DNA of 33,633 nt from Treponema sp. Its GTDB lineage: Bacteria; Spirochaetota; Spirochaetia; Treponematales; Breznakiellaceae. Under the pieces are notes generated by a model. The model saw nothing but the letters and a program-made list of their open reading frames with translations, did no database searches and had not been told where the DNA came from. The DNA is taken from contig JAITJW010000103.1 of the NCBI GenBank assembly GCA_031278715.1, forward strand, positions 1-33,633, in the 5' to 3' direction. The position numbers and the translations under genes were made by a program. Below are positions 1-33,633 of this stretch, piece after piece. Numbering within the stretch: position 1 is the first letter of the stretch; every line of letters starts with the position of its first letter.

Positions 1-29
1 TTGACCTCACCGTAAGCTACAAGTTCTAG
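1..29 (+). CDS. 3' end of an outer-membrane beta-barrel protein (partial)
   Basis: Reading frame 3 (codons from base 3) gives D-L-T-V-S-Y-K-F followed by TAG at 27-29. A terminal strand of alternating hydrophobic residues (L, V, Y, F) ending in Phe is the typical C-terminal beta-signal recognised by the BAM machinery in outer-membrane barrels. Only eight codons are visible, so the identity of the protein is unknown. The strong terminators immediately downstream support a real gene end here. Frames 1 and 2 have stops within the same stretch. Confidence 0.5.
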
Positions 30-82
30 CAGCCTGTTAGACCGGCCAGATGGCTACACCATGTGGTCGGTGCAGGTTTTTA
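30..82 (+). terminator. Nested hairpin terminator after the barrel gene
   Basis: Directly after the TAG stop, AGCCTG (31-36) can pair with CAGGTT (73-78, one G-U), enclosing a second long hairpin: ACCGGCCA (41-48) with TGGTCGGT (64-71), then ATGG (50-53) with CCAT (59-62), loop CTACA. The outer stem runs into TTTTTA (77-82). This fits an intrinsic terminator with a compound stem. The pairing is visible in the sequence; termination activity is inferred. Confidence 0.5.
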
Positions 83-83
83 G

Positions 84-111
84 GGGCCGCCTCCGCAAGC
101 GGCCCTTTTTT
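84..111 (+). terminator. Rho-independent terminator
   Basis: Perfect 7-bp stem GGGCCGC (84-90) / GCGGCCC (99-105) with loop CTCCGCAA and a T6 tract at 106-111. It is canonical for the + strand and not for the - strand, so it backs up the nested terminator at 30-82 rather than serving the convergent gene at 310-1695. Confidence 0.85.
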
Positions 112-309
112 GTAGATTGGGAAAGCCTCATACGTAGGGAATGTAACCACGAAGGCGCGAAAGGGGTGAATATTTTTCCCCTTGGGTTTTTTGGTATCCT
201 TACATTTTGCCTCAGCATGATACTGGTATCCCGACAGCAATGAAATTGCGGTTTCGCCTTGCGTCCGGGAATTACAAACACGGCCCGCAAGTTTAATTGT
301 ACCAGGCTG
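112..309. other. Intergenic spacer, no gene recognised
   Basis: About 200 bases between the terminators and the convergent dehydrogenase stop. Short open frames exist on both strands but lack a ribosome site and family resemblance. The stretch near 146-165 (ACCACGAAGGCGCGAAAGG) recalls the dispersed CACGAAGG-type repeats of many bacterial genomes, but only one degenerate unit is present. No clear terminator for the - strand gene is visible. Confidence 0.4.
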
Positions 310-1695
310 CTAGCACAAATACGTTTTCGAATCTTCAAGCCGGGAAAGGGTAGTTTCCAGTACCCCCATGTCCCAGAGAAGGTCCAAAAGGCAGTACTTG
401 TTCCGCATCATTTGGGCCCGCCGGGCGGTGGCGATAGCCTGGTTCCGGGCAAGGCCGATGCTTTCCGGCTTGAGGGGGCACAGGGCCTTACCCAGCATTT
501 CCCTGAGTTTTTCATAGGGCAAGAGCCGGGCCAGAACCCGGTCCCGCAGTTCCCGGTAGTTGTCCGTTACGGCCTCCCGGATCCGCGCTACGGTTTTGTC
601 ATCTGTGTACTTTTCCAGGGCGGTTTTTACCACCTGATCATGGCTCCGGTTCCCCTTAAAAGCCGATGAAACCGCGTTCATCCGCTGTGAGGGGCCGGGC
701 CGGACATAATCCCTGGGCGGGGAGGGGGGACCGGAGGGGTCTGCAAAGAATATCTCATAGCAGGCAGTGGCGGCCAGGGTTCCGATAGTTACTTTGTGTC
801 CGTGGGTTACAGGGATGCCGTCCAGCGACAGGTCTTCCATTTCCCAGACATGACTAAACAGGTGTTCACAGCCGGAAACCGGCCGGGATCCCTTAAATGC
901 CTGCATGGAAAAGCCGGTTATGGCCAGGGCCTCGAACAGGGCGATGACAGCGTCGCTGTTACCCTGCGCGGCGCTGATTGACCGTTCCAGGTAGTCCATA
1001 AGTCCCGGCTGGGTCATGTTCCATATTCTGGTGTCGATACGATTAGCCCCCGGAGCCCCTAAAGGTTCTACCGTGTCGCTGACGATCCAGTCACAGCCGG
1101 CGATAATTTTGCTTGTCAGGTCCCCAAAACCCGATGAGGAAAGGTAGGGGGGGGCCTTGGCCAGTACTTCCGGTTCCGCGGCCAGGGACAGGGGGGCGGG
1201 GCAGGACATGGTCTGTTTATAGCCATCGTAGAGAATCGCCGCGCCGTAGGCGGTGTAACCGTCCACGCTGGACGCGGTGGGTATGCAGAGGTAGGTCCGC
1301 TTGAGTTCTGCGGCGGCCCGTTTTACCAGATCGTTCACCGTACCTCCCCCAATGGCGACGGGTACCGTTGCGTCCGGATTGGGCAGGACGGAAACCCCCT
1401 CTTTAATAGCAATGATGCTGGAATAGTCAGCGTGGAGGCGGGGATTGGCGGGGAAACAAAGTTCCCCCCGTATGGGGACTCCGGCCTCCTGAAGAATTGC
1501 CCCGACCAGTTTGCCCGCCGCTTCACGGGTATTTTCATCGGAAACAAGGTAAACACCATCGGCTTGGTAAAACCGTTCAAGAAGCGCCGGAATTTCCGTA
1601 TAACAGCCCCGGTTGATCAAAAGTTCCCTGGTTTCATCCGCAGCATTAAGGCAGTCCGTCAGAGAGGGGATAGAAGCTTTGTCGTAATTGTCCAT
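310..1695 (-). CDS. sn-Glycerol-1-phosphate dehydrogenase, AraM/EgsA family
   Basis: NAD(P)H-dependent reduction of dihydroxyacetone phosphate to sn-glycerol-1-phosphate is the expected cytosolic reaction. The 461-residue product has the family's nucleotide loop GGGTVND (116-122), the SVDGYT segment (143-148), and likely metal ligands D192 (in FGDLTSK), H278 (in SGCEHLFSH) and H298 (in THGHKV). These match bacterial AraM, which uses a divalent metal, better than glycerol dehydrogenase or DHQ synthase. It is longer than B. subtilis AraM (about 394), mostly at the C-terminus. ATG at 1695 is preceded by GGAG. It is divergent from the aminotransferase and faces the terminators at 30-111. Its stop codon is followed by CAGCCTG, as after two other genes here. 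Whether this cell makes G1P lipids is not shown; AraM may supply a minor lipid or sugar-phosphate route. Confidence 0.88.
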   Translation of the reverse strand: MDNYDKASIPSLTDCLNAADETRELLINRGCYTEIPALLERFYQADGVYLVSDENTREAAGKLVGAILQEAGVPIRGELCFPANPRLHADYSSIIAIKEGVSVLPNPDATVPVAIGGGTVNDLVKRAAAELKRTYLCIPTASSVDGYTAYGAAILYDGYKQTMSCPAPLSLAAEPEVLAKAPPYLSSSGFGDLTSKIIAGCDWIVSDTVEPLGAPGANRIDTRIWNMTQPGLMDYLERSISAAQGNSDAVIALFEALAITGFSMQAFKGSRPVSGCEHLFSHVWEMEDLSLDGIPVTHGHKVTIGTLAATACYEIFFADPSGPPSPPRDYVRPGPSQRMNAVSSAFKGNRSHDQVVKTALEKYTDDKTVARIREAVTDNYRELRDRVLARLLPYEKLREMLGKALCPLKPESIGLARNQAIATARRAQMMRNKYCLLDLLWDMGVLETTLSRLEDSKTYLC

Positions 1696-1740
1696 AATAT
1701 CTCCGTTCGTAAAGTGCGGTTTACTGTACCATGTTTTGTC

Positions 1741-1761
1741 TGATATATTAAAGCACAGGAG
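1741..1761 (+). promoter_or_regulatory. Candidate extended -10 promoter and RBS of the aminotransferase
   Basis: In the 72-bp divergent spacer, TGATATATT (1741-1749) fits an extended -10 element (TGn plus TATATT, 5/6 to TATAAT); no good -35 lies 17 bp upstream, which is usual for extended -10 promoters. AGGAG (1757-1761) is a good ribosome site six bases before the ATG at 1768. The predicted leader would be short. Confidence 0.45.
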
Positions 1762-1767
1762 TTAACT

Positions 1768-2961
1768 ATGCCGATTGCGCGGAAGATCAAAGATGCCCTG
1801 GGTTCCCAATCCATGATCCGTAAAATGTTTGAGGAGGGGATCCACCTGAAAAAAGAACACGGTGCCGATAAGGTCTTTGATTTTTCTCTGGGTAACCCCG
1901 ATATTGAACCGCCTCCGGCCTTTCACCGGGTTTTTCTCCGCCTTGCCAAAGAGGATCGTAAAGGTTCCCACGCTTATATGCCCAACGCGGGTTTCCCGGA
2001 GGTACGGGAATCCTTGGCGGCAAAAACCTCACGGGAGCAGGGAGTACAGATAGACGGTTCCCACATCGTCATGGCTACCGGCGCCGCGGGGGGTCTTAAT
2101 GTGGTCTTTAAGTCGATTCTGGACAGCGGCGATGAGGTAATCGTCCCCCGGCCTTACTTTATGGAGTACCGTTCCTATGTGGGTAACCACGGGGGTGTTC
2201 TTGTGGAAGTAGATTCCCGCGCGGACTTCAGTCTGGATCTGGGCGCCATTAAAGCCGCCCTTTCCCCTAAAACCAAGGCTGTCCTCATCAATTCCCCCCA
2301 TAACCCCACAGGCAGGGTCTACCCCGCCGGCGATATAGAGGCCCTGGGGAAGATCCTGGCTGAACAGGGGGCCCCTTACCTCATCTCCGATGAGCCCTAC
2401 CGGGAGATCAGCTACGACGGGATCGTGGTTCCCCCGATTCTTGCCTCCTGTGATAATTCCATTGTGGTAAGCTCTTATTCAAAAAGCCTCTCGCTTCCCG
2501 GTGAACGGATTGGCTATGTGGCGGTGGGCCCCAACGTGTCGGACAAGGAAGAATTGCTGAACGCGTTGATCTACGCTACCCGGATCCTCGGCTTTGTTAA
2601 TGCCCCGGCCCTGATGCAGCGGATCGTGGCGGAACTTACCTTTGCCAGGGTTGATGTGGATATTTATGCCCGCCGCCGCGCTGCCTTTACCAGGATACTG
2701 GACGAGGCGGGCATAGCCTACGCCAAACCGGAGGGGGCCTTTTACCTCTTCTGCCGGGTTCCGCCCCGTAAAGTTTCTGTTTCTGCCGGTGGGGAGGGGG
2801 ACGATCTGGCCTTTGTGGAACTCCTCAAACGGCACCTTATCCTGGGTGTTCCCGGTTCAGGTTTCGGCAAACCCGGCTGGCTCCGCTTTGCCTACTGTGT
2901 GGATGAGAAGATCATCAAAGCCAGCGGGACCGCCTTTAAGAAGTGCATGGAATCCTGGTAA
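1768..2961 (+). CDS. PLP-dependent aminotransferase, class I/II
   Basis: Fold-type I aminotransferase of 397 residues, near the usual length. Visible landmarks are the N-terminal FSLGNPDIEPP, the cofactor-binding N-P-H-N-P-T-G segment around 177-180, SDEPYREISY, and the Schiff-base lysine K239 in SSYSKSLSLPGERIGY. The C-terminal GSGFGKPGWLRFAYC carries the substrate-carboxylate Arg. It most likely transfers amino groups between an amino acid and a 2-oxo acid in the cytosol; aspartate is the default annotation but substrate cannot be read from sequence. Start ATG with AGGAG six bases upstream. Only six bases separate it from the hybrid kinase gene, so the two are probably cotranscribed, an unusual partner for a sensor kinase. 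Confidence 0.92.
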   Translation: MPIARKIKDALGSQSMIRKMFEEGIHLKKEHGADKVFDFSLGNPDIEPPPAFHRVFLRLAKEDRKGSHAYMPNAGFPEVRESLAAKTSREQGVQIDGSHIVMATGAAGGLNVVFKSILDSGDEVIVPRPYFMEYRSYVGNHGGVLVEVDSRADFSLDLGAIKAALSPKTKAVLINSPHNPTGRVYPAGDIEALGKILAEQGAPYLISDEPYREISYDGIVVPPILASCDNSIVVSSYSKSLSLPGERIGYVAVGPNVSDKEELLNALIYATRILGFVNAPALMQRIVAELTFARVDVDIYARRRAAFTRILDEAGIAYAKPEGAFYLFCRVPPRKVSVSAGGEGDDLAFVELLKRHLILGVPGSGFGKPGWLRFAYCVDEKIIKASGTAFKKCMESW

Positions 2962-2967
2962 ACCGAC

Positions 2968-5900
2968 ATGCCGGAGCGGATTACTAATATTCAGGCACAG
3001 GACTGCTTGTACGTTTTTTTCGGCTGTGTAGTGTTGTTAGTTCTCTGTGCCTGTGTGCCTGAACATTCGGAACCGGGGGGCCGGCAGCCGGCTGCCGGGC
3101 AGGTTTCTTTTTATATTGATCTTAACACGTATCCCTTTTATGTAAAAAGCGGCTTTGATTCCGCGGTACCGGATCTTTCCGATGCTTCCTGGCGGATAGC
3201 CGGGGCCGGATCTGAAAACGAACTGACAATAATTAAATCCCTGGATCTGCCGGATACGCCCCGGCGTTTCTTCCTTTCCCCCTTCAGGGAAAAATACCGG
3301 GAGTATACCATTGTGATCCCCTTTACCCTGGACCCGGAACAGTTTGAAATATTAAACACGCAAAGCTCCTTGCAACCGGGACTTTTTCTGGCTGCCCTGG
3401 GGGATAATTGGGAAATATTTTTCAACGGCCGCCTGGTCAAATCGGAACTGCACCTTGGTGAAGACGGGTACATCAAATCCGGCAGGGCCTGGCGCCATGT
3501 TCTACTGTTTCTGGACCGGTCCCTGTTTGTTCCGGGCGCCAACACGCTGAGTTTTCGCATTATCGGCGCGCCGAATTCCGATATAACGGGTCTGTGGTAC
3601 CGGCAGCCGTATTATATCGGTAATTATGAAACCATCCGCAAAGATCGTCTTGAATCCCCGGAGATGGCCATCATCGGAATGTACCTTTTTGTGGGGGTTT
3701 ACCACTTTTTACTTTTTCTGAACCGTCCCAGGGACCGGTATAATCTCTACTACTGTTTTTTTTCAATCCTCCTGGGCCTTTATTTTTTCACAAGAAGCAG
3801 GGCGATTTACGATATTATTCCTAACAGCAATATCACCTTTCGGCTTGAGTACCTGTCCCTGTATCTCTTGTGTCCCGCGTTGTCATCTTTTCTGGAACAC
3901 CTTAGCTTCAAAAAGACCGTGATCTTTAGCAGGATATGCGGATGTATCTGCCTTGGGTTTACCTTTGCCCAGATGGTGCTTCCCAGTTCTTTTGGGGACG
4001 ATCTTCTCAGAATTTGGTGGTTTTTTGCCCTTGTTCAGATTTTTTATACCTTTGTTTATGATATGCTGTATGTGTTCTTCCGTGATGCCCGTGTCCGCTG
4101 GAAGATATCCGGAAAACCCGCCCTTTTGAAAGTTTTTGGAGTATCCCTTATCAGGACACCCGTAGGCAATATCATTATCGCTACGTTTTTCCTGTGTGCT
4201 TCCGCGGCTATTGATATTGTCGGCAGCGTTCTTATGCGTTACGGTATTGTCAATGTCAGCCGTTACGGTATTTTTATCTTCACCATGACCACCACAGTTA
4301 TTCTTGCCCGGCGTTTTGGCAGTCTGTTCCGCCGGATTGACGAGATGAATATTCTGCTGGAAAAATCAAACCAGAGTCTGGAAGATACGGTGCACAGGCG
4401 GACCTGGGAACTGGAACGTCAGACCGAAGTGGCGCAGTCAGCGTCCCGGGCCAAGAGCGATTTTCTTGCCCGCATGAGCCACGAGATCCGTACCCCCCTT
4501 AATATCATCCTTGGACTTTCAGAAGTAGAATTACAGAAAAACCTTCCCGAAGGGACTTTGGGGAACCTTGAAAAAGTTTACCGTTCCGGCGCCCACCTTT
4601 TGGAGATTATCAACGATATTCTTGATATTTCAAAGATCGAATCGGGCAGCTTTGAAATTATTTCGGGAGAATACGAATTCCCGGCGCTGGTCAACGATCT
4701 GGTCCAGCTTAATATTCCGCGAATCGGTATAAAACCCATCCTGTTTAAGCTCGATCTGGACGAGAGCATACCGGTAAAACTCTACGGTGATGAACTGCGG
4801 ATAAAGCAGGTCTTTAACAACCTGTTATCCAACGCCTTTAAGTACACAGAGGAGGGGGAAGTCCGGCTGCGGATCGACTGGGAACGGCGGGACAGCGCCG
4901 CCTGGCTGATATTTACCGTGGAGGATACCGGGCGGGGGATCAGACAGGAGGACATGGGAAAACTTTTTTCCGATTACACCCAGTTCGATACCACGGTAAA
5001 CCGGCGCATAGAAGGAACGGGGCTGGGGCTTTCTATAACACGGGGTCTGGTGGAGGCCATGAAGGGAAGCGTTACGGTGGAAAGCGAGTATGGCCGGGGC
5101 AGCGTGTTCCGGGTTTCCCTGCCCCAGGGGATTGTCGATGAAAGTCCCATCGGCGCCGACCGTGTAGAAAAACTTCGCAGTTTCCGCCTTGTAGGGGACC
5201 GAAACCGGGGAACCTTTGTCCGTTCCTATATGCCCTACGGAAAAGTCCTCGTGGTGGACGATATGGAAATGAACCTTGATGTTATGCTTGGGCTCCTCAT
5301 GCCCTATGGCCTCAAAGTGGACACGGCCTTAACCGGAGCGGGGGCGGTAGAACTAATCCGGAACGAGGAATCCCGTTACGATCTGATCTTCATGGATCAG
5401 ATGATGCCGGAAATGGACGGGATAGAGGCGGTGCGGATTATCAGGAACGAAATCAATACCGACTATGCCCGGACCGTGCCCATTATTGCCCTTACCGCCA
5501 ACGCCATTGCGGGGAACCGGGAAATGTTTCTTGAAAACGGTTTCAGTGCTTTTATCTCCAAACCCATAGACATTAAACAACTTGATCTTGTTCTTAACCA
5601 GTGGATACGGGACACTCAGAGTGCGGCCTCTTTGAAAGAGGCCGAATCCGGGCGGACGGAAGACCGGGAGATGCAAGGCCAGGACGCGGATATGCTCCGG
5701 TGGCTTCACGATCATCCAATCGACGGCATCGACTTTAACACAGTGCGGAATCTTTACGGCAGCATTGCCGCCTGCCTGCCCATACTCAGGACCTTCGCCG
5801 CCAACACGCCCCCCCTGCTGGAAAAGATGGACGCCCATGTAGAAACGTCTCCGGCGGATTACGCCATCGAAGTCCACGGTCTTAAAGGTATCTGTTTTTC

Positions 5901-6288
5901 TATCGGCGCGAATGAAAGCGCCGCTGTGGCCCGGGAACTGGAACATGCCGCGGGGGAAGGGGATTTTGAGTTTATCAGGTCCCGCCACGGCAATTTGATA
6001 CGGAATATCCGCTCCCTGCTGGATGCCCTTACGGTTTTTCTTGACGAATGGGCCCCCGGCCGGCAGGAGGGGGAAAAAGAGAGGAAGCCGGAGCCGGATC
6101 GGGACATATTGTCCCGTTTGGCCGCCGCCGCGGCCGCCCTTGATTCCGGTAAAATTGACGAGGCGCTGGGGGAATTGGAACGGTACCGCTATGAGACGGG
6201 GGAAGACCTTGTCCGGCAGCTTAAGGCGCAGGCGGAGGCCTTTGACTACGATGCTATGGGCCGGCGGCTTGAGGAGTATCTGGGCTAG
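2968..6288 (+). CDS. Hybrid sensor histidine kinase, 7TM-DISM type with REC and HPt
   Basis: An 1106-residue membrane phosphorelay protein. The order is: N-terminal hydrophobic segment with a possible lipobox near C29 (LVLCAC); extracytoplasmic jelly-roll-like DISM sensor (about 45-215); about seven membrane helices (233-453); coiled-coil linker (457-495); HisKA with H505 in SHEIRTPL; HATPase with N box NNLLSNAF (617-624), DTGRGI (653-658) and GTGLGLSI (683-690); receiver with D810 in FMDQMMPEMDG and the conserved SKP; and an HPt domain with H970 in EVHGLKG. All phosphotransfer residues are present, so a His-Asp-His relay is expected, ending on a separate response regulator that is not in this window. 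DISM sensors usually bind carbohydrates or small ligands; the ligand is unknown. No strong ribosome site precedes the ATG, fitting coupling to the aminotransferase. Its last bases share CTAG with the convergent hisS stop. Confidence 0.93.
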   Translation: MPERITNIQAQDCLYVFFGCVVLLVLCACVPEHSEPGGRQPAAGQVSFYIDLNTYPFYVKSGFDSAVPDLSDASWRIAGAGSENELTIIKSLDLPDTPRRFFLSPFREKYREYTIVIPFTLDPEQFEILNTQSSLQPGLFLAALGDNWEIFFNGRLVKSELHLGEDGYIKSGRAWRHVLLFLDRSLFVPGANTLSFRIIGAPNSDITGLWYRQPYYIGNYETIRKDRLESPEMAIIGMYLFVGVYHFLLFLNRPRDRYNLYYCFFSILLGLYFFTRSRAIYDIIPNSNITFRLEYLSLYLLCPALSSFLEHLSFKKTVIFSRICGCICLGFTFAQMVLPSSFGDDLLRIWWFFALVQIFYTFVYDMLYVFFRDARVRWKISGKPALLKVFGVSLIRTPVGNIIIATFFLCASAAIDIVGSVLMRYGIVNVSRYGIFIFTMTTTVILARRFGSLFRRIDEMNILLEKSNQSLEDTVHRRTWELERQTEVAQSASRAKSDFLARMSHEIRTPLNIILGLSEVELQKNLPEGTLGNLEKVYRSGAHLLEIINDILDISKIESGSFEIISGEYEFPALVNDLVQLNIPRIGIKPILFKLDLDESIPVKLYGDELRIKQVFNNLLSNAFKYTEEGEVRLRIDWERRDSAAWLIFTVEDTGRGIRQEDMGKLFSDYTQFDTTVNRRIEGTGLGLSITRGLVEAMKGSVTVESEYGRGSVFRVSLPQGIVDESPIGADRVEKLRSFRLVGDRNRGTFVRSYMPYGKVLVVDDMEMNLDVMLGLLMPYGLKVDTALTGAGAVELIRNEESRYDLIFMDQMMPEMDGIEAVRIIRNEINTDYARTVPIIALTANAIAGNREMFLENGFSAFISKPIDIKQLDLVLNQWIRDTQSAASLKEAESGRTEDREMQGQDADMLRWLHDHPIDGIDFNTVRNLYGSIAACLPILRTFAANTPPLLEKMDAHVETSPADYAIEVHGLKGICFSIGANESAAVARELEHAAGEGDFEFIRSRHGNLIRNIRSLLDALTVFLDEWAPGRQEGEKERKPEPDRDILSRLAAAAAALDSGKIDEALGELERYRYETGEDLVRQLKAQAEAFDYDAMGRRLEEYLG

Positions 6289-7616
6289 CAGCCTGTTGCC
6301 GGACGTACAATCTTTATCAGTTCCCGGATATCCGAAACTTCCCGGTTATGCCGGGCCCTGATATCCCGCAGGGTAAATCCCGCGGCCCCCCCCTCCGGGG
6401 GAATGAGGACCCAGGGGATGCCCTTCTTTTCCGCCTGAATAAACTGGCGGGTGAGGGCTTTACCTGCGGCGGCTTTGTCCCCCGGCCCGGTGTTTTCTTC
6501 CAGCAGCGTTTCACAGGGAATCCCGGCCGCGCGAAATTTTTCCGCCAGGGCCTGGCGGTAACCTGCTTCCTGATCCCCGCCCCAGGTAATAGCCAGTACG
6601 GTATAGCCGGAACGCCCCTCAACTTTTCCCAGGCTTTCCAGGGCCGCGATCAGACGGTCCAGGCCGATGGACGTACCCACCCCGCTTATCTGGTCCTTTG
6701 AGTAGAGACCCGCCAGGTTGTCGTAACGGCCCCCGGAACAGACCGAACCGATGGAGGGGTCATCGTTCAGAAAAGTTTCGTACACAATACCGGTGTAGTA
6801 ATCAAGCCCCCGGGTGATTGAGGGATCAAGAACAAAAGAATCCTCCGTTCCGGTGTCTTTCATGCAGGAACGGAGTGCTGCCAGCCGCCCGGATTCGGGA
6901 CAGGGACCCCCTGCAAGTTCTGTCAGGGCTTCAAGGGTTTCCCCGAAAGTTCCCCGGCAGTTTATGTATTCCAGTATCCGCTCCGCCCCTTCCCCGGTAA
7001 TTTCCGCCAGGGCTGTACGGGTTTCCTCCTCCCCGACTTTCGCCAGCTTGTCTACGATCCGCAAAATTTCTACAGATTGTTCTGCGGCTTTGATATGGCT
7101 AAGGAATCTGTTGAAAAGCCCCCGGTGGTTAAGGCGGATGTTCACGTCAAGCCCCAAGGCCCGAAAGGTATTCCGTATTACCAGGAGTATCTCAAAATCC
7201 GCCGCCACGCTGTTACTGCCGACAATGTCAATATCGCACTGGGTAAATTCCCGGTACCGGCCCCGCTGGGTGTTTTCCCCCCGCCAGACCTTGGCGATAT
7301 GGTAACGCCTGAACGGAAGGACCAGGTCCTGTTTGTACTGTGCCACAAAGCGGGCAAAGGGAACGGTCAGGTCAAACCGCAGGGCCACATCCCGGCCCCC
7401 GTTGTCTTTGAAGCGGTAGACCTGTTTTTCCGTCTCACCGCCTCCCTTGCCCAAAAGAATGGCGGCGTATTCCAGGGCCGGAGTATCAATGGGCACGAAA
7501 CCGAAGGAACGGAAGGAACTCTCAATTTTCTCTATAAGGGATCGCCGCTCTATTTCCTGGGGTGGAAGAAAATCCCGGAATCCCTTGAGGGTTCGGGGTT
7601 CGATGATTGCTGCCAT
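6285..7616 (-). CDS. hisS: Histidyl-tRNA synthetase
   Basis: Class II aminoacyl-tRNA synthetase of 443 residues that charges tRNA-His in the cytosol. Motif 2 with the HisRS-specific GRYREFTQCDID lies at 119-130; the histidine-binding GLDYYTGIVYE begins near 270; the C-terminal part (about 350-443) is the anticodon-binding domain. An in-frame TAG one codon upstream fixes the ATG at 7616, although no clear ribosome site precedes it. The stop overlaps the hybrid kinase stop in the palindrome CTAG (6285-6288). A pair of 15-bp direct repeats lies 35-65 bp upstream of the start. Confidence 0.97.
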   Translation of the reverse strand: MAAIIEPRTLKGFRDFLPPQEIERRSLIEKIESSFRSFGFVPIDTPALEYAAILLGKGGGETEKQVYRFKDNGGRDVALRFDLTVPFARFVAQYKQDLVLPFRRYHIAKVWRGENTQRGRYREFTQCDIDIVGSNSVAADFEILLVIRNTFRALGLDVNIRLNHRGLFNRFLSHIKAAEQSVEILRIVDKLAKVGEEETRTALAEITGEGAERILEYINCRGTFGETLEALTELAGGPCPESGRLAALRSCMKDTGTEDSFVLDPSITRGLDYYTGIVYETFLNDDPSIGSVCSGGRYDNLAGLYSKDQISGVGTSIGLDRLIAALESLGKVEGRSGYTVLAITWGGDQEAGYRQALAEKFRAAGIPCETLLEENTGPGDKAAAGKALTRQFIQAEKKGIPWVLIPPEGGAAGFTLRDIRARHNREVSDIRELIKIVRPATGC

Positions 7617-7650
7617 AGGCTATTTTGCCGGAAATCGTCCGTTTGGGCAA

Positions 7651-7681
7651 TGTCCTGCTTCTGACCTGTCCTGCTCCTGAC
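7651..7681. repeat. Tandem 15-bp direct repeat upstream of hisS
   Basis: TGTCCTGCTTCTGAC (7651-7665) and TGTCCTGCTCCTGAC (7667-7681) differ at one base and have a 16-bp period. They lie in the hisS leader or promoter region (- strand) and could be a small slippage duplication or paired operator. No known box was recognised. Confidence 0.6.
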
Positions 7682-7745
7682 GCTGCCGTCCCCCGTGGGC
7701 CGAGGGCCCGCTATGGTTAGATTTAAGGTGGCGCAATTCGCCCTC

Positions 7746-7774
7746 TCGACATATAGGCACATTAGGCTTAAACT
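7746..7774 (+). promoter_or_regulatory. Candidate sigma-70 promoter of the zinc-ribbon gene
   Basis: TCGACA (7746-7751, 5/6 to TTGACA), 17-bp spacer, TAAACT (7769-7774, 4/6). A second possible -10, TATGAT, lies at 7778-7783 without a good -35. It is the only plausible promoter before the gene at 7845, whose ribosome site AAAGGAG sits just before its ATG. Confidence 0.4.
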
Positions 7775-7844
7775 AGATATGATGATTGGCTTTGTCCTGT
7801 AATCGGAGACGCCGTCATACAACAAGATCGGAAAGGAGCGAGAT

Positions 7845-8069
7845 ATGAAGACCCTTACCTGCGATGTGTGTGGAAAGGCCATCCAACAGCCTGTTTCCAA
7901 CCGGAACTATTTCCACCTGGCCCACCGGGACCTCTGCGAGGCTTGTCATGACCAGCTTGAATTCTTTATCAAGCCCACCATTAGAACCAAACAGCCCTTT
8001 AATTACGAATGGTTCAATCACCTGGTTCAGGATTCCATTGAAAAGGCCGCTGAGAAGGGAAAATTTTAA
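7845..8069 (+). CDS. Small zinc-ribbon protein of unknown function
   Basis: A 74-residue protein with two CxxC knuckles, C6-D-V-C9 followed by GK, and C31-E-A-C34, which is the layout of a small zinc ribbon. The C-terminal half is helical and mixed-charge, with no membrane segment or signal peptide, so it should be cytosolic. The ribosome site AAAGGAG is strong and well spaced, supporting a real gene despite its size. It stands alone between hisS (divergent) and yebC, and is followed by a long hairpin. I do not recognise the family; nucleic-acid binding or a protein-interaction role is possible but not shown. Confidence 0.8.
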   Translation: MKTLTCDVCGKAIQQPVSNRNYFHLAHRDLCEACHDQLEFFIKPTIRTKQPFNYEWFNHLVQDSIEKAAEKGKF

Positions 8070-8087
8070 CAGTTTGTTGTATTTGCA

Positions 8088-8125
8088 GGTTTTTATGGTT
8101 TTTTCTGCGAAAAGCCATAAAAACC
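8088..8125. repeat. Long AT-rich inverted repeat (hairpin)
   Basis: GGTTTTTATGGTTTT (8088-8102) pairs with AAAAGCCATAAAAACC (8110-8125) over 15-16 positions with one G-U, loop about six bases (TCTGCG). It begins 18 bases after the zinc-ribbon stop. No T-tract follows on either strand, so it is not a canonical terminator; it may stabilise the 3' end of the mRNA, or be a protein site. Confidence 0.7.
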
Positions 8126-8356
8126 ACGATTATTGGGCATGTTTTGGACAGGAACCCCGTAAATCCCCGCCATGCCCGCCGGGATTGTACCGTACCGGTG
8201 AATGGTGTGGCGCTTGCTACTTCCCAAATTTGTCATTTTTGTGCTAATTTTAAGAATACACGGTTATAGTTGGCTTCCGGGCTGTTCATAAGGAGCCGGA
8301 GCCGATCCCAAGACCCGGTTAGTTTTGGGAAGTCTTGTTATTCACAAGGAGTTACT
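8126..8356. other. Intergenic leader before yebC, possible promoter
   Basis: No gene is supported. TTGTCA (8230-8235, 5/6 to TTGACA) is followed by an AT-rich tract with several weak -10 candidates near 8250 and TATAGT at 8264-8270. Nearer the gene, CAAGAC/GTCTTG and CCCAA/TTGGG between about 8308 and 8336 can form mutually exclusive small hairpins. A regulatory leader is possible but weakly supported. Confidence 0.3.
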
Positions 8357-9097
8357 ATGTCGGGCCACAGTAAATGGGCGACTATCAAACACGCGAAGGG
8401 TGCTGCGGACGCAAGACGCGGCCAGATGTTTACCAAGCTGATCAAGGAAATTTCTATCGCCGCCAGAATGGGCGGCGGCAACCCGGAGGGGAATCCGCGG
8501 CTGCGAACCGCCGTCCTGAAGGCCAGGGGCGCCAACATGCCCAAAGACAATATCGACCGGGCCATCAAGAAGGGAACCGGCGAACTGGAGGGTGTGAACT
8601 ACGAGGAGCTTACCTACGAAGCCTACGCCCCCGGCGGAGTGGCGGTGCTTATCGAGGTACTAACCGATAATAAAAACCGCGCCGCCGCGGACGTGCGGAA
8701 CATCCTTACGCGGGCCGGGGGCCAGCTTGCCACCGCCGGTTCCGTATCCCGGCTTTTCAAACGTCAGGGAATCATCACGCTGGACGGGGATACCTACACC
8801 GAAGATCAGGTGATGGAAGCCGCGATTGAGGGCGGCGCGGAAGACGTGTCTCTTTCCGGTGGTATTATCGAAGTAATCACCGCCCCCGAAGATTTTGAGG
8901 CAGTTCTTAACGCCTTGAACGCCAAGGGCTTTGAAACACTAAGCGCCGAGGTAAGCATGGTGGCGGACGCGGAGATAGCGCTGGACAATGAAGCTACCGC
9001 CAAGACGGTGAGGCTTGTCGAGCGGCTGGAAGAAAACGACGACGTTCAGAACGTCTATTCCAATATCGAAATCCCCGAAGGTTTTGAGGCAGACTAG
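8357..9097 (+). CDS. yebC: YebC/PmpR family translation factor
   Basis: A 246-residue member of the YebC/TACO1 family, cytosolic, now linked to relief of ribosome stalling on proline-rich stretches and formerly annotated as a transcriptional regulator. The hallmark N-terminus MSGHSKWATIKHAK is present, followed by KDNIDRAIKKGTG and the acidic middle domain. Start chosen at ATG 8357, because the family always begins MSGHSKW or MAGHSKW and AAGGAG lies seven bases upstream; the longer in-frame ATG at 8270 is not supported. It overlaps ruvC by about 14 bases, a common yebC-ruvC arrangement. Confidence 0.97.
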   Translation: MSGHSKWATIKHAKGAADARRGQMFTKLIKEISIAARMGGGNPEGNPRLRTAVLKARGANMPKDNIDRAIKKGTGELEGVNYEELTYEAYAPGGVAVLIEVLTDNKNRAAADVRNILTRAGGQLATAGSVSRLFKRQGIITLDGDTYTEDQVMEAAIEGGAEDVSLSGGIIEVITAPEDFEAVLNALNAKGFETLSAEVSMVADAEIALDNEATAKTVRLVERLEENDDVQNVYSNIEIPEGFEAD

Positions 9098-9593
9098 CCC
9101 CTCCCTGCGTATTATTGGGGTGGACCCCGGCCTTGCTGCCACAGGATGGGGGATTGTGGAGTGGGACGGGAACACGATCCGCTACCTGTCCCACGGTTGC
9201 ATCAGTACGAAGCCGTCCAGCCCCCAGGAGGAGCGCCTTCTTTTTATTCACCGCGAATTCGATCAGGTCCTGGAAAAATGGAAACCCCAGTTATCCGCTA
9301 TCGAAACGCTTTACTTTGGCCGTAATGTAAGCAGCGCAATCCCCGTGGCGGAGGCCAGGGGGATTGCGCTGTTGACTCTTGCCCAGTTCGGCATCCCCGT
9401 TAAGGAATTCCGACCCATCGCCGTCAAACAGGGGGTGGTGGGCCAGACCGTCGCGGATAAAACCCAAATGCAGCTGATGGTTAAGGTCATCCTGGGGCTT
9501 AAACAGGCCCCCAAGCCCCAGCACGCTGCGGACGCCCTGGCGCTGGCCATCTGCGCCGCCCGCTGTCCCCGGGAACGGGAAACCACCGGATAG
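9084..9593 (+). CDS. ruvC: Holliday junction endonuclease RuvC
   Basis: Dimeric resolvase that nicks four-way junctions brought to it by RuvAB. Counting from TTG 9084 the acidic site is D14 (GVDPG), E74 (AIETLYFG), H147 and D150 (PQHAADAL); His at the third position is as in Thermus RuvC, whereas E. coli has Asp. The resulting length of 169 residues matches the family (about 170). No ATG is well placed: an ATG at 9015 would overlap yebC by 83 bases and add a foreign N-terminus; CTG 9105 is the alternative. TTG 9084 has GAAG just upstream and is preferred. Confidence 0.93.
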   Translation: MRQTSPSLRIIGVDPGLAATGWGIVEWDGNTIRYLSHGCISTKPSSPQEERLLFIHREFDQVLEKWKPQLSAIETLYFGRNVSSAIPVAEARGIALLTLAQFGIPVKEFRPIAVKQGVVGQTVADKTQMQLMVKVILGLKQAPKPQHAADALALAICAARCPRERETTG

Positions 9594-9628
9594 ATTTTTA
9601 CCAGCAAGCACGGGTATAGTGATCTACC

Positions 9629-10228
9629 ATGTTTAACAGTATCCGGGGACGTATTACCGGCAAACACGCCGAGGGGCTGTGGCTTTGTACCGGGGGCATT
9701 GAGTGGGACCTGGCTGTTCCGCTTATCGATCAGGCGGAATTGCCGCCGGCCGGGGAGGAGGGGAGGGTTTTCACCTGGCTGTACCACCGGGAAGATCAGA
9801 TGAAACTCTACGGCTTCTCCAGCGGAAAGCGGCGATCCACCTTCCTGGAGCTTCTCAAGGTCGAAGGAATTGGACCCAAGGGGGCTTTACGGATCATGGG
9901 GGGCATAACTCAGGAAGAACTGGAGGCGGCCCTGGAGGCAGGGGATCTGGACCGGCTTGAAAAAGTACCGGGGCTGGGGAAAAAGACCGCCCAGAAGATG
10001 CTCCTGGCCCTTAAGGGGAAGCTTGCCAGGCTGGACGGGGATGTTCAGGGCGGGTTCTACGGCGACCTTGCGGAGGCCCTGATGAATATGGGGTATGACA
10101 AGCGGGCCGCAACGGAGGCCCTGTCAAAGGCATCGGCCGAGTTGAAAGATGACAGCGGAGGGGCGGAGCGGGAAACCCAGCTTCTCAAGCGGGCCATTGT
10201 TCATCTTTCCGGTACCCGTGAATCGTAA
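9629..10228 (+). CDS. ruvA: Holliday junction DNA helicase subunit RuvA
   Basis: A 199-residue junction-binding subunit that forms tetramers on four-way DNA and recruits RuvB rings. Domain I (OB fold, MFNSIRGRITGK onward) is followed by the two helix-hairpin-helix motifs, VEGIGPKGALRIMGG (about 79-93) and VPGLGKKTAQKML (about 113-125), and the C-terminal RuvB-binding three-helix domain (about 148-199). There are 35 bases between ruvC and the ATG. The ribosome site is weak; TATAGT at 9615-9620 might be part of an internal promoter but lacks a good -35. Confidence 0.96.
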   Translation: MFNSIRGRITGKHAEGLWLCTGGIEWDLAVPLIDQAELPPAGEEGRVFTWLYHREDQMKLYGFSSGKRRSTFLELLKVEGIGPKGALRIMGGITQEELEAALEAGDLDRLEKVPGLGKKTAQKMLLALKGKLARLDGDVQGGFYGDLAEALMNMGYDKRAATEALSKASAELKDDSGGAERETQLLKRAIVHLSGTRES

Positions 10229-10256
10229 GTTCCGGAACTCTGGAGACCGCTGTATC

Positions 10257-11303
10257 GTGCCCAAAGAAACAAAGCCCCTGCCGCCGGAACAGTACCTGGG
10301 GCCGGAAAAAAAGCCGAACGAAGATGACAGTACGCTGCGCCCCCGGAATTTGGGGGAATTCCTGGGACAGAAAAGTATCAAGGAAAATCTGGCGGTTTTT
10401 ATTGCCGCCGCCCGGGAACGGGGAGAAAATCTGGATCACCTTTTTCTTACCGGCCCCCCCGGATTGGGAAAAACTACCCTGGCCCAGGTCGTGGCCAATG
10501 AACTTGATGCCGAATTTGTCCAGACCTCCGCCCCGGCCCTGGATAAACCGAAAGATCTCATCGGGATTCTTACCAATCTGGAGCGGAACGATGTCTTTTT
10601 TATCGACGAGATACACCGGCTTAAGCCCGCTATTGAAGAAATGCTCTACATCGCTATGGAGGACTATAAGATCGACTGCGTTATCGGTCAGGGGCCGGGT
10701 GCGCGGACCCTGCAGCTTCCCATTCAGCCTTTTACGCTTGTGGGGGCGACTACGAAGGCGGGGAATGTTTCCGGTCCTCTGATAAGCCGTTTTGGTATTA
10801 CCTGCCGTTTTTCGTTTTACGAAGAGGAGGATATGGAGGCCATTGTACGGCGTTCAGCGGGGATACTGGGCATCGGCGTTAATCCCGATGCCGCCGTCCT
10901 GCTCTCCCGTTCCGCACGGGGGACTCCCCGGATACTCAACCGGCTGCTCCGGCGGATGAGGGACTTCGCCCAGTTTCAGGGACAGCCCGTCATTACCCGG
11001 CAGCTGGTGGAGGAGAGTCTTACGCGTCTGGAGATCGACGTCCTGGGACTTGAGAAGTACGACCGGGAGATTCTGCGGATCATCATTGAACGCTACGGCG
11101 GTGGTCCGGTGGGGGCGGATACTCTGGCCATCAGCATCGGTGAATCATCGGACACCTTGGAGGATTACTACGAGCCCTATCTAATCCAGGCGGGGCTTCT
11201 GCGGCGGACCTCCCGTGGCCGGACAGTTACTCCCCTGGCCTATGAGCATCTGGGATTACGGAACGGGGGAGACCGGGAGAATGGGCAGGATGGCCTGTTC
11301 TAA
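10257..11303 (+). CDS. ruvB: Holliday junction DNA helicase ATPase RuvB
   Basis: AAA+ hexameric motor for branch migration, 348 residues from GTG 10257. Walker A GPPGLGKTTL, Walker B FFIDEIHRL, sensor 1 GATTKAG and the C-terminal winged helix (GLEKYDREILRII onward, ending LRRTSRGRTVTP) are all present. GTG 10257 has GGAG 11 bases upstream and yields the usual length; the longer frame from 10149 would overlap ruvA by 80 bases. The last codons (GLF-stop) lie in a 19-bp tandem duplication that extends to the queA start. Confidence 0.96.
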   Translation: MPKETKPLPPEQYLGPEKKPNEDDSTLRPRNLGEFLGQKSIKENLAVFIAAARERGENLDHLFLTGPPGLGKTTLAQVVANELDAEFVQTSAPALDKPKDLIGILTNLERNDVFFIDEIHRLKPAIEEMLYIAMEDYKIDCVIGQGPGARTLQLPIQPFTLVGATTKAGNVSGPLISRFGITCRFSFYEEEDMEAIVRRSAGILGIGVNPDAAVLLSRSARGTPRILNRLLRRMRDFAQFQGQPVITRQLVEESLTRLEIDVLGLEKYDREILRIIIERYGGGPVGADTLAISIGESSDTLEDYYEPYLIQAGLLRRTSRGRTVTPLAYEHLGLRNGGDRENGQDGLF

Positions 11304-11327
11304 AACACATGGTCTGTTCTAAAACAC
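11291..11327 (+). repeat. 19-bp tandem duplication at the ruvB-queA junction
   Basis: TGGCCTGTTCTAAAACAC (11291-11308) is repeated as TGGTCTGTTCTAAAACAC (11310-11327), period 19, one mismatch. The first copy contains the ruvB stop; the second ends just before the GTG of queA. It places an ATG at 11309 that opens a seven-codon frame ending TGA at 11330-11332, overlapping the queA GTG as GTGA. Confidence 0.85.
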
Positions 11328-11328
11328 C

Positions 11329-12573
11329 GTGAAACTTTCAGATTTTTATTTTGATCTTCCCGAATCCCTTATCGCCCAATATCCCAGCCCCCGGCGGGAC
11401 CAATCCCGGCTTATGGTCCTGGATCGTTCAAGCGGCCGCCGGGAACACCACGTTGTATCCGAACTGCCGGCGCTTCTGGACCCCGGTTCCCTGCTGGTGT
11501 TTAACAATTCCAGGGTCCGCAAGGCCCGGCTTTCCGGCCGGTCCCTGGCTACCGGCGCGGAAGTGGAATTTCTGCTGCTGGAAAAAACGGGGAACGCGGC
11601 AGGGCCGCCCGGTCGTACCGGAGGGCCTGCAGAAGCTCCCGACGGTACCTTGTGGCGCGCCATGGTCCGGCGGGCCCGCCGCCGGCGGCCGGGGAGCCGC
11701 TATGCCTTTGCCGGCGGCGTTGAAGCGGACATAGCGGGGGAAGACGGGGAATTCAGGGTCCTCCGCTTTGACCGGCCTATTGACGATGACTGGCTGGACC
11801 GTTACGGTCATGTCCCCCTGCCGCCCTATATCAGACGGGGGGACGATGATCTTGACGGCGAGCGGTACCAGACCATCTACGCCCGGGAAACAGGTTCCGC
11901 CGCGGCCCCCACCGCGGGGCTTCACTTTAGCCCCGAACTGTTTGGATCCCTTGCGGAAGCGGGAATCGAGAGCGTCTTCATTACCCTTCACGTAGGGCTG
12001 GGGACATTTCTCCCGGTACGCACGGAAAACATCGAAGACCACCCTATGCATCGGGAGAACTATACGATTGACGGGGAGACCGCTTCCCGGATTGAAAAAG
12101 CCAAGGCGGAGGGCCGAAAAATCGTGGCGGTAGGTACCACCAGCGTCCGTACCCTGGAATCCGCATGGATCCCCGCTGCCGCGCCGCTGCCGGGAGGAAC
12201 CCTGAACCGGGGGGAGGGGAGTACCGCCGTGTTCATCTACCCCGGTTACCGCTTCAAGGTGGTGGATCAGCTTTTTACCAACTTCCACACCCCCGGCTCC
12301 AGCCTGCTCATGCTGGTATCGGCTTTCGCCGATGCTTTCGCCGATGCTTTCGCCGATGCTTTTACTGGTACTTTCAGTGGTGTGTTCACTGGTACTCCTC
12401 TTGCCGGTACTTTCAGCGACGCTTGTACCGGGACCTCCCCCGAAACGGGCGCCGGAATTTTTGACGGAGCAAGATCCCTTGCAGGCCGGGATCTTATCCT
12501 GGAAAGCTACGCCGAGGCGATTCGGGAGGGGTACCGTTTTTTTAGTTATGGGGACGCCATGCTGATACGCTAA
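11329..12573 (+). CDS. queA: S-adenosylmethionine:tRNA ribosyltransferase-isomerase QueA with inserted repeats
   Basis: Transfers and isomerises the ribosyl group of SAM onto preQ1 in tRNA to give epoxyqueuosine, the penultimate queuosine step. Family landmarks are SDFYFDLPESLIAQYP at the start, HVPLPPYI, QTIYARETGSAAAPTAGLHF, FITLHVGLGTF, TNFHTPGSSLLMLVSAFA and YRFFSYGDAMLI at the end. At 414 residues it is longer than E. coli QueA (356). Most of the excess is a 51-residue insert (12331-12483) between SAFA and GRDLIL, which are contiguous in ordinary QueA; a smaller Gly/Pro-rich insert lies near residues 87-105. Start is GTG 11329 with no clear ribosome site. Because the reading frame and all core motifs survive, I expect an active enzyme. 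Confidence 0.95.
   Translation: MKLSDFYFDLPESLIAQYPSPRRDQSRLMVLDRSSGRREHHVVSELPALLDPGSLLVFNNSRVRKARLSGRSLATGAEVEFLLLEKTGNAAGPPGRTGGPAEAPDGTLWRAMVRRARRRRPGSRYAFAGGVEADIAGEDGEFRVLRFDRPIDDDWLDRYGHVPLPPYIRRGDDDLDGERYQTIYARETGSAAAPTAGLHFSPELFGSLAEAGIESVFITLHVGLGTFLPVRTENIEDHPMHRENYTIDGETASRIEKAKAEGRKIVAVGTTSVRTLESAWIPAAAPLPGGTLNRGEGSTAVFIYPGYRFKVVDQLFTNFHTPGSSLLMLVSAFADAFADAFADAFTGTFSGVFTGTPLAGTFSDACTGTSPETGAGIFDGARSLAGRDLILESYAEAIREGYRFFSYGDAMLIR
12322..12363 (+). repeat. 12-bp minisatellite inside queA
   Basis: Three perfect copies of GCTTTCGCCGAT (12322-12333, 12334-12345, 12346-12357) and a partial fourth, encoding A-F-A-D repeats. Downstream to about 12430 the sequence degrades into related units coding T-G-T-F-S and T-G-T-P. 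The unit is a multiple of three, so copy-number change keeps the frame. Confidence 0.95.
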
Positions 12574-12627
12574 GCGGGTAAAAGATGATCGGGACTCGCC
12601 TATAAAAAACCGCTATTATGGGTCTTT

Positions 12628-13536
12628 ATGAAAGAGCAACGGGGGGCCTGGCTGGGGCAGGGGGCTATTTTGTGCTGCGCGGTCCTGTGGAGTACCAGCG
12701 GCTTGTTCATTAAACTGCTGGACTGGCATCCCCTCCTCATTGCCGGGGGCAGGAGCGCCATTGCCGCCCTGTTTCTTTTTATTGTCCGGTGTATGGCTCG
12801 CCGCAGGCAAGGGGCCGTCCCGCCGCCTGCGGGCCGGTTCCCAATCGTCATGGCGGGCGCCCTGGCCTACGCTGCTACCATGATTGCCTTTGTATGGGCC
12901 AACAAGCTCACCGCTCCGGCAAACGCGATTCTGCTGCAGTACACCGCCCCCATTTGGGCGGCTCTGCTGGGCTGGTGTCTGGTTGGGGAAAAACCCCGCT
13001 GGTTCCACTGGGGGGCTCTGGCGCTGGTCCTGGGGGGGCTTTTGATATTTTTCCGGGACGATTTGAAGGCAGGAGGGCCGGGGGCTGCTTCTACGCTCCG
13101 GGGGGATATAGTTGCCCTGGCCTCCGGCCTGTTTTTTGGGGCCCATTCGGTGTTTCTGCGGATGCAGAAAGACGGGAACCCGGCGGATTCCATGCTGGGG
13201 GCCCATCTTATCTGCGCCGTGGTGGCGCTTCCGGCCTTTATCCTCATGCCCCCGGCCCTGAATATCCGGTCCCTGGGGGCCCTTGGCTTTATGGGTGTCT
13301 TCCAGGTGGGGCTTGCCTCCCGGCTTTTTGCCTTGGGAATACGGCGGGTTCAGGCAATGCAGGCCCTCCTTATCGCCATGATCGAGCCCGTACTCAACCC
13401 TCTGTGGGTTTTTGCCGTTACCGGCGAGCGTCCCTCCCCGGCGGCCCTGGCGGGGGGCATGGTGATTATCCTGGCGGTTTTGTGTTCCTCGTTCCTGGCG
13501 CAGCGTTACCCGCCGCGCGGTATTCCTAAGCCTTGA
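12628..13536 (+). CDS. EamA/DMT-family transporter
   Basis: A 302-residue inner-membrane protein with about ten hydrophobic helices arranged as two EamA repeats: residues about 7-135 (including LWSTSGLFIKLL and the AILLQYTAPIWAALLGW segment) and about 155-295 (including SGLFFGAHSVFLRM and AMQALLIAMIEPVLNPLW). The family exports or imports amino acids and other metabolites; substrate is not predictable here. The ATG at 12628 has only a poor ribosome site. Its last three codons carry the -35 of the sigma-28-type promoter of the next gene, so its end and the flagellar operon are closely packed. Confidence 0.9.
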   Translation: MKEQRGAWLGQGAILCCAVLWSTSGLFIKLLDWHPLLIAGGRSAIAALFLFIVRCMARRRQGAVPPPAGRFPIVMAGALAYAATMIAFVWANKLTAPANAILLQYTAPIWAALLGWCLVGEKPRWFHWGALALVLGGLLIFFRDDLKAGGPGAASTLRGDIVALASGLFFGAHSVFLRMQKDGNPADSMLGAHLICAVVALPAFILMPPALNIRSLGALGFMGVFQVGLASRLFALGIRRVQAMQALLIAMIEPVLNPLWVFAVTGERPSPAALAGGMVIILAVLCSSFLAQRYPPRGIPKP

Positions 13537-13553
13537 GCGTGAAATTCCGATAA
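13527..13553 (+). promoter_or_regulatory. Sigma-28 (FliA)-type flagellar promoter
   Basis: TAAGCCTT (13527-13534), 11-bp spacer, TCCGATAA (13546-13553). Against the FliA consensus TAAAGTTT-N11-GCCGATAA this is 5/8 and 7/8 with exact spacing. It sits immediately before flgF. The -35 overlaps the end of the transporter gene, and the expected start site (about 13559-13561) coincides with the flgF ATG. Confidence 0.65.
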
Positions 13554-13560
13554 TGAGGAT

Positions 13561-14415
13561 ATGATACGGGGGTGGTACACCGGGGCCAGCGGTATGCGGG
13601 CCCAGCAATGGCGGCTTGATGCGGTGGCGAATAATCTCGCCAATATTGATACTGACGGTTACAAACGGGATGTAGCGGCTTTTAAGGCCTTTCCCGAACT
13701 GCTCCTGCGGCGTACCGATGACGACGGAGTGTACCGTCATCCCTTTGGTTCCGCCGATGCGGCCCCCATCATGGGAAGGCTGGGTACCGGGGTAGAATTA
13801 AACGAACTCTATACCGTCTTCGAGCAGGGGGCCTTAAAAGAAACCCAAAGCGACTTCGATCTTGCGCTGGATGGCCAGGGGTTTTTTACGGTGGATACCC
13901 CCTGGGGTGAACGTTATACCCGGAACGGCTCTTTCCAGTTGGGGAAGGAAGGCTACCTGGAGACCAAAGAGGGCTACCCCGTATTGGGAGAAAAAGGCCC
14001 CATCAGGGTAAAGGCCAACAATTTTCAGGTAGACAAAGAAGGTCGGGTATGGATCAACGCGGAATACGCGGACGATCCGAATCTGTTGATCTCCAGGGAA
14101 AACAACACCTGGGAAGAAACGGCCCTGTTGGACAGTCTCAAAATTGTGGACTTCGCCAAGGACCGTTATCTTAAAAAACAGGGTTCCAGCCTTTACCAGG
14201 AGACCGATGAATCCGGCCCGGCGCTGATTTCGGAGGAGAGTCGCCGGCCCCGGGTTGTCCAGGGTTTTACAGAGGCTTCGAATGTGGAACCCGTATCGGA
14301 GATGGTCAGGATGATCGAGGTGAACCGGGCTTATGAGGCGAACCAGAAAACCATACAATCCGGGGATACTATGCTGGGGACCTTGATCAACCAGGTACTC
14401 CGGTTCGGCGCATAA
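13561..14415 (+). CDS. flgF: Flagellar basal-body rod protein FlgF
   Basis: A 284-residue axial rod protein of the periplasmic flagellum. The N-terminal flagellar rod signature is clear (MIRGWYTGASGMRAQQ, then NNLANIDTDGYKRD), as is the family C-terminus (SNVEPVSEMVRMIEVNRAYEANQKTIQSGD is one block). The centre contains QSDFDLALDGQGFFTVDTPWGERYTRNGSF. It is less like FlgG than the following gene, and the paired arrangement supports FlgF; a second FlgG-type name is the alternative. The start is fixed by homology, yet the only purine-rich tract (GAGG, 13555-13558) is two to three bases from the ATG, too close for a normal ribosome site. Confidence 0.92.
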   Translation: MIRGWYTGASGMRAQQWRLDAVANNLANIDTDGYKRDVAAFKAFPELLLRRTDDDGVYRHPFGSADAAPIMGRLGTGVELNELYTVFEQGALKETQSDFDLALDGQGFFTVDTPWGERYTRNGSFQLGKEGYLETKEGYPVLGEKGPIRVKANNFQVDKEGRVWINAEYADDPNLLISRENNTWEETALLDSLKIVDFAKDRYLKKQGSSLYQETDESGPALISEESRRPRVVQGFTEASNVEPVSEMVRMIEVNRAYEANQKTIQSGDTMLGTLINQVLRFGA

Positions 14416-14438
14416 AATCAGCTTAAAGAGGGACAATA

Positions 14439-15239
14439 ATGGTTAGAAGCTTATGGACCGGCGCCGCCGGTATGATCGGCCAGCAGGCCAACATTGATAC
14501 GATTTCCAATAACCTGGCGAATGTGAATACTTCGGGATTTAAGAAGATGCGGGCCGATTTTGAAGACCTTCTCTACCAGACCGTAAAGGTTGCCGGGACT
14601 CCCGCCACAGAGGAAACGGTGGTGCCCGTTGGAATTCAGATGGGCCACGGGGTCAAACTTGCCGCCACCCAACGGATGTTCAGCCAGGGATCCCTGCAGA
14701 ATACGGAGAATGTCTACGACATGGCGATCAACGGGGAAGGTTTCTTCCGGATTCAGATGTACGACGGCAGTTGGGCCTATACCCGTGACGGGGCATTCAA
14801 AATTGATGAGGATGGACGGCTGGTAACCAGCAACGGGTACTGGGTGCTTCCCGACATCATCATGCCCGAAGGTTTTTTGCCGCAGGAAATCAACATCACC
14901 AAAGACGGCCGGGTTTCGGTCATCGTTCCCCAGATCGATGAAAACGAACCGGTAGAGGTAGGGCAGTTAGAACTCTACCGCTTTCCCAACCCCGTGGGCC
15001 TTACCGCGGTGGGGGAAAATCTTTTTAAGGTGAGCAACGCTTCCGGCCAGGCCATTGCCGGCCGCCCCGGTTACGAGGGCATGGGCCAGATCGTCCACCG
15101 GTTTCTGGAAATGTCCAACGTGTCGGTGGTACGGGAGATGGTGGACCTTATCGTGGCCCAGCGGGCCTACGAATTTAACTCCCGGACCATCCAGACCAGC
15201 GACAGCATGCTGGGGACCGCCACTACCCTGAAACGGTAG
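14439..15239 (+). CDS. flgG: Flagellar distal rod protein FlgG
   Basis: A 266-residue protein of canonical FlgG length and sequence, polymerising into the distal rod between basal body and hook. N-terminus MVRSLWTGAAGM with NIDTISNNLANVNTSGFKK, middle YDMAINGEGFFRI, and C-terminus MSNVSVVREMVDLIVAQRAYEFNSRTIQTSD (in parts) are hallmark segments. AGAGGGA precedes the ATG. It follows flgF by 23 bases. No flgA, flgH or flgI follows, in keeping with spirochaete flagella that do not cross the outer membrane. Confidence 0.97.
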   Translation: MVRSLWTGAAGMIGQQANIDTISNNLANVNTSGFKKMRADFEDLLYQTVKVAGTPATEETVVPVGIQMGHGVKLAATQRMFSQGSLQNTENVYDMAINGEGFFRIQMYDGSWAYTRDGAFKIDEDGRLVTSNGYWVLPDIIMPEGFLPQEINITKDGRVSVIVPQIDENEPVEVGQLELYRFPNPVGLTAVGENLFKVSNASGQAIAGRPGYEGMGQIVHRFLEMSNVSVVREMVDLIVAQRAYEFNSRTIQTSDSMLGTATTLKR

Positions 15240-15272
15240 TGTGCTAAGGAAAACAGTAAGGAGAACAGGGGA

Positions 15273-15719
15273 ATGGACATAGGAGCGATTGGAACCCAGT
15301 ACCTTGAACAGTACCGCTACAGTGTAGAGAATCTGCCGCTTGCCCGTAATTCCGGACTTTCCGCAGAGACGCCTGCGTTTGCGGATTACCTGGAACAGGA
15401 TGAGAAGGCTGCAGCGGCCCCGGAAGAAGCCTCCACAGGGCCCCAAAAACCTTACGTTGACAAAACCAGTAAGCTCTACGAACAATGCCAGGAATTGGAA
15501 ACTTTCCTGGTTAAAAACCTTCTTACGGGAATGAGGAACACCGTACAGAAAAGCGGTCTCATTGAAGATGGTCTGGCCGGCCAATTTTACGAGGATATGC
15601 TCTGGGATGAATACGCCAAAAGTTTTACCCGGAACGCCGGATTCGGCCTGGCCGATCAGGCCTACCTGGAATTGACAGGCCAGCGATCCGGCCGTGTCCG
15701 CTCAACCCCGGTGAATTAG
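15273..15719 (+). CDS. flgJ: FlgJ-type rod-binding protein without hydrolase domain
   Basis: A 148-residue protein whose residues about 65-140 match the rod-binding domain of FlgJ: KLYEQCQELETFLVKNLLTG, then GLIEDGLAGQFYEDMLWDEYAK and GFGLADQAYLEL. The peptidoglycan-cleaving C-terminal domain found in enteric FlgJ is absent, as in other single-domain FlgJ proteins. It should act as rod cap or scaffold in the periplasm. AAGGAG lies upstream of the ATG. It is the last gene of the flgF-flgG run; a possible hairpin CCGGC/GCCGG (15738-15752) follows but has no T-tract. Confidence 0.88.
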   Translation: MDIGAIGTQYLEQYRYSVENLPLARNSGLSAETPAFADYLEQDEKAAAAPEEASTGPQKPYVDKTSKLYEQCQELETFLVKNLLTGMRNTVQKSGLIEDGLAGQFYEDMLWDEYAKSFTRNAGFGLADQAYLELTGQRSGRVRSTPVN

Positions 15720-15767
15720 AGTCTGCCCGCAGCGTAACCGGCGTTGTGGCCGGATTCAAATGAAAAC

Positions 15768-16478
15768 TCAGCGGGGGGTCTGGATACCACTTGCCAGGTA
15801 CACTACGATGTTGTAAAAACCGTGGGCCAGGGCAAGCCCGTGGAGCCCGTGGAAACGGACATAGGCCAGGGCCAGGATCATGGCCGCCAGGATGGAATTC
15901 ATGGTCCCCCAGGGACCTTCGTACACGTGGCAGAAGCTGAAAAGGACGGTGGAAATCAGGAAAAAAGCCCGGGTGCCCAGGCCGCATTTCCTGATTTTTT
16001 CCTCCAGATAGTACCTGAAATAGCTTTCCTCAAGATAACCGGTACTGATGCATGAAAGAAAAACCACAAAAAAGCCGGCAGCGTCTGCGGGCGCCTCAAT
16101 TTTGAAACCTTCGGGAATTTCGGGAAAAAGGGCGGCAATTCGGGAAACACAAATACCCGTAAGGATCAGGGCGGGAAAAACCACCAGAAAAGTAAAAAGA
16201 TCCTGCAAACCGGGCAGGGAGACCCTTCCGCTTTGGCCGGACTTCCACTGTAAATACCAGATAAGGGCCAGGGCGGGCAGACTGTAGGCGGCAATACGGA
16301 TAATCTCACGGCTCATGGAAAAAACCGCCAGTTCCGCGGGGGGCTCGTGATGCAACGCACCGGGCAAGAACAGGATGCCGTACAAAATAAGGGGCTCAAG
16401 AAACATATCCGGCGTAACGTTGGGATGCCCCAGGGTCTTATGGTCGTGGATTTGGGGTTCCGGAGGATGTGGGATCAT
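15768..16478 (-). CDS. CPBP-family (CAAX-like) intramembrane metalloprotease
   Basis: A polytopic membrane protein of 236 residues from ATG 16478. The three conserved motifs of the Abi/CPBP family are present: EESYFR (E150, E151, R155), FSFCH (H184) and HGFYN (H219, N223). In bacteria such proteins may cleave prenylated or other membrane substrates or give bacteriocin self-immunity; the substrate is unknown. The frame stays open to 16547, but that start would lie across the ATG of the divergent PilZ gene; ATG 16478 has GGAG 11 bases upstream and leaves room for the promoter, so I prefer it. Confidence 0.85.
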   Translation of the reverse strand: MIPHPPEPQIHDHKTLGHPNVTPDMFLEPLILYGILFLPGALHHEPPAELAVFSMSREIIRIAAYSLPALALIWYLQWKSGQSGRVSLPGLQDLFTFLVVFPALILTGICVSRIAALFPEIPEGFKIEAPADAAGFFVVFLSCISTGYLEESYFRYYLEEKIRKCGLGTRAFFLISTVLFSFCHVYEGPWGTMNSILAAMILALAYVRFHGLHGLALAHGFYNIVVYLASGIQTPR

Positions 16479-16483
16479 GCCTT

Positions 16484-16512
16484 TTGACACTCCGTAGGGG
16501 ACAAGGTATAGT
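16484..16512 (+). promoter_or_regulatory. Strong sigma-70 promoter of the PilZ-comEC-rlu operon
   Basis: TTGACA (16484-16489, 6/6), 17-bp spacer, TATAGT (16507-16512, 5/6). It is the best sigma-70-type match found in the window, 34 bases before the PilZ ATG, with ribosome site GGTGGAG at 16530-16536. The -35 lies six bases from the divergent CPBP gene start, so strong transcription may interfere with that gene. Confidence 0.82.
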
Positions 16513-16545
16513 TTACAGTATAGACCGATGGGTGGAGAATAGTAC

Positions 16546-17877
16546 ATGGCGTTTCTTGTCCTGTTGATCTTTTGCGGGGTTTGTGCCGCTGTTATCTTTT
16601 TTCACCGGAAGTCCGGGATTCAGGTCTCCTGGGTACAGTTCTTTGCCAAGGGAACCGACGCGGGTTTTTCCATCCGGGAGATTGAACTGCTGCGGAAGCT
16701 GGCCACCCTCTGTAACCTTGAGGATCCTTCCTCGCTGTTTTGGTCCCAGAATCAGTTGGATCAGTGTATCCGGGCCCTGGTCAGGGCCCAGCAGAGCGGT
16801 ACGCAGGGGGAAGACCTGGGGGACGAGGATTTCCTTTCCCGGCTTTACGAGTACCGCAAGAAGATCGAAATGGAAAAACCCAGAATAAAAAACGGCATCA
16901 GCAATTCCCGGCAGATCAGCGAAGGCCAGAATTTGCGAATCCTGGTCCCCGGCAGCGGGGTTTTCCGTTCCCAGGTAATCAGGAATACCCCCCAAAACGT
17001 TACCATTTCCCGCCCGGTCAATGACAAGGTCAGTTCAAATTTCTCGTGGATCGGGACAAAGATGTCCGTCTATTTTTGGAGGGAGGATGACGCGGGCTAC
17101 GTATTCGATTCGGAAGCCATAGACGAGGTGTTTGCCAAGGGTATCTCATCCCTCAAAATTTCCCATTCGGACTCCCTGTACCGGACTCAAAAGCGGAAAT
17201 CCATCAGAATAAAGATGCATAAACCGGCATACCTCTACCTGATGGGGCCGGAGGAGGAGGCCGGTAAAGCTGAGATGAGCCCCGGGGCCAGGTGTTTCAT
17301 GGAAGACCTTTCCGATACGGGCTGTGCGCTGATCATAGGCGGTCAGGCGGCTGCAGGAATGAGGATCAAGGTGCAGTTTGCCCTTAACGGTACTCCTATT
17401 TGCATGAGCGGGACGGTCCGTTCGGTAGATTACAAAGAAGCCACCCAGCGTTCCCTGCTACATGTAGAAGCCGATCCGCTGCCGCGTTACGCACAGAACA
17501 AGATCCTGGGTGAAGTTTTCGGTATGCAGAGTAACGATGAAGACGATCTTCCCTACCGGATCTCCGACGAGGCCGCCGGGGCTGTGCCCGGTGAATCCAC
17601 CGCCGCACAAGATGCAGGAAGCGATGTGGATATTCTCACTGTACCCAATGTGGAGCCGGACCGGGTTTCCGTTGCCCCCGCGGAATCGTCTTCAAGCACA
17701 TTCGTGCCGACTACCCCGCGGCCGGCCTTTAGTCCCGGTCCTTCCCCGGCCGCGACCGGCCCGCTCAGCGGGGAGCTGCCCCTGGCCGCCGGCGCGGAGG
17801 GTACGATTCCTGTAGGGACCGCTGTGGGTGATGAGCCGCCCCTTATACCATTCCCACCGGAGGGGGATATCCTGTGA
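16546..17877 (+). CDS. PilZ-domain cyclic di-GMP receptor, membrane-anchored
   Basis: A 443-residue protein with one N-terminal membrane helix (about 2-19), a cytoplasmic helical region, a YcgR-N-like beta domain (about 125-205) and a PilZ domain (about 213-325). Both c-di-GMP motifs are intact: RxxxR as R217-x3-R221 (KRKSIR) and DxSxxG as D254-LSDT-G259. The last 100 residues are a Pro/Ser/Ala-rich, probably disordered tail. It should sense c-di-GMP at the membrane and act on a partner, possibly flagellar or surface functions; the target is unknown. Strong promoter and ribosome site upstream. It shares GTGA with the next gene (four-base overlap), which suggests coupled translation. Confidence 0.93.
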   Translation: MAFLVLLIFCGVCAAVIFFHRKSGIQVSWVQFFAKGTDAGFSIREIELLRKLATLCNLEDPSSLFWSQNQLDQCIRALVRAQQSGTQGEDLGDEDFLSRLYEYRKKIEMEKPRIKNGISNSRQISEGQNLRILVPGSGVFRSQVIRNTPQNVTISRPVNDKVSSNFSWIGTKMSVYFWREDDAGYVFDSEAIDEVFAKGISSLKISHSDSLYRTQKRKSIRIKMHKPAYLYLMGPEEEAGKAEMSPGARCFMEDLSDTGCALIIGGQAAAGMRIKVQFALNGTPICMSGTVRSVDYKEATQRSLLHVEADPLPRYAQNKILGEVFGMQSNDEDDLPYRISDEAAGAVPGESTAAQDAGSDVDILTVPNVEPDRVSVAPAESSSSTFVPTTPRPAFSPGPSPAATGPLSGELPLAAGAEGTIPVGTAVGDEPPLIPFPPEGDIL

Positions 17878-19130
17878 ACAAATACGTGAAGCTTTTTTCA
17901 AAACCGCTGGTATTCCCAAAAACGGGGACTTTACGGGCGCTGGCCCTGCTGTGTCTCCTTGCTGCGGGAACGGCTGTAAGGGCCCAGGATTCGATACTCA
18001 ATTCCTATCAGCGGAATTTTATGCGGGCCAGTCTTTCCACTAAGGCGGGGATCCTGTTGGACGCCGCTACCGACGACCGGGCATCGGAATTTATCGGCCA
18101 GCTTTATGAATACGCCCTGAATTTTTCCCTGCAAAACGCCGAACTTCTGCGGGGCGATCCTGAGCTTCTTAATTTGACGGTCATTGCGGCCAGGGGGGCG
18201 GGGACCGGTTCCTATACCCGGAGCATCGATACCCTGTGGAATGTCTTTAACAGTTTTCGGGATTCCCAGGTTAAAATTGCCGTCCTTGACGCGCTGGCGC
18301 TTCTTGCCACGGGGAATGTTCAGATTGTTGAACACCTTAACCAATTCCTGGCGAATCAGAACAGCCTGTACCGTTCCAATATGGATGTGGATATTTCCAC
18401 GGTTTCCGCCTGTATAAACGCCCTGGGGATCCTGGGGGGTGAAAGTTCTTTTCCGGTTCTTTTTGCAGTTATTATTGCCGGTTACCCTGAACCTCTGGGA
18501 GCCCAGGCGGCGGAGGCCCTGGAAAAACTCCCCGGAGATACGAAGGCGAATTTAACAGAGATACTGCGGAAAAACCCGCCGGTGGAAAAACTGGCCGTCT
18601 TCCGGGCGGCTGTTTCCAGCCGGGGCATGAGCAGCGCGGAAAAAGGCGCCTTCGCCCAAACCGCGCTGGAAATCGGCATGCAAAAGGATTCCGCGCTCAA
18701 CGGTAACGGAACCGCCCTGGCCTTGCTGTGTTCCCTGGCAATACAGACATTACGGGATCTTGAATGGACCAGGGCGGATCAGGTTGTGTTACGGTATTTC
18801 TACCAGGTCCAGTCGGAATATCAGGAAGACCGGACGACCCAGCGCCGCGATCTGCTTTTGGAGGTAATTTCCTGCCTTGCCGTTATGGACAGTTCCGATG
18901 CGGCCCAGGCCCTTTCCCTTCAATTGGGTTACCTGAATTCCCAATTTGAACGGACCAGTAAAGATAAAACCGGTGAATATGACGAATCCCTTGTGCTGGG
19001 GGTTATTAACGCCCTTGGACAGTTGGGGGATCGAGTCGCCTTTGATAATCTTCACTACGTTGGCTATCTGGATTATCCTGAGCGCATCAAGGCTGCGGCC
19101 AGGGAGGCGTTGAATAACCTTTCATGGTAA
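17874..19130 (+). CDS. Exported HEAT-repeat-like protein
   Basis: A 418-residue protein with an N-terminal signal peptide (hydrophobic core LRALALLCLLAAGT, probable cleavage after V-R-A at about 38). The rest is almost all helical, with repeated Ala/Leu-rich pairs such as VKIAVLDALALLATG, VSACINALGILGG, LGAQAAEALEKLPG and VLGVINALGQLGD, the pattern of HEAT/armadillo repeats. It should be a periplasmic scaffold or adaptor. Start GTG 17874 overlaps the PilZ stop; its own stop overlaps the comEC ATG by seven bases. I do not recognise a named family. Confidence 0.82.
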   Translation: MNKYVKLFSKPLVFPKTGTLRALALLCLLAAGTAVRAQDSILNSYQRNFMRASLSTKAGILLDAATDDRASEFIGQLYEYALNFSLQNAELLRGDPELLNLTVIAARGAGTGSYTRSIDTLWNVFNSFRDSQVKIAVLDALALLATGNVQIVEHLNQFLANQNSLYRSNMDVDISTVSACINALGILGGESSFPVLFAVIIAGYPEPLGAQAAEALEKLPGDTKANLTEILRKNPPVEKLAVFRAAVSSRGMSSAEKGAFAQTALEIGMQKDSALNGNGTALALLCSLAIQTLRDLEWTRADQVVLRYFYQVQSEYQEDRTTQRRDLLLEVISCLAVMDSSDAAQALSLQLGYLNSQFERTSKDKTGEYDESLVLGVINALGQLGDRVAFDNLHYVGYLDYPERIKAAAREALNNLSW

Positions 19131-20698
19131 ACCAGGATCGTTTGTTTCCCCTTTCCAGCCTTACCGCGGGGACGGTTCTCTCCTATTACGGGGTTTACCT
19201 TCTTAGTTCATGCGGTTTTTTTCCGGATTCCGGCCTGTTCTCCGGCGCCGGGCGGCCTTTTATCCTGGCCGCGGTGGTGTTGTGGTCCGTTCTCCTGGTA
19301 CTGAGTTCTCCGCCCGTCATATCACAGCGGCCCCGGCGGCGGTTTTGTGTTTTAGGCTTCACGTTTGCCGCCGGTCTTGTTCTGGGCGCCGTCTTTGCCG
19401 GCCGTATACCCGGTCCGCCCGGTTTAGGATTACCCGCCGGCGAGGTTAGCGCCCTTGAAGGGGTCTTGCTGGAAGACCCCCGGAAAATCGCCGGGGGAAA
19501 CGGCATGGGCCGGCTTGAATTAAGGCAGGCCTGGACCCCCGGTACTACCGCTATCGGCGGCGCCGGGGTTCGCAGTTCCGCCCGCGGCAGGGTAACGGTG
19601 ATATTTCCCGGCGGCCGTCTTGAGGACCTGAAAGAATTCGGCAGGAAATGCGTGGTGTACCTTGAGGGCGGTTTTATAAGGCCCCAGCCTGGAGAGCCCG
19701 ACCCCGGTATGTTCCGGGCCGTGGGAGTTCATGTAATTTCCCCGGCGCCGCCGCTTGAACGGCTCCGTACCGGCCTGCGGCAAAGCCTGGTTTCTCTTTT
19801 AAGCCGCCCGGATAATCAAAGCTGGGGAAGCCTTTCACTGGCCCTGCTGCTGGGCGTGCGGGATAACCTGGATTCGGACCTTGCCCGCTCGTACCGGGAA
19901 GCCGGGGTTTCCCATGTACTTGCCCTGTCGGGTATGCACCTGGCCGTCCTCTCCGCCCTTATCGCCTTTCTGTTCAAGCCGGTCCTTGGTTCACGATGGG
20001 CGGCCCTGATCGGCGCCCTGTTTATCGTGCTTTACGTGTTTCTGGTAGGTTCTCAGCCCTCCCTGGACCGGGCGGTGATCATGTACCTCCTGGGAGCCCT
20101 GGCGATAGTTTGTTCCCTGACACGGAACCCCGTCTCCCTTCTTAATCTGGCCTTTATTGTGCAGATCATCTGGCAGCCTGAAGCGGGAATTGCCGTTTCT
20201 TTTGTGTTGTCTTACCTGGCCCTCTGGGGAATCCTCCACCTTGGCGTAAAAATAGCCGGGCTGTTTCGGGGCCGAATTCCCCCGGTTCTGCTTCAGGGGC
20301 TTTCCGCTTCCCTGGGGGCCTTTATAGCCACCGCCTCAGTCAGCGCCGCCAATTTCGGAGCGCTGCAGCCCGCGGGCATCCTGACGGGCCTGGTGATTGT
20401 CCCCTTGACAAGTCTGTTTATGGTTTTGACCATCGCCTATCTGGTCCTCGTTCCGTTCCTGCCGTTCCTGTCGCAGTTACTTGGCTTAGGCCTTTCCCTG
20501 CTGTACAAAACCCTGAATGTCCTGGTGGGCTTTTCCGCCGGTCTTCCGGGAATTGCGCTGAATCTCAATTCCTCCGGAACGGTAAAACTATCCGCGTGGC
20601 TTTGGGTACCGGGTTTGTCGATCCTGCTTGCCGGTCTCATCGTTGTCTTTGCCCGGCGCCGTGCCCGTGCCGCCGCCTGTATCCCGGCCCTGCCCTGA
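19124..20698 (+). CDS. comEC: ComEC/Rec2-family DNA uptake channel protein
   Basis: A 524-residue polytopic inner-membrane protein. An N-terminal hydrophobic pair of helices and DUF4131-like soluble segment (about 1-215) precede the competence domain: LALLLGVRDNLDSDLARSY, then GVSHVLALSGMHLAVLSAL, and further helices to about 515. In competent bacteria ComEC carries single-stranded DNA across the inner membrane. The metallo-beta-lactamase domain that many ComEC proteins carry at the C-terminus is missing, and no comEA or other competence gene is in the window, so natural uptake is unproven. Start ATG 19124 overlaps the upstream stop. Confidence 0.92.
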   Translation: MVNQDRLFPLSSLTAGTVLSYYGVYLLSSCGFFPDSGLFSGAGRPFILAAVVLWSVLLVLSSPPVISQRPRRRFCVLGFTFAAGLVLGAVFAGRIPGPPGLGLPAGEVSALEGVLLEDPRKIAGGNGMGRLELRQAWTPGTTAIGGAGVRSSARGRVTVIFPGGRLEDLKEFGRKCVVYLEGGFIRPQPGEPDPGMFRAVGVHVISPAPPLERLRTGLRQSLVSLLSRPDNQSWGSLSLALLLGVRDNLDSDLARSYREAGVSHVLALSGMHLAVLSALIAFLFKPVLGSRWAALIGALFIVLYVFLVGSQPSLDRAVIMYLLGALAIVCSLTRNPVSLLNLAFIVQIIWQPEAGIAVSFVLSYLALWGILHLGVKIAGLFRGRIPPVLLQGLSASLGAFIATASVSAANFGALQPAGILTGLVIVPLTSLFMVLTIAYLVLVPFLPFLSQLLGLGLSLLYKTLNVLVGFSAGLPGIALNLNSSGTVKLSAWLWVPGLSILLAGLIVVFARRRARAAACIPALP

Positions 20699-20714
20699 CC
20701 GGGCAACTCCTGTT

Positions 20715-21614
20715 ATGTGCGGCCTGCCCCTTAATTACGATTCCCCCCTGGCGCTCAAAGCTCTTCTGGAGAAGCGGGGTCTTGGGATGCGGAAAAGACT
20801 GGGGCAAAATTTTTTGATCAAGGGCGCTATCCGTAAAAAACTGGCAGCCGCTCTGGAGTTAAGGCCGGGAGACGGGGTCTGGGAAATTGGTCCCGGCCTG
20901 GGAGCCATGACCGCGGAGCTTCTTGAACAGGGGGCCAGGGTAAAGGCTTTCGAGATCGATCCTGGGTTCCTGGAATTTTTACAGGAGGAATTCAGCGGCA
21001 ATCCCGGTTTTTCCCTGGTACCCGGAGATGTGCTTAAAACCTGGAAGGGGGAGGCGGAGGTTCCCTTTCTTTTAGGGAATCTACCCTACAACATTGCCGC
21101 CGCTCTTTTGGGGGATTTTGCAGAAGGGAACCGTTTTTTTAGGCGCATGGTAGTAACCGTGCAAAAGGAGCTGGGATGCCGTTTAACAGCCCGGCCCGGG
21201 CAGGCCGACTATTCGTCCTTTACGGTACTTATTGCCGGGCTGTACAAGATAAAATCCCTGGTAACTATGGGCGCATCATGTTTCTATCCGCCGCCCCGCG
21301 TCGATTCGGTGGGCATCAGGCTCGATCTAAGGGAAGAGTGTATCCCCCCGCTTACCGGTAAAATCACACACCCTTTCCCACCCCTTATGTACCCTATGGT
21401 ACGGCGGCTCTTTTCTTCCCGGCGTAAAACCGTTAAAAATAGTTTATGGGCATTTGTCTCCTCCCGCTCCGGTATGGAACAGGGGGCACGGGATTTAACC
21501 ATGAGCGCCCTGGAGTACTGTGGAATACGGCCGGATGAGCGTCCTGAAAATTTGGACATTCCCCAGTTTCGGGAATTGGCCCTGCAGTTACAACGTCTTG
21601 GCTTGGGGGAATAG
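20715..21614 (+). CDS. rsmA: 16S rRNA dimethyladenosine transferase RsmA/KsgA
   Basis: SAM-dependent enzyme that dimethylates two adjacent adenines near the 3' end of 16S rRNA during small-subunit assembly. From ATG 20715 it has 299 residues, somewhat above the common 270. Motifs: RLGQNFLI, SAM-binding WEIGPGLGAMT, acidic EIDPGF, PGDVLK and catalytic NLPYNIAAALL. The C-terminal helical domain includes FSSRRKTVKNSL. The frame is open to 20628 but that would lie inside comEC. The ribosome site is weak, consistent with coupling to comEC, 16 bases upstream. Confidence 0.96.
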   Translation: MCGLPLNYDSPLALKALLEKRGLGMRKRLGQNFLIKGAIRKKLAAALELRPGDGVWEIGPGLGAMTAELLEQGARVKAFEIDPGFLEFLQEEFSGNPGFSLVPGDVLKTWKGEAEVPFLLGNLPYNIAAALLGDFAEGNRFFRRMVVTVQKELGCRLTARPGQADYSSFTVLIAGLYKIKSLVTMGASCFYPPPRVDSVGIRLDLREECIPPLTGKITHPFPPLMYPMVRRLFSSRRKTVKNSLWAFVSSRSGMEQGARDLTMSALEYCGIRPDERPENLDIPQFRELALQLQRLGLGE

Positions 21615-21615
21615 A

Positions 21616-22347
21616 TTGTCTATCGCATCGGCTTTGGAATCCATTGAGGAACGAATACAAAAAGCCTGCACACATTCGGGAAGAAAGCGGGAAAATATCC
21701 GGCTTATGGCGGTTTCCAAGTTTCAACCTGTCGCCGGTATAGAAGAAGCCCGCAAAAACGGCGTGCGGCTTTTTGGGGAAAACCGGGTTCAGGAAGCCGT
21801 GGAAAAATTCTCCACCTTCACCGGGGAATCCCCCCGGTCCGGCGGGACGGTCCTGTCCCGGACCCTGTTTCGGGACTGTGAAGTCCACATGATTGGATCC
21901 CTGCAGCGGAACAAGGCAAAAGTGGCGGCCCGTATCTTCGACTGCATTCAGTCGCTTGACCGGAACGAGATCATCGCGGAGCTTGCCAAACATGCCGGGG
22001 AGCGGGAAAAACCCCTGCCAGTATTGCTGGAACTCCATACGGGAGAATCCTCAAAGTCCGGGTTTCCTGACGAGGAGAGCCTTATAAGGGCGGCGGAACA
22101 GATCCTCTCGTCACCCGGACTTTCGGCAGCGGGGCTTATGACGATGGCCCCTTTTAATACCGGCGAATCATCAATTCGTGCCTCGTTTCGGGCCCTGGTT
22201 CACGCACAGGGGGTACTGGTTTCTCATTTTCCCCAGGCGGACTGGTCCTGCCTTTCAATGGGCATGTCGGGTGATTTTGAAATTGCCGTTGAAGAAGGTT
22301 CCACCCTGCTGCGCATTGGCACGGCAATTTTTGGAGAACGGCCTTAA
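21616..22347 (+). CDS. PLP homeostasis protein, YggS/PROSC family
   Basis: A 243-residue alanine-racemase-fold protein without the racemase C-terminal domain; it binds PLP and keeps free PLP and amino-acid pools in balance. Key segments are LMAVSKFQP with the PLP lysine, FGENRVQEAVEK, HMIGSLQRNKAK, and the C-terminal LSMGMSGDFEIAVEEGSTLLRIGTAIFG. Start TTG 21616 is chosen: GGGGGA lies just before it, it gives the family's normal length, and it begins one base after the rsmA stop. An upstream in-frame ATG would sit inside rsmA. The stop overlaps the next ATG (TAATG). Confidence 0.95.
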   Translation: MSIASALESIEERIQKACTHSGRKRENIRLMAVSKFQPVAGIEEARKNGVRLFGENRVQEAVEKFSTFTGESPRSGGTVLSRTLFRDCEVHMIGSLQRNKAKVAARIFDCIQSLDRNEIIAELAKHAGEREKPLPVLLELHTGESSKSGFPDEESLIRAAEQILSSPGLSAAGLMTMAPFNTGESSIRASFRALVHAQGVLVSHFPQADWSCLSMGMSGDFEIAVEEGSTLLRIGTAIFGERP

Positions 22348-22901
22348 TGATGGTGATAGCTATGAAACAAACATACTGTTTTTTACCGATCCTTGTTTTC
22401 AGTATTATGGGTATCGTTCCCGTTTCAGCCCAAACATCCACACAGGGAAGGACTCAGACAGTTGCCCCCAATATTCTGCCCGATGTCCGTTCTCCTTCAT
22501 CGGAATATCCCCTGTGGGTCCAGGACATTAGGCGGGGGGAAATTGTGGCCTTCGGCAGTTTTCCCTTTACCCTGTTCATCTCTACATTTGCGATGGATTC
22601 CGTTCGTTTTTTCAAGAACGATATGAACAGAGCCTATCTCCCCTGGCCATTTAAGGGACCGGGGGCACTCGAAATGACCAGGGAAGAAAAAAAACAAACC
22701 TTCATGATTGCCGTTACCGCTTCCATTACGATAGCGGTTATTGATTTTGCCATTGTTAAGCTGAAACGGCACAGGGAAGCGCGGCGGGAACAGATGCGGG
22801 ATAGCGGCGGGGATATTCATGTTACCCGCAGCCCCATAACCGGTAACACGGATACGGCGGCGAACCCGGAAGAACCTCCTCCTGAGGAGAAAAACCCCTA
22901 A
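22347..22901 (+). CDS. Small exported membrane protein of unknown function
   Basis: A 184-residue protein with a signal peptide (hydrophobic LPILVFSIMGIV, likely cut after V-S-A before Q). The middle holds FTLFISTFAMDSVRFF, and a membrane helix lies at about 114-130 (FMIAVTASITIAVIDFAIV), followed by a basic stretch and a Pro/Glu-rich tail. GGAG sits ten bases before ATG 22347; in-frame ATG 22362 is a possible alternative start. It is tied to yggS and to the rluD-like gene by one-base TAATG overlaps, so it is surely cotranscribed. I do not recognise the family. Confidence 0.8.
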   Translation: MMVIAMKQTYCFLPILVFSIMGIVPVSAQTSTQGRTQTVAPNILPDVRSPSSEYPLWVQDIRRGEIVAFGSFPFTLFISTFAMDSVRFFKNDMNRAYLPWPFKGPGALEMTREEKKQTFMIAVTASITIAVIDFAIVKLKRHREARREQMRDSGGDIHVTRSPITGNTDTAANPEEPPPEEKNP

Positions 22902-23875
22902 TGCCGGTTTTTTCAGGGATTGTGGAAGATACGGCAGGGCTCCGGCTTGACCGCTACGTCTCCGAATATCTTGGCCTGCTTTCGCGTTCCCAGGTAAGGT
23001 CCCGTTCCATGAGTGCCCTGGTAAACGGGAAACAGGTTAAGCGCTCACGGGTCGTAAAAACCGGTGATTCTCTGGAACTTTCCTGGGAAGAGGCGGAAAA
23101 TCCGAATGTAGAGCCCCAGGATATTCCCCTTACGGTACTCTATGAGGATCCCCGCGTGATTGTTATCGACAAAGCCCAGGGGATGGTGGTTCATCCGGGG
23201 GCGGGGAATCATTCGGGGACCCTGGTAAACGCCCTGCTGTTCAGACGTATGGCGGCCGGCGCTCCTCCGGCCCTGCCGGTCCCCGGAGACCCTTTCCGTC
23301 CGGGGATTGTACACCGGCTGGACAAGGACACCTCCGGGGTGATGATCTGCGCCTGGGACGCCGGGACTCTTGCCTTTCTTTCGGAACAGTTCAAAACCAG
23401 AAAAGTACGGAAACGCTACGTGGCAATTCTGCGGGGTGTTCCCGCTGAAGAATCCGGGCGGATCAAAACCCTACTCTGCCGGGACAGCCGGGACCGTAAA
23501 CGTTTTACCGTTGGGGAACGGGGAAAAGAGGCCCTTAGTTATTTCAAGATCATCCGTTCCTGGGCCAGCCATTCCCTGGTACTCCTGTATCCCCGTACCG
23601 GGCGTACCCACCAGCTTAGAGTCCAGATGGCCTGGCTGGGGTATCCCATTGTGGGCGATCCGCTGTACGGTTCCCGCGACCGGCTGTTTCCCGGGGCGGC
23701 CATGATGCTCCACGCCAAAAATTTAAGCATTAGCCTGCCCGGAGAACATGAGCGGCGGATATTCTCAAGTCCCCTGCCGGATCGTTTCCGGTCTTTGATT
23801 CGAATCCTGGATACAAGGGCGGGCAGGACAGCCGCTTCCTATCCGCGTAGCCGCGTAGTGGAGCAGGATAATTAG
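22901..23875 (+). CDS. Ribosomal large-subunit pseudouridine synthase, RluD-like
   Basis: RluA-family enzyme of 324 residues with an N-terminal S4 RNA-binding domain (about 12-75, LDRYVSEYLGLLSRSQVRSR in part) and a catalytic domain with H-R-L-D141-K-D-T-S-G, where D141 is the nucleophile. The later segments RKRYVAILRG, PRTGRTHQLRVQMAWLGYP and GDPLYGS are standard. It probably isomerises uridines in 23S rRNA helix 69, but RluC-like targets cannot be excluded. ATG overlaps the upstream stop as TAATG. Confidence 0.95.
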   Translation: MPVFSGIVEDTAGLRLDRYVSEYLGLLSRSQVRSRSMSALVNGKQVKRSRVVKTGDSLELSWEEAENPNVEPQDIPLTVLYEDPRVIVIDKAQGMVVHPGAGNHSGTLVNALLFRRMAAGAPPALPVPGDPFRPGIVHRLDKDTSGVMICAWDAGTLAFLSEQFKTRKVRKRYVAILRGVPAEESGRIKTLLCRDSRDRKRFTVGERGKEALSYFKIIRSWASHSLVLLYPRTGRTHQLRVQMAWLGYPIVGDPLYGSRDRLFPGAAMMLHAKNLSISLPGEHERRIFSSPLPDRFRSLIRILDTRAGRTAASYPRSRVVEQDN

Positions 23876-23881
23876 ATTGGG

Positions 23882-24856
23882 ATGAGTGGCTACCCTTGTT
23901 TTTCCCTGTGGGCGGCGCCGCGTGTTATTGACGAAACCGGCGCCTACGCGGTGGTTTACAAACCTCCCCTCATGTTCTGCGCCCCCCTGTCGGACAATCC
24001 CACCGGAACCCTGCTGGGCTGGTTTGCCGGCCATTGTCCCGCCGTTCTTGAAGCCTCCCGCAGTAGGGAAGGCGGCCTGCTTCACCGTCTGGATTTTGAG
24101 ACGGAAGGACTGGTTTTGTTCGCCAAAACCCGGGAAGCCTTTGTATCCCTCCGCGACCAGCAGGCGGCAGGATCTTTTGTCAAGGAGTACAGTGCCGTTA
24201 CCTGCGCGGTAAGACCGGCCCCTGCCGGGTTTTTTTCATCTGGTCCTGGAGGCCCCTCCGGTTTTCCGCCGCTTCCTCCGCCCTTCGACCGGATGGGGCT
24301 GTCTTCTCTCAGTCTGCCCTTGTCCGTTGAAAGTTTTTTTCGAGCCTGGGGGCCGGGGAGAAAAGCGGTAAGGCCGGTAGTCCGGGAACCGGTCCGGCCT
24401 ACTACCCGGCCTTTGATACCGGGGAAAAGGCGGCGTATCGCGCACGACAAGGGCGGCCCCTACCGGACGGAATTATTGGCTGCCGGAGAACCGGGCTGTT
24501 CCACCCCGGGGGAAACCGGATCTCCGCGCATTCTCACCCTCCGGATACACAGAGGATTTCGGCATCAGATCCGCTGTCATCTGGCATGGATAGGGGAGCC
24601 GATCCTCAACGATTTCCTTTACGGCGGGTATCCTGCGGGGTACCTTGCCCCGTGGCAGGGCGGAGCCGCAGGACCGGACACGAACATGACGTACCCCATT
24701 GCCCTGCGGGCCTGTGCCTTTCGTTTTTTTAACCCTTCTACGGGAAAGCAACAGGACTACCGGCTGCCCGGTTTCGGGGAACTCCCCGGGCTCACGGAAC
24801 TATCCGGCTTCGCACAGACACCCGGATCCGGGGAGGCATCCGGCTTTACGGGTTGA
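23882..24856 (+). CDS. Second RluA-family pseudouridine synthase, no S4 domain, with insert
   Basis: A 324-residue protein with the catalytic H-R-L-D71-F-E-T-E-G-L-V-L-F-A-K motif and, far downstream, RGFRHQIRCHLAWIGEPILNDFLYG. There is no S4 domain. Between about residues 112 and 205 it has a Pro/Arg-rich insert absent from ordinary family members, and it ends in a Gly-rich imperfect repeat (GFGELPG, GLTELSGF, GSGEASGF). RNA target is unknown. It begins six bases after the rluD-like gene and its 3' end overlaps the convergent folC by 11 bases. Confidence 0.87.
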   Translation: MSGYPCFSLWAAPRVIDETGAYAVVYKPPLMFCAPLSDNPTGTLLGWFAGHCPAVLEASRSREGGLLHRLDFETEGLVLFAKTREAFVSLRDQQAAGSFVKEYSAVTCAVRPAPAGFFSSGPGGPSGFPPLPPPFDRMGLSSLSLPLSVESFFRAWGPGRKAVRPVVREPVRPTTRPLIPGKRRRIAHDKGGPYRTELLAAGEPGCSTPGETGSPRILTLRIHRGFRHQIRCHLAWIGEPILNDFLYGGYPAGYLAPWQGGAAGPDTNMTYPIALRACAFRFFNPSTGKQQDYRLPGFGELPGLTELSGFAQTPGSGEASGFTG

Positions 24857-26231
24857 TCGTGCGCAGGCGGTTTAAGATGTACTTTCGAATTTCCGCGGCC
24901 AGGTAGAAAGACCCGGTACCCAGAATAGGCACATTCCGGTTCTGATCCAGCGCCCGCTTGACCGCCTCCGCGCTGTCGGGGATCAGTAGTAATTCCGTAT
25001 TTTTCCGCGTCATTTTTCCGAAAATACGGTATAGCTCCGTGGGACTGCTTTTTTTGAAGGTACCGGGGGTCGTGATAATGATGCGGGAAAAATAAGGCGC
25101 AAGAATCTCCGCCATAGCCTCGGCGTTTTTTCCGGCAGTACAGCTAAAAATCAGAATCCCCCCTTCACCGTAGAGCGACAGGAACGTATCGCGGCACTGC
25201 TCTACACTTTTGGACGTGTGAGCGCCGTCGATCACCAGTTCCGGGCCCTGCATGATCTGTTCAAACCTGGCAGGAAGACTAAAATCCTCAAGACCTTTCC
25301 GTATGTCCTCCCCCCCGATCCGGGGATAGGCCTGCCGCGCGGCCAGCACCGCCAGTCCCGCGTTATGGGCCTGTACTGCTCCGGGAATCCTGACCGAAAG
25401 CTGCAGATCTTCGGGCTCTTCACGGAGCAGGCGCAGACTGAACCGGGTCCCCTCCCTGCTTATCTGTACGTTCCGCGTTTCCGCAGCCTCGGGAAAATAG
25501 AGAAGGGGAGCGTCCTTTACCAGGCTTTCCCGGCGGAACACCGCCAGGACTTCTTCTTCCTGGGCGGCAAGAACCAGGGGGGTATGGGCCTTGACGATTC
25601 CCGCTTTTTCCGCGGCAATGGCTCCCAGGGTATTGCCCAAATATTCAGTATGTTCCAGTTCGATAAGGGTGATCACCGTTACCAGGGGGCTGACGATGTT
25701 GGTGGCGTCCAGCCGCCCCCCCATACCGGTCTCTACCGCCATAACATCACATCCGGCATACCGGGCGCAGAGGAAAAAATAGAGGGTCATAAGCTCAAAA
25801 AAAGTAACGTCTTCCCCTTCTTCCCGTGAAGGATCAAAAAGACGCCCCTCCGGCCCCCTTAGACCGTGCAGCTTTTCCACCACTGCCGCCAGTTCGTTAC
25901 CCGCCTCGGCGTATATGGATTCGTCAAAGAAAAGATTCCCCTGGCTGATCCGTTCCCGCTTTTCCATCACATCCGGAGAAGCGTAACGGGCAGTTTTGAG
26001 ACCCGCCGCGTTCAGGATAGCGGCTGTCATCCCGGTAACCGAACCTTTCCCTTTCGAACCTGCCACGTGAATAACCGGGGCGGCCCGTTCAGGATTACAG
26101 GCAAGATCACATAGTACCCTCATCCGGTCCAGACGGAAACTTTTATAGCTCTGCCCCCGTCCCATGTTAATGAACCGGTCTATCCACGCAAAAACACCGG
26201 AAGAACCGGAAAATTTCTCAATTTTACTCAT
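24846..26231 (-). CDS. folC: Folylpolyglutamate / dihydrofolate synthase
   Basis: Mur-ligase-fold enzyme that adds glutamate to dihydropteroate or folates, cytosolic. The P-loop region VIHVAGSKGKGSV is specific to FolC; VETGMGGRLDATN, the lysine-containing IAAEKAGI and the C-terminal VIDGAHTSKSVEQC are further hallmarks. Length is 461 residues from ATG 26231. A TTG 42 bases upstream is open but has no ribosome site, so the ATG is preferred. It is divergent from murC, another Mur ligase, and converges on the pseudouridine synthase with an 11-base overlap. Confidence 0.96.
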   Translation of the reverse strand: MSKIEKFSGSSGVFAWIDRFINMGRGQSYKSFRLDRMRVLCDLACNPERAAPVIHVAGSKGKGSVTGMTAAILNAAGLKTARYASPDVMEKRERISQGNLFFDESIYAEAGNELAAVVEKLHGLRGPEGRLFDPSREEGEDVTFFELMTLYFFLCARYAGCDVMAVETGMGGRLDATNIVSPLVTVITLIELEHTEYLGNTLGAIAAEKAGIVKAHTPLVLAAQEEEVLAVFRRESLVKDAPLLYFPEAAETRNVQISREGTRFSLRLLREEPEDLQLSVRIPGAVQAHNAGLAVLAARQAYPRIGGEDIRKGLEDFSLPARFEQIMQGPELVIDGAHTSKSVEQCRDTFLSLYGEGGILIFSCTAGKNAEAMAEILAPYFSRIIITTPGTFKKSSPTELYRIFGKMTRKNTELLLIPDSAEAVKRALDQNRNVPILGTGSFYLAAEIRKYILNRLRTINP

Positions 26232-26288
26232 AAACAATTCCGCATCATGCCATATTTTCCCGTTCCTGGACAAGGACAGACACTACGG

Positions 26289-26318
26289 TTGCAAAAAGGG
26301 AAGTGCATGGAGTATGAT
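26289..26318 (+). promoter_or_regulatory. Candidate sigma-70 promoter of murC operon
   Basis: TTGCAA (26289-26294, 4/6), 18-bp spacer, TATGAT (26313-26318, 5/6), in the 92-bp divergent spacer between folC and murC. The predicted start site is close to the murC ATG at 26324, so GGAG (26309-26312) could only act on a longer transcript. Confidence 0.45.
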
Positions 26319-26323
26319 TTCTT

Positions 26324-27823
26324 ATGAATTCCACTATGAATTACCCTAATCCTTGCCGGCCTGATTTTTTCATCGCCCCAGGTTCCCGTGTCTATTTTAT
26401 CGGCATCAAAGGAACCGGAATGTGCGCCCTGGCAGAGCTGATGGCCGGCACGGGATTCCTCGTATCCGGTTCCGACCGGGACGATGTTTTTTATACCGAT
26501 GGTATTCTTAAAGCTCTTGCTATCCCTTATCATGAGAATTTTTCCCCTTCCCATATTCTGGACAGTTTTGATCTGGTCATATATTCGGCAGCCTATACCT
26601 TTGAAGCAAACCCCGAAATGGCGGAAGCCCGGAAACGCGGCTTGACTATCATGAAGTATACCGATGCCCTGGGCCTTTATTCACGGTATTTTGATTCCTC
26701 CGGTATCGCGGGAGTTCACGGAAAAACTACCACCACCGCTATGGCCGGTCAGCTTATCCGGGCTGCCGGGCTTCCCGCCCAGATCCTCGCGGGAAGCGCC
26801 GTTAAAGGGTTTAATAACCGTTCCACCCTGAATTTGGGAAACAAATATTTCGTTGCGGAAACCTGTGAGTACCGGCGGCATTTTTTGTCGTTTCATCCCC
26901 GCAGAATAGTTCTTACCGCAGTAGAAAGCGATCATCAGGATTACTATCCAACATACGAATCGATCCGGGATGCGTTTGCGGAGTACTGCGGGCTCCTGCC
27001 CCCTGACGGAGAACTTATCTATTGTGCCGATGATCCGGGGGCCCGGGAAGTGGCGGCGATAATGAAAAGCAAAGATCCTTCGCCGGTTCTTGTCCCCTAT
27101 GGCTTTACGGCGGAAGGGGAATACCGGATTCTCTCCTATCGGATCCTGGGAGAGCGGGCGGAGATGAAACTGGCGGGTTTCCCTCATGAACTTACGCTGC
27201 GTATCCCCGGCCGGCATGAGGCTTTGAACGCCGCATCCGCCCTGGCCCTTATATCCTCCCTGGTTGCCGGGGAATTCGGCAATGGAACGGCGGGAAGCGG
27301 CTGGACGGAGGAACGACGGGAACAGGTCAGGAAAGCGCTGGAAGATTTCGCCGGTTCCAAACGGCGTCAGGAGATCCTGGGGGAAGCGGGGGGCATTCTT
27401 TTCATGGATGATTACGCCCATCATCCTACGGCAATCGCCACAACCCTGGACGGCCTGCGGTCGTTTTATCCCGGCAGGCGAATCGTCGTCAGTTTTATGT
27501 CTCATACCTATACCCGGACCGCTTCCCTGCTGGACGAATTTGCCGAATCCCTTAAAGGGGCGGACATAGTGTTTCTTCATAAAATATACGCGTCCGCCCG
27601 GGAACAATATTCAGGCGGCGTTACCGGCAGGGTTTTGTTTGAAAAAACCGCTGAAAAAAAAGACGGAGTCTGCTATACTGATGAACCTGAAGAAGCGGAA
27701 GAACCGCTCAGGGACATACTAAAAGCAGGGGATCTTTTTGTTACAATGGGCGCAGGGAACAACTGGCCCCTGGGGGAAAAATTGTACAACTACTATTGCG
27801 GGAAAGAGGGAACGGACCGGTGA
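26324..27823 (+). CDS. murC: UDP-N-acetylmuramate--L-alanine ligase
   Basis: ATP-dependent ligase that adds L-Ala to UDP-MurNAc, the first peptide step of peptidoglycan synthesis. Its 499 residues show the N-terminal UDP-binding VYFIGIKGTGMCALAEL, the ATP loop GVHGKTTTTAM, the central AVESDHQDYY and the C-terminal DDYAHHPTAIATTL and GAGNNW. HHP and the SDRD segment favour MurC over MurD or Mpl. ATG 26324 has GGAG 11 bases upstream; in-frame ATG 26336 is an alternative. It shares GTGA with yicC and is not in a mur gene cluster here. Confidence 0.96.
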   Translation: MNSTMNYPNPCRPDFFIAPGSRVYFIGIKGTGMCALAELMAGTGFLVSGSDRDDVFYTDGILKALAIPYHENFSPSHILDSFDLVIYSAAYTFEANPEMAEARKRGLTIMKYTDALGLYSRYFDSSGIAGVHGKTTTTAMAGQLIRAAGLPAQILAGSAVKGFNNRSTLNLGNKYFVAETCEYRRHFLSFHPRRIVLTAVESDHQDYYPTYESIRDAFAEYCGLLPPDGELIYCADDPGAREVAAIMKSKDPSPVLVPYGFTAEGEYRILSYRILGERAEMKLAGFPHELTLRIPGRHEALNAASALALISSLVAGEFGNGTAGSGWTEERREQVRKALEDFAGSKRRQEILGEAGGILFMDDYAHHPTAIATTLDGLRSFYPGRRIVVSFMSHTYTRTASLLDEFAESLKGADIVFLHKIYASAREQYSGGVTGRVLFEKTAEKKDGVCYTDEPEEAEEPLRDILKAGDLFVTMGAGNNWPLGEKLYNYYCGKEGTDR

Positions 27824-28686
27824 AAAGCATGACCAGCTATGCCTGTCAGGAGCAGCGGGAGGAACTTTACAGCCTTTCCGTGGAACTGCGGGGCTGTAAC
27901 AACCGTTTCCTTGAGATCAATTTTTTCCTTCCCCCCTATTTTTCACCTCTGGAACAGCGCATACGGGAATTAATTACCCCGGTCTGTGCGCGTGGAAGGA
28001 TCGATGTAACAGTACATTACCGGGATAAAAACTCTCCCTTTAATGTCATGGTGAATCACCAGGCCGTAACAGCCTATACGGAGGCATTCAACAGCCTGGC
28101 CGGAATTCTTCATATTGATGAAAAGCCGGATATTAAAACCCTTATGAGTTTTGAGGGAGTATTGGAGATAGAGTGGCTGCGGGACGAAGAGCGTTACTGG
28201 GAACGAATCGAAGGGCCGCTAAAAACAGCCCTGGATATTTTTAGTGCGGAACGGGCACGGGAAGGACGGCATACCCAGGAACATATTCTTTCCCAGATTG
28301 ACGTAATTGAGACTTCGTTGCAGCAGGTGGCCCTTCATGCGGAAGAACTAGAGACCACCATAAAGGAAAACCTGCACAGCCGTTTTTTGGAACTTTTAGG
28401 AGACAGAATTGATGAGAACCGTATCCTTGCGGAAACGGCGGTTCTGTTGATGAAATATACCATTTCAGAAGAAATATCCCGGCTCAGGTCGCATTTGTCT
28501 GAGTTTCGGGCGGAAGCCGGGAGGAGCCCCAGTCCCGGGAAAAAACTCGATTTTCTCAGCCAGGAGATGAACCGGGAAATAAATACCATCGGTTCCAAGG
28601 CGTCCCAGATTGAGGTAAGCCGTGCCGTGGTGGACATGAAAAATGCGCTGGAAAATGTAAGGGAGGAACTTCGTAATGTGGAATAG
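27820..28686 (+). CDS. yicC: YicC-family endoribonuclease
   Basis: A 288-residue protein starting MKSMTSYACQ, the usual YicC beginning. It has the N-terminal RGCNNRFLEINFFLP and a C-terminal domain with SEEISRLRSHLSEFRA, GKKLDFLSQEMNREINTIGSKA, which are family hallmarks. YicC proteins are recently described RNA endonucleases that act on small RNAs in E. coli; the role here is unknown. GTG 27820 is preferred to the ATG at 27796: it yields the conserved N-terminus, overlaps the murC stop as GTGA, and has GAGGGAA upstream. Confidence 0.94.
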   Translation: MKSMTSYACQEQREELYSLSVELRGCNNRFLEINFFLPPYFSPLEQRIRELITPVCARGRIDVTVHYRDKNSPFNVMVNHQAVTAYTEAFNSLAGILHIDEKPDIKTLMSFEGVLEIEWLRDEERYWERIEGPLKTALDIFSAERAREGRHTQEHILSQIDVIETSLQQVALHAEELETTIKENLHSRFLELLGDRIDENRILAETAVLLMKYTISEEISRLRSHLSEFRAEAGRSPSPGKKLDFLSQEMNREINTIGSKASQIEVSRAVVDMKNALENVREELRNVE

Positions 28687-29260
28687 CGGCAAGCCCCCGT
28701 CATGCCGGGATAAGGTACGGGATTCTCTTAAAATTGCAATATCGGGGAAAAGCGGCTGCGGGAATACAACCGTAAGCAGACTGGTAGCGGAAACCATGGG
28801 CCTGCGTTTTATCAATTTTACGTTCAGAAACCTGGCGGAAGAGCGGGGAATCACCCTTAGGGAAGTTTTAGAAAAGGCCTCCCGCGATGATTGCTGGGAC
28901 CGGGAAGTTGACAGCCGTCAGACTGCCCTGGCACGGGAAGAGGGGGGTTGTGTCCTGGGTTCCCGGCTGGCAATATGGATGCTGCCGGAAGCAGACCTGA
29001 AAGTTTATCTAAAGGCCCAGGCGGAAACCAGAGCAGAGCGGATCATGAAACGGGAAGGGGGAAGCCTGGGAGAAATAACGGCCTTTACCGCAGAGCGGGA
29101 CCGCCAGGACCGGGAACGGTACCTGAGAATTTACCGGATTGATAATGATGATTACAGCTTTGCGGATATGATAATTGATACGGACAATCTTGACCCCGGC
29201 CAAATTGCCCTGCTCATTATCAATAGTGCACATAACAAAGGAGGGTTGAATGTGAAATGA
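28676..29260 (+). CDS. cmk: Cytidylate kinase, archaeal/spirochaete-type
   Basis: A 194-residue P-loop kinase that should phosphorylate (d)CMP. The nucleotide loop ISGKSGCGNTTVSRL (22-36) lacks the usual Walker Lys: N30 occupies its place. Archaeal-type cytidylate kinases also have an altered loop (GSGTT). Other segments match that type: INFTFRNLAEERGITL, the LGSRLAIWMLPEADLKVYLKA strand, RAERIMKREGGS, and RYLRIYRIDNDDYSFADMIIDT. It begins within the end of yicC (11-base overlap), after GGAGGAAC, and overlaps the next gene as ATGA. A related nucleotide kinase role is possible. Confidence 0.85.
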   Translation: MWNSGKPPSCRDKVRDSLKIAISGKSGCGNTTVSRLVAETMGLRFINFTFRNLAEERGITLREVLEKASRDDCWDREVDSRQTALAREEGGCVLGSRLAIWMLPEADLKVYLKAQAETRAERIMKREGGSLGEITAFTAERDRQDRERYLRIYRIDNDDYSFADMIIDTDNLDPGQIALLIINSAHNKGGLNVK

Positions 29261-30099
29261 GTATCGATGTTTCAGCCAGAGATATTAGCGCTTTCCAGGA
29301 CGCGGTTTATTCTCATTACAGGAAGGAGGGACGTATCTTCCCTTGGCGGAAAGACATCCGGCCCTGGGGAGTATTGGTATCGGAATTTATGCTCCAGCAA
29401 ACCCAGGCAACACGGGTTGTTCAGTACTGGGGCAAATGGATGGAAAAGTGGCCGTCCCCCAAACTTTTTCACAAAGCCTCTATGGAGGAGGCGCTGCGTG
29501 CCTGGTACGGATTAGGCTACAACACTCGCTGCTATCACCTTAAAGACTGCGCCCGCAGAATTGTCAATGAGTATGACGGTGAAATACCGGATAGCCCGAA
29601 AGATTTGGAACAGCTTCCCGGTATAGGCCCCTATACCGCACGGGCAGTACCCTGCTTTGCCTATAATATTCCTATGGTCTTTATCGAAACAAATATCCGT
29701 GCAGCGGTATTACATTTCTTCTTTAAGGATAAAACCGGGGTAAGGGACAAAGAACTCATCTCCATTCTGAATACATGCCTTGACTTAACCAATCCCCGCA
29801 AATGGTATTACGCTCTTATGGACTATGGAGCTGCCCTCAAAAAACTTACCCCGAATCCGAACCGCCGGAGCGCCCACTATACCCGCCAGACCCCGTTTGA
29901 AGGTTCCTTCCGGCAGCTCCGGGGGCTGGTGATTAAGACCCTTGCCCTGACCGGACAGATGGGGGTGGAGGAATTGATGGAACATACCGGCATCGACAGC
30001 CAGGATGACATGTACCAGGTGCTTGAGGCTCTGAAAAATGAACAATTGGTAGCCGAGCGTGGAGGGACTTACCGGATATGGAATAAGCGGCGGCAATGA
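29257..30099 (+). CDS. HhH-GPD DNA glycosylase, MutY-like, no Fe-S cluster
   Basis: A 280-residue base-excision glycosylase. MutY-like features are FPWRKDIRPWGVLVSEFMLQQTQ with E43 (equivalent to catalytic E37 of E. coli MutY) and the helix-hairpin-helix PGIGPYTARAV (121-131). Two departures stand out. The position of the catalytic Asp after the hairpin is Glu (FIETNIR, E144). The four-cysteine [4Fe-4S] motif that should follow the LMDYGAALKK segment is absent; the protein goes straight into a short winged-helix-like C-terminus, with no NUDIX-like domain. Adenine excision opposite 8-oxoG is the default guess but specificity is open. Start ATG overlaps the cmk stop. It ends the murC operon. 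Confidence 0.85.
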   Translation: MSIDVSARDISAFQDAVYSHYRKEGRIFPWRKDIRPWGVLVSEFMLQQTQATRVVQYWGKWMEKWPSPKLFHKASMEEALRAWYGLGYNTRCYHLKDCARRIVNEYDGEIPDSPKDLEQLPGIGPYTARAVPCFAYNIPMVFIETNIRAAVLHFFFKDKTGVRDKELISILNTCLDLTNPRKWYYALMDYGAALKKLTPNPNRRSAHYTRQTPFEGSFRQLRGLVIKTLALTGQMGVEELMEHTGIDSQDDMYQVLEALKNEQLVAERGGTYRIWNKRRQ

Positions 30100-30129
30100 G
30101 GATGCCGTACCACCGGCGGTAGCGGGGGA

Positions 30130-30158
30130 TTGACTTCTGAATCGATTTTGGCTATTGT
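30130..30158 (+). promoter_or_regulatory. Promoter of tRNA-Gly
   Basis: TTGACT (30130-30135, 5/6), exact 17-bp spacer, TATTGT (30153-30158, 4/6), ten bases before the mature 5' end of the tRNA. It lies in the short spacer after the MutY-like stop, so the tRNA need not depend on readthrough. Confidence 0.7.
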
Positions 30159-30167
30159 TAGATCAAT

Positions 30168-30239
30168 GCGGCTGTCGTATAACGGCTATTACTCTAGCCT
30201 TCCAAGCTGGAGACGAGGGTTCGACTCCCTTCAGCCGCT
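30168..30239 (+). tRNA. tRNA-Gly (anticodon UCC)
   Basis: A 72-base cloverleaf. Acceptor stem GCGGCTG (30168-30174) pairs fully with CAGCCGC (30232-30238), discriminator T. The D-arm sequence GTATAACGGCTATTAC and anticodon arm CTAGC-CTTCCAA-GCTGG closely resemble bacterial glyT. Loop CTTCCAA gives anticodon TCC. T arm is GAGGG-TTCGACT-CCCTT, variable loop four bases. CCA is not encoded, so a CCA-adding enzyme is needed. It reads GGA and GGG codons. Confidence 0.95.
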
Positions 30240-30271
30240 TTAACGTAGTTATTATTCGACAAATACTTAGG

Positions 30272-31084
30272 CTATAAACGACCGCTCACGCAGTCAATGA
30301 CCCAGCCTAGAATGACATCCAGCCGCTTTTGAATGGCAGAGGGTATATCCACCCTTGAGGCGAGGAAGTCAGAAACCTTGGCGCCGCTCAGACAATAGAC
30401 AAGGATTCCCTCGGTTAAGGGTTCAAAGTAGAATTGGGCAATAAATTGACCTGATTTAATAACAGGGAAAATAATATAGCTTAAGTCCCGGCTGTTTGAA
30501 AGGTTGTAACTGAAACCACGAACATTCTTATAAATATTTGCCTGATAATAGGAATTGCCAAAGTTGGCGTCCTTTAACCGAATATGGATCGTTTCCGAGT
30601 CGGGCAGGTTATCCCGGGGAGGCGGATCATCCAGAATTGAAGTTCTTCTGGCACCTGCGATACGGGTGGCATCTTCAAAAAGCGGAACATCCTCCCCACG
30701 GGTTTCCGAGTGGTACAGGCGGCCATTCAGGGCACGAATATGACGAATAGCGTTGTAGATATCGACAGGCTTCATGGGCCTGGATGGATAGGGGACAACC
30801 AAAAGGTATTCTATAACCACCGACGGTTTAAGATTATCGATCTCTGAACGTATCCGGGGATCAAGATCAGATGCATCCAGGGTATGATAGTTTTTTTCGT
30901 AGGAGGCGAAGTAACCACTTGTGGAAAAAACACGTTGTTTTATTTCTCCGTCAAGGGAAGGGAAAATCCCGTCAAGGGAACGCAGGGGAACTTGCGAAGA
31001 ATTTACAGAGTTTTCCTGGGAAAACAAAAAGAAACTAAAACAGGAGAAAAGGATAAAAAAGAAAACTATGGCTTTTTTCCACAT
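30272..31084 (-). CDS. Exported protein of unknown function
   Basis: A 270-residue protein with a strong signal peptide ([19 protein letters not shown], probable cleavage near F-S-Q). The mature part is mixed alpha/beta with no metal or catalytic motif that I can see; segments such as VIEYLLVVPYPSRPMKPVDIY (in part) and SYIIFPVIKSGQFIAQFYFE suggest a compact periplasmic or surface domain. It may belong to a spirochaete-restricted uncharacterised family. Start ATG 31084 has AAAGGAG eight bases upstream and overlaps the sugar-transferase stop as TGATG, so it is the third gene of the polysaccharide operon. A TTG one codon earlier is possible but less likely. Confidence 0.82.
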   Translation of the reverse strand: MWKKAIVFFFILFSCFSFFLFSQENSVNSSQVPLRSLDGIFPSLDGEIKQRVFSTSGYFASYEKNYHTLDASDLDPRIRSEIDNLKPSVVIEYLLVVPYPSRPMKPVDIYNAIRHIRALNGRLYHSETRGEDVPLFEDATRIAGARRTSILDDPPPRDNLPDSETIHIRLKDANFGNSYYQANIYKNVRGFSYNLSNSRDLSYIIFPVIKSGQFIAQFYFEPLTEGILVYCLSGAKVSDFLASRVDIPSAIQKRLDVILGWVIDCVSGRL

Positions 31085-32526
31085 CAATATGCTCCTTTTC
31101 CTTTTATAACAACACCAAAGGTTTTAAGCAATACCCACAGGTCCAACCAGACCGACCAGCTTTGAAGGTAGTAGGTATCAAAGGCCACCCGTTCAGTGTA
31201 ATCGGTATCAGATCGGCCTGAAACCTGCCACAGGCCCGTAAGTCCGGGTTTAACTGAAAAGATACGATCAAAATCCTTGCCGTACTTTTCAACTTCTCCG
31301 TCAACTATGGGCCTGGGTCCTACCAGACTCATCTCACCTTTAAGGACATTGATAAGCTGGGGGAATTCGTCAAAACTGGTACGCCGTAAAAATTTTCCGA
31401 CAGGTGTTACCCTTGGATCATCTTTTAACTTGTGATTTGCCTCCCATTCGGCACGCAGCCCCGGGGACTGTGCAAGCAGTTTTTCCAGAACCTCCTGTGA
31501 ATCCCTGAACATAGATCTGAATTTATAGGCATTGAAATACTTACCGTTTTTACCCAGGCGCCGATGGCGATAAAGCACCGGACCCGGTGAATTCAGCTTT
31601 ACCAGAAGGGCAATGACGATAAGCAGAGGCAGAATAATTAACCCGCCAATGATCACAATAGCCAGATCCAGAAGCCGTTTAATGGCAAGGTTCCATGACA
31701 TTTTAAGCTTATGACTGGCTACAAACCCAAGGATACCGTCAAAATCCCTGACAGACATCCAAATATTGGTAATATTAAAGAAATCGGGGATCAAGACGGA
31801 ATACCGGAACGCCGACACCGAATAATTGAGCAGATGGGTCAGAATGTCCTGGGAAAGCTCCGGCATGGCTACAATGGCCATTCGTATCCTGAACTGCTCA
31901 ACTATCTCAGGGCCAATGGACGTGTCATGTATGATAGGAATATCTCTGTAATATTCTCCTGATTCCGCCGTATCGTCCAGAATCAAAACGGGTATATAGC
32001 CGATTCGTTTACTGTTCAAAAGCCGATCAGTAACAAGACGACCCGTTGATCCGCTGCCGTAAATAACGGCGGGTATCCCTCCAATGCCGGTTCTGCTCAG
32101 AATAGTATGTGTCAGGCTGCGCATTACCATAAGAACAACCGGAGAACAAACAAAACTGATAATAAAGGCAATGGATATGGCGTCAAATTCCTGATCTTCA
32201 ATATAGCGGGATAAAATAATCCCCCCGTGGGCCAAAACAGAACTTACGGTAAAATGACGAAGCTCTTCCGATGGGGCAAGGGAAATTCCCGGATACAGTC
32301 CATTTATTTGAAAGAAAAGGATAAAAACCGGCAGATAAGGCCAATACGTAACAAACGACTTAAAATTGATGGCCGTAATGTCGTAAAGATTGACAAAAAA
32401 GAACCCCGTTCCAAAAGAAAACATGATTCCAAGCAGATCGGAAATTATAAAGCCCGTGGAAACAAGAGCCGAACTGGTCCTGCCATAGCGGATATGGTAC
32501 CACTTTTCAAATTCCCTGATATCCAT
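31084..32526 (-). CDS. Polyprenyl glycosylphosphotransferase, WbaP-like
   Basis: Initiating sugar-phosphate transferase of 480 residues that should load hexose-1-phosphate onto undecaprenyl phosphate at the inner membrane. Four to five N-terminal helices (about 12-160) are followed by a Rossmann-like segment ([10 protein letters not shown]), a re-entrant helix ([18 protein letters not shown]) and the catalytic bacterial sugar-transferase domain (about 285-480) with [32 protein letters not shown] and [15 protein letters not shown]. This full layout is that of WbaP rather than of the short PglC type. Start ATG 32526 (MDIREFEKW) follows the glycosyltransferase stop by ten bases; the frame is open to 32673 but that part lies over the upstream gene. 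Confidence 0.93.
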
Positions 32527-32536
32527 CTTGTTATTA

Positions 32537-33633
32537 TTATAACCATTCCCTTTCGTTAATGATACATGCGATCCGTTCCTTGAAGACTTCCCTGGAAAAT
32601 TGCCCGACGTGTTCCGCATAGGCATCCCGGCAGGAAAAGGACGATTCGCTCTCCTCGAATTTGTCAAGGGCACGGATCAGGGCAGCAGGACTTTGTTCAT
32701 CAAAAAAAAGTCCGCTAACACCCTCCTTTACGGTATCCAGAGTACCTCCACCCCGGAAGGCAATAACGGGACAGCCGGCGGCGTTTGCCTCCACCGGAAT
32801 AATACCGAAGTCCTCGATTCCGGGAAAAAGCAGAGCCCGGGCCCGGGAAAGGAGGGAAACGACTTCCTCATCGGAAACCCGTCCGGTAAAATGGACCAGG
32901 CCGGTTTTTTCATAGCGCCGGACCAGCCCTTTTTCCGCCCCCGCTCCGGCGACTACCAGCTTCCTCCCTGACCGGATGCAGGCCTCCAGGGCGATATCCG
33001 CCCGCTTGTAACCGGTAAGCTGGCCGAAAAAAAGGTAAAAATTTTCAGGTTTCCGCTCAACCGCCATATACCGTTCAATATCCACCGGCGGATACACAAT
33101 AACCGCTTCCCGGCGGTAGTACCGGCGGATCCGGCTTTGCACCCAGGACGAGTTTGCAATAAAAAGATCCACCATATTGGAGGACATAAAGTCCCATACC
33201 CTGAGAGTGGGGATAAGTCTTTTCATAAAAAAACGGGTCAGAAACCCGGCATCCCGAAAATATTCGTGGTACATATCCCAAAGGTAACGCATAGGACTGT
33301 GGCAGTAGCAAATATGATAAGCCTTTGGATTGGGAACAACACCCTTGGCAGGCCCCGCTTCACTTGAGATAACCAGATCATATTCCTGAAGATTAAAGCC
33401 GTTCAGAGCGTTGGACATAAGGGGCATATATTTCTGGTACAATTTTTTGGCAAAGGGAAGCCGATTGATATAGGAAGTATACACGTGGTGGGAGCTGATC
33501 AGTCTCGAAACGGCAGAAGGATCATATACATGGGTATAAATATCTGCAGTAGGGAATATCTCCAGAAGAGCCTCCAACACCTTTTCCCCGCCCCTCATAT
33601 TGACAAGCCAGTAGTGGATTATGGCGATTTTCA
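32537..33633 (-). CDS. Family 4 glycosyltransferase (5' end just outside window)
   Basis: GT4, GT-B fold, retaining glycosyltransferase, about 365 residues. The frame runs to the window edge, where TG-AAA-ATC-GCC gives (M)-K-I-A-I-I-H-Y-W-L-V-N-M-R-G-G-E-K; this is the usual start of such proteins, so only the first base of the start codon is missing. An internal ATG at 33598 is too late. The donor-binding half has YLFFGQLTGYKRADIALEA and the E-x7-E motif in GIEDFGIIPVEANAAGCPV. It likely adds a sugar (mannose-like donors are common) during surface-polysaccharide assembly, working with the WbaP-like enzyme downstream. Confidence 0.93.
   Translation of the reverse strand, partial: KIAIIHYWLVNMRGGEKVLEALLEIFPTADIYTHVYDPSAVSRLISSHHVYTSYINRLPFAKKLYQKYMPLMSNALNGFNLQEYDLVISSEAGPAKGVVPNPKAYHICYCHSPMRYLWDMYHEYFRDAGFLTRFFMKRLIPTLRVWDFMSSNMVDLFIANSSWVQSRIRRYYRREAVIVYPPVDIERYMAVERKPENFYLFFGQLTGYKRADIALEACIRSGRKLVVAGAGAEKGLVRRYEKTGLVHFTGRVSDEEVVSLLSRARALLFPGIEDFGIIPVEANAAGCPVIAFRGGGTLDTVKEGVSGLFFDEQSPAALIRALDKFEESESSFSCRDAYAEHVGQFSREVFKERIACIINEREWL

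Follow-up and report, generated by a model that had tools for sequence, protein, structure and literature searches.

The queA gene of this window, a 33,633-nucleotide contig of a Treponema species, raises the question of how a conserved tRNA-modification enzyme came to carry a long run of additional residues ahead of its last helix, and whether such an enzyme still works. The gene lies directly 3' of ruvB, which it adjoins, and forms a single open frame (Table 1); the stretch from the end of ruvB into the queA leader (window positions 11290–11327) holds a direct tandem duplication of 19 bp (ATGGCCTGTTCTAAAACAC type, 94%). Its product scores above the cut-offs of all three curated QueA profile models (NF001140, 416 bits against 324; TIGR00113, 360 against 267; PF02547, 414 against 25), and the family-invariant residues are kept on both sides of the additional segment, TNFH.P.S.L before it and Y..A and FFS.GDAM after it. 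An AlphaFold2 model built from a 43-sequence input reached a pTM of 0.85, with pLDDT above 90 over most of the core. Its best matches in the PDB were 1vky, 1yy3 and 1wdi (E ≤1e-28; TM-score normalised by target, 0.62–0.71), and solved QueA structures were the only convincing fold matches. A search for a QueA structure with bound SAM or tRNA found none.

Several observations indicate that the gene is maintained. Outside the loop, comparison with the nearest congener gave dN 0.062 and dS 0.429, so the core is under purifying selection, and the resulting dN/dS of ∼0.14 suggests a catalytically functional QueA. The source genome also encodes Tgt and QueH (L240, G000:C133:18432-18968), an alternative epoxyqueuosine reductase, so that both kinds of pathway partner expected for QueA, Tgt and an epoxyqueuosine reductase, are present; QueG was not detected in this 84%-complete assembly. 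A decaying pseudogene was therefore rejected on the strength of the single open frame, the purifying selection and the pathway partners. The earlier note had described the frame and downstream motifs as intact and had set a non-functional gene against its own reading; the first description holds, and the sequence evidence speaks for a working gene.

The extent of the additional segment was defined by alignment to solved homologues. In QueA of T. maritima (1VKY) and B. subtilis (1YY3) the equivalent of SAFA runs uninterrupted into GK/GR, whereas the window protein aligns with them up to residue 334 (SAFA) and resumes at 383/384. Thus, the expectation that ordinary QueA passes straight from SAFA to GRD was borne out, and the insert, put at about 51 residues in the earlier note, measures exactly 51 codons. 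The protein shares its whole catalytic core, flanking motifs and predicted fold with QueA (TIGR00113, NF001140, PF02547; 1VKY, 1YY3, 1WDI), and differs from 1VKY and 1YY3 by these residues, which fall in the turn that precedes the final helix. In the model, insert residues 347–378 have pLDDT below 50 and are flanked by helices at 325–335 and 385–399, so the prediction is of a disordered insert linking two helices, with the QueA fold itself intact. Together with purifying selection and the pathway partners, this placement makes it most likely that the enzyme works and that the insert forms a flexible loop on it.

Table 1. Features of the queA locus (window coordinates).
Feature	Position	Strand	Basis and remarks
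queA, tRNA preQ1(34) S-adenosylmethionine ribosyltransferase-isomerase	11329..12573	+	414 aa, GTG start at 11329, stop ending at 12573; profile models and alignment
In-frame insert, 51 codons, between SAFA and GRD	12331..12483	+	Residues 335-385 if placed after SAFA; alignment and model
Perfect 12-bp array, 3.4 copies of GCTTTCGCCGAT (AFAD)	12322..12362	+	Tandem Repeats Finder; begins on conserved AFA codons
Decayed 12-bp units of TFTG/TFSG/VFTG/TFSD type	12359..12420	+	Repeat finder, self-similarity, sequence
21-bp match to another gene, reverse strand	12421..12441	+	Identical to G000:C84:8519-8539 in the same genome, E 8e-4
8-bp inverted repeat, AAGATCCC / GGGATCTT	12471..12495 (12471-12478, 12488-12495)	+	Spans the 3' end of the insert

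Internally, the insert shows a 12-bp period. The perfect array (period 12, 100% match) has a Tandem Repeats Finder score of 82, the highest in the window, and is followed by a weaker period-12 array at 12359–12396 (65% match); one of the decayed units seems to have been lengthened (ACTCCTCTTGCCGGT). Self-match of the insert at lag 12 was 0.54 compared with 0.32 in codon shuffles, and after removal of the perfect units it was still 0.45 against 0.30; none of 1000 shuffles reached the observed value in either case. The array thus resembles a coding minisatellite in having units longer than those of a microsatellite and a periodicity significant over shuffles. Units can be recognized over between about one half and two thirds of the insert's length; its 3' third (∼12421–12483) is not visibly composed of them. 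The proposed gradient from perfect to degenerate 12-bp units therefore stands for the 3.4 perfect copies and the decayed units after them but does not clearly extend through this last stretch. At its start lies the 21-bp match, which within the insert comprises exactly seven codons, in frame; the other copy encodes LGGGPGTSTLAVEIY, which looks like an ABC-permease motif by its sequence. The stretch could be filler copied from that gene or a coincidence, and the inverted repeat at the 3' end may be due to chance.

Loop expansion is not special to this queA copy. Matches to queA were found in five of six congeners, with loops at the SAFA|GRD junction of +8 (STGPGPGA), +12 (GTKAGAAAGQKT), +17 (SANASANAGAFAGAEPG), 0 and 0 residues. 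These differences agree with the earlier proposal of in-frame 12-bp slippage in a working gene whose length varies among near relatives, and are the opposite of the same insert at the same length recurring in distant spirochaetes. We extended the census to 149 spirochaete queA sequences, 142 from the same family (Breznakiellaceae) and 7 from neighboring families of the order, using genome assemblies that include many MAGs, one per species, and a motif search able to recognize frame-intact copies alone. An insert of 1–51 residues was present at the junction in 41 of the 149 (20 with +8, 21 with other lengths) and absent from 108, the non-insert state being that of about three quarters of family members. 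The window insert is the longest of all, and its array is one of the freshest examples of loop growth. When the loop was left out of tree building, parsimony called for at least 17 switches between having an insert of five or more residues and having none, a count in which gains and losses are inseparable; many forks of the tree are weak. One genome, G204, has two queA copies (L065, L073) on different contigs; the copy on contig C241 groups with genus g52, not g70, and that contig is therefore probably mis-binned.

Outside the family the junction is much quieter. Every one of the matches listed for the order's other families continues past the junction with no added residues, and of 72 loci parsed from a wider collection, mostly from other phyla, 66 have no insert and the one with +12 is again one of the congeners. 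Five Verrucomicrobiota sequences (L188, L196, L202, L212, L214) carry +6 or +7 residues (APNETRG type) at the same junction, which therefore tolerates insertion in other lineages too; so wide a range of lengths was seen solely in the family of the window.

The same 12-base step is evident in the relatives. With the window removed, no other loop of QueA varies as much in length as SAFA|GRD (sd 5.7), and of its 35 non-zero lengths 20 are divisible by four, the figures for the remaining main variable loops being 4/37, 9/64 and 3/44; relatedness inflates these counts, alike for every loop, and they are not independent because the +8 class partly reflects shared ancestry (one deep clade). The other strongly length-variable loops in the family, at window residues 51–52, 85–105 and 280–288, lack a four-residue step, and a minor variable site at residues 185–186 has +8 in eight sequences. 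In the 38 inserts of at least eight residues from other species, analyzed with the window excluded, self-similarity was found at just two of the codon lags tested, which ran up to 30: lag 12 (p 0.005) and lag 24 (reached by 0 of 1000 shuffles). Lengths that are not divisible by four (1, 5, 9, 10, 11, 13, 17, 18, 19, 21, 22, 26 and 51) indicate that other insertions, deletions or filler occur as well. A further case comes from a separate clade (nucleotide identity 92–95%), in which three sequences ∼95% identical outside the loop (L065, L090 and L099) have a GCN-TTY-GCN-GNN unit three times, twice and once, respectively. Their loops read AFAA-AFAA-AFAG, AFAA-AFTG and AFAG and align as clean 12-bp and 24-bp gaps; what is repeated is the coding sequence of the conserved AFAG motif.

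Taken together, these results are best explained by a functional QueA whose tolerant SAFA|GRD loop has grown repeatedly by in-frame tandem duplication, mainly in 12-bp steps, followed by decay through point mutation, a reading to which we assign a probability of roughly 0.85. The seed would be the stretch coding for the conserved AFAG motif (GCN TTY GCN GRN), and the unit would be copied by replication slippage or unequal exchange, of which we favor slippage as the molecular step. The loop would form the turn of the C-terminal helix-turn-helix junction and tolerate added length, and the enzyme would survive growth because 12-base steps keep the frame, each adding one AFAG-like unit. Point mutation would then scramble the older copies, and the loops left behind, 8 to 51 residues long, would be unstructured and rich in glycine and alanine. 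Loop length is presumably selectively neutral, and the change may be continuing within the source species.

An insert that recurs at one junction in one family might instead be a functional peptide or a fixed accessory domain, such as an extension that binds tRNA or a partner and was selected in treponemes of the termite gut. The +8 class, with glycine at the fifth residue in 13 of 20 sequences, does keep a partial glycine phase, and the short Verrucomicrobiota version could be read in the same way. However, both length and sequence differ among congeners, a variation on which the fixed domain was rejected, and among species that are 92–95% identical; in addition, most of the family does without the insert and the segment is predicted to be disordered, making this reading unlikely. 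Since frame-keeping 12-bp steps alter copy number between near relatives, and change is fast in a translation-related enzyme, a contingency-type switch was also considered, in which copy number tunes QueA activity and hence queuosine at the tRNA wobble base. The differences are known between species, from one genome per species, and arrays of this in-frame kind are plentiful in unrelated genes of the same genome, which indicates a general mutational process; we consider such a switch highly improbable, and we found no sign of phase variation, of a mobile element or of regulation. A further reading, in our view very unlikely, is that the AFAG turn is a self-seeding insertion hotspot whose length is heritable, changes fast and tunes queuosine modification in termite-gut spirochaetes.

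Rickettsia palindromic elements, which are inserted in-frame in protein genes, provide a precedent for an additional in-frame peptide in a housekeeping protein, and a mobile or palindromic element with repeats added later could account for the inverted repeat at the 3' edge of the insert and for the 21 bp identical to another gene. Yet a search of the 84%-complete assembly found no dispersed copies: the insert as a whole is single-copy, the ground on which this candidate was rejected, and elsewhere only the 21-bp piece matches. Moreover, unlike the Rickettsia elements, the insert is tandem rather than palindromic and has no shared element sequence; the relatives' inserts show the 12-bp period in place of a common sequence, and the array begins on the host gene's own AFA codons. 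An element origin is accordingly extremely unlikely. The fragmented, incomplete assembly might raise suspicion of an artefact, but the perfect part is just 41 bp, below ordinary read length, the frame holds over 153 bp, and independent assemblies of relatives behave alike at the same site, so this explanation is barely credible. In-frame tandem duplication in a tolerant loop is thus the reading we retain.

In-frame repeat growth is not confined to queA. Twenty contig stretches from outside the window (227 kb of the same genome) contained ∼14 tandem arrays scoring above the queA array, nearly all in long open frames, so in-frame repeat growth is general in this genome and the idea that the queA locus is unique in this respect was rejected. 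Large in-frame tandem repeats occur in other genes at L242:7166-7381 (36-bp units), L260:8835-9090 (54-bp units), L249:8232-8371 (54-bp units) and L241:17338-17411 (18-bp units). In-frame coding minisatellites (VNTRs) of bacteria are known mainly from surface and repeat proteins. The queA array resembles them in its short unit, a multiple of three, in its perfect-to-decayed copies and in its length variation among relatives, and differs in lying in a loop of a single-copy tRNA-modification enzyme and in its recurrent origin at a single junction in different members of a family. Literature titles and abstracts yielded no paper on QueA repeat expansion and none on repeats within coding sequences of termite treponemes.

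Judging from isolate names, the source organism is probably from the termite gut, with which we take its family to be associated. The case is a clear but basically ordinary instance of slippage at a repeat within a protein loop that tolerates it; what is distinctive is how well the length series is resolved at a single junction in a conserved enzyme. It offers a well-sampled natural series, from 0 to 51 residues across dozens of species, that shows a loop of a conserved enzyme lengthening through tandem duplication and later decaying while the seed motif can still be recognized. The series is useful for models of protein indel evolution and for testing how much loop length is tolerated, and its importance would be greater if it were true that loop length alters queuosine levels.

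Follow-up and report, generated by a model that had tools for sequence, protein, structure and literature searches.

Leaderless mRNAs and sigma28 promoters are known separately, but we have found no description of the two recurring together at flagellar and peptidoglycan genes. Among the papers listed by our searches of an open-access library, titles and abstract openings revealed no sigma28-leaderless gene set, and the excerpted text of PMC11955535, PMC3656092 and PMC7438776 contains no sigma28-driven leaderless flagellar case. The closest promoter, from the same bacterial order as the genome studied here, is that of Treponema denticola flaB2, which has a CCGATAA -10 and a TTAA -35 and drives a lacZ fusion in E. 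coli (PMC9481697). PflaB2 is not leaderless, however: its transcription start, mapped by RLM-RACE, lies 124 bp from the ATG (PMC9481697). The leaderless mRNAs of Campylobacter jejuni have 5' UTRs shorter than 10 nt, no Shine-Dalgarno (SD) sequence and always an ATG, and relatives switch between leadered and leaderless states; the cases described in the cited part of that paper follow a sigma70 TAnAaT rather than sigma28, and its examples are stress and efflux genes (PMC3847290). Among spirochetes, Leptospira interrogans has about 440 mRNAs with 5' UTRs shorter than 10 nt, but according to the sections cited here cell motility is under-represented among these at 37 C, flgB has a mapped leader of 12-13 nt, and the predicted sigma28 sites named are those of flaA1, flaB1 and flaB4 (PMC5243855).

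Here we describe a flagellar rod gene, flgF, whose start codon directly follows a sigma28-like promoter element. It lies in a 33,633-nt stretch of Treponema sp. DNA (the window) from an incomplete assembly of 2.74 Mb in 213 contigs, 84% complete. Its nearest Treponema sp. relatives are, we presume, termite-gut assemblies.

A sigma28-like element adjoins the flgF start codon

Upstream of flgF, TAAGCCTT is followed after 11 nt (GAGCGTGAAAT) by TCCGATAA (Table 1), and TAAG, beginning at 13527, is separated from TCCGATAA by 15 nt. The E. coli FliA consensus is TAAAGTTT-N11-GCCGATAA. The window letters confirm the exact FliA spacing that the first-pass annotation had reported, as well as its match of seven letters out of eight between TCCGATAA and GCCGATAA. 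CCGATA itself occupies 13547-13552, TGAGGAT fills the interval between TCCGATAA and the ATG (13561-13563), and the ATG starts 8 nt past the end of CCGATA. The element is kept in relatives, which was the test that the annotation had set: CCG is invariant across the first 30 flgF loci aligned, and the relatives scored have TAA or a near match 15-19 nt from CCGATA. The genome also encodes FliA (TIGR02479, 287.7 bits against a cut-off of 189.6, at G000:C146:36700-37377).

Table 1 Features at the flgF junction and in the adjoining genes.
Feature	Position	Strand	Remarks
EamA transporter gene	12628..13536	+	stop 13534-13536 beside flgF -35
sigma28 -35-like TAAGCCTT	13527..13534	+	overlaps last codons of EamA and first base of its stop
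sigma28 -10-like TCCGATAA	13546..13553	+	window letters; relatives' alignment
GAGG, SD-like, judged no SD	13555..13558	+	2 nt before ATG
Predicted transcription start	13559..13562	+	likeliest A13561 (A of ATG); inferred by transfer
flgF, rod protein, 284 aa	13561..14415	+	ATG start; TIGR02490 match above cut-off
flgG, next operon gene	14439..15239	+	own SD (AGAGGG)
FlgJ-like rod-binding protein	15273..15719	+	PF10135

The flgF start codon, which had been taken as fixed by homology, held up. The in-frame upstream codons (GAT, GAG, AAT, GAT, TCC and AAT) are preceded by TGA at 13540, no alternative in-frame start codon occurs between that TGA and 13561, and the FlgF proteins of relatives align with it from residue 1 onward. 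Because the frame is bounded by the TGA, the alignment begins at residue 1 and the protein matches TIGR02490, we regard this start as firm. The sole SD-like tract at the junction is GAGG, as near to the ATG as the annotation had said; it precedes the predicted 5' end. Over positions -18 to -5 the duplex energy is 0.3 kcal/mol, which leaves flgF with no SD at a working distance.

These features could be read differently if flgF were translated from a leadered message, made by read-through from the EamA transporter gene or from another upstream promoter, with GAGG serving as a close SD and the sigma28-like site as a relic or minor promoter. The EamA gene is indeed co-directional with flgF and ends only 24 nt before the ATG, and GAGG is present. 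Yet GAGG is confined to this genome and two others (G002 and G006) among the 27 genes with a short spacing (see below), being missing in the other 24, and read-through would not supply the message with a properly spaced SD either. EamA is co-directional only in the same three genomes, G002 and G006 being the two closest relatives. In the remaining relatives where EamA was found it is divergent (e.g., at loci L006, L061, L063 and L018), and a short-spaced CCGATA persists without read-through (e.g., at L006 and L063). We therefore rejected read-through as a general source of leaders; the leadered message from the transporter gene that had been suggested for this locus is unsupported, and a leadered flgF of any of these kinds is very improbable.

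Some neighboring features of the window are recorded here in their own right. In our genome and the two close ones, EamA appears turned round relative to most relatives where it was found. The EamA gene starts without a strong SD, and TATTAT (12614-12619) precedes its ATG (12628) by exactly 8 nt, possibly marking a sigma70-type leaderless start. Near the C-terminus of QueA (11329-12573), at about 12310-12480, is a low-complexity insert (FADAFADAFADAFTGTFSGVFTGT...). At 16545-16548, one CATG would be common to the starts of two divergent ORFs (minus strand from 16547; plus strand, encoding a PilZ-domain protein, from 16546), and these starts may be misassigned.

Two spacing states among flgF relatives

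We gathered flgF from the family and the order, keeping the best 80 of 144 relatives. The sample is without two partial family matches (G116 and G130), and L031-L060, which are not flgF, were left out of the counts. The 207 loci gave 171 distinct upstreams, loci with an identical 60 nt upstream and first 300 nt being counted once, and 170 of these were usable after exclusion of L219, where the contig ends at the gene start and there is no upstream. A site was defined as CCGA[TCA]N with a TAA-like -35, scoring at least 6 and lying within 110 nt of the start; an SD was scored present when its duplex at -18 to -5 was -4.5 kcal/mol or lower.

Distances from CCGATA to the start codon were bimodal: 27 genes had 7-10 nt, none had 11-16 nt and 126 had 17-83 nt. 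The short distances were 7 nt (five genes), 8 nt (20) and 10 nt (two, L016 and L207), and 8 of the 27 cores departed from exact CCGATA by one or two letters. In the long class the same TAA-like -35 accompanied the CCGATA. The two classes differed sharply in their translation signals. No short-class gene had an SD, against all 126 in the long class (Fisher 1.3e-30). Adding the 17 genes without a site, all of which have an SD, gives 143/143 outside the short class. Start codons followed the same division: ATG in all 27 short-class genes versus 52 of 126 in the long class (Fisher 1.5e-9), where 51 GTG and 23 TTG make up the rest. Across its sequences, then, the short-spacing class combines the element, its conserved place, the absence of an SD and the exclusive use of ATG.

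To allow for shared descent, we turned to a quick maximum-likelihood tree of FlgF, which requires at least 14 changes of state. All nine independent supported pairs agree for the SD (sign test 0.0039). For ATG the independent pairs never disagree, but half of them do not differ (median p 0.0625), and once descent is taken into account the association with ATG by itself falls short of significance. The empty zone at 11-16 nt is what would be expected if a message either starts at its AUG or needs a leader long enough to hold an SD.

The bare motif, taken without positional context, is not unusual in our genome: TAA-N15..17-CCGATA occurs 70 times, against 65 for the reversed pattern. Its place and conservation at flgF, as far as sequence comparison can tell, are beyond chance. 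Sites were found in 153 of the 170 flgF upstreams, compared with a mean of 27.8 (maximum 41) in 200 dinucleotide shuffles, and at 7-10 nt from the start in 27 of 170, compared with a mean of 1.3 (maximum 5); the shuffles placed a mean of 1.9 genes in the 11-16 nt zone.

Predicted transcription start

We used described promoters of two species to predict where transcription begins. In three treponeme genomes, the flaB2 region, located with the primers of the T. denticola study, has CCGATA ending 133, 132 and 133 nt before the ATG; in G190 the figure is 133 nt. With the mapped start, a 133-nt spacing places flaB2 initiation at base 10 after CCGATA, plus or minus one for the way distances are counted. 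Taken strictly, transfer to flgF gives U13562, one base inside the AUG, and the tolerance of one base admits A13561. The C. jejuni motif CGATwt precedes the transcription start by 6-8 nt (PMC3847290). The A of the flgF ATG is base 9 after CCGATA, and the two transfers bracket it. Since polymerases favour purines as the start base, A13561 was taken as the likeliest start.

The C. jejuni spacing also allows a leader of 1-2 nt (PMC3847290), which raises the alternative of an ultra-short leader: a start 1-6 nt before the ATG (13555-13560), giving an SD-free message that is not strictly leaderless. The distances of 10 nt at L016 and L207, and of 11 nt at three RlpA-like loci outside the family, are in keeping with this. 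The mapped T. denticola start, however, falls later, the modal distance of 8 nt makes the A base 9 and suits a start on it, and GAGG, which might form part of such a leader, is not conserved. We consider an ultra-short leader unlikely, though less remote than the leadered message discussed above.

The reading we favor, and judge to be probable, is that the flgF message is leaderless and arises from a sigma28 promoter abutting the ATG, as the first-pass annotation had proposed; the complete absence of SDs in the short class and their presence in all other flgF genes support it at the sequence level. FliA polymerase would bind TAAG-N15-TCCGATAA and initiate at, or about one base around, A13561. 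The flgF-flgG-flgJ-like message would then begin with its own AUG, and this 5'-terminal AUG would be bound without SD pairing, like those of other leaderless mRNAs. We infer all three of these elements: recognition by FliA, the exact start base and initiation by the ribosome on a leaderless 5' end.

The same layout at wall-enzyme genes

A wider search for the layout had been suggested, and in bulk it gave no signal: across 58 genomes, GCCGATA-N7,8-ATG showed no excess over the control spacing N12,13, the control being mostly equal or higher (per-genome counts were inspected, not summed). Because coding sequence dominates the matches, such a count is uninformative for a handful of genes. It does argue against an extensive leaderless regulon: either the set is small or coding noise hides it. 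Within our genome, CCGATA-N8-ATG occurs 26 times, against 12 for the reversed pattern, with most of the 26 inside genes. By eye, those that start an ORF are flgF, a gene for an RlpA-like protein and a few others (L351, L352, L356 and L357). In 16 chosen genomes (12 with a short-class flgF and four with a long one), TAA-N16..18-CCGATA-N7,8-ATG gave 47 matches against 31 for the reversed control, a weak excess, and brought up RlpA-like and glucosaminidase genes. In the counts that follow for these two genes, a -35 was not required, and the figures are raw counts.

The RlpA-like gene encodes DPBB (PF03330) and SPOR domains. In 29 of the first 30 family loci, CCGAT[A/G] lies 7-10 nt before the homologous ATG (exactly 8 nt in 25), and all 29 of these short-spaced starts are ATG; the exception has a GTG start, an SD and no CCGATA. 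Our genome's own locus (L297) has the short layout. Nineteen of 21 further family loci share it, for a total of 48/51, the two misses being L403, at a contig edge, and L410, which has an SD-bearing start. At many loci with the layout the -35 departs from TAA. Outside the family, among 23 of the matches listed (L423-L445), eight have CCGAT[A/G] 7-11 nt before the ATG, three of them at 11 nt, and one (L440) also has an alternative SD-bearing start. Five loci, from the T. denticola group, have leaders: a strong SD accompanies a CCGATA placed 35 nt from the ATG. The remaining ten are left unclassed, their start choice not being fixed by homology.

The glucosaminidase gene (PF01832) has the layout in 26 of 30 loci (25 ATG, one GTG), a count that leans towards the layout because starts were chosen with it in mind: they vary with the signal peptides, and any in-frame start with CCGAT[A/G] 5-12 nt upstream was accepted. 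The GTG is at L338, where CCGATA lies 7 nt before it, the lone non-ATG short-spaced case. Taken together, the sequences indicate that the short layout is the usual state of RlpA-like and glucosaminidase genes in the family.

A distance of 7-8 nt to the ATG, fixed across such different kinds of gene, might suggest that CCGATA is a conserved sequence for translation or DNA binding and not a promoter at all. Against this, the SD-bearing flgF genes carry CCGATA far from the start with the same -35, and CCGATAA at T. denticola flaB2 belongs to a mapped, lacZ-active promoter of the sigma28 type (PMC9481697). We give this explanation almost no weight, and continue to read CCGATA as part of a putative sigma28 promoter.

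The flagellin genes (FlaB2-like) differ. We took one locus, the best, per genome in 30 genomes of the family and order. All 30 loci have an SD; a sigma28-like site is present in 23, at 56-335 nt upstream, and none is short-spaced. In our genome the site lies 319 nt upstream. The sigma28 set would thus have two translation classes, one of flgF, RlpA-like and glucosaminidase genes, the other of flagellin, in which the leader is long and the SD strong.

Other ORFs came to our attention in these searches. L351 (G000:C54) and L264 (G013:C99) are putative lipoprotein ORFs whose ATG lies 8 nt after CCGATA, the latter with ankyrin-like repeats by eye; both may also belong to the leaderless set. L247 (G003) and L280 (G066) encode secreted proteins that by eye resemble each other, both with the sigma28 layout, and the L247 protein has no Pfam match.

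Discussion

Our results raise a broader possibility, which we advance tentatively and at somewhat less than even chances: that the sigma28 regulon of the order is split between leaderless genes for the rod and peptidoglycan enzymes and leadered, SD-bearing flagellin genes, with flgF switching repeatedly between the two states. A promoter that stays constant while the leader is switched on and off, the layout being kept or regained often, would provide a natural experiment on how a gene becomes leaderless. The layout would also offer a simple rule for locating starts and promoters in uncultured treponemes. For the cell, the split predicts that synthesis of the flagellar rod and of wall enzymes escapes any leader-based control to which flagellin could be subject. 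If this is true, one sigma factor feeds two kinds of message under different controls of initiation, one based on the SD and leader and the other on a 5'-terminal AUG.
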